From Nitrospira sp. (GTDB lineage Bacteria; Nitrospirota; Nitrospiria; Nitrospirales; Nitrospiraceae), in NCBI GenBank assembly GCA_021323395.1, contig JAJONL010000003.1:1-64000 (forward strand): DNA of 64,000 nucleotides, in the 5' to 3' direction. The notes under the pieces were generated by a model. It ran no database searches and had not been told where the DNA came from. It saw only the letters and a program-made list of their open reading frames with translations. Below, piece after piece: positions 1 through 64,000 of the stretch. The translations under genes were made by a program, and so were the position numbers. Position 1 is the first letter of the stretch, and each line of letters begins with the position of its first letter.

Positions 1-1010
1 CGGGAGAGGTTTCTGTCAGGGGCCGAGAACGCGCTGCGAACACGCCCGACGGACGAAGCCGCCGTGAAGGACGAGCCGATCAAGAAGCTGAAACAGAAGA
101 TCGGGGCTCTCGTCCTGGACAACGATATGTTACGGGAGGCGTTGAAGCCTACCCTTTGGACCGGAAGACATCCGACGCGTGAGAGTCACGCTGCCGGGTG
201 TCTCGGAGCGGCGGAGCTGTCAGGTGCTTGGGGTGAGCCGAGCCGGCCTGCATCGCACTGACGTGACGGAGGGGCGCCGCCGGGCGGCTGACCCGCCGTG
301 GACGGAGCGGTTGCGCGAGTGGATTCAGCAGTACCTCACCTTTGGGTATCGGCGATTGTGGGTGCTGTTGCGCTTCCGGGATGGGTTCGTCGTCAATCGG
401 AAGGCGGTCTATCGTGTGCTGAAAGAGAAGGGGTGGTTCGTGCATCAACGCGTTTCCACCCCACGTCCTCGCGTGCAAGGCTGGACCAGTCGGGCGAGTC
501 GAAGCAACGAACGGTGGGCCATGGATGTGACGCATATCGCCTGTGGGCAAGACGGCTGGGCACATCTGGCGGCGGTGATTGATTGTCATGATCGGGAAGT
601 GATCGGCTACGAGTTCGCTCTTCGGAGTCGGGCGAAGGAGGCAGCGCGCGCGGTGGAAGCCGCCTGCTTCGCACGGTTCGGGACGCTGCGACCTATGGGG
701 GCGCCTGTCCTCCGCAGCGACCACGGCTTGATCTTCCAGAGCCGTCAGTTTCGGCAAGCCTGTCGGGACTATCGATTGCCATAGGAGTTCATCACGCCGT
801 ACACGCCGGAGCAGAATGGCATCATCGAACGTTTCTTTCGCAGTCTCAAAGAAGAGTGCGTCTGGCAACACACGTTCCAGACGTTTAACGAGGCGCGCCG
901 GGTCATCCGAGACTGGATGCGGTGGTACAACCACGCCCGCCTGCATCAGGCGCTGGAGTATCGAAGCCCGGTGCAATACCGGGCCCAGCAATCAACTCAG
1001 GTGGCTTGAT
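1..1010 (+). mobile_element. IS3-family insertion sequence (5' end cut by window), OrfA remnant plus OrfB integrase interrupted by an in-frame TAG
   Basis: OrfA-like tail (KDEPIKKLKQKIGALVLDNDMLREAL) up to about 150, then an OrfB DDE integrase from 179 (RRSCQVLGVSR...RWAMDVTHIACGQDGW...LRSDHGLIF). TAG at 782-784, after which the same frame continues EFITPYTPEQNGIIERFFRSLKEECVWQHTF...YNHARLHQALEYRSPVQYR to about 1008. Confidence 0.9.
179..1008 (+). pseudogene. IS3-family OrfB transposase with premature amber stop at 782-784
   Basis: Conserved transposase sequence continues in the same frame on both sides of the TAG. Confidence 0.85.
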
Positions 1011-1067
1011 TTCACGGGAGCACTACACCTTGTCGTTGCTTTATGGCCATCGTATCTTCCGGAGTCC

Positions 1068-1120
1068 TTGACAGCCTCCATACTGAAAGCTATACTCCAC
1101 ACAGTTGATAACGGTTATCA
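1068..1120 (+). promoter_or_regulatory. sigma70-type promoter (TTGACA-N17-TATACT) with overlapping perfect 7-1-7 Fur-box-like palindrome TGATAACGGTTATCA
   Basis: -35 TTGACA 1068-1073, 17-bp spacer, -10 TATACT 1091-1096, palindrome 1106-1120 (TGATAAC-G-GTTATCA), all upstream of bfd at 1184. Confidence 0.75.
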
Positions 1121-1183
1121 GTATCGAGAATTCTTGTGCGTGCAGCGGACGAGCATCAATGATCTCAGTGGGAGATACCACTC

Positions 1184-1387
1184 ATGTATGTCTGCTTATG
1201 TAAAGGCTTGACGGAATCTGACGTGCGGGACGTCGGTCGTCAGGGTTGCCTGACCACTCGACAAATCATTGCGGAATTTGGCTTGCGCGAAAATGGGTGC
1301 TGCGGTCGTTGTGCAAAGAATATCCATGAACTTGTAACCTTGGCAAAAGACCAGCTTGAGATCTCTCAGAAACCCGTGCCTTCATAA
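1184..1387 (+). CDS. bfd: Bacterioferritin-associated ferredoxin-like (2Fe-2S)-binding protein
   Basis: MYVCLCKGLTESDV...GCCGRCAKNI: BFD-type CxC...CxxC arrangement, 67 aa. Confidence 0.9.
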   Translation: MYVCLCKGLTESDVRDVGRQGCLTTRQIIAEFGLRENGCCGRCAKNIHELVTLAKDQLEISQKPVPS

Positions 1388-1436
1388 GCCTTACATAACG
1401 GCGGCGATTGTCGTCACTTTCAAAATCAATTTCCCC

Positions 1437-2066
1437 TCATTTCTCCTTCGTGACAGGCAGATTGCCCTTCGACTCAAAACCCTTCTTCACAGCAGTGGTT
1501 ACCTCTGCGACTCGCCGTCCCAGGTCTCGAGCCCCTGCCAGCTCCTGGTCATCGATGCCGGGGCTATTGCCTTCTGTCGTTGCGGAGGCGCCAAAAGCAC
1601 CACCACCACTGACGACAATCATGTGATTCCCAAGCATCGCCGCCAGCATCGAGAGCATGGTCAATTCCTTTCCGCTTGAGATCTGTCCTCCCGTAGCAAA
1701 CGCGGCGCCTACCTTGTTCTTCAGTTTGAAATCTGGAAACACCCCAAATTTGAATTGCCAGTCATCGATAAAGGCCTTCATTTCACCAGCCATATTAGAC
1801 CAATAAACCGGAGACCCAAGAATGACGGCATCCGCAGTAAACAACTCCTCAGCCGTGACCTCCTTCACACGCTTCACTGTCACCCGCGCAGAAGAAACCG
1901 AGCGAGCTCCCTCCCCCACAGCCTTGGCCATCTGCTCGGTATGTCCCGACAGAGAATGATAAGCCACCAACACATTAATCGATAGCAGATCATCAGCTGG
2001 CTGGCCATGCACTGCGGCCGCTAGGCCAGCGGTGCATAAAGCTAACACCCGCAACAACTGAATCAT
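1437..2066 (-). CDS. Flavodoxin / WrbA-like NAD(P)H:quinone oxidoreductase family protein with signal-like N-terminus
   Basis: VLVAYHSLSGHTEQMAKAV...AVILGSPVYWSNMAGEMKAFIDDW...ATGGQISSGKE; start taken at MIQLLRVLALCTAGLAAAVHGQ. Confidence 0.85.
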   Translation of the reverse strand: MIQLLRVLALCTAGLAAAVHGQPADDLLSINVLVAYHSLSGHTEQMAKAVGEGARSVSSARVTVKRVKEVTAEELFTADAVILGSPVYWSNMAGEMKAFIDDWQFKFGVFPDFKLKNKVGAAFATGGQISSGKELTMLSMLAAMLGNHMIVVSGGGAFGASATTEGNSPGIDDQELAGARDLGRRVAEVTTAVKKGFESKGNLPVTKEK

Positions 2067-2202
2067 GGAACATCCACTAGAGGGAAATAAGATGAACTGA
2101 AACAGGTGGGACCTGATCCTCTGCAACCAGGCATTCGGTCGCATCTTCCGATCAGAAAACAATGAGCGAGGCGTGGGCAACAGTCACCGATAACACCTAT
2201 TT

Positions 2203-2388
2203 TTAGCGGCGCACTGTCTCCTCATCCATATGCTCTTCAACCGACACTTGAGTCAAAGTCCCGCGATAGTCGCATTTATGGCAACGGATTCGGAACTCCT
2301 CGATCCATTTCTCTTGTACGTATGATTGGCGACACTTTGGGCAGACGAACACGCCTCTCATATACACCACACGCCTCGTTTCCTTCAC
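2203..2388 (-). CDS. Small zinc-ribbon-like protein
   Basis: Two CxxC pairs: FVCPKCRQSY ... IRCHKCDYRG. Confidence 0.55.
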   Translation of the reverse strand: MKETRRVVYMRGVFVCPKCRQSYVQEKWIEEFRIRCHKCDYRGTLTQVSVEEHMDEETVRR

Positions 2389-2449
2389 AAGTTCCTCCTT
2401 TCATATCAAATAATGCATTGAGGATGGCATAGGGGCCGGCGGAATTGCA

Positions 2450-2466
2450 AGACAGGTATGATGTAC
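2450..2466. repeat. 17-bp direct repeat AGACAGGTATGATGTAC, copy 1
   Basis: Identical to 3554-3570; the pair brackets the transposase remnant. Confidence 0.85.
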
Positions 2467-2502
2467 GCGATCGCGAATGTCCCGAACCGATTCCACGGAT
2501 GA

Positions 2503-3450
2503 TCAGGCTTCGGCTTGGACCAAGGGCCGTGGTCTTCGAGGGGACTTCGGACTCACGAGGGAGGGAGGCCGTTTCACGATGCGCTGATAGCTCAGGCGGC
2601 GGTCGCCATGGAGCATGCGCATGGTGCCATCCACCCGCTCCTCCACAAGGACGTGGTCCTGGATTTGGTAGAGCTGGCGATCTTGCAGGGTGTGAAAGCG
2701 CCGTTCGATGCGGCCCTTGGCCTGCGGCGAGTGCGCGGGAATCAGCTCGACTCCCAGCTCCCGGCGCGCCCGTCCAAACTGGCTCATCGGCGCCATGCCG
2801 GCCCATTGTTCCTCGACGCTCGGTTCGGCCGGGGAGCGATACGTCGTATGTGTATCGCGTACACGGCGAGGGGAATCCCGTACGGCTTCACGTACCGCGG
2901 GAAACTGTCGAGGGCCGACCACGTCCCCTCATACTCGTAGAAACGGGCAAAGACCCGACTGCTCGCCTCATCGATGTAGCCCATGAGCATGCATCGCGGG
3001 CCACGCCCCTCCAACCACGCGGGATGCGAGCCCTCCAGTTGCACCACCTCGCCGGGATGGGCGCGCCGCGCTCGCCACGTCCGGTGCGGACGAGGCCGGC
3101 GCCGGAAATGCTCCACCCCCTGCGCCCGCAGCCAGCGCCGCAGCGTCCGTCTCATCCCTGAGCGTGAGGCCAGCTGCTCCACCGCCAATGTCGGCCCAAG
3201 ATCGCTAGAGTGCCGCCCATAGAGCGCACGAACCTGCCGCCGGCAAGCGGCTGGCTTCCGCCGGTTCGACGGCGTGCCGCGGCTCCGATGCGCCAACCCC
3301 TGATCGCCATCGGCTCGCAGTCGGTGGCTGAGGCGCCGAATAGGGCGCTCCGTGAGCCCTCAGACCTCACTGGCCTGTCGTGGCGTGAGCTGTTGCTCGA
3401 TAACTTGGCGAATCACATGGACCCTCCGCAGTTCGCTCCCCCTCATGACA
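2503..3450 (-). pseudogene. Decayed ISNCY/IS1202-like transposase
   Basis: Transposase-like fragments spread over different minus frames (LTERPIRRLSHRLRADGDQGLAHRSRG; HPGEVVQLEGSHPAWLEGRGPRCMLMGYIDEASSRVFARFYEYEGTWSALDSF; GRARRELGVELIPAHSPQAKGRIERRFHTLQDR), with a stop and a frameshift between them. Confidence 0.8.
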
Positions 3451-3553
3451 ATCCTGTCCTCTCCGACCATCCTGCCCTCCCCTCGTGAGAGCCGGCAGTG
3501 TATAGAGGACATTTCTCCTGTGGGAGAGGCGGACATTATCATTGTGGGATTAC

Positions 3554-3570
3554 AGACAGGTATGATGTAC
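3554..3570. repeat. 17-bp direct repeat AGACAGGTATGATGTAC, copy 2
   Basis: Identical to 2450-2466. Confidence 0.85.
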
Positions 3571-3624
3571 ATTTGGACCGCCGCTCAGCTTGACGACCCA
3601 TGAAGAGCCCGATAGGATGCGGCC

Positions 3625-4092
3625 ATGAGAAAGGACGTCGCATGTCGACTGCTGAGAAGACTCACGCGAGGTGTCGTCGTGCTGTGCATCTGGACGATCG
3701 GACTTTCCATCGAAGGTAGAACGGCAGACTCTCCCCCCGAAACCCTCATTACGGTCAAGACGCCGCAAGGCGCGCTGATCCAGGCTGAACAAGGGTTGAT
3801 GTTCCGAGAACGGCTGGCAGATGATCGCGGCATGTTGTTCATTTTCGGTGACGCTCAACCTTGGACGTTTTGGATGAAAAACACCAAGATCCCGCTGGAT
3901 ATCATCTGGATGGACGGGAAGAAAACGATCGTCCATATCGAACGGAACGTCCCTATCTGCACGAGGCAAGACGATGGCTGCCCTCAATACCACTCAGATG
4001 AAGGGGCGCTCTATGTCCTGGAACTCGGCGGAGGACGGGCGTCAGCGCTGCAACTCCAACGCGGCATGCGGCTGAGTTTCAAGCAGCCTTGA
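3625..4092 (+). CDS. DUF192 family secreted protein
   Basis: GLMFRERLADDRGMLFIF...WTFWMKNTKIPLDIIWMD...ALYVLELGGG. Confidence 0.85.
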   Translation: MRKDVACRLLRRLTRGVVVLCIWTIGLSIEGRTADSPPETLITVKTPQGALIQAEQGLMFRERLADDRGMLFIFGDAQPWTFWMKNTKIPLDIIWMDGKKTIVHIERNVPICTRQDDGCPQYHSDEGALYVLELGGGRASALQLQRGMRLSFKQP

Positions 4093-4716
4093 CCGACCGA
4101 GACAGTTGAGTCTTCGCGGCAGCCGTCGTCGCATGACGCCTAGCTACAAATTCGCCAATTCGTTCGAGCAGTCGCCGATCGTCCTGCACAACCGGCATCA
4201 AGGCAGCTTTTCCACGGCAAACAACGAGAGCTCGTCACTGCGACTACCGTAGCGGCCCGCAGTTCACCTCTCAGCAAGACCTCGCCGGTCTCACCGTGAC
4301 GGACGACCCGCTCCCGATCAACTAGGACGCCGGCGCCGATCAGTAGGTGCCGGACCACATCAGGAATGTACAGCTGTCCTCGCGCGATCAACCATCCGCC
4401 GATGATCAGCGTGTCGAGATCGTAAAAAGAAGAACCATACGCCGAGCCAGGACAGGCCATCGAGCCAGGACTGAGCCAGATGCGGAACGTGACTCACCAA
4501 TCCACTTCGCGCAACCAGTGTTGCGAGAATACGAGCTGCAAACCCACGCCACCGGTATAGAGTTAGAATCGACGGCGCCGACCGACCCCGCCGAGAAAGC
4601 AGCGTCGTCACATCAAGCAAGATCCCACCCACTCCGTGTCGCGGCTACCGTCAGCATCGCGAGGTTCATGGGCGGGTCACCTGATCAGGAAGGAAGCCAT
4701 ATGGAGATGTTTCTGT

Positions 4717-6900
4717 CTAAGGCCGTTCTTGCCACGAGCGAACGCGTCGCACCGTGATGACGCCATCGACCTTTTCAATCGCCTTGAGAACTCGGCTGAC
4801 ATGCGCGGTATCCATGACTTCGACGATGAAGTCCAGCATCGCCTTTCGGTCCTCGCGCGTCGTAATTTCAGCGCGACTGATGTTGGCTTGGCACTCCGAA
4901 ATGGCCGTCGAGACATGCGCTAACACCCCCGTTTTGTCCACGGCGATGACGGATATTTTCACGGCATGAGTGCTGGGGGTAGAGTGGTCCCATTCCACCT
5001 CGACCAGCCGATTCTTATCATAATCCAACGCTTCCAAGTTGGGACAATCAACGGTATGGATGGTGAGTCCACGGCCCCGCGTGATGTATCCCAAAATGCG
5101 ATCGCCCGGCACAGGATTGCAGCAGCGCGACAACTGCATCAGCAAGTCCCGTGCGCCTTTGACCTGCACCCCTGCGTCATCCGGCCGACCGATTACCGAT
5201 TTCGGCACGGTCGGCGCTTCCGGCACGACCGCCAGGCTCGCTGTCGGTACCGCTGGAACCAGTTTACTCATCACTTGTGAAGTCGGTAGGTGCCCGAACC
5301 CGACAGCGGCTGCCAACTCCTCCGTGGTCTCGTGGCCGGCCTGCTTCGCCACGGCGAGAAGCTGATCCGAACGCATCATCTGAGCCGGCGCCAAACCGTG
5401 CCGGCGGAACTCCGCCTCCAACAACCGTTTTCCAATTTCGATGCTGCGGGTCTGTTCCTCCGCTTTGATCCAATGTTTGATCTTGGTTTTCGCCCGCGAA
5501 GTTCGCACGAACTTGAGCCAGTCGCGGTGAGGTGTTTGGTTGGCGGCGGTCAGAATCTCCACCATATCGCCGCTTTCCATCATATGTTTGAGCGGGACAA
5601 TCTTGCCGTTGACCTTGGCCCCTACGCAGTGGTCCCCGATCTCAGTATGCACGGAATAGGCAAAATCGACAGGCGTGGAACCCTTGGGAAGTTCCTTCAC
5701 CATACCTTGCGGGGTAAAGACGTAGACGACATCATGGAAGAGGTCCAGCTTGACCGAATCCATAAACTGGCGATTGTCCGGCAAATCTTGATTCCATTCG
5801 ACGAACTGTCGCAACCAACTGAACACCTTCCCGTCCTTCTCATCGATGCGGCCATGTTCCTTGTATTTCCAATGGGCGGCAATGCCCTGCTCCGACACCC
5901 GATGCATTTCCTCCGTGCGGATCTGAAATTCGACATGTTCTCCCTTAGGTCCCGCCACGGTGGTATGGAGCGACTGATAGAGATTTGATTTTGGAATGGC
6001 GATGTAATCCTTGAATCGGCCCGGCAGAGGCCGCCAAAGAGAATGAATCACGCCTAGGAGCGCATAGCAGTTCATTTTGATGTCGGTAATGATGCGCAGC
6101 GCTGCCAGGTCGTATACCTCCTCAAATGAAATGGACTGCTTCTCCATCTTCTGATAAATGCCATACAAATGCTTCGGCCGACCCGAAACCTCACCTTGTA
6201 ACCCTGCCTCCGCCATGGCCGCTTTCACCACATCAATGACTTCCAGAATATATTTCTGCCGGTCGTCGTCCCGCTTCGCCACGAGGACCCGTAAGGACTC
6301 GTACACGTCCGGCTTCAAATGTTTCAGACAGAGATCTTCCAGTTCGTTCTTAATCCAGCCGATCCCGAGTCGGTTGGCAAGCGGGGCATAGATTTCCAGC
6401 GTCTCTTGAGCGATTTCCTGCCGCTTGGGTTCACTGAGATATTCCAAGGTCCGCATATTGTGCAGCCGGTCCGCCAACTTGATCAACACAACGCGGATAT
6501 CGTCGGCCATCGACAGCAGCATCTTGCGAAAATTCTCCGCCTGCTTTTCTTCATAATTGCGGAAGGTGATCTTGCCGATCTTGGTGACGCCATCGACCAA
6601 ATGCACCACGTCCCTCCCAAACCGCTGCTCCAATTCCATGGGCGTGGCGAGGGTATCCTCCAGGGTGTCGTGCAGAAGGCCGGCAACAATGGCGGTCACG
6701 TCGGTCTTGAGATGTGTCAGCAACCCGGCCACCGCGAGAGGATGCCGGAGGTAGGGCTCGCCTGATCGCCGCGTCTGTCCCTCATGTGCCTTGGCGGAAA
6801 AATCATAGGCCCGGCGCACGAGGTCCAAATCGGCCTCGACGTTATAACTCTTCACCCGTTCGATCAATTGACCAAGATCTGTCACCGTCTCGTGCGGCAT
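4717..6900 (-). CDS. rsh: Bifunctional (p)ppGpp synthetase/hydrolase (RelA/SpoT, Rsh)
   Basis: HD domain (LRHPLAVAGLLTHLKTDVTAIVAGLLHDTLEDT), synthetase (KSNLYQSLHTTVAGPKGEHVEFQIRT), TGS and ACT regions. Confidence 0.97.
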   Translation of the reverse strand: MPHETVTDLGQLIERVKSYNVEADLDLVRRAYDFSAKAHEGQTRRSGEPYLRHPLAVAGLLTHLKTDVTAIVAGLLHDTLEDTLATPMELEQRFGRDVVHLVDGVTKIGKITFRNYEEKQAENFRKMLLSMADDIRVVLIKLADRLHNMRTLEYLSEPKRQEIAQETLEIYAPLANRLGIGWIKNELEDLCLKHLKPDVYESLRVLVAKRDDDRQKYILEVIDVVKAAMAEAGLQGEVSGRPKHLYGIYQKMEKQSISFEEVYDLAALRIITDIKMNCYALLGVIHSLWRPLPGRFKDYIAIPKSNLYQSLHTTVAGPKGEHVEFQIRTEEMHRVSEQGIAAHWKYKEHGRIDEKDGKVFSWLRQFVEWNQDLPDNRQFMDSVKLDLFHDVVYVFTPQGMVKELPKGSTPVDFAYSVHTEIGDHCVGAKVNGKIVPLKHMMESGDMVEILTAANQTPHRDWLKFVRTSRAKTKIKHWIKAEEQTRSIEIGKRLLEAEFRRHGLAPAQMMRSDQLLAVAKQAGHETTEELAAAVGFGHLPTSQVMSKLVPAVPTASLAVVPEAPTVPKSVIGRPDDAGVQVKGARDLLMQLSRCCNPVPGDRILGYITRGRGLTIHTVDCPNLEALDYDKNRLVEVEWDHSTPSTHAVKISVIAVDKTGVLAHVSTAISECQANISRAEITTREDRKAMLDFIVEVMDTAHVSRVLKAIEKVDGVITVRRVRSWQERP

Positions 6901-6902
6901 AC

Positions 6903-8609
6903 TTACGACACCTCACCGCTCATACGAAGAGCCTTGATACGCAGCTGAACCCGATCATAGCCATTCCAGTGGTTCCGCTCAGGACTGAACGCTAAATCGA
7001 CCGCTCGGCCGGACTGGAGACCTAGATCTCCCAACGGCCCCATACGGAAACCAATGCCGTCAAAAATGTAGGATCGGCCTTGTCGCACCCGCAGCTTGAG
7101 ATGCTTTTCGCCGACGACCCGCACGTCCACCACATCAAGGCCTCGCACCGCCAACGTGGGTTCCGGGTTGCCGGCCCCGAAGGGATGCAGCGACTCAAGT
7201 TCCTGAATCAAGCTGAAATTGACATCCGTGAGATTCACCTCGGCATCGACGTGCAACGTCGGCACAGTACGAACGGCTCCGGACCATCGGGCGGCCAGTG
7301 CGCAAAATCGGCGGCGAAATTCCTCTAAGCGCGATTCCTTGATGGTCAACCCCGCGGCGCTCGGATGACCGCCGTAGGCCTCCAGTAGATCCCGGCACTC
7401 GGACAATGCCTGATACAAATCGAACCCCTCCACCGTCCTGGCTGATCCTTTGCCGATCCCCTCCCCGTTCATTGCGATGACGATACTGGGGCGATGAAAG
7501 CGATCCACCAACCGGGCGGCAACAATCCCGACGACACCCAGATGCCAGTCGCGCGAACCCAGCACAATTGCGGCGCTCGGCTCGTTCTCCTGCAAACAGG
7601 CGCACGCCTCGCTGGTAATCCCTGCTTCGATTTGCTGGCGCTGTCGATTGAGCTGCTCCAGCTGCTCGGCAATCTGTACCGCCTCCTGCGCGGATTCCGT
7701 CGTCAAGAGTCGTACGCACGTCATGGCATGGTCCAACCGGCCCGCCGCATTCAAGCGAGGGCCAAGGCGAAAACCAACAGTTTCGCTCGTGCAGGCATTC
7801 GTAATGCCCGCTACTTGCTTCAGAGCACGAATACCGCAGCGGTCGCCACGCGTAATCTGCCTGAGTCCCTCTCGAACCAGGATGCGATTTTCATCCTGAA
7901 GCGGCACGATGTCGGCCACCGTCGCCAGGGCCACGAGATCCAGGCAAGAGGCCGGATCTACGGCACCGGACCCGTATCGCTGCTGATAGGCCGAGACCAC
8001 TTTATAGGCCAGTCCTGCCGAACATAGTCCCTTGAATGGATAAATCGCGTCACGCCGGTGTGGATTGAGCACTGCAAGTGCCGAAGGCATCGGGGCATCG
8101 GTCTGGTGATGGTCCGTCACCACCACATCGACGCCAAGCTGATTGGCAATGGTAATTTCATGATGGGAGGTGGTACCGCAATCGGACGTCACCAGCAAAG
8201 TAATGCCTTCCTGCGCTAAACGTCGAATCGCTCCTTCGTTCAAACCGTATCCTTCGGCAAGCCTATGCGGAATGTAGCCGCACGCATTCCCCCCCAGGCC
8301 TTGATAAAAGGACAGGTAAAGACTCGTAGCCGACACTCCATCGACATCATAATCCCCATAAAAACACACTCGCTCTTGCCGACAGAGGGCCAGGTGCAAC
8401 CGCTCCACGGCCCGGTCCATGTCGGGAATCAAGAAAGGATCGTGGAGTCGGTCTTGAGTGCTGCACATCCATCGACTCCCCTCGTCGGCAGTCGTCACGC
8501 CTCGGGCCAGCAATACGGAAGCCGTCACGGTCGAGATCGAGAGGAGACGTGACAAATTAGTCTGCAATGCGATATTCGACGGTCGGAACACCCACAGTCT
8601 TTCCTGCAT
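6903..8609 (-). CDS. recJ: Single-stranded-DNA-specific exonuclease RecJ
   Basis: CFYGDYDVDGVSATSLY, TSDCGTTSHHE, VVVTDHHQTD, HPSAAGLTI; start taken at MQERLWVF. Confidence 0.93.
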   Translation of the reverse strand: MQERLWVFRPSNIALQTNLSRLLSISTVTASVLLARGVTTADEGSRWMCSTQDRLHDPFLIPDMDRAVERLHLALCRQERVCFYGDYDVDGVSATSLYLSFYQGLGGNACGYIPHRLAEGYGLNEGAIRRLAQEGITLLVTSDCGTTSHHEITIANQLGVDVVVTDHHQTDAPMPSALAVLNPHRRDAIYPFKGLCSAGLAYKVVSAYQQRYGSGAVDPASCLDLVALATVADIVPLQDENRILVREGLRQITRGDRCGIRALKQVAGITNACTSETVGFRLGPRLNAAGRLDHAMTCVRLLTTESAQEAVQIAEQLEQLNRQRQQIEAGITSEACACLQENEPSAAIVLGSRDWHLGVVGIVAARLVDRFHRPSIVIAMNGEGIGKGSARTVEGFDLYQALSECRDLLEAYGGHPSAAGLTIKESRLEEFRRRFCALAARWSGAVRTVPTLHVDAEVNLTDVNFSLIQELESLHPFGAGNPEPTLAVRGLDVVDVRVVGEKHLKLRVRQGRSYIFDGIGFRMGPLGDLGLQSGRAVDLAFSPERNHWNGYDRVQLRIKALRMSGEVS

Positions 8610-8793
8610 GGATCCTCTATTTCTACGGGAAAATTCAGAAGTTACTGAGAAGTAAGGGGAATGGTATCGACTCACCCCATTTTTGTCAAACGGGTGATTA
8701 TTCAGAAAGCGAAACCGAGAACGTAGAGAGGCTGGGTACTGCTGCGGACGAAGGAGGGGCTGGACCCCGATAGGGCAGGAGCCAAAACGACCG

Positions 8794-8828
8794 CCAAAAG
8801 GGAAGGGTATTATTCCCCTCCCTTTTGG
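8794..8828 (-). terminator. Hairpin overlapping the 3' end of the Pup/UBact-like gene
   Basis: CCAAAAGGGAAGGG (8794-8807) vs CCCCTCCCTTTTGG (8815-8828), near-perfect inverted repeat that includes the last codons. Confidence 0.55.
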
Positions 8829-9007
8829 ACATAATTCTTCACGAACTCTTCGGCATTTTTTTCTAGCACATCGTCGATTTCATCGACCAGCTTGTCGATG
8901 TCCTCCTTCATTTTCTTGCCGGACTCGACGACTTTAGGATTCGGTTTGACCTCTTCCTTGTTATGGGATTCTTTCCTGGATTCCGGTCTCCTCTCCTGTT
9001 TCTCCAT
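8810..9007 (-). CDS. Prokaryotic ubiquitin-like protein (Pup/UBact type) ending QKGGE
   Basis: 65 aa, charged low-complexity N-terminus and C-terminus LVDEIDDVLEKNAEEFVKNYVQKGGE, matching the Pup C-terminal signature with terminal GGE. Confidence 0.9.
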   Translation of the reverse strand: MEKQERRPESRKESHNKEEVKPNPKVVESGKKMKEDIDKLVDEIDDVLEKNAEEFVKNYVQKGGE

Positions 9008-9119
9008 CGGAGCACCTCCAGTCAGTCAGACACCGCCATAGCCCACGCTCTCTCGTCACCTTACCCTAGGGCCGCCGAACGCGTCAAGCCGATGGTCTAG
9101 GAGCAGAATCGCCACCGGG

Positions 9120-11174
9120 CTATTTTACAATTAATGAGACGATGAGCAACGCCACGATATTGATGACCTTGATCATGGGGTTGATCGCTGGACCCGCCGT
9201 ATCCTTATAGGGATCGCCGACCGTATCGCCGGTGACCGCGGCCTTATGCGTCTCGGTTCCTTTCAAGCCCTGTTCCTCGATGTACTTCTTGGCATTGTCC
9301 CAGGCTCCCCCGCCGCTCGTCATGGAGATCGCAACGAACAAACCCGTGACAATGCTCCCCACAAGTACCCCTCCAAGCGCCTGAGGCCCAAGAACCACTC
9401 CGACCAGGATCGGAGCGACCACCGGAATCAGACCGGGAATCATCATTTTTTGAATCGCCGCTTGCGTGACGATATCCACGCAGGTTCCGTACTCCGGTTT
9501 CCCAGTCCCTTCCATGATGCCTTTGATCGTCCGGAATTGGCGTCGCACTTCTTCCACCACCAAGCCGGCCGCCTGCCCGACCGCTTTCATACAGAGCGCG
9601 CCAAAGATAAACGGCAACATTCCCCCAAGAAAGAGTCCGACCAGCACTAAGGGATTGGAGAGGTCGAAGGTGCTGGACTGAGTTCCCTTGGCCACTTCAC
9701 GCGCGAACTCTGCAAACAAGACCACCGCTGCGAGTCCTGCTGAACCAATCGCATATCCTTTCGTGACCGCCTTCGTCGTATTGCCGACCGCATCGAGCGG
9801 GTCCGTAATGTCACGCACTTCTTTCCCCAGGTGGGCCATCTCAGCGATCCCGCCGGCATTGTCCGTAATCGGGCCAAACGCATCGATGGCCACCACAATC
9901 CCCGCCATCGAGAGCATCGACACTGCCGCCACGGCCACACCGTACAAACCACCTGACTCCGCTCCACCGCAGATCCAGTAGCTACCGAGAATCGCCGCGC
10001 CGATGACGACCACCGGAGCGGACGTCGACTGCATGCCCACCGCCAGACCGGCAATGATGTTAGTCGCATGGCCCGTTTCACTGGCCTTGGCAATATCCTT
10101 CACCGGCGCATAACTCTTGGACGTGTAGTAGTCGGTGATGAACACCAGCGCGAGCGTCACCGCCAATCCCATCAATGCCGCCAGGTAATAGCTCATCCCG
10201 CTCACGCCACCGACGTTATCCATGATTTTGGTCGTGATCGGGAAAAAGGCCACGGCCGCAAGACCGCCGGCCACAAACAACCCCTTGTAGAGAGCCGGCA
10301 TAATTTCGCCGCCGGGACTGACCTTCACAAACAGAATACCGATGATCGTCGCGAAAATCGTCACTCCCCCCAGCGCAAGTGGGTAGAGAATGGGTGCACT
10401 GACACCTTTGAACATGGTGAAGGCCAGTACCATCGCCGCCACCGTCGTCACAGCATAGGTTTCGAAGAGGTCCGCTGCCATGCCGGCGCAATCGCCGACG
10501 TTGTCGCCCACGTTGTCGGCAATGACCGCTGGATTGCGTGGATCGTCTTCCGGAATGCCCGCCTCGACTTTGCCGACGAGATCCGCCCCTACGTCAGCGG
10601 CTTTCGTATAGATTCCGCCGCCCACGCGCGCAAACACCGAAATCAAACTCCCGCCGAAGCCGAGACTCAACAAGGCATGAATCGCTTTTTCCTGCCCCGC
10701 AAACTGAGAAGCCAAGGTGTAGAAGCTCGTAATGGCCAATAGGCCCAATCCGATCAATAACAAGCCCGTCACCGCGCCGCCGCGGAAGGCGACGGTCAAG
10801 GCGGCATTCATGCCGTTGTGCGCCGCCTGGGCCGTCCGTACATTCGCACGGACCGCGATGATCATCCCCACATAGCCGGCGAGGGCTGATGCTCCCGCTC
10901 CAATCAAAAATCCGATTGCCGTCAGCATCCCGAACTTATCTGAAAATGCCCCAGCCCCCCACAGCACGACGAACAGCACCGCCGCCACCACGCCCACCGT
11001 TCGATACTGTCGATTCATATAGGCGCCGGCGCCTTCTTGAATGGCCTTGGCAATTTCCTGCATCTTCGCATTACCGGCATTGAGCTTGAACACCCACATT
11101 GCGAGATAGAGGCCATAAGCAATGCCCGCCGCCGCCGCAATGAGAGCAAAGGTCACAATCGCTGAGTCACTCAC
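9120..11174 (-). CDS. hppA: Membrane-bound proton/sodium-translocating pyrophosphatase
   Basis: [71 protein letters not shown]. Confidence 0.97.
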
Positions 11175-11493
11175 AGTGTTCTCCTCCTGTGGACAGAATG
11201 GTGAAACTGAGAATCCAGCTGAACCGTCTCGAATATTTTGTCGCCATCAATTGCTAACTATCTGAAAAGTCGCGTCATTCTATAGAGGTGACGAGGACGG
11301 ATCAAGGTGAAAGTGCGTAGGAGTCACCCGGGCACCCTTCCCTTCTCGGCATGGACTCCAGAAACTGAGCTACCACCCTTGAGCACCTCGCTGGGTCCGA
11401 AGTGCTGTCCCTGGTACAGAACCTATACATCCGCAGTATCTAAGCCCGATGAACGAATGCCTTGCGGGCCAGTCAAACATGGCATGTCACAAT

Positions 11494-11522
11494 TTGCGGA
11501 GTCGAGACGACTTTGTTATAGT
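11494..11522 (+). promoter_or_regulatory. Candidate promoter TTGCGG-N17-TATAGT
   Basis: Spacing and -10 fit sigma70; -35 is weak; lies about 24 bp upstream of the ORF at 11546. Confidence 0.35.
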
Positions 11523-11545
11523 GCGCCCGGGTTGAGGAGGACTCG

Positions 11546-11800
11546 ATGGGACTCGCGCCGGAATATATCCTGGTTGATCAGCAGAAGTTCAGCAAGGCCA
11601 AGCTGTCGCTGGACAATCACGTCTATAAGAACTGCGAAATGGACGACTGCGACATCTATTACAGCGGCGGACAATATGAGTTGATCGATACCCACATCAC
11701 AAACTCGCGGCTCATCCTCAACCACCCAGCCAAGAGCATCTACAGCGCGATTCAGATTTTCAAGATGAAATCACCCGGCTCCCGCATCGTCTCTGAGTAA
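11546..11800 (+). CDS. Conserved hypothetical protein
   Basis: ORF preceded by GGAGG (ttgaggaggactcgatg); no recognised domain. Confidence 0.6.
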   Translation: MGLAPEYILVDQQKFSKAKLSLDNHVYKNCEMDDCDIYYSGGQYELIDTHITNSRLILNHPAKSIYSAIQIFKMKSPGSRIVSE

Positions 11801-11822
11801 AGCGTATCTCGTGAAGCGTCGT

Positions 11823-11869
11823 TCGTATCTCGCCTGACTGAAAGACTCTCAGTCTTCGACGAGATACGA
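11823..11869. terminator. Hairpin between convergent genes (TCGTATCTCG...CGAGATACGA with inner AAGACT/AGTCTT)
   Basis: Perfect 10-bp outer stem plus inner stem; a third CGTATCTCG copy lies just upstream at about 11803. Confidence 0.6.
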
Positions 11870-11889
11870 CTTATGCGAAGCGGTCGGCC

Positions 11890-13128
11890 CTACTTGGTGA
11901 CGGGAATGTTTTCGCTGAACTTCACGATTGGGATCGGTTGGAACACGGGATCCTGCGCTCCTTTAGAAGATTCCGCTTCGATGCGCTGCAGGAAAGAGGC
12001 CGGTCCGGCCACTGGGGCGTAGCTGAGGATGGCTTCGACGTCGAAGGTCTTGGTATCTTTGGGCGTGGGGAAAGTGAAGGTTTCCATTCGCTTTTCTTCA
12101 GGTTTCAAAACCGTTTCTTCGAGAACTTTGACCGCCTCAAAGTCGAACACCGTCTTCTGGCCTTTGGCATCGGCATAGGTCCGGCCGTAGACACGCTTGT
12201 CGTGAAACACGGTCTTGAGATTCTTCCCTTTGATATCCAGCTCCAGCACCACACTGGCCCAGCCTGGATGGGTGGTCGGTAGATTGTGCGGCACCAGACT
12301 TTGCACAGCCACGATCACGGTGGTCTTGTCACCGTCGACCTTCGTAGAGACTTCCAGCTTGGCGGCTTCCTGCCTGAGCTGACCGATCCGTCCTGGGAAC
12401 GTATGGTTGGCCACTTTCCGCTTGGCTTCTCCATTGGCCGATTCCCCGACCTGTTCCGGCATATGGCAGGTCTGGCATTCCTTCCCGGACTTCACGGCTT
12501 TACTCTGGTCCCAATTACCCAACAGATCGTTGCTCTTGCCGAGGTCTGCCGCAGCCGGGACGACCTGATGACAGTTCAAACAGAGATCCGACTTATGGAA
12601 GAGGCCCAACTCCATCGATTGGTGCGCGAGGTTCTGCGCAAAATCTTTGTACGGCCCATACATGGTCTTACTACCGAGGTCGTACTTCGGTTCAGGCGGT
12701 TGTTTCGCTCTGTCTACCTGCTTGATGAGATGACATTGGGCGCAAGCCACGCCGTCCAGAGAGGGCTCCCCGGACTGCGCTTGGGTCACAAACAACTGGG
12801 CCTGATCGGCAAACTCGCGCACGTGAGGAGCATGGCAACGGAAACAGAGGGCCTTATCTTTCCCCGCCGAAGAAGTCAGGTAGGCGTCGAGAGCGGCGCG
12901 GAAGGTGGGGGTGTGGATCGAGCGCGACAATGGCGAGGTTTCCCACTCTTCAAATACTCGCTCATGGCAGCGCTTACACTTGCTGGAATTGGGAAAGGCT
13001 TTCTCGATGGTGGCTTGGGCTTTCGCATCTTGCGCGAGTCCCTGCTGCACGCCATAGCTGGTGAGGATGACGGCCAGTAATATTGCGCTTAGGATGATTC
13101 CTTGCAGGAATTGTCGTCGATGCTTCAC
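11890..13128 (-). CDS. Periplasmic pentaheme c-type cytochrome
   Basis: Five CxxCH motifs: CKRCH, CFRCH, CAQCH, CLNCH, CQTCH; N-terminal signal anchor. Confidence 0.9.
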   Translation of the reverse strand: MKHRRQFLQGIILSAILLAVILTSYGVQQGLAQDAKAQATIEKAFPNSSKCKRCHERVFEEWETSPLSRSIHTPTFRAALDAYLTSSAGKDKALCFRCHAPHVREFADQAQLFVTQAQSGEPSLDGVACAQCHLIKQVDRAKQPPEPKYDLGSKTMYGPYKDFAQNLAHQSMELGLFHKSDLCLNCHQVVPAAADLGKSNDLLGNWDQSKAVKSGKECQTCHMPEQVGESANGEAKRKVANHTFPGRIGQLRQEAAKLEVSTKVDGDKTTVIVAVQSLVPHNLPTTHPGWASVVLELDIKGKNLKTVFHDKRVYGRTYADAKGQKTVFDFEAVKVLEETVLKPEEKRMETFTFPTPKDTKTFDVEAILSYAPVAGPASFLQRIEAESSKGAQDPVFQPIPIVKFSENIPVTK

Positions 13129-13190
13129 CGTTGGCGTTTCCTCCGCACATTGTGCGTCCTTCGGTACCGCTTTATCACCAGCACGGCACC

Positions 13191-14513
13191 TCAGAATGAC
13201 TTGGCCCTGTACGTCAGCAGACGAGGCTGAATGTATTCTTCGATCACTTTTTTTGCGACGGCACGTTCCTGATCGTTCGCCAAGGATGCAAGGTATTTGG
13301 CTTTGAGCGCCGCCTCCGGCTCGGGGATCAAGGTATAGCTCAACACCACTTCGATATGTGCCGGTTCTTCTCCCGACTTGATGCTTTGGGAAAACGGCAC
13401 GCGGCGTGTTGTGCCCCCTTTGATGAAGGGGTCGGGAATTGGCCCGCGTAGAATCTTCTCAAAGGGCAGGCCGAACCGTTTCGTCTCCTCAGCCAGCATG
13501 TTGCCCCGCGCGTCCTTGATCGCGATGGAGAGCAGGAATTGTTTCAAGACCGGATCGCCGTCCGGAAAACTATGGGGCAGACTACCGATCTTCACGAGCA
13601 CCGTGCCTTCTACTCCAGCCACAGACTTCGTGGCCTCCACCTCGATTCTCGGCATCCACTCCGCCTGCAGATTGCGGTTTTTCAACAAGGTGCCTGGGAT
13701 GACGACGCCGCGAAACCAATGCCGGCCGATTGCCCTGGTCATTGCGCCGCGTTTCGATGTCGAGCTACCGGTGGATGGTTCCATATGGCAGTCTTGGCAA
13801 ATGGTGCCTTGCAGGATTTCGCCGGGCAAATCCTTCTGCGTGACGTCCTTTACCTTGTCAAAGTGGCAGGAAGTGCAGAAGTTCGCCCCGCGGAAGAGCG
13901 ACGTCTGTGTCGCAGGATGCACCAAGTTCTCTTCCGGATCGGCATAGGGTCCGTAGAGCATTTCCCCCGGTTGCACTTTGTAAGTAGGCGGCGGTTGCGG
14001 GGTGGATTCCACCGCATTGATGAGATGACAGGAAGCACAACCGATTCCCTCCACTTGCGGCTTACCGGACAATACCTGTGCCGTGATCTTGTCGGCGTGC
14101 TGCGGAAAGACTGTCACAGCCGGGGCATGGCAAGAGAGACAACGCTGTCGTTCCTGCATCGTGGGATTCGTCTGCATCCAGAGTCCCAACACGGTTCGGA
14201 AAACCGGCGACTCGAAAGAGGCGCCGTGCAGCAAGGCGGCGTCGACACGACCGAAGGACTTCAGATCCGGCGTCTGCTCGCGTATGCCCTTCCATTCCTC
14301 ATAATGTCGATCATGGCACTGCTTACAATCCTCCGACCGAATAAAAATCTTCTCAATTTCTGCGACCCAGTCAGCCGTCCCTTGTCCATCAGTCTTCTGC
14401 GCAATCGCGCGCTCATGGAAGGTGATGTTCAACATCGCCATGAGCAACAGAAGTCCCCCAGCCACCAGCTTCTGCACCAATCGCCGCTTGTCGTCCACGC
14501 TCTGCCTACCCAC
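13191..14513 (-). CDS. Pentaheme c-type cytochrome, paralogue of the preceding one
   Basis: Five CxxCH motifs: CKQCH, CLSCH, CASCH, CTSCH, CQDCH in the same order and similar context (CASCHLIN vs CAQCHLIK). Confidence 0.9.
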   Translation of the reverse strand: MGRQSVDDKRRLVQKLVAGGLLLLMAMLNITFHERAIAQKTDGQGTADWVAEIEKIFIRSEDCKQCHDRHYEEWKGIREQTPDLKSFGRVDAALLHGASFESPVFRTVLGLWMQTNPTMQERQRCLSCHAPAVTVFPQHADKITAQVLSGKPQVEGIGCASCHLINAVESTPQPPPTYKVQPGEMLYGPYADPEENLVHPATQTSLFRGANFCTSCHFDKVKDVTQKDLPGEILQGTICQDCHMEPSTGSSTSKRGAMTRAIGRHWFRGVVIPGTLLKNRNLQAEWMPRIEVEATKSVAGVEGTVLVKIGSLPHSFPDGDPVLKQFLLSIAIKDARGNMLAEETKRFGLPFEKILRGPIPDPFIKGGTTRRVPFSQSIKSGEEPAHIEVVLSYTLIPEPEAALKAKYLASLANDQERAVAKKVIEEYIQPRLLTYRAKSF

Positions 14514-15001
14514 TAGTCTCGTTTACAGCCGACAAAATGAAAATTCACGCCCCACCCGACTGGATCGCCAGGATCTGCCGGCTCATAGGTTCCCACGGTG
14601 AAATTACATTCTTTAAGTGAAGCCTTCACGGCTTTCCCAAAATCGATGAGGGTGCGGACTTCCTTCTTATCGATTTCCTTGATGACCGAACGCACCTTGA
14701 TGCCGGCATAGTCTGCGCGAGAATTGCCGATGACCTCAAACACAGCCACCCCCTCAGGACGCTGTAACTTCAGCTCTTTTTGAATCTCTTCGTCAACCTC
14801 GCCGACGGCGATTCCAAATTCTTCGCCGAGCTGAATGGCTTCTTCCGCCGTCATCTCCCCATTGGAAGCCGTTCCTGTATCTGCACCGTTCGCGCTGCTC
14901 CACTCTGCCGCGATGAGCAGAACCCCACACACAGAAAAAGCCCTTCCGAGAGAAAGGGCTTTTTTCAGGATCGACCGGCTCTTCTGAGAGCTCTCCTCCA
15001 A
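14513..15001 (-). CDS. PDZ-domain-like periplasmic protein
   Basis: LQRPEGVAVFEVIGNSRADYAGIKVRSVIKEIDKKEVRTLIDFGKAV resembles a PDZ fold core. Confidence 0.65.
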   Translation of the reverse strand: MEESSQKSRSILKKALSLGRAFSVCGVLLIAAEWSSANGADTGTASNGEMTAEEAIQLGEEFGIAVGEVDEEIQKELKLQRPEGVAVFEVIGNSRADYAGIKVRSVIKEIDKKEVRTLIDFGKAVKASLKECNFTVGTYEPADPGDPVGWGVNFHFVGCKRD

Positions 15002-15074
15002 CGTAGTTGCCTCATTGACGCGACAGGCACCGACTCAGACGGGGTCGGCCGTTCTGTTATCCTAACAGGAACAC

Positions 15075-15917
15075 TTACGTTTTTGTGATGGGATCCAGCG
15101 AGAGCTGAAACCAAGGAGCGATGGCTTTCTGACCATTGCGTTCCTTGTTCTCGCCGTTCCACACGGCAAAGGATACCGCCTGGATATGCCCCGGAATCAA
15201 CTTGGCCTCGTTTTCTTGTTCTTCAATGGACAAAGGTCGACGCATCACCACTCGCCACATGCCGTCTTTCCAGGTGGCCTTCCCCTGCACACGCCCTTGC
15301 TTTTCTTTGGTAGTGAGGGTACTGAATCCCCCACCGATCAAATCTTCGACCGAAGAAGCTCGGCGCGGAATAACTTCAAAGCGCCGCGGCTCACCGCTGA
15401 CAGCCTTGTCTTTTTCCGTCGGTCTGACAGCTCGCCGATCGATATCGCTCTGCCAATCGGCTTTCCAGTGCCAAATGTTGATGTAGTGATCCAACTGGCC
15501 CATGCAGAAAAAGGCCGGCGCATCCCCAAGCGGCAAACCTAGCGCCACCCCGTCGCGGAAGGTGCCCGGCGTGAGTCGATCGTTTTTCGTATTGTCCTGC
15601 CACTCAAGCAAAAACGCGATGTCTGCGCCGTTATGCACCGCGCGAACCGCCAAGGCATGGGCCGTCGGCTCGGGCCAGACAGGGCGAGTAATGATCTGCC
15701 CGCTCAGAGGCAAGGTCATCGGAGGTATTTTCTGCCACAGCGGGTCCTCAGGCGTGACGGGAATGTCTCCCGTGACGGCCTGTGCACGGATAATCATGCC
15801 TTCCGAACTGACGATGGGAATACCGAGACCGCCGAGAGCGACGGCGAAAAGGAGGAGACCCGAGAGACCATACAGCAGCTTGGTGCGGGATGTGTGGACC
15901 GATGTCATTCGCCTCAT
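15075..15917 (-). CDS. Ethylbenzene dehydrogenase-related (EBDH gamma / NxrC-like) heme-binding protein
   Basis: DPLWQKIPPMTLPLSGQIITRPVWPEPTAHALAVRAVHNGADIAFLLEWQDNTKND...ALGLPLGDAPAFFCMGQLDHYINIWHWKADWQ...VSFAVWNGENKERNGQKAIAPWFQLSL. Confidence 0.85.
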   Translation of the reverse strand: MRRMTSVHTSRTKLLYGLSGLLLFAVALGGLGIPIVSSEGMIIRAQAVTGDIPVTPEDPLWQKIPPMTLPLSGQIITRPVWPEPTAHALAVRAVHNGADIAFLLEWQDNTKNDRLTPGTFRDGVALGLPLGDAPAFFCMGQLDHYINIWHWKADWQSDIDRRAVRPTEKDKAVSGEPRRFEVIPRRASSVEDLIGGGFSTLTTKEKQGRVQGKATWKDGMWRVVMRRPLSIEEQENEAKLIPGHIQAVSFAVWNGENKERNGQKAIAPWFQLSLDPITKT

Positions 15918-15994
15918 GCCCCGGCGCGATGCCCTAGCCGTGAGAACTCATGCCCACGTTCCACTATTGGGAACGATGAATCCACCGTCTGCCA

Positions 15995-17248
15995 TTACCA
16001 CAGCTTGGCGCGACGGATTTTGTTTTCCCCCCGCTCGCACATATACAGATAGCCTTGAGAGTCGAGCGTCAACCCCACCGGAGAATTCACGACCGCCTCG
16101 ACCGCCAGCAGGCCGTCCCCGTGCTTGAGTGCGCCGGCGGCATCCTTGGCGACAAACCGAGCCGCGCCGCAGCCACCCATGTTTTTATCATCATATCCGC
16201 TATCGCCGTTACCAGCCACGGTGCTGATAAGGCCGGTGTCACCATCGACCTTGCGGACTCGGTGATTGCCCGTATCGGAGATGTAGGCATGGTTCTGATG
16301 ATCGAACACAATCGCTTCAGGCGCGTGTAACATCGACTTTGCCGCCGGCTTGCCGTCTCCATCATACCCATACCGGCAGACCCCGGCGAGCGTGGAGATC
16401 AATCCCGTTTTCTGGTCGATCTTGCGCACCCGATTGCTCCCCTTATCCACGATGTACACATCGCCGACGTTGTCCACCGCAATGCCGACGATATCGTACA
16501 GCCGCGCCTCCCTTGCCGGATGACCGTCGTCCAGGTACATGGACAGACTCAGACCGTCCGAACAGACGGGCATGAGCCATCCATTGTCGTCGCTGAAATC
16601 GATGCCGATCGCGTCACCGGACAGGACGACCAGGTTTCGCGCGACCAAGGGTTGCTCACGTGCCTCGTCTTCCGCCGTCCAGCTTCCCGCAATCGTCTCG
16701 ACCCGGCCGGTTCGTGAATCGTACCGGCGAATCCGATGCGCTTGCGTATCGGCGATATACATCACATCGTCGGCATCGAATGCAATCGCCGCCGGCCAGG
16801 TCAAATTCACTTCCAGGGCAGGACCGTCGCCATTGAATCCATGTTCCCCGGTCCCCACCACCGTCGTGATGATCCCGGTCTCGCGATCGACCTTACGAAT
16901 TCGATTGCTGCCCGAATCGCAAATGTACAGATCGTTATGGGAGTCACAGGCTATGTCGAGGGGGAGATACAGGCCGGCTTCCCCGCACAGTCCCTCGTCT
17001 CCGCTGTAACAGGTCTCACCGATTCCGGCAAAGTTATGCACGGTGCCTTCCGCGAGATTGACTCGCCGCACGCGATCAGACCCGGATTCGGCAAAGTAGA
17101 GCCATCGTTCCTCGCGATCCAGTGCGACGTGGTGCGGAAGCGGAATACCTGCCTTCACGGCTCGCTTGCCGTCACCCGTGCTTCGTGCCTTCCCATTTCC
17201 GGCAAAGGTTTCGATATATCCGACGGCTAACTGGACATCTGTTTCCAT
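15995..17248 (-). CDS. NHL-repeat (beta-propeller) protein
   Basis: Repeated IxTFAGNG...AxDxxGDVYIxDxGxNRVRKID units; start chosen at METDVQLAVGY because the upstream extension overlaps tatA. Confidence 0.9.
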   Translation of the reverse strand: METDVQLAVGYIETFAGNGKARSTGDGKRAVKAGIPLPHHVALDREERWLYFAESGSDRVRRVNLAEGTVHNFAGIGETCYSGDEGLCGEAGLYLPLDIACDSHNDLYICDSGSNRIRKVDRETGIITTVVGTGEHGFNGDGPALEVNLTWPAAIAFDADDVMYIADTQAHRIRRYDSRTGRVETIAGSWTAEDEAREQPLVARNLVVLSGDAIGIDFSDDNGWLMPVCSDGLSLSMYLDDGHPAREARLYDIVGIAVDNVGDVYIVDKGSNRVRKIDQKTGLISTLAGVCRYGYDGDGKPAAKSMLHAPEAIVFDHQNHAYISDTGNHRVRKVDGDTGLISTVAGNGDSGYDDKNMGGCGAARFVAKDAAGALKHGDGLLAVEAVVNSPVGLTLDSQGYLYMCERGENKIRRAKLW

Positions 17249-17291
17249 AACTGAATGGGTCCGTTCTATGCTAAGCCCGTTTGTCGAAGAT

Positions 17292-17573
17292 CTATGCCCG
17301 CGCGGCGGGAGGCGTAGCGGCAATCGGCTGTTCCACCGCGGGCGCCGGCATCGATACAGGCGGCTGAGCTGAGATGGCCTGCGCCTGCACCGATTCGGCC
17401 TGTTGGGCCTGGGCTTCGGCTTCAATCGCGTCCGCTTCGTGGACGGATTTCTTGAATCCCTTAATCGCTTTACCGATCCCTTCTCCCAACTGGGGCAATT
17501 TTCCTGCGCCAAAAATAATCAACACGATAAACAGGATCAGGATCAATTCTGTAAAACCAAGGCTGCCAAACAT
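17292..17573 (-). CDS. tatA: Twin-arginine translocase TatA/TatE family subunit
   Basis: [43 protein letters not shown]. Confidence 0.93.
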
Positions 17574-17597
17574 GGTATGTCTCCTTTGCTCACATGT

Positions 17598-18410
17598 TCA
17601 GGATGCGGCGCCCTCTTTGGCCTTCTTCGCGAATCGTTCTTTCAGACGCTGACGAGCCTGTTCGGCCTGTTCGAACATTTTGCACTTATCGTAGACGCTG
17701 ATCAAATTATAATAAGCCAGCGGCTCGTCCGGACTATGCTCCACGGCACTCTCCATCACCTTGATAGCCAGATCGGTCTTCTTGTGATTGAGGGCGATCT
17801 CCATCAGTTTGAAACTGGCTTCCAGGTGCTTCGGATCCAATTCCAGCACGCGCAGATAACACTGAATCGCCATGTCCATCGTGTTGTAATCGGACACCTG
17901 CGGGTTATCGAGTTCTACATAGACGGCCGCGAGATTGTACCACGCCATCGGATCGTCCGGCGTGATCTCCACAAGACGTTCATAGTAGTTTTTCGACTCC
18001 ATGTACTTTCTTTTGTCAGCCTGTACGCGGCCCAGATTGAACAAGGCTAAAACGTCATAGGCATGCACATCGAGCGCGCGTTTGAATTCGGCCTCCGCCT
18101 CGTCGATCATGCCTTTGGTAGCATAAATAGTCCCCAAGTTTGAATAGTACATGGCGAGCGACCGATTCATTTCCGTTCGGAGTCCCTCAGCCATCTCAAT
18201 CGACTTCTTCACTTCGGTTAGGGCATCGTCCAGCCGACCCTTGCTGAAATACAATTCCCCCAGTCGACAGCGCGCCTGAAAATCGTCCGGCTCACTACTC
18301 AGCAATTTTTCGATTTCGGCAATCTCCTCATCGGGATTCAAGGGCTGATCGCCGGGATCTACGGCCGCGCCGCCTTGCTCTCCGCCGGTCGCTTGTGTCT
18401 GTTCATCCAT
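17598..18410 (-). CDS. Tetratricopeptide repeat protein
   Basis: Multiple TPR units (LGELYFSKGRLDDALTEVKKSIE; YSNLGTIYATKGMIDEAEAEFKRAL; YNLAAVYVELDN). Confidence 0.88.
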   Translation of the reverse strand: MDEQTQATGGEQGGAAVDPGDQPLNPDEEIAEIEKLLSSEPDDFQARCRLGELYFSKGRLDDALTEVKKSIEMAEGLRTEMNRSLAMYYSNLGTIYATKGMIDEAEAEFKRALDVHAYDVLALFNLGRVQADKRKYMESKNYYERLVEITPDDPMAWYNLAAVYVELDNPQVSDYNTMDMAIQCYLRVLELDPKHLEASFKLMEIALNHKKTDLAIKVMESAVEHSPDEPLAYYNLISVYDKCKMFEQAEQARQRLKERFAKKAKEGAAS

Positions 18411-18441
18411 AACAACATATCCTAATCTGGGTGACGAAAGA

Positions 18442-19563
18442 TTAAATTTGTCCGCCAACGAGAGAATCCTGCGAGCCCACGAGCGGAGGCTTGGTCACCG
18501 TCGCATGTTCAGCTACGACGCCTTGGGGACGGTCAAGTGTCAGCAACATCACCCCGAGGATGACCATGAGGGTCAAACTTGAAAATAACAACGCATAGCC
18601 GGCGATAAACATTAATGCCAGGCCATATCCAGCGAGGCGTCCCATGGTGACCAATCTAATGACCGTATACGACCAGCACAACAGCCCCGCGACATAAAAT
18701 GCAAAGGGCAAGTAAAAGGTATACCCCATGCCCATCTGAAAGATCCAGCTGATCCCTTCCCCTGCTTTTCGCATCGAATGGGCAAGAACGGGATTATAGA
18801 GGCCCAAAAAATAGTCCATGAACAATAAGCCCCAAAATACCATTCCGGAGACAGCCGCGAACCAGATGGCGCGCCGTCGCTGTTGCCTGTTTCTAGTCCG
18901 AAACGACACTCCGTGCCCGTAGGCCCAAAACACGAGGATGCTTGAAAGGACCATCAACGCTTCGCCAAGACGGTTGGCTTCGTAAACCAGCGGAGGAGCC
19001 GCTACCACCCCCATCCATCCATAGGTGGTGGAAAAGATTTGATAGTAGAGCCACCCTGATATGCCGAAATAATAGGTCGCCCCCATAATCCGCTTGGACC
19101 ACTCCTGGTGCTGAGATAGGTATTCGATCATGAGGGCGGTGAGCGCCACGACGGTAATGACATTGTACGCGATGGAGCCCAACATGCCAGGCGGTACGAT
19201 CAGGAATGCCCCCGTCAAAACCAGCAGTAGTCCAATGCTGGGAATGGTGACGACATTGATCCCCGAAATTCCCCGGGCCCGCATTCTATTCAACAGCAGG
19301 ACGACGAGGGCAAGGAACACGAAGATAGCCACGACATTGAGCAAGGCGAACCCGACGGAGGTGAGCAATTGAAACGTGGTGCCCACCCATTCGTGTTGCG
19401 CGGCAATTTTGCTGATATGCATGCCGAGACGTGAAACCAGCCGGTAGAGGACGAGTTCAAAAAACCCAACGAACAGCACCAACTTGATGGTGTACTCGAA
19501 CAGCAGCCCCTGATCTTCGACCCGTCCGGTAGATCGTTCGACTGTGGCGGCAATGGCAGACAT
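18442..19563 (-). CDS. Polytopic integral membrane protein of unknown function
   Basis: Many hydrophobic segments; no recognised family. Confidence 0.75.
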   Translation of the reverse strand: MSAIAATVERSTGRVEDQGLLFEYTIKLVLFVGFFELVLYRLVSRLGMHISKIAAQHEWVGTTFQLLTSVGFALLNVVAIFVFLALVVLLLNRMRARGISGINVVTIPSIGLLLVLTGAFLIVPPGMLGSIAYNVITVVALTALMIEYLSQHQEWSKRIMGATYYFGISGWLYYQIFSTTYGWMGVVAAPPLVYEANRLGEALMVLSSILVFWAYGHGVSFRTRNRQQRRRAIWFAAVSGMVFWGLLFMDYFLGLYNPVLAHSMRKAGEGISWIFQMGMGYTFYLPFAFYVAGLLCWSYTVIRLVTMGRLAGYGLALMFIAGYALLFSSLTLMVILGVMLLTLDRPQGVVAEHATVTKPPLVGSQDSLVGGQI

Positions 19564-19656
19564 CTCCAGCCCCCTCTACAATACGATGGTGATGGCCCGT
19601 GCGGAAAGACCGATCAATTCAAGCCAGAAGCTTCAGCTCCGGTGGCGGCGGAACGG

Positions 19657-21438
19657 CTAAGATCCTGTCGGTTGCGGAACTTGTAACGCTTGCGATTTGG
19701 CCCGAGCGATATACAGCAAGCCGTCGGCCATCGAATAGTTAAACGGCAATTCACAGACGACTTCACTGATCTTTTCATACACATGCTGATACAACTGCTC
19801 GGCCTGGGCTGGGGTCATGCCCTCTTGCACTTCATAAAAAAATCCGAGACTCAAATCTTCCGTTGCCGGCCGCATGATTCGGCGGATGCCGTAACTGCCT
19901 GGATCACTCATGATCGGCGCTTCTTTTTCCAAATCAAACAGACAAGGCTGGCACGAAAATCCGTATGATTCATGAAGTTTCGTATTGCCCACGACGAAAT
20001 TCATCGTATCGAGGGCTTCCTCTTCCTTTTCCGTAGGGAATCCGACGATCACATAGCAGTGCACGGCGATACCGAGATCGACGCAATCATCGACAATCCG
20101 TCGCACAGATTCCTGCTTGATCCCCTTCTTCATGAAATCCATGACCCGTTGATTGAATGATTCCAGGCCGAACACGATTTTCAAGCATCCCGCATCCCGC
20201 ATCTGACCGAGCAATTCTCGCGTGAGGTTTTTCTCAAATCGCAATTCGCAGGTCCACTTCACATTCAGCTGACGGTCGATCATCTGTTGGCAGAGACGCT
20301 TCGTGGGAGACAGCGCAAAACATTCGTCGGTGAAGAAGAATGACTGGGCCCCATAACGCTCCTTCAGCCAGGCAAGATCATCGACCGTTTTACCGGGATC
20401 GCGCTGGCGGAAGTTTTGGTGATCCAATGTGAGGGCGCAGAATGCGCAGTCTTTGTAATAACAGCCGCGCGAAAACTGGACGGGCAGAACCGGCTCCGGC
20501 GACAGATACAGGTCGAGCGGAAAGCCGTCGTAATTCGGTGCCGTGAGCTGGTTGATATTCTCAGAGTAAAAGGGCTGGTTGACCGTAATTTTGCCGTTCT
20601 GGCGATAAATCAAATTTGGAACTTTGGTGAAGTCCCGTTTGCCGTCCATCTGATTCACGAGTTCAAGGAGAGCCGTTTCCCCTTCAAACACGACAAAATC
20701 GTCCACCAGATCGAACAGCCACGGGCAGCGTCGCAGGTTGTCGACCAATCGGGTAAAAATGCTGCCACCGACCGTCACATGCAGTTCCGGCGCATGTTCT
20801 TTGATCAATCGACAAAGCGTGAGACCCGGAATAATTTGCGAAGTGGCCGTAATAGATACACCGACCAGATCCGGGCGATCGGTGAGCAGGGAAGGCAACA
20901 CATGATCACGAAACAGACTCACGTAGGGGTTTTGCGTTTCATCCTGAATGGCCTTTATCAAATCTTTCGACGAATAGATCGAATAGTCGCCAAACTGGTT
21001 GTCGACTACCGTCATCCTGGTGGGGAAATACAACGAGGAGATCACCTCAAGCCACTTATCGATCAAAAATAGACTGTTGCGGTAGGCTTCGATATCGTAA
21101 AAACCTTCTCCACGTAAGGTCTCTTTCGCCAATTCAATTCGCTCGAACAAATAAGGAAATCGATCCAACGACTCGATGATCCTGGCGAGTTGTTCGGCAC
21201 TTCCAGGCCCAGTTTCACCGGTACGCTCTCGCTCGAGGCTATGTTGTTTGGCCACTAACTGCTGATAGAAATCTTGAGCAAACGATTGGGTCAGCACCTT
21301 CTCCAGCAACTCAATCCCGAGATCGCGCTGTGAGACATTTTTGACTCCCGCCTGCGTTAGAAACCCAGTTAATGAGGGCAAACTCAGATAGGGCTGTGAC
21401 GGGTGCCAGGTAGGCGGAAACAGGAGTGAAACTTTCAT
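19657..21438 (-). CDS. B12-binding-domain radical SAM protein
   Basis: PVQFSRGCYYKDCAFCALTLDH (CxxxCxxC-like cluster), DLVGVSITATSQIIPGLTLCRLIKE, VGGSIFTRLVDNL, VIVGFPTEKEEEA. Confidence 0.9.
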   Translation of the reverse strand: MKVSLLFPPTWHPSQPYLSLPSLTGFLTQAGVKNVSQRDLGIELLEKVLTQSFAQDFYQQLVAKQHSLERERTGETGPGSAEQLARIIESLDRFPYLFERIELAKETLRGEGFYDIEAYRNSLFLIDKWLEVISSLYFPTRMTVVDNQFGDYSIYSSKDLIKAIQDETQNPYVSLFRDHVLPSLLTDRPDLVGVSITATSQIIPGLTLCRLIKEHAPELHVTVGGSIFTRLVDNLRRCPWLFDLVDDFVVFEGETALLELVNQMDGKRDFTKVPNLIYRQNGKITVNQPFYSENINQLTAPNYDGFPLDLYLSPEPVLPVQFSRGCYYKDCAFCALTLDHQNFRQRDPGKTVDDLAWLKERYGAQSFFFTDECFALSPTKRLCQQMIDRQLNVKWTCELRFEKNLTRELLGQMRDAGCLKIVFGLESFNQRVMDFMKKGIKQESVRRIVDDCVDLGIAVHCYVIVGFPTEKEEEALDTMNFVVGNTKLHESYGFSCQPCLFDLEKEAPIMSDPGSYGIRRIMRPATEDLSLGFFYEVQEGMTPAQAEQLYQHVYEKISEVVCELPFNYSMADGLLYIARAKSQALQVPQPTGS

Positions 21439-21595
21439 AAAAGTCTTTATATTAAGTGGGAAAAATGAGTATTTTCAGTGGTATCACGCCGTATCGGGTT
21501 ATACACTCCGCTTCTCTTCAAATGCAACCCTTCGCGCCAAGGGAGGACGGAAGAAATTCCGGCATTTTACCTCACCGGCTATCTATCTCAAATAG

Positions 21596-21647
21596 AGGGA
21601 GGCCCCGAGTCACTTTGTCCTGTCGGACAACGACTCGGGGCCTCCCT
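21596..21647 (-). terminator. Strong hairpin, 16-bp perfect stem AGGGAGGCCCCGAGTC/GACTCGGGGCCTCCCT plus inner TTGTCC/GGACAA
   Basis: Perfect inverted repeat 21596-21611 / 21632-21647 downstream of the nxrC-like gene. Confidence 0.8.
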
Positions 21648-21712
21648 GATACCATCCCGAAACGATGTGCCCACTCAATCTTTGAGCAGGATCAACCTCT
21701 AGGCCGCTTGGT

Positions 21713-22666
21713 TTACGGCAACTTCAGTGTAAACCAGGTGGAGAGAGCCTTCATGCCGTTTCGTTCAATGTTATTACCATCCCACACTGCAAATGCGATA
21801 GGCACGGAGGCTCCACCCTTAAATTGCGTATCGTTCGCATCGCCGGTCTCCAGCGATCGCTTGACAACCACGCGCCAGGTTGGACCTGAGTACCCACCAC
21901 CCTTGAGAGATCCGGACGGCTCCCACACACCATTACCGATCACATCTTGATGAGCTTGTGTCGTCAAGGTGCTGAACCCATTGGCATTCAGATCCTCAAC
22001 GGAGCTGACGCGCAGGGTTGGATCGGACATGATGTTACCGGACCAGATACCTGAATTGAATGGACCAAGGCTACGACCGATACGATCGGGATAGGTGACG
22101 CCACCCGCTGGCTCTTCGAAATAATAGTCCCAGAAGATTCCAGGGTATTGGTCATCCACATCCCACATACCGGCGCTATCCTTCCCGAGGTCCTTCTGCC
22201 ACTCAGCATTCCAGCGCCAAATATTGACCGTACCACCCGATTGTCCCATACATTGGAACGGAGGAGCTCCCGCAGTATTGACCGGAAACATAATGGCTAC
22301 CTGGTCACGAAAATCCTGTGGCCCGATCGCCGTATCGTTCTTGGTCTGATCGTTCCAATCGAGGCGCAAGCCCAATTCCTTCCCATTGGTGACCGCTTTC
22401 ACAAACACCGACTTCACCGAAATGTTCGGATGCATTGGAGTTGTGATGGTTTGGCCGCTCAACGGAATGATGACCCCCGGCACCCCTTCCCAGATGGGGT
22501 TTGCACCGTCCATCGGGATTGCTCCCTTGATCGCCTTCGCGGGAATGGTCACCGGCTGGCTGACCGCGAGAGGCACCTGCCCAATCGTCAACATAATGCC
22601 AACGATCAGCGCAGAGAGCAGAATGCCAAACACCAAACGCTTGTTGCGTGTCTGCACCAGTCTCAT
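21713..22666 (-). CDS. EBDH-related heme-binding protein, candidate nitrite oxidoreductase gamma subunit (NxrC-like)
   Basis: Signal peptide, then PIWEGVPGVIIPLSGQTITTPMHPNISVKSVFVKAVTNGKELGLRLDWNDQTKND...APPFQCMGQSGGTVNIWRWNAEWQKDL...IAFAVWDGNNIERNGMKALSTWFTLKLP. Confidence 0.85.
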   Translation of the reverse strand: MRLVQTRNKRLVFGILLSALIVGIMLTIGQVPLAVSQPVTIPAKAIKGAIPMDGANPIWEGVPGVIIPLSGQTITTPMHPNISVKSVFVKAVTNGKELGLRLDWNDQTKNDTAIGPQDFRDQVAIMFPVNTAGAPPFQCMGQSGGTVNIWRWNAEWQKDLGKDSAGMWDVDDQYPGIFWDYYFEEPAGGVTYPDRIGRSLGPFNSGIWSGNIMSDPTLRVSSVEDLNANGFSTLTTQAHQDVIGNGVWEPSGSLKGGGYSGPTWRVVVKRSLETGDANDTQFKGGASVPIAFAVWDGNNIERNGMKALSTWFTLKLP

Positions 22667-22764
22667 TGCGTATGCCCTCCTCTGAAAGATTAATAAGAAA
22701 AAGAACTGGGAACGTATAACATCCACCGCAACCGAATCCCGCACTGCCCGCAAACCGAGAACCC

Positions 22765-23742
22765 CTACGCAGTTCCGACGGGGCCTTCACCCTTTTCACC
22801 GTCCTTCTCTTTTGTCTTCTGATCCAAGAAGGACTCGGCCCCGACCTCGCTCAGCAACATGCTGAGCTCGTTTCCTTTGTCCTGCGCCCCACACTCGTAG
22901 GTTTGACCTTCCGGAGCATTGAAGGTAGCTGGTCTATAGTCCGCCTCGGAGTACGGCTGCACAGTGACTCCGAGAAAGGCGACCTCAAAATCCATCCACT
23001 CCGACATGCAGTCGGCTATCAATTTGAATAAGCCTGAGTCTGCCTTCTTCGACAACATCCGACAGAACAATGGCACCCATCGTCCGATGTGATTCCGAAT
23101 AAATTTCTTCTGCGCGTCGACCACAATGTCGGTCTTGTCCATACCATCATGGCAGCGCGAGTAAGATTCCTTGTAGGTCAAAAAATGCATGAACTCCAGC
23201 TCCACGCTGAGATGATCCAGGCGTTCATGCACGTCTTTGGAAAGCTCGACTCCGAAAGCCTTATAAAATCCGGCGATATCGCCCATGACGTGTGACTGGG
23301 CGAAGACGTGGTCATTCCCGAAGAGGGTTTCGTACGGCGGACAATCGAGTGTGATGACATTGGTAAACACACGGCGGTGTTCGGTCTGAAGGTCACCGAT
23401 CTGCCAGTTGACACACTCGGCTGAAACCAGCTTCTCGATCTGATCAAACTGCTTTTTCATCAAGGAGATTTTTTGAGTGGCCCGGTCGCCCCCGATGCCA
23501 TCCAATGCCACGCGCAGACCTTCCAAGGCCGCTCGTCCATCTTCGACGAATTCGCCGCACTGCAAATAGTCCAAGAATTCTTCGTCCTCCGGATATAACA
23601 AACCCCAGGAGAACAGAAGGTATATTTTGCTGCGATTGAGGGCTCGTTCAACGGCCGGCGAGTCTTTAATGGCGACAGTCTGCGGGGGAGCGACTGCGGT
23701 GGAGGACGGGGAGGTGGGCTGCACGACTTGTTTCGATGTCAT
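22765..23742 (-). CDS. TorD/NarJ-like molybdoenzyme maturation chaperone
   Basis: YLLFSWGLLYPEDEEFLDYLQ...LQTEHRRVFTNVITLDCPPYETLFGNDHVFAQSHVMGDIAGFYKAFGVELSKDVHERLDHLSVELEFMHFLTYKE. Confidence 0.88.
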   Translation of the reverse strand: MTSKQVVQPTSPSSTAVAPPQTVAIKDSPAVERALNRSKIYLLFSWGLLYPEDEEFLDYLQCGEFVEDGRAALEGLRVALDGIGGDRATQKISLMKKQFDQIEKLVSAECVNWQIGDLQTEHRRVFTNVITLDCPPYETLFGNDHVFAQSHVMGDIAGFYKAFGVELSKDVHERLDHLSVELEFMHFLTYKESYSRCHDGMDKTDIVVDAQKKFIRNHIGRWVPLFCRMLSKKADSGLFKLIADCMSEWMDFEVAFLGVTVQPYSEADYRPATFNAPEGQTYECGAQDKGNELSMLLSEVGAESFLDQKTKEKDGEKGEGPVGTA

Positions 23743-23766
23743 ACGTTTATTGCTCCTCACCTCAAC

Positions 23767-23800
23767 ATGTTGCGCACTTTTTTCGCACACTACGCAACAT
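23767..23800. promoter_or_regulatory. Inverted repeat ATGTTGCG-N18-CGCAACAT upstream of the torD-like/nxrC-like genes
   Basis: 8-bp perfect arms 23767-23774 and 23793-23800 in the upstream region of the minus-strand start at 23742. Confidence 0.4.
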
Positions 23801-23962
23801 CTGAGTCCTGCGGCACAGGAGGCGTATGATAGGTAAAGGAGAGAGGGATGTCAAGCATGAACTCACCTTCCTTACCCATCGCCTCAAGTGCCGACGTTTT
23901 AATAATTTTCTTGATTTCTCATCTGATCGGCACAGGTCCGACACATGGTTGATGCCGCTATC

Positions 23963-24559
23963 CTAGAGCTCCGGCGCAAGGTTTCGCGCCGGCACCACCT
24001 TGATCGCAAGATGGTCGTTCACGGTCTTACAAATCTGTTCACACATCCCACATCCGACACAATGCTCTTGAGCCACCACCAAACGCAACGCATTAAAATC
24101 CATCGAAAGTGCTTCGACAGGACACTTCGACACACAAGCATGGCAACCTTGCCCTGCCGTACAGACCCGGTGGGACACGGTGGCGACACCCATTCGTACG
24201 TCGAAACAATCTGCGACCGGGAGGAGTGCCTCTGTTGCGCAGGCTGCAATACAGGGGAAATCTTCGCATAATTCGCATGCGACTTGATTGGGAAAAATCA
24301 CCGGAGTGCCGTTCGACAGGTCACTGACAATGGCCCCGGGAGGACAGGCTTTAACACAATCACTGCAGCGAGTACAGCGTTCAAGGAACATCGCTTCGTC
24401 CACCGCGCCGGGCGGCCGCAGCCAATCCATCCGCACGGGAGGAAGAGCTTTCTCACGAGGCGCATCTTTGTGAACGGCAAATTCCCGCGCCGCCTTGGCC
24501 ACTGAGACCACGGAGTCTTTCAGAAAGTCCCGACGTCCATATGTGGGATCCGCGGCCAT
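23963..24559 (-). CDS. 4Fe-4S ferredoxin (NapF/NapG-like)
   Basis: Multiple Cys clusters: CTRCSDCVKACPPGAI, CELCEDFPCIAAC, CHACVSKCPVEAL, CVGCGMCEQIC; RRDFLKDSV near the N-terminus. Confidence 0.88.
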   Translation of the reverse strand: MAADPTYGRRDFLKDSVVSVAKAAREFAVHKDAPREKALPPVRMDWLRPPGAVDEAMFLERCTRCSDCVKACPPGAIVSDLSNGTPVIFPNQVACELCEDFPCIAACATEALLPVADCFDVRMGVATVSHRVCTAGQGCHACVSKCPVEALSMDFNALRLVVAQEHCVGCGMCEQICKTVNDHLAIKVVPARNLAPEL

Positions 24560-24571
24560 CGCAGTTCCTGA

Positions 24572-25603
24572 CTACATCACACCGTCGGCGCGCAACTTGT
24601 ACACTTCCACGCAACGATCGCAAGCGCCATACTCGACATCCCAGCCTGGATGGTTTTCGCGAATAAAGTCGAGGATATACGCTTCCAGTTTGGTTTCCAT
24701 ATCTTCCACCCAAGAATAGGTGGGGAAGCGACATAACGGACAAGGGAATCCCGGCATGAGCATTACCTTATTAGTGGTCTCCGGGACTTCCCCCCCTTCG
24801 ACATCCACCGCGCGATCCAGGATGCGCAGGGTGTCGGTCGCCATTTCGACCAGTTCGGAATGCGTGAAGTAACTGGTCTGCCACAAGCCTTCAAATACCG
24901 ATTTCAGCTGCGCGGGCGGAATTTTTCGATACCATGAGCGAAACTCTTTGAAGCGATCCTCTTTCGACAGCATCGGCTCTTTGCCGTCGGCAATCAGGCG
25001 GCTATCCACGCTGATATTCCAAAGAATCCGATAGCGGTGCAGAATCAGCGTTTCCTCGCCGGGGTTTTGACCGACCCTGGTGTCAGGATCATAGCCAAAG
25101 GCGGGATCGAGCATGTCGTGGATGTGCATGAGCTCGTGTCGACAGTAGCGGGTGAGGGCCGGATCATAAAACCGTCTTGGAATCAGCTTGATGCCGACAC
25201 CCTTCAGGCCCTTTTCCTCGAATTGCTTCGCCAGGTCGTGTTCGACGGAACCCCATTTGCGCAACACATCGACCCCTTCCTGATCTTCCTTGAGCACGCC
25301 CTTGACCAGCACCACGCCGACACGCTGTTTCAGTTCAGGAAATTCGTTGAAGGCGTCACGGATGATATCGGAAAAGCCCCAGATCCCGAACAAATACTGA
25401 TACAGCTTCTTAAACTCCGCCTCCCGATCATCGAGTGTGAACTTCTCATAGATCGGATCGGCCAGTTCGTGAAATTCTTTATAGTAGGTCGGATCCCCTT
25501 CCCGTTCCGTCTTTTCAATGAAGGAATCGATCACTTCCTGCAGCAAGGCCGGCTGAAAACGGATCTCCATAGACTGCTTGGATACTTCTATCCCGGTTGT
25601 CAT
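24572..25603 (-). CDS. Conserved hypothetical protein with two C-terminal CxxC pairs
   Basis: FPCPLCRFPTYSW...YGACDRCVEVYKL; adjacent to the TorD/ferredoxin genes. Confidence 0.7.
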   Translation of the reverse strand: MTTGIEVSKQSMEIRFQPALLQEVIDSFIEKTEREGDPTYYKEFHELADPIYEKFTLDDREAEFKKLYQYLFGIWGFSDIIRDAFNEFPELKQRVGVVLVKGVLKEDQEGVDVLRKWGSVEHDLAKQFEEKGLKGVGIKLIPRRFYDPALTRYCRHELMHIHDMLDPAFGYDPDTRVGQNPGEETLILHRYRILWNISVDSRLIADGKEPMLSKEDRFKEFRSWYRKIPPAQLKSVFEGLWQTSYFTHSELVEMATDTLRILDRAVDVEGGEVPETTNKVMLMPGFPCPLCRFPTYSWVEDMETKLEAYILDFIRENHPGWDVEYGACDRCVEVYKLRADGVM

Positions 25604-25800
25604 AAGACCTCACATGTTCTGATACGGTGAAGGGATGAAACCCGCGCGTAGTGCTGTGCTTGACTTGCTCCCGGTCCTTCTCTTACGATCACCGAAACGA
25701 CCGCCGATTATACAAACCCCTCGACGATTTTTGCAAACCGTTGAGGGCAGGTGGGGCTCAGCGACCCCGCCCAGACAGGGACGAGGCATTAGACGTTATG

Positions 25801-26910
25801 AGCAATCACAGCACCGCCCCCCCGACGACTCCTTCCGTAGGACATATGAGCAGTTCAGGGGAAAGCATGCCGGCCACCGTGCCGGCTGTTGACCACTTAG
25901 ACTATTGGAAGACCGGCCTGCGGGAACTCAAGACCTTCCGAGGGCATTCTCACGGCGTATGGTCTGTCGCCTATGCGCCGGACGGCCAAACGATCGTCAG
26001 CGGAGGTGTCGATCGGTATGTCCGCATCTGGGATATCGAAACCGGCCGGCTGTTGCGTTCGTTACGCGGTCATACCGCAGACATCCGGGCTCTGGTGTTT
26101 ACCCCCGACGGCCGCACGCTCGCCTCCGGGAGTGAAGATCGGACCATCCGTCTCTGGAATCCCAAGACCGGCGAACCGACGAAACTCCTCTTCACGCGCT
26201 ACGACCACAATGTCTGCAGTCTGTCTCTTTCTCCTGACGGCCTCATGCTTGCGCGCGGCAGTCACAACAAAGACATCAAAATCTGGGAGGTCACAACAGG
26301 CACCGATCTCATGACTCTGCTGGGCAAGGATCAATTCGATCACCACTGGTCGGTCTGTGTGGCGTTCTCGCCCGATGGCATGCATCTCGCGAGCGGATCG
26401 GATATCGGCAAGATCAGAATCTGGGAAGTGCTGCCCAGCGGCGAGGAAAAGATCCTGCACAACGGTCACTGGCAGGAGACTGAAGAAGACTCGACGGAAA
26501 CCCGCGGTTTCTTCATTGAAGATGACGGTGGATTCCAAAAACCCATGGAATATTGGATCGGCGCCATGGTGTTCACGCCGGACGCAAAGCTCCTGATCAC
26601 CGGAAGCAGGGACAATACGATCCGATTCTTTGATATGCCGACCATGAACGAACTACGCGTTCTGCGCGGGCATCACGGGTGGGTTCGGTCCTTGGCCGTC
26701 TCACCGGACGGAAAAGTACTCATCAGTGCCGGAGACGACAGCACGATCCGTTTCTGGGACATCGCCACCGGCCGCAACTTCAGAACCGACAAGACCCATT
26801 CCGGAGCTGTTCGCGGCATTGCACTGTCACCCGACGGCCTGCGCTTGGCCAGCGCTTCCTGGGATCGCACCGTGAAACTATGGGAAGGCGGCCCGGAACC
26901 GGCAGAGTAA
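25801..26910 (+). CDS. WD40-repeat protein
   Basis: Repeated GHSHGVWSVAYAPDGQTIVSGGVDRYVRIWDIETG-type units. Confidence 0.93.
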   Translation, partial: SNHSTAPPTTPSVGHMSSSGESMPATVPAVDHLDYWKTGLRELKTFRGHSHGVWSVAYAPDGQTIVSGGVDRYVRIWDIETGRLLRSLRGHTADIRALVFTPDGRTLASGSEDRTIRLWNPKTGEPTKLLFTRYDHNVCSLSLSPDGLMLARGSHNKDIKIWEVTTGTDLMTLLGKDQFDHHWSVCVAFSPDGMHLASGSDIGKIRIWEVLPSGEEKILHNGHWQETEEDSTETRGFFIEDDGGFQKPMEYWIGAMVFTPDAKLLITGSRDNTIRFFDMPTMNELRVLRGHHGWVRSLAVSPDGKVLISAGDDSTIRFWDIATGRNFRTDKTHSGAVRGIALSPDGLRLASASWDRTVKLWEGGPEPAE

Positions 26911-28362
26911 TTAGTCAGCTTCCTCCTCCGCTTCGCCACGGGCGGAGGAGATGCCGTACCGCTTGCACCGATCCCACAAGGCTTTCCGGGACAGCCCCAA
27001 TATCGTCGCCGCATTGGTTCGGTTCCCCTCCACCTGCTTCAACACATCGACAATATAATCCCGCTCAAATGCTTCACGCGCCATCGCGAGGGTCATGGGC
27101 GCGGTCACGACCGGCTTGCTGGTTTCTGCGGTGAGCCCTTCCGCACAGAAACCACAGGCTGGCTGAGGCGCTCCGCCCAGATAGGGACAGGTCGAGAATC
27201 CGCAGAGATTCCAGGGTTGCAGCGACTCCCCCTCTTGCCCCAAAGCGACGGCCCGTTCAACCAACTGCTCCAGTTCACCGACATTGCCGGGAAAGGAATA
27301 ATGCAAGAGCAACTCACGGCTGAGCTGAGCAAACCCGTTCACCGATTTGCCGAGGTTCGCCGACTGAGCCTCCAGGACATGCTCGGCGATGACGAGTACA
27401 TCCTCGCGTCTCTCGCGCAGTGGCGGTACAACGATCTGAACCGGGGAGAGGTAGTCGGAGAGTTCCTTGCGAAACCGCCCATCGGCCACGGCCTCTTGAA
27501 GAACGCGCGGGGCGGCGCAAATGATTCGGACATCGATGGCAATCGCATCCCTCCCTCCCACCCGCATCAACCGCTTTTCTTGCAGCAGGCGCAAGAGCCT
27601 GGTCTGGAGAGTGGGAGACAATGCATCGATATCGTCGAGAAACAATGAGCCTTTTTGCGCCAGCTCGAATCGACCTCGGCGTTGACGCGCCGCTCCGGGG
27701 ATCGCCCCCTTCTCATGGCCGAAGAGTTCCGATTCCATGAGCCCTTCAGGAAGGTCAGCGCAGCAGACTTTGATCAAGGGATGATCGCGCCGCGGGCTAT
27801 TCAAATGGATGGCATGAGCGACCAGCTCTTTCCCTGTTCCACGTTCTCCCGCAATCGAAATCGGTGAATCCGTCGCCGCCAGCAGCTTGATCCTTTCCAG
27901 CAGCGCCCGCATCTGATGGTTGCTGCCGTGCATTCCACTGAAACTGAATCGGTCCTCCAGCACCTCTTTCAATTGGAGATTTTCACGTCGCAGCCCGAGA
28001 ATTTTTCCCACTCGCTCGACGATGAGCAGCAGCTCGTCCATCTGGAACGGTTTTGTAATGTAATCATAGGCGCCTAATTTGATCGCACCGACGGCCGTAT
28101 CGACCGACCCATGCGCAGTGATCAAAATCACTTCGGTCGTGGGATTGTGTTCTTTCGACGCCTTTAAAATCGTGAGTCCATCGGCGCCCGGTAGGCGCAG
28201 ATCGGTGATCACGACGTCGAACTGACGGGTGCCGAGGATGGCCAGCCCTTCCGTTCCCGTCGTCGCCGCCGTAACCTCGCATCCGATGCCTTCCAGCGCA
28301 TCCAGCATGGACAGGCGCATCAACGGTTCATCATCGACAATGAACACCTTGAGGCCTTTCAC
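26911..28362 (-). CDS. Sigma54-dependent response regulator (NtrC type)
   Basis: Receiver (FIVDDEPLMRLSML...VVITDLRLPGADGL), AAA+ with divergent GAIPGA in place of GAFTGA, Fis-type HTH (NRTNAATILGLSRKALWDRCKRYGI). Confidence 0.92.
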   Translation of the reverse strand: MKGLKVFIVDDEPLMRLSMLDALEGIGCEVTAATTGTEGLAILGTRQFDVVITDLRLPGADGLTILKASKEHNPTTEVILITAHGSVDTAVGAIKLGAYDYITKPFQMDELLLIVERVGKILGLRRENLQLKEVLEDRFSFSGMHGSNHQMRALLERIKLLAATDSPISIAGERGTGKELVAHAIHLNSPRRDHPLIKVCCADLPEGLMESELFGHEKGAIPGAARQRRGRFELAQKGSLFLDDIDALSPTLQTRLLRLLQEKRLMRVGGRDAIAIDVRIICAAPRVLQEAVADGRFRKELSDYLSPVQIVVPPLRERREDVLVIAEHVLEAQSANLGKSVNGFAQLSRELLLHYSFPGNVGELEQLVERAVALGQEGESLQPWNLCGFSTCPYLGGAPQPACGFCAEGLTAETSKPVVTAPMTLAMAREAFERDYIVDVLKQVEGNRTNAATILGLSRKALWDRCKRYGISSARGEAEEEAD

Positions 28363-31300
28363 GAAAACCTCCCACCGGCCGAGCGTTCGATCGCGAGAGG
28401 GATAGAAACGATAAAAATCGTGCCCTTTCCGACTTCGCTTTCAACAAAAATCTTGCCCCCGTGTCGTTCCACAATTCCCACACTCACCGAGAGACCAAGG
28501 CCGGTGCCTTCCCCTTCGTTCTTCGTAGTGAAAAATGGATCGAAGATACGCGGCAGCACGGAGGAGGAAATCCCGCAGCCCGAATCCCGGATGTGGATCT
28601 GGCAATTGGGTCCCTCTACCGTGGTGCGAATAGTCAGAATTCCCCCGCTCCGCATCGCTTGAATGGCGTTCAAAATGAGATTCATCAAGACCTGTTCCAT
28701 CATGTGTCGATCGATCATGATTTCCGGAATATCGGTCGCTAACATGGTGTCCAGCCTCACCTGGTGGGACACGAACAGGTGCTCTGTCAGCAGCAACACC
28801 TGATTGATGACCTGATGGATATCGGCCAAGGCCAATTCCGGATTGTGTTGCTGCGAAAAATCGAGAAGTTGCCGCACAATCTTCTGCACCCGTCGCAATC
28901 CGTCTTCCATCGATACCAAGTATTCTTCTTGCCGAGATGGCGACAAGGTGCCTTTTCGCATGTTGTAGAGACAGTTCAAAATGCCACCCAATGGATTGTT
29001 GATCTCGTGCGCGACCCCAGCGGCAAGTTTTCCCACCGACGCCAGTTTCTCGGAACTTCTGATTTGTTGCTCCAGCTTCTTGGTATCCGTCATGTCGCGC
29101 GCAATGCCAAGCACGCCCAATATCTCCCCCTCAACCCCGTGCAACGGCGACACGCTGACCATGACGGAACGAGGCTCACCGGCTTTGGTCAGCAGTTCGA
29201 CTTCATAGACTTGTTTGACGCCGATGTCCAGGGTCGATTTCAATCGGCGGCCTCGATGCCGCTTGGACAGCAAGGCCAAATAGGGCCGGCCCAGCAAATC
29301 GTCCTTCTTGTATCCCCACGCCAACACCTTGCTGTTGACGTAGGTAAACCGTTGCTCGCTGTCCAGGGTGTAAATAACGTCATTCGCATTCTCCAACAGA
29401 TTTTCAAGATACTGTTTGGTTTCTTCGATTTCGCGCGTTCGCTCCGTGACCTTCGTTTCCAGCTCCTGCTGGTAGGTATGCATTTGCCGTTCGAGGCGCT
29501 TCCTGTCGGTGATGTCTCGAAGCTGGACCATGACCAAGGTGTGATCGCTCCCACGCACGAGAATCAGGTCCATTTCCACCGGCGTCTCCTTGCCGGTGGC
29601 GTCACGGACCGTGATCTCCTGGGTCGGCACCTGGCGCTCGCCGGCACGAATCTTCTCGAGCATCACTTTCATGGACTCATGGTGGAGCGGCTCGATTACA
29701 TTCAGAATACTGCTCCCGACAACCTGCTGCTCTGAATATCCCAGCGCCTGTTCCTCGCGCTTATTGACCGCCACAATCAGGCCGTCCTCGTCCACCATGA
29801 ACACGGAGTCAGCGACCAGATCGAACAGCGCCTTATAACGCTCCTGTGAGGCCACTAATTGCCGCGTGCGTTCATTCACCGCCTGTTCAAGCTGGGTCGT
29901 ATACCGTTGGACCTGTTGTTCGAGCAACCGCCGTTCCGTCACATCGCGCACGAACGCGCGGGAGTGGACGAGACCGCCGCCGCTTTCAAAGAGGGCCGTC
30001 GCATGAATTTCCACGTCGATCGGATGTCCGTCCGCGCCCAGGAAAACCGTCTCGATCGTGCTACGGCCCTGTGAGACCAAGCGCTCCAGATACGCCAGCA
30101 CTTCGAGTTCTCGCCCTTTGGGAACGAGATCCCAGAGACGCATTTGGAGCATCTCCTCCAGCGAATACCCAAGCTTGTCCAAACCGGTTTTATTCACGTG
30201 CACGAACTGGCCGGCCTTGTTCAGCTGATAAATCATCTCGGGAGAATGCTCAATGAGATCGCGATACCGCGCCTCCAGCCGGCGAACATCCTCCATCCGG
30301 TGCTCGATTTGTTCGAACGACACCCGCAGATTGATCGCCATCTTGTTGAAGGCTTCGGCCAGCTGCTCGATTTCATCCCCGGTCTTGAGATTGAGCTGTT
30401 GATCCAATCGACCACTGCCGATACGCTGCACCCCTTCATGAAGCAAACCGATGGGACGCGCGATGCGGCGCGCCACCGCCAGGCCGGTCAGCACCAGGAC
30501 ACCGAATACCCCCAACCCATACACCGTCACTTGCCCGACGAGCCGCGACAGCGGGGCATAGGACTCCTGGGGATCCTGCCGCACGAACGTCACCCATCGC
30601 TTCCCTCCCAAACTTTCCGGCAAGAGATGATCACCCAAGCGAACCGGCGCATATCCCACGATGGAATGCTCTCCGCCGTGAGAATCATTCATCACCGTAC
30701 TCCAACCGGCATGGCTCGCATTGATGGCGCTCACCAATTCGGGCGTCACGGTGTGTTCCTCCGGCGACAGAACCGGGCAGATCAATGGCGCCCCGTCTGA
30801 GGTGAACAGCATCGCATGGCCTGTCCGCCCCACGGTGACTTCCGAGACAGAATGGAACAACGTATCCCGGCGCAACAGCACCGTGACGGCGCCGACGACC
30901 GCATGCTGTTCATCATCAAGGATCGGCACCGAGACATTGAGCACGTGAGTTCCGAATGAAGGATCGAAGAAGAGATCGCTCACATAAACCCCGCCGGTAG
31001 AAGGCTTCATGACGGCCTGCCACCAGGAAGTCTTGCCATAGTAATACTCGACTTGCGGAATCGAACTTACGACGAGGGCTCCGCGGTTGTCCGTGACAAA
31101 GATGGCGACATAATCATCTTTTCGAATATCGTGCCACCGAATCAAATAGTTGGTCACGATCCGATTGATGAACAGTGGGAACTCGCTCTGCTTATCCCGC
31201 TGCCTCCATCGCTTCTGCCATGCCTTGATGATGGATTGGACGGTTTTCTCATCTTTATCCAGGTATGTGCGATTGGACTCGGTCACAGATGTGCGGAGGA

Positions 31301-31535
31301 AGGGTGTGGAAGCCAGCTGCTGGGCTTCATTCACGCCTCGCGTGACCTGCATCTCGATGCGCCGGGCGGCTTCTACCGCCACTTCCTTAAAATTGGCGCC
31401 GATGGTTTCCCGAAGCGCCCGGCGTTCTTCGATGTAGGTCATGAGGAGCGAAAGGCACAGCGGCAGGAGACCGACCATCACGATGGCCGTGATGATCTTA
31501 CGCTGGAGACTGTGAGACCGGCTCCAGAACAGCAT
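28359..31535 (-). CDS. Membrane sensor histidine kinase (dCache/HAMP/multi-PAS)
   Basis: HAMP (IARPIGLLHEGVQRIGSGRLDQQLNL), several PAS segments, LAAGVAHEINNPLGGILN, H-ATPase DSGCGISSSVLPRIFDPFFTTKNEGEGTGLGLSV. Confidence 0.93.
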   Translation of the reverse strand: MLFWSRSHSLQRKIITAIVMVGLLPLCLSLLMTYIEERRALRETIGANFKEVAVEAARRIEMQVTRGVNEAQQLASTPFLRTSVTESNRTYLDKDEKTVQSIIKAWQKRWRQRDKQSEFPLFINRIVTNYLIRWHDIRKDDYVAIFVTDNRGALVVSSIPQVEYYYGKTSWWQAVMKPSTGGVYVSDLFFDPSFGTHVLNVSVPILDDEQHAVVGAVTVLLRRDTLFHSVSEVTVGRTGHAMLFTSDGAPLICPVLSPEEHTVTPELVSAINASHAGWSTVMNDSHGGEHSIVGYAPVRLGDHLLPESLGGKRWVTFVRQDPQESYAPLSRLVGQVTVYGLGVFGVLVLTGLAVARRIARPIGLLHEGVQRIGSGRLDQQLNLKTGDEIEQLAEAFNKMAINLRVSFEQIEHRMEDVRRLEARYRDLIEHSPEMIYQLNKAGQFVHVNKTGLDKLGYSLEEMLQMRLWDLVPKGRELEVLAYLERLVSQGRSTIETVFLGADGHPIDVEIHATALFESGGGLVHSRAFVRDVTERRLLEQQVQRYTTQLEQAVNERTRQLVASQERYKALFDLVADSVFMVDEDGLIVAVNKREEQALGYSEQQVVGSSILNVIEPLHHESMKVMLEKIRAGERQVPTQEITVRDATGKETPVEMDLILVRGSDHTLVMVQLRDITDRKRLERQMHTYQQELETKVTERTREIEETKQYLENLLENANDVIYTLDSEQRFTYVNSKVLAWGYKKDDLLGRPYLALLSKRHRGRRLKSTLDIGVKQVYEVELLTKAGEPRSVMVSVSPLHGVEGEILGVLGIARDMTDTKKLEQQIRSSEKLASVGKLAAGVAHEINNPLGGILNCLYNMRKGTLSPSRQEEYLVSMEDGLRRVQKIVRQLLDFSQQHNPELALADIHQVINQVLLLTEHLFVSHQVRLDTMLATDIPEIMIDRHMMEQVLMNLILNAIQAMRSGGILTIRTTVEGPNCQIHIRDSGCGISSSVLPRIFDPFFTTKNEGEGTGLGLSVSVGIVERHGGKIFVESEVGKGTIFIVSIPLAIERSAGGRFS

Positions 31536-31610
31536 AGATATGACTCGCCCCGACAAACAGCCCTCTCAACACCTCGCGCGGAGCTCGGATCCGGCCCGAA
31601 CAGCCGGTGA

Positions 31611-32528
31611 CTAGCGACGCTTCATGAGACCCCCGGCGCTGCCGGGCCACAGCAGCAACAGCGGGCTGGCCACAAATACGGAGGAGTAGGTCCCGAACAT
31701 GACTCCGCCCAGCAACGCCAGAGAGAAATCATGCAACACTTCCGCCCCCGCCAGCACCAGCGGAATGAGCACGATGACCACAGTCAAGCTGGTGACGATG
31801 GTGCGGCTGAGCACCTGATTGATGGCCGTATTGATGATCGTTTCTTCGCCTTCCCGCCGGCGCGTTCGCAGATTTTCACGAATACGGTCAAACACTACCA
31901 CCGTATCCGTCAATGAATACCCCGCCAGAGTCAACAGGGCGGTGACCACGAGCAGCGTAATCTCCTTGTCCAAGAGGTAAAAGACACCGAGCACGGCCAA
32001 CACATCATGGAACGTCGCCAGGGCCGCGGCCACTCCGAATCGCAGTTCAAATCGTACGGCGATGTAGATGACGATGCCCACAAATGAAATGAGCACCGCG
32101 ATGAGCGCATCCTCTTGGAGTTTCTTGCCGATAGTCGGACCGATTTCCATGCTGGAATCGACGACAAACTTGTTTTCTGGAAATTCCTTGCTGAAGACCG
32201 CCATCACCCGTTCGGCGATCTTTTCTTCGATCGTCGTCGAGGCTTTCACCCGAATCAGCAACTTGTTGTCTTGTGTAAACTCCTGCAATTCAGCCGACCC
32301 AAGACCGTTTGATTCCAAGGCATGCCTCGCCTCATCGATCTTGATGGCCTGGTCGAATTTTAGCTGCACCGCCGTGCCACCGGCAAAATCGATCCCCAAA
32401 TTCGCCGCCCCGCGCGCGATTTGGATCACCGCAATGACGCCCAGAAAAGCGAGGATGCCGGAGAGCGTAAACGAAATCGCCCGCTTCCCCATAAAATCGA
32501 TATTCGTCTTCCCTAAAATCTCGAACAT
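31611..32528 (-). CDS. secF: Protein translocase subunit SecF
   Basis: LGIDFAGGTAVQLKF...LTLAGYSLTDTVVVFDRIREN. Confidence 0.97.
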   Translation of the reverse strand: MFEILGKTNIDFMGKRAISFTLSGILAFLGVIAVIQIARGAANLGIDFAGGTAVQLKFDQAIKIDEARHALESNGLGSAELQEFTQDNKLLIRVKASTTIEEKIAERVMAVFSKEFPENKFVVDSSMEIGPTIGKKLQEDALIAVLISFVGIVIYIAVRFELRFGVAAALATFHDVLAVLGVFYLLDKEITLLVVTALLTLAGYSLTDTVVVFDRIRENLRTRRREGEETIINTAINQVLSRTIVTSLTVVIVLIPLVLAGAEVLHDFSLALLGGVMFGTYSSVFVASPLLLLWPGSAGGLMKRR

Positions 32529-32540
32529 GCCGGCTCCTTC

Positions 32541-34229
32541 CTAAATACTGAGCTGCTCAATCTTTTTGCGCTGGTTCAGCACATCGAACACCACCTTGGT
32601 TCCGACTAATGCCGTAAACAGGTTGATCGCAATGCCGAGGCACAGGGTGACGGCAAAGCCCTTGATCGGACCCGTTCCGAATAGAAACAACGCAAACCCG
32701 GTGATCAATGTCGTGACATGCGAGTCGACGATGGTCAACAACGCCTTATCATACCCCGCATCGATCGCGAGCCGAACCGGCTTTCCCTGACGCAGTTCTT
32801 CGCGGATGCGCTCGAAGATCAAGACATTGGAGTCGACTCCCATGCCGATCGTCAAAATAATGCCCGCGATACCGGGGAGGGTCAGCGTGGCATTCAACGC
32901 AGCCAGAAACCCAATCAGGCAGATGAGGTTCAACATCAACGCAAAATTTGCAATAACGCCGGATAGCCGATAATAGCTGGCCATAAACAGGATCACGAGG
33001 AGGCCCGCAAAAAGAGTCGCCTTGACCCCCTTCTCGATCGAGTCCCGTCCGAGCGAGGGGCCGACGGTCAGATCCTGGATGATCTTGAGCGGCGCCGGCA
33101 ACGCGCCGGCCCGCAGCACGATCGCCAGGTTGTTGGCTTCTTCCATCGAGAACGTCCCGGTGATTTGAGCCCGCCCGCCGCTGATACGCTCCTGAATGAC
33201 CGGCGCCGAATAGATGGTGTTGTCGAGCACGATGGCCATGCGCTTCTTGACATTCTCGCCCGTGATCCGGTCGAACTCTCTCGCCCCCTTCGCATCGAAC
33301 GTCACCGACACGTAGGGCTCGTTGAATTGGCCGATGGACACCCGGGCGTCGCTCAACACATCGCCGGCCAGCATGACTCGCTTCTTGACCAGGTAGGGCG
33401 CGAGCCATTCCTGCCCGCTATCCTTTTCTGCGATCCGCTCGAAAAGAATCTGATCGCCTTCCGGCACCTTTCCTTCCACCTGCTTCAGAAGCGCCTCTTC
33501 GCGCTCTTTCCCCTTCTGGATCCGACCCGGCAAATCCAGCTTCGCCTGATTGTCATCATCCAGCAATTTGAATTCGAGCAATGCCGTTTGCTTGATAAGA
33601 TCCTTCGCCAGCTTGGCATCCTTGATCCCCGGCAACTGCACCACCACCTGCTTCAAGCCCTGCCGCTGAATCAGAGGTTCGGCCACGCCGAACTGGTCGA
33701 TGCGATTGCGAATCGTCTCCAACGCCTGATTAATGGCGGAATCCTTGATGCGCTTGGTCTCCGCCTCCCGCAATTCCCAGACGACGCTGTTCGCGGACCC
33801 AGCCGATTCCACTTCTACATAGGTCGGGAAGTCATCAAGGAGCTTTTGAATCTGAGGCTTCAGGTCGGCATTCTGAAACCTGATCGTGATCCGCGAAGAG
33901 CCCGTTCGCTTGACCGATTCAGCAGGAATCTTCTTTTCAACCAGCAGGTCCTGTATCCCCGCGGCGGTACGGTCCACCGCAATCTCCACCGCCCGATCTT
34001 CTTCGACTTCGAGCACCAAATGAATGCCGCCTTGCAGGTCCAATCCAAGGGTAATACCCTTATCAGGCAGGACGTCCCGAACCCACCGCGGCAGTTCCTT
34101 GTACAAGGGTTGATATGAAGGCAAGAAAAAGATGATCGAGGCGACCACCATCGTCACCAAGGCCAACAACCGTCCGCCGACTTTCTTCATACGTGCGCCA
34201 ATCCTTCCCGTCTCCGTTGCCTGCGTCAA
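32541..34229 (-). CDS. secD: Protein translocase subunit SecD
   Basis: GITLGLDLQGGIHLVLEVE...GIAGIILTIGMGVDSNVLIFERIREELR. Confidence 0.97.
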   Translation of the reverse strand: MTQATETGRIGARMKKVGGRLLALVTMVVASIIFFLPSYQPLYKELPRWVRDVLPDKGITLGLDLQGGIHLVLEVEEDRAVEIAVDRTAAGIQDLLVEKKIPAESVKRTGSSRITIRFQNADLKPQIQKLLDDFPTYVEVESAGSANSVVWELREAETKRIKDSAINQALETIRNRIDQFGVAEPLIQRQGLKQVVVQLPGIKDAKLAKDLIKQTALLEFKLLDDDNQAKLDLPGRIQKGKEREEALLKQVEGKVPEGDQILFERIAEKDSGQEWLAPYLVKKRVMLAGDVLSDARVSIGQFNEPYVSVTFDAKGAREFDRITGENVKKRMAIVLDNTIYSAPVIQERISGGRAQITGTFSMEEANNLAIVLRAGALPAPLKIIQDLTVGPSLGRDSIEKGVKATLFAGLLVILFMASYYRLSGVIANFALMLNLICLIGFLAALNATLTLPGIAGIILTIGMGVDSNVLIFERIREELRQGKPVRLAIDAGYDKALLTIVDSHVTTLITGFALFLFGTGPIKGFAVTLCLGIAINLFTALVGTKVVFDVLNQRKKIEQLSI

Positions 34230-34546
34230 TCCTCTTCGTCACCGCGCAGTCGAGCAATGTGCTCTTTCTGGATTTTGATTTTGGTGTTATCCGCGATTTG
34301 GAGCGTCACGGTGTCCTTTCCCATGTTTGTGATGCTGCCCCAAATCCCCGACGCCGTGACCACCTTATCGCCTTTTTTGAGCGCAGCCAGCATGGCGTCC
34401 GCCTGCTTCTTGCGTTTCTGCTGCGGCAGTATCAGCATGAAATAGAAAATGACGAAGATCAGGACGAAGGGGACCAACGACAGGAGACCACCCCCTGCGC
34501 CTGCCCCTCCCGATGCTCCCTGCGCCCATGCCATCGAATCCCACAT
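34226..34546 (-). CDS. yajC: Preprotein translocase subunit YajC
   Basis: FVLIFVIFYFMLILPQQKRKKQADAMLAALKKGDKVVTASGIWGSI. Confidence 0.95.
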   Translation of the reverse strand: MWDSMAWAQGASGGAGAGGGLLSLVPFVLIFVIFYFMLILPQQKRKKQADAMLAALKKGDKVVTASGIWGSITNMGKDTVTLQIADNTKIKIQKEHIARLRGDEED

Positions 34547-34569
34547 AATGTCCCCCGCCTAGATCGCCG

Positions 34570-35727
34570 TTAAGAAATGTCAATATTCTGAGTACCTAAC
34601 CGACTTTGGCCAGCCGGCCGATCAACAAGATAGGTGCGGTGAAACTTGCGGCGAAACTCCTGGAACGTTCCCTCCCGCACGGCGCTCCGGATTTCGTCCA
34701 TCAGCTGAGCAAAAAACCACAAATTGTGAATCGTATTCAGGCGAGCGCCCAACATTTCCTTGATACCGAACAAATGGTGCAGATAGGCCCTGGTATAGCA
34801 GGTGCAGACCGGACACCGGCAGGACGGGTCGATGGGCTGTTCATCCCGCGCATAGCGGGCCTGCTTGATCACCACCCGTCCAAACGATGTGAATAACCAA
34901 CCCGTCCGCCCGTGGCGTGATGGAACCACGCAGTCGAACAAATCAATCCCGCGGGCGACCCCTTCCACAAGATCCTCCGGCATGCCTACCCCCATGAGGT
35001 AACGCGGCTTAGCCTGCGGCAACTCCGGCACGGTGACATCCAACATGGCATACATGTCGGCCTTGTCCTCGCCCACCGACAGCCCGCCAACGGCATACCC
35101 ATCAAACCCGACCGAGACGAGATCGCGCGCCGACTCCACCCGCAGTCCAGAATCCAAGCCACCCTGGACGATACCAAACAGCGATTGATCCGTCCGCCGT
35201 TTGGCGCTCGCACACCGGCGCGCCCACAGCGACGTCCGCTTGGCGGCGTCCCGCACCTGCTCTGTGGACGAAGGCAACGCGACGACATGATCGAACGCCA
35301 TGATGATGTCTGCGCCCAAGGCCTCCTGAATCTCAATGGAGGTTTCCGGACTAATGAACCGGGAGGACCCATCGATATGCGATTGGAAGATCACGCCTTC
35401 ATCGGTGACCTTGCAGAACTTAGCCAGACTGAAGACTTGAAAGCCTCCGCTATCGGTCAGGATTGCGCCGGGCCATGCCGTAAAACCATGCACGCCGCCC
35501 AACTCTTCCACCACCTTGTGCCCGGGACGCAAATAGAGATGATAGGCATTGTTCAAGATGAGCCCATAGCCCATCTTGAGTAATTCTTCTCCATCGACGC
35601 TTCGCACATTGCCCAAAGAGCCGACGGGCATGAAGGCAGGCGTGGCAATCTCGCCGCGCCCTGTGGTTAACAAACCGACGCGTGCGCGACCGGAAGATTC
35701 TTCATGAGTGAGGCGGAACGACAACAT
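34570..35727 (-). CDS. tgt: tRNA-guanine transglycosylase
   Basis: ATPAFMPVGSLGNVRSV, ILTDSGGFQVFSLAKF, GIVQGGLDSGLR, YLMGVGMPEDLVEGVARGIDLFDCVVPSRHGRTG. Confidence 0.97.
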   Translation of the reverse strand: MLSFRLTHEESSGRARVGLLTTGRGEIATPAFMPVGSLGNVRSVDGEELLKMGYGLILNNAYHLYLRPGHKVVEELGGVHGFTAWPGAILTDSGGFQVFSLAKFCKVTDEGVIFQSHIDGSSRFISPETSIEIQEALGADIIMAFDHVVALPSSTEQVRDAAKRTSLWARRCASAKRRTDQSLFGIVQGGLDSGLRVESARDLVSVGFDGYAVGGLSVGEDKADMYAMLDVTVPELPQAKPRYLMGVGMPEDLVEGVARGIDLFDCVVPSRHGRTGWLFTSFGRVVIKQARYARDEQPIDPSCRCPVCTCYTRAYLHHLFGIKEMLGARLNTIHNLWFFAQLMDEIRSAVREGTFQEFRRKFHRTYLVDRPAGQSRLGTQNIDIS

Positions 35728-35740
35728 TCGATCGGTGGTC

Positions 35741-37495
35741 CTACATCTGCTCCGGAGCTGAGACGCCCAGCACGTCCAGCCCGTTTCGGACCACCTGCTG
35801 CACCGCCCACATCAAGGCCAGTCGCGCGCCGGTCAGGGCTGGCGCCACAACCGCTGGTCGCCGACTGGCGGAAGTCGGGGAATCGCTCGTAGCGACGCTG
35901 GAGGCCTCGCTTTCAGGCGCCGGTGGCAAAATCCGATGCTTGTTGTAGAAGGGATGCAACATGCCGGCCAACTCACGAAGGTAGTAGGCTATTCGGTGCG
36001 GCTCAAGCTCCTGGGCACTTGCCTGCAAGACGACGGGAAACGCCGACAGTTTGCGAATGAGCGCGAGTTCATCGGGGTCTTGTAAGAGATCAAGGTTGGC
36101 CTGACTCGGCAGCGGACAGTCGATACCGCGCGCCGCGGCCACACGACGAAGGCTGGCGATCCGTGCATGCGCATACTGCACATAGTACACAGGGTTCTCT
36201 TGCGATTGCTGCTTGGCTAATTCCAAATCAAAGTCCAAATGCGTGCTCGATTCACGTAGGAGAAAAAAGAACTTGGCGGCATCGGCGCCGACTTCATCCA
36301 TCACTTCGCGGAGCGTGATGAATTCTCCGGCTCGCTTCGACATTTCGACCTTCTTGCCGCCACGCAATAGATTCACCATTTGCACCAAAACAACCTTCAG
36401 CCGCTCTTTCGGATATCCGTAGGCCTGGACAACGGCCTGCATTCGGGGAATATAACCATGATGATCAGCGCCCCACACGTCGACCAACAGATCAAAGCCG
36501 CGCCGCAATTTGTCACGATGGTAGGCGATGTCGGAAGCCAAGTAGGTGTAGTCACCCTCTTGTTTGCGGACAACACGATCCTTATCATCTCCAAAGGTGG
36601 ACGAACGAAACCATTGCGCGCCATCCTGATCGAATAACAGGTTTCGAGCCTTGAGCTCACCCAATACCTGCTCTACGATGCCTGAGGTCAAGAGCGAGGC
36701 TTCACTGAACCAGGACTCGAAGACTATGCCGAACCGTTCCAGATCTTGGCGAATGAGTGCCAGTAACTCTCGGTACGCAAACTCCTTGCTTAATAGTTCG
36801 GCTTCCATCACGGGCAGCGAGAGCAGGCCGTCACCCTGTTCCGCTCGTAGACGCTCGGCGACCGAACGAATGTATTCACCCTGATATCCCTCTTCGGGAA
36901 AGGGCATCGACTTCCCGCAAGACTCCAGATATCGCGCCAGGACGGACACACCCAGCAGGTTCATCTGTCGACCGGCATCATTAATATAAAATTCACTGAC
37001 CACCTCATGTCCACTGGCTTTCAGGAGACGAACGAGTGCTTGCCCCACTGCGGCACCACGCCCATGTCCGACATGCAGCGGGCCAGTGGGATTCGCACTG
37101 ACATATTCCACTAAGACCCGGCGTCCTTGTCCTACCTCGTTATGCCCGTAGGCAATACCCTGGGTCTCGATTTCACGGAGCACCTCCATCCATAGCTGTT
37201 GCTTGACGGTGAGATTGAGAAAGCCAGGGCGAGCGATTTCGACACGATTAAACAATGCGTCTCGTTGTTCCAGGTGATCAATGATGATCTGGGCGATTTC
37301 ATAGGGTGGCCGCCGCTCAGACGCCGATAAAGACATGGCCACAGTGGAAGACACATCGCCCCATTCGGGGCGTTTGGGAGCCTCCAGACTCACAATGGGC
37401 ATGTGTGCAATTTTGAGAACGCCCCGTTGCTGCGCTAGCCGAAGCGCTCCTACCAGCGCCGCGCTGACCTTATCTTGCACCACACCCTGAGTCAC
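35741..37495 (-). CDS. argS: Arginyl-tRNA synthetase
   Basis: VEYVSANPTGPLHVGHGRGAAVG, KMSKRAGEFITL-like EMSKRAGEFITL, HARIASLRR. Confidence 0.97.
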   Translation of the reverse strand: MTQGVVQDKVSAALVGALRLAQQRGVLKIAHMPIVSLEAPKRPEWGDVSSTVAMSLSASERRPPYEIAQIIIDHLEQRDALFNRVEIARPGFLNLTVKQQLWMEVLREIETQGIAYGHNEVGQGRRVLVEYVSANPTGPLHVGHGRGAAVGQALVRLLKASGHEVVSEFYINDAGRQMNLLGVSVLARYLESCGKSMPFPEEGYQGEYIRSVAERLRAEQGDGLLSLPVMEAELLSKEFAYRELLALIRQDLERFGIVFESWFSEASLLTSGIVEQVLGELKARNLLFDQDGAQWFRSSTFGDDKDRVVRKQEGDYTYLASDIAYHRDKLRRGFDLLVDVWGADHHGYIPRMQAVVQAYGYPKERLKVVLVQMVNLLRGGKKVEMSKRAGEFITLREVMDEVGADAAKFFFLLRESSTHLDFDLELAKQQSQENPVYYVQYAHARIASLRRVAAARGIDCPLPSQANLDLLQDPDELALIRKLSAFPVVLQASAQELEPHRIAYYLRELAGMLHPFYNKHRILPPAPESEASSVATSDSPTSASRRPAVVAPALTGARLALMWAVQQVVRNGLDVLGVSAPEQM

Positions 37496-37579
37496 AAAGA
37501 CCTCTCTAAGTCTGCGTGGAAACAGCGAAAATCAAACTGGGAATCTAACATACCATGACAAGAGAGACAAGATCGGAGG

Positions 37580-38614
37580 TTAGGCGTCGGCTACAGCAGT
37601 ATGTTTCATCAGTAACTCGCGGCACACTTCGATGATGCACGCGGGGGAAATGTGGAGGCAGACTTTGTCTCGGCAACGCTCCACACTACTCCAATTTGGG
37701 CAACTGCAAAAGGCTCCACCCAAAATTACCACGCTTCGCCCTAGCGGAGCCCACCGTTGAGGGGACGTAGGACCGAAACAGGCGACTGTGGGAATAGATA
37801 GAGCAGCGGCGAGGTGCGTGAGGCCGGAATCATGTCCAAGGTAGAGATCAGCGTGCGAAAGGACGGCCGCTGCCGTCGATAGCTCCATATGACGCAGGAT
37901 CGGCACAGATACGCTGAGGGCCTGCTGCAGGTTGGCGACAGTCTCGCCATCCGATGGACCTTCGATCAACACAGGAAATACTCCTTCACGGCACAACCAT
38001 TCGACCACAGCCGCAAAGCGCGCCGCATCTAGACACTTGTGAATACTTCCACTGCCAGGATGAAGGATTACAAGACGCTGTTGATGACTCCAGTTTAGTG
38101 CTTGCAGCAGCTGCCTTCCGCGTTCGCGAAGGCGCGAGGAAAGAATGAGTGGCTCGGTTGTCACCTCGCTGACAGGTACCCCTTCCAGTACTTCCAGATA
38201 TCGACCAGCTTGATGTTCCGACTTCAAGTCTGAAGAAAATGGAGATTGTACGCACACACGAGGTATTCCCAAGGCTCGAAGAGTATTCGCGATGGCTCCC
38301 TCCTTATCCTGCAACCAACCGACCGCACGGTCACAGGTCCGCAACCAGTTTTTGAATGCCAGGTGAAGGCTGTCGCACCCCCCGAATAATTCCCCCAGAT
38401 AGTGCGATTCGAGGGGGAACACTCGATCGATCTCAGCGCCCTCTCGCAAGAGCATTCCGAGCGCTGACCCAGCCAGGAGCCCGAGCCTATGTTGAGGAAA
38501 TTGACGTCGAATCAGGGAAAGGGACGGACGGGCTAACAGGACATCGCCGACTGCCCCTGGATGCATGACCAAGACCCCCCGTTCGTTCGTAAGACGACCA
38601 TCCTGTTTAGTCAT
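37580..38614 (-). CDS. Glycosyltransferase family 9 (heptosyltransferase-like)
   Basis: HPGAVGDVLLARPSLSLIRRQFP...VILHPGSGSIHKCLD...YLGHDSGLTHLAAALSIPTVACFGPT. Confidence 0.9.
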   Translation of the reverse strand: MTKQDGRLTNERGVLVMHPGAVGDVLLARPSLSLIRRQFPQHRLGLLAGSALGMLLREGAEIDRVFPLESHYLGELFGGCDSLHLAFKNWLRTCDRAVGWLQDKEGAIANTLRALGIPRVCVQSPFSSDLKSEHQAGRYLEVLEGVPVSEVTTEPLILSSRLRERGRQLLQALNWSHQQRLVILHPGSGSIHKCLDAARFAAVVEWLCREGVFPVLIEGPSDGETVANLQQALSVSVPILRHMELSTAAAVLSHADLYLGHDSGLTHLAAALSIPTVACFGPTSPQRWAPLGRSVVILGGAFCSCPNWSSVERCRDKVCLHISPACIIEVCRELLMKHTAVADA

Positions 38615-39234
38615 GATTGATCGGCAATTTCGGCTTCAGCCCGTGCCAAGTCGTCCGGGGTGTTAATATTCTGAAACGACCTTCGTCCTGATTCGATCAG
38701 AGCTAAATCAACCTCGCCTAATACGCTCACTCGCAGCTCCTCCTGGAGAAACAAATTTTGTATCTTCAAGTCTCGCTTGTCCGCCATAGCCTTGAGAAAA
38801 GGGATGCACCGCCTGGAATATAGCGCATGCATGGGTTGAAATCCGCCGCTCAATTGCGCCACGACTATGTCCGCGCCCACATCGAATGAGGCCATGAACC
38901 GAATCACATCGGGGTTCAGGAACGGCATGTCGCAGGCCACAGCGAATATGCGAGGCTGTGAGGAAGCCATCAGCCCGGTATAGAGCCCCCCTAGGCTCCC
39001 AGCCTTTGGAATGAGGTCGTATACGACTTTACTTCCAGGCATCGATGGTAAATCAACTGGTTCTGCGAGCACCACAATGGTCTCGGGAAATGTTCGCACT
39101 AACATGTCCAGCGTGCGCTGAAACACGCTAGTTCCAGACACCCTGAGGAAACGTTTATCGCGTCCCATTCGCCGGCTCTGTCCGCCAGCGATCAAGATAC
39201 CTGAGATATTCTCGATGACGGAGCTCCCCTTCAT
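38611..39234 (-). CDS. mobA: Molybdenum cofactor guanylyltransferase
   Basis: ISGILIAGGQSRRMGRDKRFLRVSG...VYDLIPKAGSLGGLYTGLMAS...AVACDMPFLNPDVI. Confidence 0.92.
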   Translation of the reverse strand: MKGSSVIENISGILIAGGQSRRMGRDKRFLRVSGTSVFQRTLDMLVRTFPETIVVLAEPVDLPSMPGSKVVYDLIPKAGSLGGLYTGLMASSQPRIFAVACDMPFLNPDVIRFMASFDVGADIVVAQLSGGFQPMHALYSRRCIPFLKAMADKRDLKIQNLFLQEELRVSVLGEVDLALIESGRRSFQNINTPDDLARAEAEIADQS

Positions 39235-39260
39235 GCTTGCAACGAGACGATCCGTTCCCA

Positions 39261-39293
39261 AAAAAATGAGGGGGTGAGTTTCCCCACCCCCTC
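39261..39293 (-). terminator. Rho-independent terminator
   Basis: GAGGGGGTG/CACCCCCTC stem followed on the minus strand by TTTTTT; between the cytochrome gene and mobA. Confidence 0.75.
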
Positions 39294-39323
39294 GCCGTTT
39301 CACACACTTTATTGAAAACCCGA

Positions 39324-41105
39324 TTAGAGGACTTTGCCCTTCTTCTTATTCGCGCGACGTGTCAGCATCCAACCTTCCAGCAGGACCACACCGACCGCGA
39401 TAACAGCCGGGTAGATGTACACTTCCTGAGGAATCGGAGGCTGTAAAATCGTGTAATAGAAGGCGGATACGGCCATTTTGCGTCCGGCGTCACCGTTGTG
39501 GCCATCCCAGGCAAAAAACACCATCGGAATGTACTTTCCGACGTCAAACCTGGTGTACTCATCATAATCATCCTTATCACCTTTCAGAGGACGGGAGATC
39601 ATGACGGTCCACTGCCCATTCTTCCACTCGGCCTTCAGCAATTTTGCCTTTTCTTCAAAATCATCACGCTCTTCAAAATCCTGATCCCAACCGGTTCCCT
39701 TGAAAGATCTCAGCGAGCCGTCCGCTTCCCACTTGAGAATGTCGGCATTGAACTTCGCATCACCCCACAAGTATCGAGGCTTAAAGGGAGCAGGAATCTC
39801 CTGCCACTTAATCGGAAACTGAAAGGCGATTCCATCGTTATAGACTGCATAGTTGTTCTGTGCAGAGGCGATAGAGCCCTCTTCACCGGTTTTTGGAGCC
39901 TGCTCTTTGACACCGAAGTTTTCCACATTGACCTGAGTTGGCGCCCATGGAAGTTTTCCTTCGGCAACACTCTTTGTGCGATCATCCCATTGGATAAGAT
40001 AGACAACGTTCTTTTCGTTGTACAATGACTTCACCCAAATATCATCAATCCGATTCACAAAATTGCGCGGCTTGTGGGTGATCTGACCGCCCATGGCTAT
40101 GTAACGGCGGCCTATCTTTTTCCACATCTCGTTTTCGGGGTCATTTGAAATTTCCCCTTCAATCGGTGCCGACGGAACGACGAAATTGATTTTGGGCTTG
40201 TCTGTCTGTGGATCGATGCCGAGCGGCTTCCCGTCGCCATCGCGCTCACACAAGGAGTTGACGAAGTTTGCAATGTCCCATCGTTCCTCAACCGTCGTAT
40301 TATCTGCGAACGACGGCATGGGGGTGCCATTTACACCGGTTGAGAATGTACGGAAAATATTTCGTACGTTGTAGGGATCTTGGCGACTACCACGGAAGTT
40401 CCAACACTTGTGCCAATTCGCCGGTTGAATTGAAAAGCCCCAATCGTCCTTCAGGTTAAAGGCGTTTCCGTCCCCGCGTCCTTCGACCCCGTGACACTCA
40501 ATGCACTTCTTATCCACAATCAACGTGGCACCCTTCTTCAGGCTCTCCTCATTTGCCTCAACCGGCTTGATGGAACCCATTTGAAGGATCGTCTGTGATT
40601 CCTGCTTGTCGGTAAACTTTCGATCTTTGACTAATTGAGTCGTGACAAACGACAAGACCTGAACGCGCTGCTCTTCGGATAAAATACCCTCCCACGGCGG
40701 CATGGCAGAACCAGGGAGACCATGCGTTACGGTATCGAAGAGGTCATTCTTTCCTGAGTCCGGCGCTCTTTCATTGTAGTTAAAGAGTGGCAATTCACCG
40801 CTGGCCGTATGGCGAATTTTAAATGTTCCCTGATTGAAATTTCTCGGGCGTGGCCATAGACGATCGGCTCCGGGCCCATCTCCCGCGCCGTCGACTCCAT
40901 GGCACCATACACATTTAGTAAAGTACACTCGCTTCCCGGCTTCAATCATGTCAGCCGGAGGTGCGGGAGCCAACTCACCCGCCTTGAAGCCAGCCGGCAG
41001 CTCCTCCGCAAAGACCGGTCCCCCACCTATCGTCGTAAAGAGAACGGCTCCCAGCGCCGCGCCGATGGCCAGCGTCGGTTTTACGTTTGAACGAAATTTG
41101 CTCAT
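39324..41105 (-). CDS. Diheme c-type cytochrome fused to a C-terminal EBDH/NxrC-like heme-binding domain and TM anchor
   Basis: CVWCHGVDGAGDG, CIECHGVEGRGDG; then NDPENEMWKKIGRRYIAMGGQITHKPRN...VVYLIQWDDRTKS...MVFFAWDGHNGDAGRKMAVSAFYYTIL; C-terminal TM helix. Confidence 0.85.
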   Translation of the reverse strand: MSKFRSNVKPTLAIGAALGAVLFTTIGGGPVFAEELPAGFKAGELAPAPPADMIEAGKRVYFTKCVWCHGVDGAGDGPGADRLWPRPRNFNQGTFKIRHTASGELPLFNYNERAPDSGKNDLFDTVTHGLPGSAMPPWEGILSEEQRVQVLSFVTTQLVKDRKFTDKQESQTILQMGSIKPVEANEESLKKGATLIVDKKCIECHGVEGRGDGNAFNLKDDWGFSIQPANWHKCWNFRGSRQDPYNVRNIFRTFSTGVNGTPMPSFADNTTVEERWDIANFVNSLCERDGDGKPLGIDPQTDKPKINFVVPSAPIEGEISNDPENEMWKKIGRRYIAMGGQITHKPRNFVNRIDDIWVKSLYNEKNVVYLIQWDDRTKSVAEGKLPWAPTQVNVENFGVKEQAPKTGEEGSIASAQNNYAVYNDGIAFQFPIKWQEIPAPFKPRYLWGDAKFNADILKWEADGSLRSFKGTGWDQDFEERDDFEEKAKLLKAEWKNGQWTVMISRPLKGDKDDYDEYTRFDVGKYIPMVFFAWDGHNGDAGRKMAVSAFYYTILQPPIPQEVYIYPAVIAVGVVLLEGWMLTRRANKKKGKVL

Positions 41106-41152
41106 TGTTAACCTCACCACCTGTTCTCCCAGGTTGTTTGTAAGATGCTCGA

Positions 41153-42190
41153 TTAATCCCATGTCCGAGGATAATATCCCGTGTGCCAATATTCAAAGAG
41201 GATGACTTTCCAGATTTCGTCCGTTGTAAGATGCTGCTCCCACGGCGGCATCACAGACGCCCAAGGGAAACCTTCAGTCGGCAGCCCGATTCCGCCTTTG
41301 GCCACGCGCCAGAAGATGAACGTTTCTTGTAGCTGCGCGATCGTTCCTGGATCGGTGAAATTCGCGGGAATTGGGTTAAATGCAAACGCGTGCAAGCCAC
41401 GACCATTCAGATTGTCACCATGGCAGAAGTGACAGTTTTGGAAGAATATCTCTCCACCTTCACGAACATATTTCAGATACCCTTGTGCCTTGTCATCCCA
41501 GGGATTAGCATTGGGAGCCATCAATCGTCCCATCGACTGTTCAACAATTAATTTATTGCTATATTCTTGGTCGTATTTGCCTTCTGGATTGACACGGTAC
41601 GGATTCTGCGAAGTTTGAAGCGTATACGTCTTGCCATGCACTTTGGTGCTGGCTGGCGGAGCGGGATGCACCGTGCGAAGCTCAATGGGTTCATCTACGC
41701 TTGGCTTCATCGACAAAAATGAGAATCCACCGATGAGCAAAGGCAAAAGTATCAAATACATGGTGCGAAGCGCCTTGTGAAATCCCGTGTTGGCGTCCAG
41801 CACGTTCAGGATCGGTTGACGAAACTTTTTCCAGTCCTCCTCGTTTGCGGACACCCACATGAACACGGCAACGAACGACACCGTGCCGTACATAGCGCGG
41901 ACGCTAAATGGAATGGGCGGATAGATACGAAACTTGAGATAGGTCTGAATAAACACCCAAAACAGAATGCCCTGCCAAAAACGTGGAAAGGCAACTCCCA
42001 TCGAATTGAGCAGATAGCTTAAGCCGGCAAACCCAGCTACGAATATCGCCAACTCACTCAACACCTGCATGGGCATGTAGCCCTCAACAAGCCTGACGGT
42101 GTTCGAAGGAATGACTCCGAAGATCATACCGATCAACATGAGCAACCCGACGACTCCTATCAAAGCTCCGACTGACATTAAAGCTTTCAT
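41153..42190 (-). CDS. Membrane-anchored monoheme c-type cytochrome
   Basis: Several N-terminal TM segments, CHFCHGDNLNGRG, MPPWEQHLTTDEIWKVILFEY. Confidence 0.88.
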   Translation of the reverse strand: MKALMSVGALIGVVGLLMLIGMIFGVIPSNTVRLVEGYMPMQVLSELAIFVAGFAGLSYLLNSMGVAFPRFWQGILFWVFIQTYLKFRIYPPIPFSVRAMYGTVSFVAVFMWVSANEEDWKKFRQPILNVLDANTGFHKALRTMYLILLPLLIGGFSFLSMKPSVDEPIELRTVHPAPPASTKVHGKTYTLQTSQNPYRVNPEGKYDQEYSNKLIVEQSMGRLMAPNANPWDDKAQGYLKYVREGGEIFFQNCHFCHGDNLNGRGLHAFAFNPIPANFTDPGTIAQLQETFIFWRVAKGGIGLPTEGFPWASVMPPWEQHLTTDEIWKVILFEYWHTGYYPRTWD

Positions 42191-42244
42191 TTCGTCATCT
42201 CCCTTTGTTCCGCAGCCGCAATAAGCAACCCAACTTCTCCAATG

Positions 42245-43558
42245 CTAGGAGGTCTTGGGTGGCTCTTTCCCTTCCTGCACCTGCGAGAGGTAATCTACGA
42301 TCTTTTTGAGCGCGCCAGCGCTAAGTTTTTGACCGAACACTTTAGGCATCGTATTGTCGGGGAAACCCTTCACGACGTAGGCACTGGGCTCAATAATGGA
42401 CTCCATGATGTAGTCAGGAACGCTCTTCGCCTTGCCTTTATATTCCTTGTCTTTGATTCGAAGAGGCGCATTCGTTCCCTCTACAAGCTTCGGCCCAATC
42501 GTGCCTGTCGCGCCTGCGATACCAGGGATAGTGTGGCAAGCCACGCATTGGCCCTTGGAGAAAATCTGATCAACCGGCTCAGTTCCATCAGCCATTAGCG
42601 CACTCGCTCCCGGCTTTGCATCACCCTCGGTAGGCGGTTTTGGTCGATCGGATTCAGGAATGAACTTTTCGTACGATTTCACGATTTCATCGAAACTCGG
42701 CGCTTCACGGCCTTCACGAACGTATAACCAGGTATCCACCGCCGCAAGTTCCGGGAGCGACAGAGAAATCGGTGGCTTATGAATAGCCGGCATCGGGCTT
42801 TCTTTATCATTCGTACCTTTCACCCCATACCCTGCGACAACAAAGCAGCTTGGGCATGAATGTGATTCGGCGATGTACTCTTGTGCATTTTCAGCGGTGC
42901 CGGAACCAGGGAAGGATTCTTTTTGGCTCGAATCACGTGCAGCCGGATTGCCCTTGTGGTACCTAGCATCATCGATCTGAGTAGCAGCCCGCTCGGGCAG
43001 ACCATCGAGATTTGGTGCTCGCTCACCTAACATCCCTTTATGGAAAGCGTGACAGAGCGGGCATTGCCCCTTGCCGATGGCTCCCTGAACCTTATTTTGA
43101 CCAACCCCACCGAAGATGATTTTCTCCCCTTCATCCGCAAGTTCCGTCTGGGGCATATTGCTGAAATCTTTCTTCTCTTCAATGGGCGGAAAACCGCCCT
43201 CGACCTGAGGCAGCCAATTTCCGTAACCTGACAACGCTGCCGCAATAAAAAACATAAACCCGCCGATTTTTAAGAGGGCGCTGATGTTTGTAAAATACAG
43301 CGCCATCATGAACGCCATGGAAGTGATCAAGACAAGAGACACCGGCAAAAGTCTCGACTCGGCAAAGAAATTCATCTTGTAGTTGGCAACCGCCATAAAG
43401 AGAAGCATGGCTCCCAAGATTCCGATGAATGTCTTAAACACCGCTCGCTTGTTCGCGACAGGATCAGAAATTGACAATTTAAAATAAAACATGAGGGCGA
43501 CCAGGAGCGCTAGCGCTGGCCATCCCATCGCTAAACCTGCCTTAATGAGTTCAATCAC
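42245..43558 (-). CDS. Membrane-associated c-type cytochrome with two CxxCH motifs and one degenerate CPSCF
   Basis: CPLCHAFHKGMLGERAPNLDGLPERA, SHSCPSCFVVAGYG, CVACHTIPGIAGATGTIGPKL. Confidence 0.88.
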   Translation of the reverse strand: MIELIKAGLAMGWPALALLVALMFYFKLSISDPVANKRAVFKTFIGILGAMLLFMAVANYKMNFFAESRLLPVSLVLITSMAFMMALYFTNISALLKIGGFMFFIAAALSGYGNWLPQVEGGFPPIEEKKDFSNMPQTELADEGEKIIFGGVGQNKVQGAIGKGQCPLCHAFHKGMLGERAPNLDGLPERAATQIDDARYHKGNPAARDSSQKESFPGSGTAENAQEYIAESHSCPSCFVVAGYGVKGTNDKESPMPAIHKPPISLSLPELAAVDTWLYVREGREAPSFDEIVKSYEKFIPESDRPKPPTEGDAKPGASALMADGTEPVDQIFSKGQCVACHTIPGIAGATGTIGPKLVEGTNAPLRIKDKEYKGKAKSVPDYIMESIIEPSAYVVKGFPDNTMPKVFGQKLSAGALKKIVDYLSQVQEGKEPPKTS

Positions 43559-43646
43559 AGCTCAAACCTCCTGCAGGGGGGGGAAGGCCCTGGCTGCGAG
43601 AGCAGCGCAGGCACCTTCCCTCATTGGTTCGTTAGGTGCGTTTTGC

Positions 43647-45566
43647 TTAGTGACCAACCGCCGGGGCTGCCGCCCTCCCAGGCACGGCTGCCTTTGCCTC
43701 GACGGGTGCTTTTTTCGCGGCAAGAGCACCTAACCAAAACACGAACATGATAGTGGTCCAGAAGAACAACACATTGAAAGAAATCATGTTGGCGGCAAAA
43801 CCGACCGTGTGCGTATACGCCCAGGGGGAATTGTCACGCATGATTTCGTTGACGTGCCAGAATAAACGGACTGAGGAGCGGATATATCCCATCAGTCCCA
43901 TCATCCACGTAAACGCTGTTGCCAGCATGATGAGCGCGTACTGCGACCGAGCTGAAATCTTGCCCCATTCAATGGGCCCCATCTGTTTGGCACCCTTCAT
44001 CATGACGCTATTGAGCGCGAACATGAAGAACAGACAGGACAAGGTCGTCGCCACCTGAGGCACGGATAGGCCGACGCGTACATTGGCGGGAATGTAGTAG
44101 CCGTAAATGGCGAGCAAGATAATGTTGAGATAGGCAAAGAAGAAGAAACAGCCCATAAAAATGTTGCCGAACTTGGACCACGACACCGTCGAAACCTTAT
44201 TCCCTCGCATGTACCATACGAAACTTAATACGGTGGTCGTAATGATGACGTTAATGCCGCCGTTTTTGGCTGACATAACACCGTAATTACCAAGTACGGG
44301 GTGCTGTTGACCGCCCATCGCCTTCAGTTCAGCGGGGGTCATAACAATAGTGTGCGGGGTAATAAAAACCAGGAATCCACAGGTGAGCAAGAATACAAGA
44401 TACTTAATGTATCGTTGGTACTTTTCCGCCCCGCGCATACGTCCCAGCGCCTGCCACAGATAATAATTGGTACTGAGGAAAAGGATACCGATCATGGTTG
44501 CCTGAATGATGAACAACCAAGCCAACAATCCGCCCATTAGAGTAATGCCCATCTGCTGCCGATAGGCATATACCTCGCGCATGAGCCAGTAGCCCGCAAA
44601 TGGCAGAGGAATCAAGAACGAGACACCGAGGGCCATGGCGATATAGCCCATCCAGTCATAATGAGCACGCTCCTCGTCCGTTTTGGCCGACAAAAATCGA
44701 TATGCAGCGTAAGCAGCGACGACACCGCCGCCAAAGGCCATGTTGCCAAGAATCCTATGCAAATTCAGAGGATTCCACAAGGCGGTATGGATCACGTGCC
44801 AAATATTGCCGAGATACCGTCCCTGCTCGTCAACTCCAGCCGGCGACATCATAAACCCGATCCAGGAGTTCGCGAGGAACATGAGGACCGTACCGATGAC
44901 GTTCAGGACCACGGACATGCTGAGGTGGATCCACTTCAGGAACCCTTCCTTCATCTTGTCCCAGCCATAATAATAGATATAGAGAGTTCCGCTTTCAGCC
45001 ACGAACATCAGCGCATAGATGTGCATGACCGGCCTAAAGATACTTGAGAGATATTGGAAAAAAGCGGGATAGAGAGTGAGAAAGGTAAAGATCAGAATGC
45101 CGCCCAGGATTGCCGTCAAGGAATACGCAGTCAAACTAATCTTAATGAAGTCATAAGCGAGCTGGTCATACCGTTTGGCCAGTGCCTTATCCTTGCTCAC
45201 CACCCCCATGAACTCGATGATCATGCAGAAGATAGGTACGGCCAGAACGAAACTGCCATAATAGAGATGTTGCTGGTTGGCAAACCAGAGAAGGACTCGA
45301 CTCTCGAAGTTGTAACGAGGATAGTCCTTCTCGCTGTCGGTCGTCTTAGGGGCAGGAGGACCGGAGACAATCCCCTCCGTCTTATAGTAAACATCCTTAC
45401 CCTTCTCAACCTTTGCATCACCACCCTCTTTTTTCACTCCAGCAGCCGGTGAGCCACTGTCGTTGGCGAGAGCAGGGATCGCAACCAGAATAGGCAGGAG
45501 GAGGAGGCCGATCATCGCGCCCAGCGCCATGATCGACATCAACTTCGTGCGGGTTACAGAGCCCAT
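43647..45566 (-). CDS. Cytochrome bd-like oxidase subunit I (CydA-like), divergent
   Basis: QQHLYYGSFVLAVPIFCMIIEFMGV; MFVAESGTLYIYYYGWDKM; FLANSWIGFMMSPAG; LHRILGNMAFGGGVVAAY. Confidence 0.85.
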   Translation of the reverse strand: MGSVTRTKLMSIMALGAMIGLLLLPILVAIPALANDSGSPAAGVKKEGGDAKVEKGKDVYYKTEGIVSGPPAPKTTDSEKDYPRYNFESRVLLWFANQQHLYYGSFVLAVPIFCMIIEFMGVVSKDKALAKRYDQLAYDFIKISLTAYSLTAILGGILIFTFLTLYPAFFQYLSSIFRPVMHIYALMFVAESGTLYIYYYGWDKMKEGFLKWIHLSMSVVLNVIGTVLMFLANSWIGFMMSPAGVDEQGRYLGNIWHVIHTALWNPLNLHRILGNMAFGGGVVAAYAAYRFLSAKTDEERAHYDWMGYIAMALGVSFLIPLPFAGYWLMREVYAYRQQMGITLMGGLLAWLFIIQATMIGILFLSTNYYLWQALGRMRGAEKYQRYIKYLVFLLTCGFLVFITPHTIVMTPAELKAMGGQQHPVLGNYGVMSAKNGGINVIITTTVLSFVWYMRGNKVSTVSWSKFGNIFMGCFFFFAYLNIILLAIYGYYIPANVRVGLSVPQVATTLSCLFFMFALNSVMMKGAKQMGPIEWGKISARSQYALIMLATAFTWMMGLMGYIRSSVRLFWHVNEIMRDNSPWAYTHTVGFAANMISFNVLFFWTTIMFVFWLGALAAKKAPVEAKAAVPGRAAAPAVGH

Positions 45567-45630
45567 GTGTTACCTCCTTGATACATCGCGTGTGTGAGCA
45601 ACAACTTCAAGCCTTGCCTCTCTCCAATGC

Positions 45631-45753
45631 CTACTTCCGCAGGAGATACCAGAAATCCAATCCCTGCGCATCCATCAGAAAGTGATCAACAGCCGCAAAA
45701 AACGAAACACAGATCGCTATGGAAACGACGAAATACACAATTGTTTGGCCCAT
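45631..45753 (-). CDS. 40-aa single-TM small protein
   Basis: MGQTIVYFVVSIAICVSFFAAVDHFLMDAQGLDFWYLLRK*; manually translated, not in the ORF track. Confidence 0.6.
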   Translation of the reverse strand: MGQTIVYFVVSIAICVSFFAAVDHFLMDAQGLDFWYLLRK

Positions 45754-45801
45754 CTTAAACCCCCTTCAAGATGAAATCAGTTCCCAGGTCGGAGTGCGGG
45801 A

Positions 45802-45918
45802 TCAGCACGGACATTGAACCCCACCGAACCAATAGAAAAACCAAATACTGACTGCACAGGTGATGTAGAAAATCATTTTGCCGATCTTAATTTTGACGTC
45901 ATCCTGAGCAGCTTCCAT
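45802..45918 (-). CDS. 38-aa single-TM small protein
   Basis: MEAAQDDVKIKIGKMIFYITCAVSIWFFYWFGGVQCPC*; manually translated, not in the ORF track. Confidence 0.6.
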   Translation of the reverse strand: MEAAQDDVKIKIGKMIFYITCAVSIWFFYWFGGVQCPC

Positions 45919-46018
45919 CGTGATTCTCCCAACGGTTTAAGTACGTATTTTGAATTGACACACCAACGACGCTGTGTTAATCAAAATCCCTCATTCACAT
46001 GTTTTTAAACGGGATTTT

Positions 46019-46123
46019 ATGGCTAAAAATTCAAAAGTGTTCGACATTATAGTTTTGGCCGGAATGGTTGTCAATATCATTTTGGCCGTGTTTCTGATCC
46101 TCTATTACTTTGATTTCCTATGA
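46019..46123 (+). CDS. 34-aa single-TM small ORF, antisense overlap with the end of the SUMF1-like gene
   Basis: MAKNSKVFDIIVLAGMVVNIILAVFLILYYFDFL*; manually translated. Confidence 0.35.
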   Translation: MAKNSKVFDIIVLAGMVVNIILAVFLILYYFDFL

Positions 46124-47030
46124 TTTTCTCAGCAACCCTTCCTTCATTCGATCGGCCACTTTCCCTGCTTGATTGGGCGCAACGGAAACCGATGGTTTCA
46201 TCTCGAAAATCCGACATCATCTTGCTGCGAGCGGAAATCCGCAAGTCTGATCCGGCACTCGTATAGGCCGCCCCGCGCAAGACCTTGTATGTGCCGTATT
46301 CCGGGCTTTGTGGGTTGCGATCCGGAGATTCCGCATAAGCGTTCTCCTGGTACCAGTCTTCTACCCATTCCATGACATTACCGGCACCATCCATGACTCC
46401 ATATGGACTCTCATCGCTTCGTACCCGCCCAACCGGAGCGGCAACTTCAAAGCCATCATCAACTCTGGCCCAGTTCGCCCCATCCTGGATTTCGACATTG
46501 CCCCATGGCCAGAGGCGCCCATCGGTGCCACGCATGGCCTTTTCCCATTCCGCCTCAGTAGGTAAGCGCCTGTCACGCCACTCGCAGTAAGCCTTGGCAT
46601 CCTCCCACGACACATAGACTACCGGTTGATTCACTCCCCGCATACGCGCCGTATTTTTTGCGTACCGTGACGGGGGCCCTGATTTACGATGGCCTGTCGC
46701 CTTCACAAAAGCGGCGTATTGTGCATTCGTGACCTCATAACGATCAATCAAGAATCTATCGAGATAAATTGTCCGTTCCGGTCGCTCATCGAATCCTCCA
46801 CGATCGCTTCCCCGCACGAACGGCCCCGCAGGAATCGTGACAAGGTCTTCCGGGAGAGGCTCGTCCGCACCCGAGGAGTCCACGACAGAGATGGCTGCCT
46901 CTTCCTCCAGACGCTGGGGATCCGCTTCAAATGGAGTGGAACTCGTTCCCCGGAGAATCGCTATAAGCGGCATGCTGGCCGCGAACAATACCACAAAGAG
47001 GAAGATAACTTTGAATCGTGTTTCGAGCAT
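46077..47030 (-). CDS. Formylglycine-generating enzyme (SUMF1/EgtB fold) family protein, membrane-anchored
   Basis: VTIPAGPFVRGSDRGGFDERPERTIYLDRFLIDRYEVTNAQYAAF...RRLPTEAEWEKAMRG...YGVMDGAGNVMEWVEDWY...VLRGAAYTSAGSDLR. Confidence 0.92.
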   Translation of the reverse strand: MLETRFKVIFLFVVLFAASMPLIAILRGTSSTPFEADPQRLEEEAAISVVDSSGADEPLPEDLVTIPAGPFVRGSDRGGFDERPERTIYLDRFLIDRYEVTNAQYAAFVKATGHRKSGPPSRYAKNTARMRGVNQPVVYVSWEDAKAYCEWRDRRLPTEAEWEKAMRGTDGRLWPWGNVEIQDGANWARVDDGFEVAAPVGRVRSDESPYGVMDGAGNVMEWVEDWYQENAYAESPDRNPQSPEYGTYKVLRGAAYTSAGSDLRISARSKMMSDFRDETIGFRCAQSSRESGRSNEGRVAEKIIGNQSNRGSETRPK

Positions 47031-47041
47031 GACCTGACCCG

Positions 47042-47956
47042 TTACTTGGCCGGCACGTCGATCTCAACGTCCTTGGCACAGCGAAAGCCGACTGTGATAT
47101 CGTGTCGCCACGGTTTGGCCTGAAACCGCTTTGAGGAGCGGACATTTCGCTTGGTTTCCCGCCAGGAACCTCCGCGAATGACCCGTTGCTCGCCCTGCTC
47201 AGGCCCCTTCGGATCTCGATATACCGATTTCCTATAGGCATTTTCATCGTAGAAATCCGCCACCCATTCACCGATATTTCCCGTCATATCGTAAATCCCG
47301 TAGGGGCTGCGCCCAGCCTCAAAAGACCCGGGCGGGGCAAGGTATCGGAAGCCATCTTCATTGCCGTCGATGTTCGCATAGCTGACCACGAACTCTTCGC
47401 CCCACGGATAGCGGCGCTTCCCTTCTCCACGTGCCGCCTTCTCCCACTCTGCTTCGGTGGGCAACCGCTTGCCTGCCCATTTGCAGTAGGCTTCCGCGTC
47501 ATCCCACGTCACAGCGATCATCGGGTTTTCCGGCATCAGCAATTTGGCCGGGTCATCTTCAAAGACCTCGATCTTGCGCTTGACTCGCTTGGCCATTTTG
47601 GCAAAACGCTCGTAGGCATCCTGCGTCACTTCATGCTTATCGAAAAAGTACGACTTCAAATACACCTGATGCTCGGGTTTTTCATCCGGATCACTGTCAT
47701 TGTCGCGGCTCCCCATCACAAACGGCCCCTCGGAGATTTGCACCATCTCGCGTCCATCGTCTCCGACGAGGGTCTTGTACATGGAAAAGTCTTGCGCAGC
47801 AGGCGTCTCGATCACCTTCGCCTCTGTCGTAATAGACATGGCCAATTGGCGCATCTGCTTCGCTTTGTACGATTCGTACACCAACGCTCCAATCATCAGA
47901 AAAAACGACGCAAACACAAAGATGATCGATCCGATCAATACGCCCCTGTTTTCCAT
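47042..47956 (-). CDS. Formylglycine-generating enzyme (SUMF1) family protein, paralogue
   Basis: VQISEGPFVMGSRDNDSDPDEKPEHQVYLKSYFFDKHEVTQDAYERF...RLPTEAEWEKAARGEGKRRYPWG...YDMTGNIGEWVADFY...VIRGGSWRETKRNVRSS. Confidence 0.93.
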   Translation of the reverse strand: MENRGVLIGSIIFVFASFFLMIGALVYESYKAKQMRQLAMSITTEAKVIETPAAQDFSMYKTLVGDDGREMVQISEGPFVMGSRDNDSDPDEKPEHQVYLKSYFFDKHEVTQDAYERFAKMAKRVKRKIEVFEDDPAKLLMPENPMIAVTWDDAEAYCKWAGKRLPTEAEWEKAARGEGKRRYPWGEEFVVSYANIDGNEDGFRYLAPPGSFEAGRSPYGIYDMTGNIGEWVADFYDENAYRKSVYRDPKGPEQGEQRVIRGGSWRETKRNVRSSKRFQAKPWRHDITVGFRCAKDVEIDVPAK

Positions 47957-47971
47957 TAGCTTACTCGCACC

Positions 47972-48364
47972 TCACGATTTGGAAACCGTCGAATGCGCGG
48001 CAGGAGCATCGGCGCGCCCCTCCTCAGCCGCTGCTCTCCGCGCTGCTCGCACATCCAGCAACATCGAAATCTGCACGCCCAGAAATCCGCCCATGGCCGC
48101 ACCGGCTCCAGCGCCGAACGAAATCTTTTCAAACCCTGCAGCCACCCATGCCAGTAGGCCGCCCAGGACCGTGCCCACCAAGATGCTGACGAGGAAGCGA
48201 CGCCCACCGAGAAAGCCGACAACGGCGCCCAGCATCAACCCTAGTCCAGTCGCGATAGGAACGGAGGAGCCCCCCAAAATCGTGCCGATCAATCCTCCCA
48301 CCGTGCCCATCACCACGACGCCAAATGCCACATCAAACAGGGTCTTGGTCGACAGGCGGCTCAT
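47972..48364 (-). CDS. Glycine-rich small membrane protein
   Basis: MSRLSTKTLFDVAFGVVVMGTVGGLIGTILGGSSVPIATGLGLMLGAVVGFLGGRR... Confidence 0.65.
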   Translation of the reverse strand: MSRLSTKTLFDVAFGVVVMGTVGGLIGTILGGSSVPIATGLGLMLGAVVGFLGGRRFLVSILVGTVLGGLLAWVAAGFEKISFGAGAGAAMGGFLGVQISMLLDVRAARRAAAEEGRADAPAAHSTVSKS

Positions 48365-48407
48365 AACGATGATCGATTCCTTGTGATCGTATAGAGCAGG
48401 CACATGG

Positions 48408-49088
48408 TTACTTGCCGGAACTGACCGTAATCGCACCAAAGTCGATCTCCACACCGGGAGCGGCGAACAAAGAAATTCCCCAAGCCTTTTCTGCCGGCTC
48501 ATGTTTGTGAATGCGCTTGAAGTCTTCGTAGACGTTGATTCGCTCTTCGATCCACTCTCCCACAGGGGCCAATCCGCTTTGCACCACCAGTTCCGAGCCG
48601 CTAAACATGCCCCCTTCGATGAACGTGCCCTCCGGCTTTCCAGCGCTCCAGATATATTTGGTAAAGACCGGAATGAACAGGAGATCGGTATCCAACGAGG
48701 CGTACAACGCCGCAATCGGCTCCGACCCGCTCGGCGCTTTGTGAAGACGCCAGCGCCATGTCAGGACCGGATAGGCTTTTGGATCCCATTCAATTTTGCG
48801 CTTTTTCACGCGTTGGCCCGCATCCTTGACGGCGAGGAACTTCTGTCCGTCGGATGACTGAATTTTGTACGCATCCCTGCCCTTGGCTTGGCTACGCTGA
48901 TTTTCATGCTGCCAATCGATCGGAAACCCATCCTGGTCGGCAGACTGAAAGTCCTCCAAAACCATCACTCTGATTTCCGCAGCATAGGAAGGGCTCTCCG
49001 GCAGAATACACCATCCCATCAAACTCATAAGCCATACGACGCCAAGCATCATCTTCATAACCATCTCCGCACTCCGTGATACATCCAC
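48408..49088 (-). CDS. DUF3047-like protein
   Basis: VLEDFQSADQDGFPIDWQHE...LTWRWRLHKAPSGSEP...GKPEGTFIEGGMFSGSELVVQSG. Confidence 0.7.
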   Translation of the reverse strand: MDVSRSAEMVMKMMLGVVWLMSLMGWCILPESPSYAAEIRVMVLEDFQSADQDGFPIDWQHENQRSQAKGRDAYKIQSSDGQKFLAVKDAGQRVKKRKIEWDPKAYPVLTWRWRLHKAPSGSEPIAALYASLDTDLLFIPVFTKYIWSAGKPEGTFIEGGMFSGSELVVQSGLAPVGEWIEERINVYEDFKRIHKHEPAEKAWGISLFAAPGVEIDFGAITVSSGK

Positions 49089-50957
49089 CTATCCCTCATG
49101 CGACGGAGACGGCAGGAAACCGGCCTCCTTCTCCGTACTCACGTTTTCATGCATGACCGGTTGCCGGCCACGTTGACAGACCCAAAACAAAAAGAAGACG
49201 GCTCCCCAAAACACGACCATGTTCATGGTCACCATTTTCGCGGCAAATCCAAGCGACGGCGTGAATGCCCAAGGGGACGTATCCGGCATCAATTCGTTCA
49301 CATGCCAGGCCAGCCGGCCGGATGACCGAATGTACCCCATCAACCCCATCACCCAGGTAAAGGCCGCGGCCAATCCGAATAATCCGACCATCCCGCGCAT
49401 CGAGATCTGGCCCCATTGCACCGGCCCATGGATCGTCGCGCCCTGCAGCATGCGCCGGTTCAAGAGCAAACCCACCGTGACCACCACCAACGTGGTGACT
49501 GCCTGTGGCCCGGACAACCCGACACGAAGACTCGCCGGAAGATAGAATCCATAGACCGATAAGCCGATAATGTGCGCCACTCCCAAGCCAAACAATGCTC
49601 CCAGGACAATATTCCCGGTCTTGGCCCAAGAAATCGTCATCGTGCGATTCGCGCGACGGTAATAGATATAACTCAAGGCCGTGATGCAGATCATCACATT
49701 GACCGCCCCGTTCTTCGACGACATGACGCCATAATTGCCGATCACAGGATGCTGCGCGCCGCCCATGGCTTTCACTTCAGTGCCCGTCATAAGAATCGTG
49801 TGCGGCGTCAACCAAATAAACAAACATGCCGTCAGCGCCAGCAGAAGATATTGGTAATAGGATTGATACCGCTCGCCGCCGCGGATGCGTCCCATGCTCT
49901 GCCACAGATAATAGTTGACGCCGAGGAACAACGCTCCGATCAGGAGCGCTTGCACCACGAACAGCCAGGTCAACAGACCGCCCATCATGGTGACGCCCAT
50001 GCTCTGGCTGTACGCATACACAGACCGCATCAACCAATAACCAGCGAAGGGCATCGGCAGCAGCGCGCACACCGTAACGAATAAGAATACGTAGCCGACC
50101 CAGTCGTAATAGGCGCGCTCCTCCTGGGTCTTCCCGGTGAAGAACCGGTAACAGGCATAGGCCAGGACCACCGCTCCACCTGACATGATATCCGCCAGAA
50201 ACCGGTGCAGGTTCAACGGATTCCATAGGGCCGAGTGGAGCAGATGCCAGGGATTCCCCAAATAGCGGCCCTGCCCGTCCACCCCGGCGGGCGCCATCAT
50301 GAAGGCCGACCAGGCATTGGCGAGCAGCAGCAACGACGTCCCGAATACCACGGCGAGGAGGCCGATCGAGAGATGAACCCACTTCGTCCCCGGCGCTCTC
50401 ATACGGTCCCAACTATAGTAATACGCGATCGTGAAAAAGGTTGTGCCGACAAACACGAGTGCGTACAAGGGCATCATGACCTTGAAGGTCCCCCCCATGT
50501 ATTGCATGAAATTGGGATACAAAGTGATGAACATCGTCAACATTACGCTGCCGACGGCTGCGGTGACGGAAATGGCCAGCAGCGCCACCTTCAAGAGATC
50601 TTGAGCCAGGCCATCGTAGCGTAACGCCAGCGCGGGATTTCTCGCGACCAACCCCAGAAACTCCAGCAACACACAAAAAATCGGCAACGCCAATACAAAA
50701 CCACCGAAGTACGTATGCTGTTGGATGATGAACCACATCAGTAATCGGCTATCGAGCGAGCCGTACTCGGGATAGTGGCTCTCATTGCCCGTTGGCGCGG
50801 AGGGGCCGCTGGGAATGCCGGGCGTCTGAAAATACACGTCCTTAGATGGGTCCGTTGCCCTGACCGGATCCGGACTCAAGAGGGTGGCTCCCGTCATCCA
50901 TATCAACGTGCAGGCCAAGGTGATGACCAAGACATGATACGAACGGCGTGTGGTCAT
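49089..50957 (-). CDS. Second cytochrome bd-like oxidase subunit I (CydA-like), divergent
   Basis: Strong similarity to 43647-45566: QQHTYFGGFVLALPIFCVLLEFLGLV; YYYSWDRM; LLANAWSAFMMAPAGVDGQGRYLGNPWHLLHSALWNPLNLHRFLADIMSGGAVV. Confidence 0.85.
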   Translation of the reverse strand: MTTRRSYHVLVITLACTLIWMTGATLLSPDPVRATDPSKDVYFQTPGIPSGPSAPTGNESHYPEYGSLDSRLLMWFIIQQHTYFGGFVLALPIFCVLLEFLGLVARNPALALRYDGLAQDLLKVALLAISVTAAVGSVMLTMFITLYPNFMQYMGGTFKVMMPLYALVFVGTTFFTIAYYYSWDRMRAPGTKWVHLSIGLLAVVFGTSLLLLANAWSAFMMAPAGVDGQGRYLGNPWHLLHSALWNPLNLHRFLADIMSGGAVVLAYACYRFFTGKTQEERAYYDWVGYVFLFVTVCALLPMPFAGYWLMRSVYAYSQSMGVTMMGGLLTWLFVVQALLIGALFLGVNYYLWQSMGRIRGGERYQSYYQYLLLALTACLFIWLTPHTILMTGTEVKAMGGAQHPVIGNYGVMSSKNGAVNVMICITALSYIYYRRANRTMTISWAKTGNIVLGALFGLGVAHIIGLSVYGFYLPASLRVGLSGPQAVTTLVVVTVGLLLNRRMLQGATIHGPVQWGQISMRGMVGLFGLAAAFTWVMGLMGYIRSSGRLAWHVNELMPDTSPWAFTPSLGFAAKMVTMNMVVFWGAVFFLFWVCQRGRQPVMHENVSTEKEAGFLPSPSHEG

Positions 50958-52039
50958 GACGACACTCTCTGACTGGTCTTTTCAAAAACAGCCGCAGATT
51001 CGTTCGATGGTAAGCCAGAAAGAGCCCCGCGAGACTTGCCGAGTATGCCCATCACGAAAGGACAACGGAGCAAAGCGCTGGGCAGGGCCCCCTGCTCGCG
51101 ATTCTCGATGTCCCGGCGATGACCCAAATAGTAGCTGTACAGAGCCATGAGACCGCCAACCGCTGCCGCGATTCCAGCCGAGAGTCCAATGGAATCGATC
51201 GGCTGCTTCACGACGTACAGCCAACCTCCGAGCAGCACCAGATAGTAGGTGGAGGCGAATGCTAACCCTGGCCACCACCAAAACTTCATCAGTTCACTCC
51301 AGCGAGTGGCTGACAGCCTGGGCAACCATGCCTCGCCGCCGGCTTGCCCGGCAAAAAATGCGAAGAGAGCCATGGTTCCCGCTGTCAGACTCACCAGGGC
51401 GCCCTGGAGCAACACCTCACGACCCTCACTCGCGACCGAAACCAAGGCGACAGATACACCCGCACAGGCAACGGCCCCAGCGCACATCCAGGTCAACAGC
51501 GCAGGATGTACACGTTGAAGCAGGGTGCGTAATTGCGCTCCATCCGGAAAGGTAACCAGCGAACGCCCATTGGACTCCAGCCATCGAAGGTATCCAATCT
51601 CAAAGGCGTCCCGCGCAACCGCCGTGCAAGGAATAATGATCGCCATCATTGCAGGCCCATCGGGATGCTTGGAATAGTCGTATCCCACCAGCCACAACAG
51701 AGCCAGTACCAATAGGGACAGCTGGACACCGTAGACAAAGCCAATCCAAACCAGAACCCATCCGATGCGCCGAACTCCGTCCCCTCCCATCAACCGGGAA
51801 AACGGCAATCCACGTCCGACACGATAGGCGCAGCCAGCCGTTACCATCGAAATCACGCCACTGAGCAGAAGGAGGGTCATCGGCTCCGCCAATGAAAGGC
51901 CCTGCTTGGCTAGCCGGTAACAGGCGAAAGCCACCAACCCCGGCACGAACATCACCCAACGTTTTCGTTTGCGAACCGAGTCTTCCGTGACAGCGAGGGT
52001 CAAACACGGAAGGACGCGTAATGCCAGCCGATGCAACAT
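50954..52039 (-). CDS. Polytopic membrane protein of unknown function
   Basis: Many hydrophobic segments; 4-bp (ATGA-type) overlap with the downstream oxidase gene. Confidence 0.7.
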   Translation of the reverse strand: MLHRLALRVLPCLTLAVTEDSVRKRKRWVMFVPGLVAFACYRLAKQGLSLAEPMTLLLLSGVISMVTAGCAYRVGRGLPFSRLMGGDGVRRIGWVLVWIGFVYGVQLSLLVLALLWLVGYDYSKHPDGPAMMAIIIPCTAVARDAFEIGYLRWLESNGRSLVTFPDGAQLRTLLQRVHPALLTWMCAGAVACAGVSVALVSVASEGREVLLQGALVSLTAGTMALFAFFAGQAGGEAWLPRLSATRWSELMKFWWWPGLAFASTYYLVLLGGWLYVVKQPIDSIGLSAGIAAAVGGLMALYSYYLGHRRDIENREQGALPSALLRCPFVMGILGKSRGALSGLPSNESAAVFEKTSQRVSS

Positions 52040-52119
52040 GCTTCATCCGTCGGGAGTAAGGGGTTGGAGGCGAGAAGAAGACGATGCCTGCGTCGCATTC
52101 CTCAAACCGTCTTAGTTAC

Positions 52120-52641
52120 TTATGCCTCATCTCGCTGCGCGGCCATGCCGAAGTATCGCGCCTTGACCTCTTCCATCAAGGCAACAGTCACGCGCCCAGC
52201 GCCACGATCCACAGCCGTCCGCTCCAGTTCGATCCGTGCCATTCCTCGGACTGCGGCCGGGACATTGGAGAGACGTTGCTCGGCATCAGGATCCCACGAC
52301 ACCACATCGCCGGTCTGAGCCTGCTCAATCAATTCGTAGGTAATCACCCGTTGCCGCCGGGTTCGTGCAAAACCTTCCACCAGTTCTCGGAAGGCAGGCA
52401 CGGCATAGGGCGGAACTCGATCCAAGCGATACCGAGCATCATCACTCCACATCAGGCGATCGACGATCCCATCGATGCGCCCGGCAGGCACGTCGACTCC
52501 GACCCACCACCGGCATGGTCGACACTCCGATCGGACGAACCAGGTGGCCGCACCATCGCTTCCAATTCGTTCTTCGACCCCCTCGGTATGCATCCAATTG
52601 CCGCACCCGCACACAAGCATGTCTGCCTCAGCCCTTAGCAT
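52120..52641 (-). CDS. Protein with two PCP_red-like (light-independent protochlorophyllide reductase-like) helical modules
   Basis: WSDDARYRLDRVPPYAVPAFRELVEGFARTRRQRVITYELIEQA and WDPDAEQRLSNVPAAVRGMARIELERTAVDRGAGRVTVALMEEVKARYF. Confidence 0.65.
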   Translation of the reverse strand: MLRAEADMLVCGCGNWMHTEGVEERIGSDGAATWFVRSECRPCRWWVGVDVPAGRIDGIVDRLMWSDDARYRLDRVPPYAVPAFRELVEGFARTRRQRVITYELIEQAQTGDVVSWDPDAEQRLSNVPAAVRGMARIELERTAVDRGAGRVTVALMEEVKARYFGMAAQRDEA

Positions 52642-52653
52642 TTGTCGGTGAGG

Positions 52654-53370
52654 CTATCCGATTTTTCCGGGATAGAGGATGTACAACATCGCGTAGGTGA
52701 AGGTTCCCGTCAGAAACAGGATGCAATAGACGATCATTGTGAAGCGGCCGAGAGCCCGATGCCGCTGTCCTCCATCGGGCCAGATACGCTGAATACCCAT
52801 TTCAACCGCAAAGACAATCGCCACCAGGGTAAGAAATCCGATGTAAACCTCCAGTTTACGCATGGAAAATCCCGCGGACAGTACGCGCGTGCCGAATAAC
52901 AAAATCACCACAGCAGTGAGCGCGCCGAATATCAAGCTGACCTTTTTCCATGACGTCCGCAGTAACGCTGTGCTCAACACCCGCGTGCCAGTGATGAACT
53001 GTTGGGAACGAAATCCCAATACAATCATGTAGACGGCCATGACCAGCCCGATAATCACCAGGATGATATGGATCGTCAGCACGGGGATGAAGACATAGTC
53101 GTACAGGGCCTGGGAGCCGCCGAATCCTTCCTTTCCCTCGAAGGCCAACACTCCCAGCTGCCGAAAGAGATAGTAGGCGGTAAAGAACCCGACCATCGTG
53201 ATCATTCCGCCCAACATCAACCAATGGTGGTGATGCCCGCGATGCTGTTTAGCCTGAAACCACCCGATGATGAAGAGCCCCGTAAACAAGGCCGCCATCA
53301 GTTGGCTCAGGTCGGCCCCCAACGTCGCATGGGTGCCGAAGAAACCCGGCTGTCGAAGCAAATCAAACAT
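52654..53370 (-). CDS. Integral membrane protein, DUF420-like
   Basis: HHHHWLMLGGMITMVGFFTAYYLFRQLG...YDYVFIPVLTIHIILVIIGLVMAVYMIVLGFR. Confidence 0.65.
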   Translation of the reverse strand: MFDLLRQPGFFGTHATLGADLSQLMAALFTGLFIIGWFQAKQHRGHHHHWLMLGGMITMVGFFTAYYLFRQLGVLAFEGKEGFGGSQALYDYVFIPVLTIHIILVIIGLVMAVYMIVLGFRSQQFITGTRVLSTALLRTSWKKVSLIFGALTAVVILLFGTRVLSAGFSMRKLEVYIGFLTLVAIVFAVEMGIQRIWPDGGQRHRALGRFTMIVYCILFLTGTFTYAMLYILYPGKIG

Positions 53371-53378
53371 AATACGTC

Positions 53379-54368
53379 CTAACCGGCACTAAGCCGCATC
53401 CCTTGGACCACGGCCGTCCGTTCGATTTCCTCGATAGAGTCATACCCACCATCCTGCATCCACTGCATGGCTTCTGCTGTCCGGTAGCAGGATCCCCGCT
53501 CCGTGTTGACGAGGATATGGACGGCAAAGGCCGCCGTCCATGCGGGACTGGTGCCGGACGCATCCAAAAATCGATCTTTGATAACCAACCGCCCGTCGGG
53601 GTTGAGATGGCCATGGATCTTTTTGACCAATGCGGCATTCGTCGCCAGGTCTTGATAATGCAGGATGTCCGACATCAGCACCACGTCATAAGGACCGCCT
53701 AGAGAATCCCGATTAAAGTCACCGGCTTTGAGCGCGATCCTGGCCTCCAAGCCGACCTCCTTCACCGTCCGTTCCGTCAACGGCAGGGTCGTCGGAAGAT
53801 CAAAGACGGTGGCCGAGAGTGCCGGATAGACCTGGCAAAATGCGATGGCATTCGTGCCGGCGCCGCCGCCCAGATCCAGCATCGATCGAGCGTGGCCGAG
53901 AGCGAGGCGTTTCGCCAAGTCAGGCCCGCTCTGTTGCCCGATCCGATGCAAGACGGATAACACGTTGGCCCCAAGCGCCGGGTCCGTTTCAAACACATGC
54001 TGCGTGACGGGAGAATGGCCGGATTGAATCGCCTCTGCCAACTTCCCCCAATTGCTCCACTCCGCATCATGCAAGAGCAGCAAATGCCCCACGTACTGTG
54101 GCGAATGTTTGACCAGATGGGTGGTCGCGACCGGCGTATTCGCATAGAGCTCCCCGCTTTTCGTGAGGAGCCTGATAGCCACCAGCGCATTCAGCAGCAG
54201 TTCCAACGCCCGCACATCGGCCCCGATCTTGGCGCCGGTTTCGGCGGCTGTACGGGCTCGCCCGTCCAGCGCGGAAAAGACATCTAACTTCGCTGCAGTC
54301 AAAAGGATTTTGGTCTCCCAGTAATATCCTAACTGGAAGACTTCGGCGAGAGATAGTTCTCGAGGCAC
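53379..54368 (-). CDS. SAM-dependent O-methyltransferase family protein
   Basis: SMLDLGGGAGTNAIAFCQVYPALSATVFDLP...YDVVLMSDILHYQD...LVIKDRFLDASGTSP. Confidence 0.88.
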   Translation of the reverse strand: MPRELSLAEVFQLGYYWETKILLTAAKLDVFSALDGRARTAAETGAKIGADVRALELLLNALVAIRLLTKSGELYANTPVATTHLVKHSPQYVGHLLLLHDAEWSNWGKLAEAIQSGHSPVTQHVFETDPALGANVLSVLHRIGQQSGPDLAKRLALGHARSMLDLGGGAGTNAIAFCQVYPALSATVFDLPTTLPLTERTVKEVGLEARIALKAGDFNRDSLGGPYDVVLMSDILHYQDLATNAALVKKIHGHLNPDGRLVIKDRFLDASGTSPAWTAAFAVHILVNTERGSCYRTAEAMQWMQDGGYDSIEEIERTAVVQGMRLSAG

Positions 54369-54573
54369 TCGTCACCCACTCAAATAATGTGGCATTGAAG
54401 TTGGGCATCTTACCCAGTTCACAAACAGAAACGCAAGGCGACGACCGGCAGGAATGACTGGGCAAGAACCCGCGAAGCCATCTTTCTCGCGATACAAAAT
54501 TCACCTGCAATGACTCAAGCAGCGAATCGGAAAATTACCCATCGGTCATAGCAGCGTGAGGTCTCCCACCAAA

Positions 54574-54611
54574 CAAAAAGGGCAGTGGTTCGATATGAAC
54601 CACTGCCCTTT
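54574..54611 (-). terminator. Rho-independent terminator of the cupredoxin-like gene
   Basis: AAAGGGCAGTGGTTC (54577-54591) / GAACCACTGCCCTTT (54597-54611), T-rich tract on the minus strand. Confidence 0.88.
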
Positions 54612-54649
54612 CGCTGGCGGTTATCGCGCCTTGTGCGAAGAAGCGGAGC

Positions 54650-55447
54650 CTACTTGAGTTCCGCCTTCAGATTGGCCGTTCCACCTTCTGCCACTTCGAC
54701 CTCGAACTCATTCAGCTTGCCCTTGCCGACGAATGGATGCCAGACCACCACTTTGTGCTTTCCGGCAGGGACACCCTGAAGTTCGAACGACCCATCGTCC
54801 TTCACCACTGCATGGTATGGATTCCACACGGGGAGGAAGAAGGACTGCATGAACTCATGCTGGTCGCATTGCAGGCGATAGAATCCCGTCTTCTCCGCGC
54901 CGCCGCGAAACTGAACCGGCTTTTCCAACTTGTCGCCCTTCTTTGCCAAACCGATGTTGAACCCGGTGGCGGAACTGGAACCCTTCACCACGAAGCTATG
55001 CGGGTTATGGAGCACGCCCTGCGTCGACTTGGGATCATCCGGGTCAGCATCATGGTTTTCCACGCGGAAATTCTTGTTGTTCACCACAACGCCGCCGAAC
55101 GGCAGAAACTCGCAGAACTCAGCAATGACGTCCGTCCCCTTGAAACCGTCCACGAAGGCCTGATCTTCGACGTCGACCACAGAGACAATCGCGTTCTTCA
55201 ATGCACCATCTTTGCCGACTTCGATGGTCTTGAAGAAGCGCTTATCGCCATCCATAAGACTCTTGTTCGGGTTCTTGGGACAGAATTTCGGATTCGGGAA
55301 CTTGGCGAAAGAAAACTCTTTTTGCTCCGGCTTCCCCGCGTAGGTCACCTTACCGGCAATCGTGCCACCCGCAAACGCGGCGAGGGGCGCAGTCAAAAAT
55401 GCTGCGGCCGCTACACCGAATACTACTTTCATCGCACCCTTCTTCAT
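54650..55447 (-). CDS. Secreted cupredoxin-like / carboxypeptidase-regulatory-like protein
   Basis: Signal peptide; FYRLQCDQHEFMQSFFLPVWNPYHAVVKDDGSFELQGVPAGKHKVVVWHP. Confidence 0.75.
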   Translation of the reverse strand: MKKGAMKVVFGVAAAAFLTAPLAAFAGGTIAGKVTYAGKPEQKEFSFAKFPNPKFCPKNPNKSLMDGDKRFFKTIEVGKDGALKNAIVSVVDVEDQAFVDGFKGTDVIAEFCEFLPFGGVVVNNKNFRVENHDADPDDPKSTQGVLHNPHSFVVKGSSSATGFNIGLAKKGDKLEKPVQFRGGAEKTGFYRLQCDQHEFMQSFFLPVWNPYHAVVKDDGSFELQGVPAGKHKVVVWHPFVGKGKLNEFEVEVAEGGTANLKAELK

Positions 55448-55642
55448 GTCACTGCCTCCTTGTAATGAACATTAACCGAATCTCTGCTTTCGTCACCCAA
55501 TCAATAAGAAGGGGCCGGTGACTACTGCCCCATTATGTCAGTCACGTTCGATGGACGCGGCTCTACGCCAGGACCTTTGAACATTTGTCTATACTGGAAT
55601 CTTACTCGCACTGTCAACTTGAAATCCAGCGATCAGAGACGC

Positions 55643-57037
55643 TCACGATTTCGCGGGATTGGATACCTGTGTGGTATGGCCGATGACTCGTGCGATCGCC
55701 CCTCCCGCCGTCGCTCGAACGGCGTCATCTTCATCATGTAAAGCCGCCTTCAAGATCGGCAGCACCGAGCCTCCGCCGATTTGTCCGAGCGCCCGAGCCG
55801 CAGCGATGCGAGGGCGGGGAAGGGGATCCTTCAACATCCCGGCGAGAAATTCTATGGCGGCCTTCCTGTTGGCGCCATGCGCACGACCCATCGCCTTCCC
55901 GACTGCCGAGCGAGTTCCCGGGTCGTTGTTTTGCGCCAAATCATAGAGCTCAGACGCGACGGCATCGAATGGCTCCCCGATCCGTAACAGCGCCGATACG
56001 ACGGCAGCCTTCACGACCGGGTTTGGGTCTGCCAGCGCTTTTCTGAGAGGAACCAGGGAATCTTTCACGCCCAATTCTCCCAGGCTGATTGCCGCCGAGG
56101 TCCTGACCGCTGGGATTTTGTCTTCGAGCGCGCGCTCAAGCGCAGGGATACCCTGGACCTTACCCAGATCGCCGAGGGCCGAAGCAGCGGCACCCCGCAC
56201 CGATGGCTGCTGGTGGGTCACAGCCTCCAAAAGAACGTCGAGTCCCCTTGCATCCTTCAATTCACCGATGAGCCGTAGGGCGGTCGCTCGCTCTTCAGGA
56301 TTTTGCGCCGATGCCGCCTGACGGACCGTTTCCCACATCGCCGTTTGCCCCGTATGGTACAGAGCGCCCGCAGCGGCGAGACGGACAACGGGCTGTTCAT
56401 CCTTGAGAGCCCGTTCAAGCAGAGGAATCACGGATCGATCGCCGCTCTTTCCCAGCACCTTGAGAACCGCCGCCTTCACTAAACCAGCCTGATCCTCCAA
56501 GGCATTACGCAGTCGCGGTGACCGCCGGCCCGCTTCGAGTTTTCCCAACGCCTCTGCGGCCAGAGCGCGCACCAGGCCGGAGCCGTCGCTCAATCCATCT
56601 TCCAGCAACGGTATGGTTTCGGGAGCATCCACATCCTTGAGGGCCGTATAGGCCGCGCCCCTCATCTGCTCCCGCATGTCTTTGACAAGGACGGCGGCAA
56701 ACCCTATGCCGACTTCTTTGAGAAGGATCGGATCATCCGGTGTGAGTCCCTGCGCCAATTGCTCATACTCCGTCAGCGCCTCCTTCGGTTTCCCTAGGTG
56801 AAGGAGCGAGCGAACCTTGAGCCGTCTGGTCTCCGGTTGAGGCCCCTTGTCTTTGACGATCTGCTCGATGACATCCAATGTCTCCTGGTACTGTCTTTTG
56901 TCAAACGCCGCCTGCGCCTCTTTCACCGTGCGCGCCGACACGACCGGAGGCCACAAGCAGAGCAACGTCCCCGCCAGGGTCACCAGCGCGACCAATCCGC
57001 TCGACTTCCACGTCCTCGTTCCAGGCTTCAATTGCAT
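55643..57037 (-). CDS. HEAT-repeat protein
   Basis: Repeated VIPLLERALKDEQPVVRLAAAGALYHTG / GIPALERALEDKIPAVRTSAAISLGELG units. Confidence 0.9.
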   Translation of the reverse strand: MQLKPGTRTWKSSGLVALVTLAGTLLCLWPPVVSARTVKEAQAAFDKRQYQETLDVIEQIVKDKGPQPETRRLKVRSLLHLGKPKEALTEYEQLAQGLTPDDPILLKEVGIGFAAVLVKDMREQMRGAAYTALKDVDAPETIPLLEDGLSDGSGLVRALAAEALGKLEAGRRSPRLRNALEDQAGLVKAAVLKVLGKSGDRSVIPLLERALKDEQPVVRLAAAGALYHTGQTAMWETVRQAASAQNPEERATALRLIGELKDARGLDVLLEAVTHQQPSVRGAAASALGDLGKVQGIPALERALEDKIPAVRTSAAISLGELGVKDSLVPLRKALADPNPVVKAAVVSALLRIGEPFDAVASELYDLAQNNDPGTRSAVGKAMGRAHGANRKAAIEFLAGMLKDPLPRPRIAAARALGQIGGGSVLPILKAALHDEDDAVRATAGGAIARVIGHTTQVSNPAKS

Positions 57038-57068
57038 TCCTTCCTCAATGGAGTCGCGTCCCAGCGCA

Positions 57069-57677
57069 TTATCCTCGTTCTTCTGAAGGAGCTGGCGGAA
57101 CCCACCGTGTATATCCCGTCGGTTCATCGAAATAGTAGTCGGGCTGCGGAGAAAACCGAATACGCACATACTCGATGGACCAGTCCCGATCTTGGCTCAC
57201 CAGTTTCAATACGACCCCTGTCTCAACATCCACCCACTCGTAGAATCGCTCATTCCGGCCATTATGATCCACCCGTACCTCGTACAACTTGGAGGGACGA
57301 CCGACCGTCGTGGCATCGCCTATTAAGGCTCTACTTTTTTCTCCAGGAAGGCCGGGCTGAATGGGCAGGATGTCTTCAGACTTGACGGGCACTGGAAGAA
57401 TTTGTCGACGCTGGGCCAGCAAAAACCACGATTCGCGTTTATCCAGGCGTATGATTTCTATGCTGGAATAGCCCAGCTCCGTCTTGACGGCATACTTATA
57501 CTCCAATCGAAGGCGGTCTCCCTTCGCAAACACCTGAGCCTCGAACCGGCGCCTCTCCACACGTTTGACCAGCGACGCGGAAAACTCTGGGTGCTGAGAA
57601 GAAGCGGGCGGGCGGCCGAGGTGGTGGTCTTGAGCCGCGGCGGGAAGGTCGGCGGATAGACAGAAGCTCAGCGGCAA
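57069..57677 (-). CDS. LolA/MucB-like periplasmic protein (tentative)
   Basis: QVFAKGDRLRLEYKYAVKTELGYSSIEIIRLDKRESWFLLAQRRQILPVPVKSED... Confidence 0.5.
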   Translation of the reverse strand: MPLSFCLSADLPAAAQDHHLGRPPASSQHPEFSASLVKRVERRRFEAQVFAKGDRLRLEYKYAVKTELGYSSIEIIRLDKRESWFLLAQRRQILPVPVKSEDILPIQPGLPGEKSRALIGDATTVGRPSKLYEVRVDHNGRNERFYEWVDVETGVVLKLVSQDRDWSIEYVRIRFSPQPDYYFDEPTGYTRWVPPAPSEERG

Positions 57678-57723
57678 GCAACCGGCGACAACCCAGCGCG
57701 CCAGAGTTCTCCATGCTCCTGGA

Positions 57724-58656
57724 TTACTGTTGATGCTCCACCAGCGGCTGGATCTCCACGGAATGTCCGAGTGATTCGAGGCCGAAACGCGGATTCTCCA
57801 TCACTTTATAAGCCGTTCGGTTTCCCTTCGGAGCCGGAAGCGCCACCTGCTCAGTGGTCGTCCCGTCAGGCGCCACGGTGATGGTCCGCGTCACGCCCGG
57901 TCCGGACTGCGGATGCCACACGACCATTTGATAGGTTCCGGGGGGTACATGTTCAATTTTGAAGGCGCCCTGGTCGTCCGTAACCGCATAATACGGATTG
58001 TTGACGGCCATGGCCCAGCTTTCCATATAGGCATGGAACCCGCACTGCATGTAAAATGTGCGCCGTCCCTTATTCAGATAGATCGGCCCCACGAGGGATT
58101 TTCCCGGCGCATGATTATGAATGGCATGGAGGTTCCCGCGCTGATGTTGATGGTTCAGAATCAACGGGGTATTGAACAACACTCGAGCACCGGCTTCCGG
58201 AGACGTTTCATAACCCTGGATGTCGTGCATGACCGGATCCATATTGACCACTTCCACCGCGTGCCCGTTACGCACGATCGTCACCCAAGGTTGAAACATG
58301 CAATCCCGAGCTTCAATGAGAGGAACTGACAGATCGAACGGCTTGCCCGCCTCGATCCCCTCGAGCGTCACGATGGCATTCTTCAGGCCCCCGTCGGCCC
58401 CCACGTTGAAATCGTAGAGCAATCGCCAACCCTTCCCGTTGGAGATTCGTCCGCAATAGGCAGGATCCGGGAATGTGATGAGGTTAAACCCCTTCGGCTC
58501 CGGGATCGATCCCGACAAGGTCACTCGTCCATCCAGCGTGCCCCCATGGGGGACCTCGATGATGTCATAAGAGCCGGCTGTCGGAACGAAACTACAGAAC
58601 CAGACAGCCACGACGAACACGACAGAGCGGACCATGGCGGCTTGACTCACCCTCAT
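57724..58656 (-). CDS. Secreted cupredoxin-like / carboxypeptidase-regulatory-like protein
   Basis: NMDPVMHDIQGYE...FYMQCGFHAYMESWAMAVNNPYYAVTDDQGAFKIEHVPPGTYQMVVWHP. Confidence 0.8.
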   Translation of the reverse strand: MRVSQAAMVRSVVFVVAVWFCSFVPTAGSYDIIEVPHGGTLDGRVTLSGSIPEPKGFNLITFPDPAYCGRISNGKGWRLLYDFNVGADGGLKNAIVTLEGIEAGKPFDLSVPLIEARDCMFQPWVTIVRNGHAVEVVNMDPVMHDIQGYETSPEAGARVLFNTPLILNHQHQRGNLHAIHNHAPGKSLVGPIYLNKGRRTFYMQCGFHAYMESWAMAVNNPYYAVTDDQGAFKIEHVPPGTYQMVVWHPQSGPGVTRTITVAPDGTTTEQVALPAPKGNRTAYKVMENPRFGLESLGHSVEIQPLVEHQQ

Positions 58657-58681
58657 AAGTCCCCCATTCCTCGTTGCTCAA

Positions 58682-59590
58682 TTATGGAATTTGACGCTGC
58701 AGGGTGGGACGGATGTCGACCACCTTCCCCAACGATTCCGGCCCGTAGTGCGGATTTTCTTCTATCTCATGAACGCTGCGCCGCCCTTTGGGCGCCTCGA
58801 AGGAGAAATCGACTGCGGTCGTGCCCTTCGCTGGCACAGTGACTTTCTTCTGGAGCATGGTTCCGACTCCAGGGTGCCATGCCATCAGGGTATAGTCGCC
58901 CGGCGGGACATCGGTCAGCGTGAACGTTCCCCCCTCACCGGTGAGGATATAATAAGGATTGTCCACGGCTAAGCCCCAGCTCTCCATGTAGGCGTGAAAC
59001 CCACATTGCATGACGAACATCCGCCTACCCTTGGTCATGTGGATCTCTTCCTTGATGGGCTGGCCGGGTAAATGTTCGTGGTTCTCGGCGCTTACCACGC
59101 GCTTATGATGAGGGTTCATCGGCAGCGGCGTATTAAAAAGCACCCGCGGACCCAGTTGAGAAGTTTCGTAGGCTTGAATGTCGTGCATGACAGGATCCAT
59201 ATTCATGACGACCACATCCGCTCCATCCTTGACGACGGTGACGAAGGGAAGAAACCGACAGTCGCGGGCTTCAATCGTTGGAGGCTCGAACTTGAACGGC
59301 TTTCCCTTGGCGGCGTCGGTGAGCAGGACCACCACATCTTTTAATCCATCGCCTCCCGTCATTGAGAACTCGTCAAGAATTCGCCAGCCGGTCCCGGTCG
59401 AAATCCGGCCGCAGTACACAGGGTCGGGAAAGGTGATTAGGTTATATCCTTTCGGGGTAGGCTTCCCTCCCGTCATTGTGACTGTACCGGTAATGCTCCC
59501 GCCATCCGTGACCGCGATCTCGTCATAGGCCCACGACGGCGACCAGCAGACACCGAGGGCACAAACTACGGCAAGGCCGACCATTCGCAT
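58682..59590 (-). CDS. Secreted cupredoxin-like / carboxypeptidase-regulatory-like protein, tandem paralogue
   Basis: NMDPVMHDIQAYE...FVMQCGFHAYMESWGLAVDNPYYILTGEGGTFTLTDVPPGDYTLMAWHP. Confidence 0.8.
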   Translation of the reverse strand: MRMVGLAVVCALGVCWSPSWAYDEIAVTDGGSITGTVTMTGGKPTPKGYNLITFPDPVYCGRISTGTGWRILDEFSMTGGDGLKDVVVLLTDAAKGKPFKFEPPTIEARDCRFLPFVTVVKDGADVVVMNMDPVMHDIQAYETSQLGPRVLFNTPLPMNPHHKRVVSAENHEHLPGQPIKEEIHMTKGRRMFVMQCGFHAYMESWGLAVDNPYYILTGEGGTFTLTDVPPGDYTLMAWHPGVGTMLQKKVTVPAKGTTAVDFSFEAPKGRRSVHEIEENPHYGPESLGKVVDIRPTLQRQIP

Positions 59591-59681
59591 CTCATCCCTC
59601 CAGCAAAAAAATGTGGCGATATAATCGGTGTCCCAGGACATATGGGGCACTTTTTTCATCATACACAATCGAGACGCCATA

Positions 59682-59715
59682 ACAAAAGGGGGGAGCCCTT
59701 CCAGGCTCCCCCCTT
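59682..59715 (-). terminator. Rho-independent terminator of the multicopper oxidase gene
   Basis: AAGGGGGGAGCC/GGCTCCCCCCTT stem with TTTTGTT following on the minus strand. Confidence 0.82.
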
Positions 59716-59745
59716 CCCGCGCATCTCGTGAGAGATTCGACCGAC

Positions 59746-62700
59746 TTATTTGGCCGCGACAGGAATCGCGTGCCCAGCCGGCTGTTCTACCGCAGCACTC
59801 TTCGTACCGGCATTCGCGCCTGCCAAGGGCAGCAGCCGCTGGTCACCGGACGGCAAAACCCGCACATACCCCCACTGACCAGACTGCGAGTACGGCAACC
59901 GTTGATTGCTGTACACATAGTCACCAGGGAGACGGTACGGTCCACCCGCCGAGGGGAGGAACGCATCGAGGACTTCGGAGCCGGAATATTCGACCACGCT
60001 GATGTGGTCGGCCCCACGCATGAACGGTTCGATCGGCCATTCGTGCTTCTCGACGCTGAACATGCCGTTCTGCTCATTGCTCACGCCCAACACATGGATA
60101 CGCACCGGATCGCCGGCATGCGCCTCAATGAGCGGCGTCGCAGGATCTTCCGGTTTATCGGCCTTGCAAGGCTGGAACACCTTACCCAACGAGCAGCCCT
60201 GTTCTTCGCGGAACTTGTATGGTTCGGAGCGATAGTTCACTCCGGTCAAACCCGCGACGTTCTGAACGTACGGCATGAAGCTCGTGCCGATAATGTTGTC
60301 TTCATCTTGGAAGAACAACGCCACGTCCCGATAATTCGCGCGCATTTCATTGCCCGGGACCGAACGATCGATGATCACGTCGGCCATCCAGGAGTTCTTG
60401 TTGGAAAGGTCCGCACCGGTCTTGGGATCACGATACTTCGATCCCTTCGGACCCACTACCACGGCGCCGAATAACCCGTTCCGAGGATTGGTCATGACAT
60501 TGCCCCAATCCCACACCAACGACGTCGTCTCTCCGTTGAACGGATCGGCATAATAGGTGTATTCGCGGTCAGCACCCGGAGCAATCGTCTGGTCGCCAGG
60601 ATTGTTCCCCACGTTTGCGCCCATGGAGTCCTTGGGATCGAAGGCCAGACCGATCGCAGAGAACGAGGCTCTGCTGTCTTTCATCTTGTTCTTCAAATGG
60701 ACCTTCACGCAGTCACCGGTATTGACTCGAAGCGTGAGCGGCATCGGCTGTGTGCCTCCGGCCACTTTCGCCGTGTCTTCTTCCAACGCATAGATCTTGG
60801 CTTCCGAATTAGTCATCAGGATCTTGCGCTCGAAATCCACTTCGATTTCGTCCGGCGCCTTGGCATTGAACTTCATTCCTGGATAGTCCATCGCCACGAC
60901 GTTGAAGGCCTTAACCGGCGCATCGGCAGGACAGACCGGCAAAGGCTTCGGGATGTCGCCCTTGATCGAGAAGCCCGCGGGCAACTTCTTCAGATCCGCT
61001 TGTTCCTTGTCCAATACGCGGATGATTCCCCAGCCGCCCTCGGAGAATTTCGAGGATCGACCGTTGAAGTGAATATAGTCGCCGGCCTGATGCCGTGACC
61101 CACCCGCCTCGGGCACGACCAAATCGTACCGCTCCGCGATACCGATATGGATCGAGTTCTTCCGATTGGCGTCCGAGGCATACCGCTCACTCCAGAACGT
61201 ATGACCGGACAGGGTCCAGGTCATCGTCTCGTTCATCAGGGTATGCAGCAGACGGAACACCATCGTATCTCCCACATAGGCCCGCAAGGTCGGCGTATAG
61301 GGATCGCCATGCACGATACTGCTGAAGGCCTGCGACACATCAGGGTTCGTCGCCAACCGCTGCGCGATCGGCGCCGCTCTGAAATTCAAGCCGCTGCCTG
61401 TGGTATGTGTGCCACCGTTCAGGAATGGCATGGGTGTCATGTAGATTTTCTCGGGCATCATGAAGGACACCGTCTTCCCTGCCTCGAGCGCCACTTCGAT
61501 CGGCTGCCCTGGCGGGTTACCAGCCGTCACCACATTGACCGTGTGCGGCACGGTATCGTGCACTTGCACCATCAACTCGCGGAAGCTGTTGTTCACGCCA
61601 TGGCCGACCGGCTCGTTGGTGTGAATGTCCGCGATCGGTCCGCTGCGGACTGCTTTTCCGGTCTTTGGATCATGATAGGTGGACCCGACCGGCTCGGCGA
61701 TAAAGGTGCCGAAACCGCCGTGCGGCCAGGTGGTCGCACCGAACGCGTGGTCATGCCAGAACACGGTCCCCACGTCCGCATCCACCCAGAAGCGCTGCCG
61801 CACGAACTCCACGGTGACGATATCGTTGGCAGGATGATCGTTTCTCAGCCCTTTGGCCAACGTGATGGTATTGCCGTTGATGGCCTTGATGCGGGAAATT
61901 TCATTCCCCTTTACATTGTCGGCCCCGACGAGGATCAGCGTGCCGACATGGAACTGCTTGGCATTCTTCACCGTGATGGTGTTCGCGCCTTTCTTGGCCG
62001 GCGCGGTGAATACGGTGTTCATCGGGACGGGCAGTCCCTTGGGATTCTTCTTTTCCAGCATCGTGAACGGACGCACCGATTGCTCGTAGGAGAACCCGGT
62101 GATCACACCGTCGGACGCTTGATTGTCGAACTGCAGGAAATGCCAATGGGTGTTGATCTTCGATGATTGGAAGTTGGTGTAGTCATCGTCGTCCCATTCG
62201 CTGGTCAGGGTCCAGTCCACGCAATCGTAGATGTTGCCGCGAACCACCAACGGATATTTCAGATCGTCATTCTTTCTGATATCCGCTTCTTCTTCATGCA
62301 AGACATAGATCAAGCCGTTCGGATCAACGACTGAGGGCTCCTTGCCCGTCTTCTTCGCAATGGTGATCGGCAGCTTGATGAAATGAACGTTGAAGCTCTT
62401 GCGCCCCGCGTTTTCCGGGCACAGACTCCAGTTGCCGTTCTCGCCGGGTAATGCCTGATCCACACTTTCTTCGCCGTTGGCATCCCGGCGGATCATCTCC
62501 AACCAGGGTGCGCCCACGTGGTTCGGAGAGAACATCACGCGCTTCCCGAAGTGGGGGGTCAGGTGGGGCCAGGCAACTTTACCGGTCAAGGGCTCGAACG
62601 TGATCGGATGCCGCTTGCCCGGGTGGCTCGATTTGTACTTGGGATTGTCGATGGTGCTTTCCGGCTCGCTCAATGCACGGGTGCCTTCCCAGGCCCAATC

Positions 62701-64000
62701 CAACACCGTGGCATCGTAGGACACAATCTGACCCTTTTCGTCATTCTTGTGTCCCGGCTTGCCCATCGTCGGGAGCTGCATTTCGACCCAGTCCTTGATC
62801 GTAATCGTGGCGGGATTGGACTTCCAATCGCTCTTCCCCTTCTCGACGATCTTGAAGGACTTGCCGAACCAATCGACCGTCTGACCGACCAACTTGTCGG
62901 ACGTAATCGGCGCCCTAATGCGGCCCTTCCGATCGGGCAACTCACGCAGATCCGGCATCACGTCATTGCGCATGTCGCCCTGCTGAATCGTGTTGTACAC
63001 CCTCCAGTAACCCCACATTCCGGCCACATAATGGTGCGCGACGTGGCAATGGAAGAGGAAGTCACCGGCCAACTGCTGGCAGAGACCAGAGCCGCACTCC
63101 GTCTCCAGGTCCAAGGCCTCGGACGGCCCGATGACTTCGACGTCAACCCGGTCCGTCTTCGCGCGAATGACGGGATACTTGACCGGCCCGTTGACGGCGG
63201 TCGTCCATAGATTCATGTCATCAATCGCTCGCGGGCTCCGCGGCCACCTGATGGTGCCGCCATGGGGATGGTGACTATGGAACACTTCCGATCCGCCATG
63301 CACCAAACGGAACTTCGCCGGGTCCCCCATATAGGATCGGGGAATCGTCGGGGACGGGTCGCCGAAGGTATAGGAGCTATAGCCCATCGACTCGTCCTCA
63401 AAGCCGAAATACTCGTGTTGCACATGCATGTTGTTGATGCCGAACGGTTCGCTGCGATAGTTGATCGCGCGCCCACCCGGACGATAGGCATCCGTCAGCG
63501 GATCACGTTGCGGCAGGAAGTCGCCCTTCTTATTGACCGGACGGAACGCTTCGTCGCCGACTTCGTGATACATCAACACGAATTCCCGGAAATCAGGACC
63601 GGTTCCATTCTTGATGATGACCTGCCATCCGCTGGTGGCCGGCGTCGGATCACCGGAGCCCAATGGTTCGAGGTATTCAGACCCGCGTGGCTCAACGATG
63701 AAGGATCCGAAGAGTCCCATCACCGTCAACTCACGATCGTTGGCGAAGGTGTGGAATTGCCGCACCCCCTCTTGGGTGCTGGGATGGATATACCACTCGA
63801 AGTCTCCGCTCTTGTCCTTGGCGACGATCGAATCGGCATTGGTCGTGGCGGCCGACGCGCCGGTGGCACTGACCACCATGCTGGAGCCATGGATATGCAG
63901 GCTGACGTCCTCGCCACCTTCCAATTTGTTGCTCAATTTGATCCTGACGCAATCGCCCTGGTTGGCCCGAATGGCCAGCGGCTGAATCCACTGCGCCTGC
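59746..64000 (-). CDS. Giant multi-module multicopper oxidase, N-terminus beyond the window
   Basis: FLFHCHVAHHYVAGMWGYW (T1 Cu HCH...M), VFWHDHAFGATTWPHGG, FHSHHPHGG; the frame stays open to 64000 (QAQWIQPLAIRANQGDCVRIKLSNKLEGGEDVSLHIHG). Confidence 0.92.
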   Translation of the reverse strand, partial: QAQWIQPLAIRANQGDCVRIKLSNKLEGGEDVSLHIHGSSMVVSATGASAATTNADSIVAKDKSGDFEWYIHPSTQEGVRQFHTFANDRELTVMGLFGSFIVEPRGSEYLEPLGSGDPTPATSGWQVIIKNGTGPDFREFVLMYHEVGDEAFRPVNKKGDFLPQRDPLTDAYRPGGRAINYRSEPFGINNMHVQHEYFGFEDESMGYSSYTFGDPSPTIPRSYMGDPAKFRLVHGGSEVFHSHHPHGGTIRWPRSPRAIDDMNLWTTAVNGPVKYPVIRAKTDRVDVEVIGPSEALDLETECGSGLCQQLAGDFLFHCHVAHHYVAGMWGYWRVYNTIQQGDMRNDVMPDLRELPDRKGRIRAPITSDKLVGQTVDWFGKSFKIVEKGKSDWKSNPATITIKDWVEMQLPTMGKPGHKNDEKGQIVSYDATVLDWAWEGTRALSEPESTIDNPKYKSSHPGKRHPITFEPLTGKVAWPHLTPHFGKRVMFSPNHVGAPWLEMIRRDANGEESVDQALPGENGNWSLCPENAGRKSFNVHFIKLPITIAKKTGKEPSVVDPNGLIYVLHEEEADIRKNDDLKYPLVVRGNIYDCVDWTLTSEWDDDDYTNFQSSKINTHWHFLQFDNQASDGVITGFSYEQSVRPFTMLEKKNPKGLPVPMNTVFTAPAKKGANTITVKNAKQFHVGTLILVGADNVKGNEISRIKAINGNTITLAKGLRNDHPANDIVTVEFVRQRFWVDADVGTVFWHDHAFGATTWPHGGFGTFIAEPVGSTYHDPKTGKAVRSGPIADIHTNEPVGHGVNNSFRELMVQVHDTVPHTVNVVTAGNPPGQPIEVALEAGKTVSFMMPEKIYMTPMPFLNGGTHTTGSGLNFRAAPIAQRLATNPDVSQAFSSIVHGDPYTPTLRAYVGDTMVFRLLHTLMNETMTWTLSGHTFWSERYASDANRKNSIHIGIAERYDLVVPEAGGSRHQAGDYIHFNGRSSKFSEGGWGIIRVLDKEQADLKKLPAGFSIKGDIPKPLPVCPADAPVKAFNVVAMDYPGMKFNAKAPDEIEVDFERKILMTNSEAKIYALEEDTAKVAGGTQPMPLTLRVNTGDCVKVHLKNKMKDSRASFSAIGLAFDPKDSMGANVGNNPGDQTIAPGADREYTYYADPFNGETTSLVWDWGNVMTNPRNGLFGAVVVGPKGSKYRDPKTGADLSNKNSWMADVIIDRSVPGNEMRANYRDVALFFQDEDNIIGTSFMPYVQNVAGLTGVNYRSEPYKFREEQGCSLGKVFQPCKADKPEDPATPLIEAHAGDPVRIHVLGVSNEQNGMFSVEKHEWPIEPFMRGADHISVVEYSGSEVLDAFLPSAGGPYRLPGDYVYSNQRLPYSQSGQWGYVRVLPSGDQRLLPLAGANAGTKSAAVEQPAGHAIPVAAK

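Follow-up and report, generated by a model that had tools for sequence, protein, structure and literature searches.

Nitrospirales genomes encode a prokaryotic ubiquitin-like protein (Pup) at a site between hppA and recJ, well away from the genes for the enzymes and proteasome with which it would act. We describe this arrangement for a Nitrospira genome in which pup lies within a 64,000-nucleotide stretch, referred to here in its entirety as the window, and in which the gene almost certainly supplies the functional tag of a Pup-proteasome system encoded on a different contig, C140. This separation is a long-standing feature of Nitrospirales and is not specific to this genome. Nitrospira are important nitrifiers, and to our knowledge their protein turnover has been little studied.

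A pup gene between hppA and recJ

The initial annotation reported a 65-aa open reading frame ending in GGE at 8810-9007, and it lies exactly there, on the minus strand between recJ and hppA (Table 1). Its translation is MEKQERRPESRKESHNKEEVKPNPKVVESGKKMKEDIDKLVDEIDDVLEKNAEEFVKNYVQKGGE, followed by a stop codon. The protein matches the Pfam Pup model PF05639 (E=3e-21; 76.6 bits against a cut-off of 27) and the NCBIfam model TIGR03687, pupylate_cterm (62 bits; cut-off 41.45), and the match is not due to chance. Its last 38 residues align with Mycobacterium tuberculosis Pup in the PDB entries 3m91, 3m9d and 7px9, and its length and KGGE terminus agree with the approximately 60-70 residues and GG[EQ] end by which Pup is recognised; free Pup is disordered. 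A genome-wide search returned no second Pup above the cut-off, leaving the window gene as the sole match. The initial annotation had described the product as of Pup or UBact type, and only the former part stands; identification as UBact was rejected because UBact is a separate gene on contig C99, and neither PF20513 nor NF033388 is among the models that the window protein matches. Comparison of the last 38 codons with those of a relative, G208, reveals 19 silent and no replacement differences, other relatives being alike, and on this codon evidence pup is under strong purifying selection.

Table 1. Features at the pup locus of the window.
Feature	Position	Strand	Evidence and remarks
relA/spoT family gene	4717-6900	minus	TIGR00691, 790.4 bits (cut-off 499.2); synteny; directly behind recJ
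recJ	6903-8675	minus	TIGR00644, 532.5 bits (cut-off 396.9); synteny; downstream of pup
14-bp terminator-like hairpin	8794-8828	minus	QKGGE codons at the pup 3' end make up the 5' arm; loop contains the stop codon
pup, encoding a 65-aa Pup with a KGGE terminus	8810-9007	minus	PF05639; TIGR03687; PDB Pup; purifying selection
Ribosome-binding-site-like GGAGGTG	9013-9019	minus	5 nt before the pup ATG; read from the sequence
hppA, membrane-bound ion-pumping pyrophosphatase	9120-11174	minus	NF001951, 1019.8 bits (cut-off 859); synteny; upstream of pup

The gap between recJ and spoT in the window is 2 nt. The hairpin at the end of pup was considered as a conserved regulatory element and dropped; it is strong in the window, yet only 13 of the 40 pup 3' ends examined in relatives fold better than shuffled sequences at p<0.05, and its occurrence is patchy. 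Upstream of hppA, the genes at 11890-15917 have below-cut-off matches to multihaem cytochrome (ExtKL) models and to a model for the haem-b subunit of type II DMSO reductase, and they are kept near hppA in relatives.

A pup-less proteasome cluster and a UBact cluster in the same genome

The genome assembly to which the window belongs comprises 3.5 Mb in 234 contigs and is 99.7% complete. The initial annotation held that the tag is separated from its machinery, a reading that it tied to the presence of a PafA-like ligase somewhere in the genome, and both points are borne out: a genome-wide search identifies four genes of the PafA/Dop family, all on contigs other than that of the window, and the pafA, dop, mpa and prcAB genes for which it suggested looking are all present on C140 (L005), in the order mpa-dop-prcB-prcA-pafA and in one direction. 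There is no pup within this cluster, in which dop and prcB abut. The term orphan, which the initial annotation also used, is apt for the 64-kb window but misleading for the genome, because this full pup-less cluster exists.

The C140 products exceed their respective NCBIfam equivalog cut-offs, with 571.8 bits for PafA (cut-off 551.3), 557.7 bits for Dop (492.3) and 741.1 bits for Mpa (504.75); PrcA and PrcB are likewise both above theirs. PafA aligns over its length to the Corynebacterium glutamicum ligase (PDB 4b0t) and retains the active-site Asp, which is D in 4b0t and N in the 4bjr construct, while the C-terminus of Mpa is GHYL, a proteasome-docking tail.

A second cluster, on C99 (L006), contains the end of an ATPase gene, a Dop-like gene, UBact, prcB, prcA and a PafA-like gene. 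The UBact protein matches PF20513 with 77.2 bits and ends in QRTGE, and its gene sits between dop and prcB; the ATPase gene is interrupted by the contig end, its front part being probably on C147. We note that the UBact-system ATPase (L006, 14684-15082; also L194-L208) ends in NQII or a similar sequence, and lacks the GHYL or aromatic proteasome-docking tail. UBact is by its sequence a different tag from Pup, in the same cell. The C99 enzymes fall below the Pup-specific equivalog cut-offs and the C140 cluster exceeds them and has no pup; the window Pup therefore most probably belongs with C140.

Position of pup in Nitrospirales and related lineages

Among relatives that carry a name, the nearest to the window's genome are Nitrospira. 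In the Nitrospirales families f1 to f4, hppA lies upstream of pup, and recJ and then spoT lie downstream, all on the same strand. The hppA-pup-recJ order is found at 52 of the 80 named public loci, with one of these partners or spoT present at 15 more, and Nitrospirales pup in general stands beside recJ and/or spoT with hppA usually there too; the complete genome of N. moscoviensis has pup at the same hppA-recJ site. There are departures: in G253 and G229 no recJ was found in the interval from pup to spoT, and in some genomes of family f2 hppA was not found beside pup. Among single-contig genomes of the family and of the order Nitrospirales, the distance from pup to the Pup-type dop ranges from 43 kb to 1.4 Mb.

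The dop-pup-prcB adjacency typical of PafA-family loci is thus absent from the window, although it is the usual gene order and not a defining property of Pup. Outside Nitrospirales, pup in Nitrospirota is mostly between dop and prcB (L089-L095, L183, L188, L190-L192 and L213), and it has the same position in two MAGs, one from Troglogloeales (L179) and one deltaproteobacterial (L193); the outgroups L089-L095 and L213 combine this position with enzymes of the same type as those of C140. In a tree in which Dop-like and PafA-like genes are intermixed among the UBact-side rows, and whose branching we interpret on the Pup side only, the Pup-type PafA of Nitrospirales forms one group (support 97), as does the Pup-type Dop (support 94), each nested among pup-linked lineages. 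The simplest reading of these sequences is a single relocation of pup in the common ancestor of the sampled Nitrospirales, with no second copy left behind. In two Methylomirabilota MAGs (L184, 9470-10195; L187, 3048-3767) pup lies directly behind a gene with a MoCF_biosynth domain and does not adjoin dop, with mpa-dop approximately 5.5 kb beyond pup in L187; this site is possibly a second, independent relocation.

Paired occurrence and loss of tags and enzymes

A census of 396 Nitrospirota genomes, whose counts share ancestry and so are not independent, shows that tags and enzymes occur together. Both tags are encoded in 127 genomes, and 121 of these have exactly four PafA/Dop genes; Pup alone is present in 59 (two PafA/Dop genes in 45) and UBact alone in nine (two in six), while 198 of the 201 genomes with neither tag have none. 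Every one of the 186 genomes with pup has a PafA/Dop match.

Two genomes, each a single case and each a draft assembly, appear to have lost tag and enzymes together. In the UBact-only genome G317, hppA and recJ are both present and pup is gone, the spacer between them being 275 nt as against at least 321 nt in the pup-containing relatives measured; Pup-type dop, pafA and mpa were not found, just UBact-type dop, pafA and ATPase genes. The recJ match in this genome (L110, 1501-3246) contains an internal TAG and an internal TAA. At the hppA-recJ site of G357 is a decayed pup that lacks a start and ends in QQGRG; intact copies of dop and pafA, and a Pup-type Mpa ATPase, were not found in this genome. 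We considered, and rejected, similar losses of pup in G179, G373, G377 and G263; its absence there is probably an assembly gap, because recJ is also missing or truncated. The converse is seen in G333 and G206, which keep pup and in whose draft assemblies the Pup-type cluster was not found; they may reflect assembly loss or be true orphans. The pup of G333 is intact (L103, 9867-10064), and its draft, in which Pup-type dop, pafA and mpa were not found, is listed as 99% complete.

A model for the system and its alternatives

In characterised systems PafA links Pup through its terminal Glu to lysines, Dop undoes this attachment, and Mpa passes tagged substrates on to the 20S proteasome (PMC3511204, PMC8223512); in C. 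glutamicum, where Pup ends in Glu, Dop is needed just for removal (PMC3511204). By analogy with these relatives, Pup in this Nitrospira would be supplied from the hppA-recJ-spoT locus, and the C140 PafA would join the side-chain carboxylate of its terminal Glu to target lysines. Deamidation would not be needed, because the protein terminates in Glu, so that removal of Pup would be the sole role required of the C140 Dop; Mpa, with its GHYL end, would feed tagged proteins into the PrcAB proteasome encoded beside it. The ancestral pup is predicted to have lain between dop and prcB and to have moved once to the hppA-recJ site before the sampled Nitrospirales families split, the machinery staying behind. 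The UBact system, which has a Dop-like and a PafA-like enzyme, an ATPase and a PrcAB proteasome to itself, would run beside the Pup system, and we infer that the two do not exchange tags. We place the probability of this whole account, with a working Pup, its partners on C140, one ancestral move of pup and a UBact system alongside, at roughly 90%.

A different pairing, in which the relocated Pup is served by the UBact-type enzymes of C99, shared or swapped, and the C140 cluster does something else, might be entertained given the homology of the two enzyme sets and their presence in one cell. However, UBact lies within its own cluster at every UBact locus that we have read, Pup-only genomes retain the Pup-type enzymes, G317 retains the UBact-type enzymes while having lost pup, and outside Nitrospirales it is with Pup-type enzymes that Pup is linked; we therefore consider this pairing very unlikely. 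It is still harder to see pup as a vestige, left over without a ligase and out of use. The ligase-free 64-kb window and the G333 and G206 drafts are what such a vestige would predict, but for the genome of the window this is refuted by the complete Pup-type cluster on C140, and the predominance of silent changes in pup and the PafA/Dop match in all of the pup-bearing genomes argue against it generally, so that little weight can be given to it. That the separation might be produced by fragmentation or chimaerism of the draft is suggested only by the 234 contigs of this assembly, and it is already refuted by single-contig genomes with the hppA-pup-recJ order and pup 43 kb or more from dop, as well as by the site in the complete N. 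moscoviensis genome; we regard its probability as negligible.

A further proposal adds to the preferred account of a relocated, working Pup, and does not replace it: the move may have been selected, tying supply of the tag to recJ and spoT, and hence to DNA repair and starvation, such that the level of Pup switches pupylation. Of the two tag systems that the cell would run at once, the Pup branch would then be controlled through the hppA-recJ-spoT locus and not through expression of the enzymes. Retention of the site on the same strand in four Nitrospirales families, and the near-contact of recJ and spoT in the window, are consistent with this, but in the window a terminator-like hairpin stands between pup and recJ, recJ was not found beside pup in some f2 genomes nor hppA in others, and neutral retention can also last long; we thus offer the coupling tentatively, as a minority possibility.

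Comparison with known pupylation systems

A 2012 review describes the gene order as rigidly conserved in all pupylation-competent organisms (PMC3511204), and pup has also been stated in print to be 'invariably adjacent'; the Nitrospirales relocation departs from both statements. In the literature searched, which did not include the 2017 UBact paper, we found no earlier report of an order-wide departure of pup. What is added here is a clean, order-wide relocation of a tag gene in a natural two-tag setting, and the chemistry is not new. A practical consequence is that searches of the neighbourhoods of pafA and dop would miss the Pup of Nitrospirales, or lead to the view that UBact is the sole tag. 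Because two homologous systems coexist, and sister genomes hold only one, a direct test of tag-enzyme specificity is possible.

With the actinobacterial Pup-proteasome systems, as in M. tuberculosis and in C. glutamicum with its PafA, the Nitrospira system shares the C-terminal half of Pup, PafA, Dop, PrcA and PrcB, and an Mpa with a penultimate Tyr at its C-terminus. It differs from them in that pup lies between hppA and recJ and not between dop and prcB, and its Pup ends in GGE like that of C. glutamicum, in contrast to GGQ in mycobacteria. The UBact system (Lehmann et al. 2017, BBRC, as cited in PMC5751360) is the one represented on C99, with UBact between dop and prcB; UBact (PF20513) and the window Pup (PF05639) are different proteins, and the NQII-ending ATPase of the former system lacks the GHYL tail of Mpa. 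That a single Nitrospirota genome can hold two systems is already known from Leptospirillum ferrooxidans, which has two complete copies (L1 and L2), the second with a Pup that lacks GGE (PMC3511204). G028 (family f22) also has both tags, with pup still inside its cluster. The window's genome and L. ferrooxidans thus have in common two complete sets of tag, enzymes and proteasome, the second tag in each lacking the GGE end, but both L. ferrooxidans sets are described with the same gene context, whereas the Nitrospirales pup has left its cluster.
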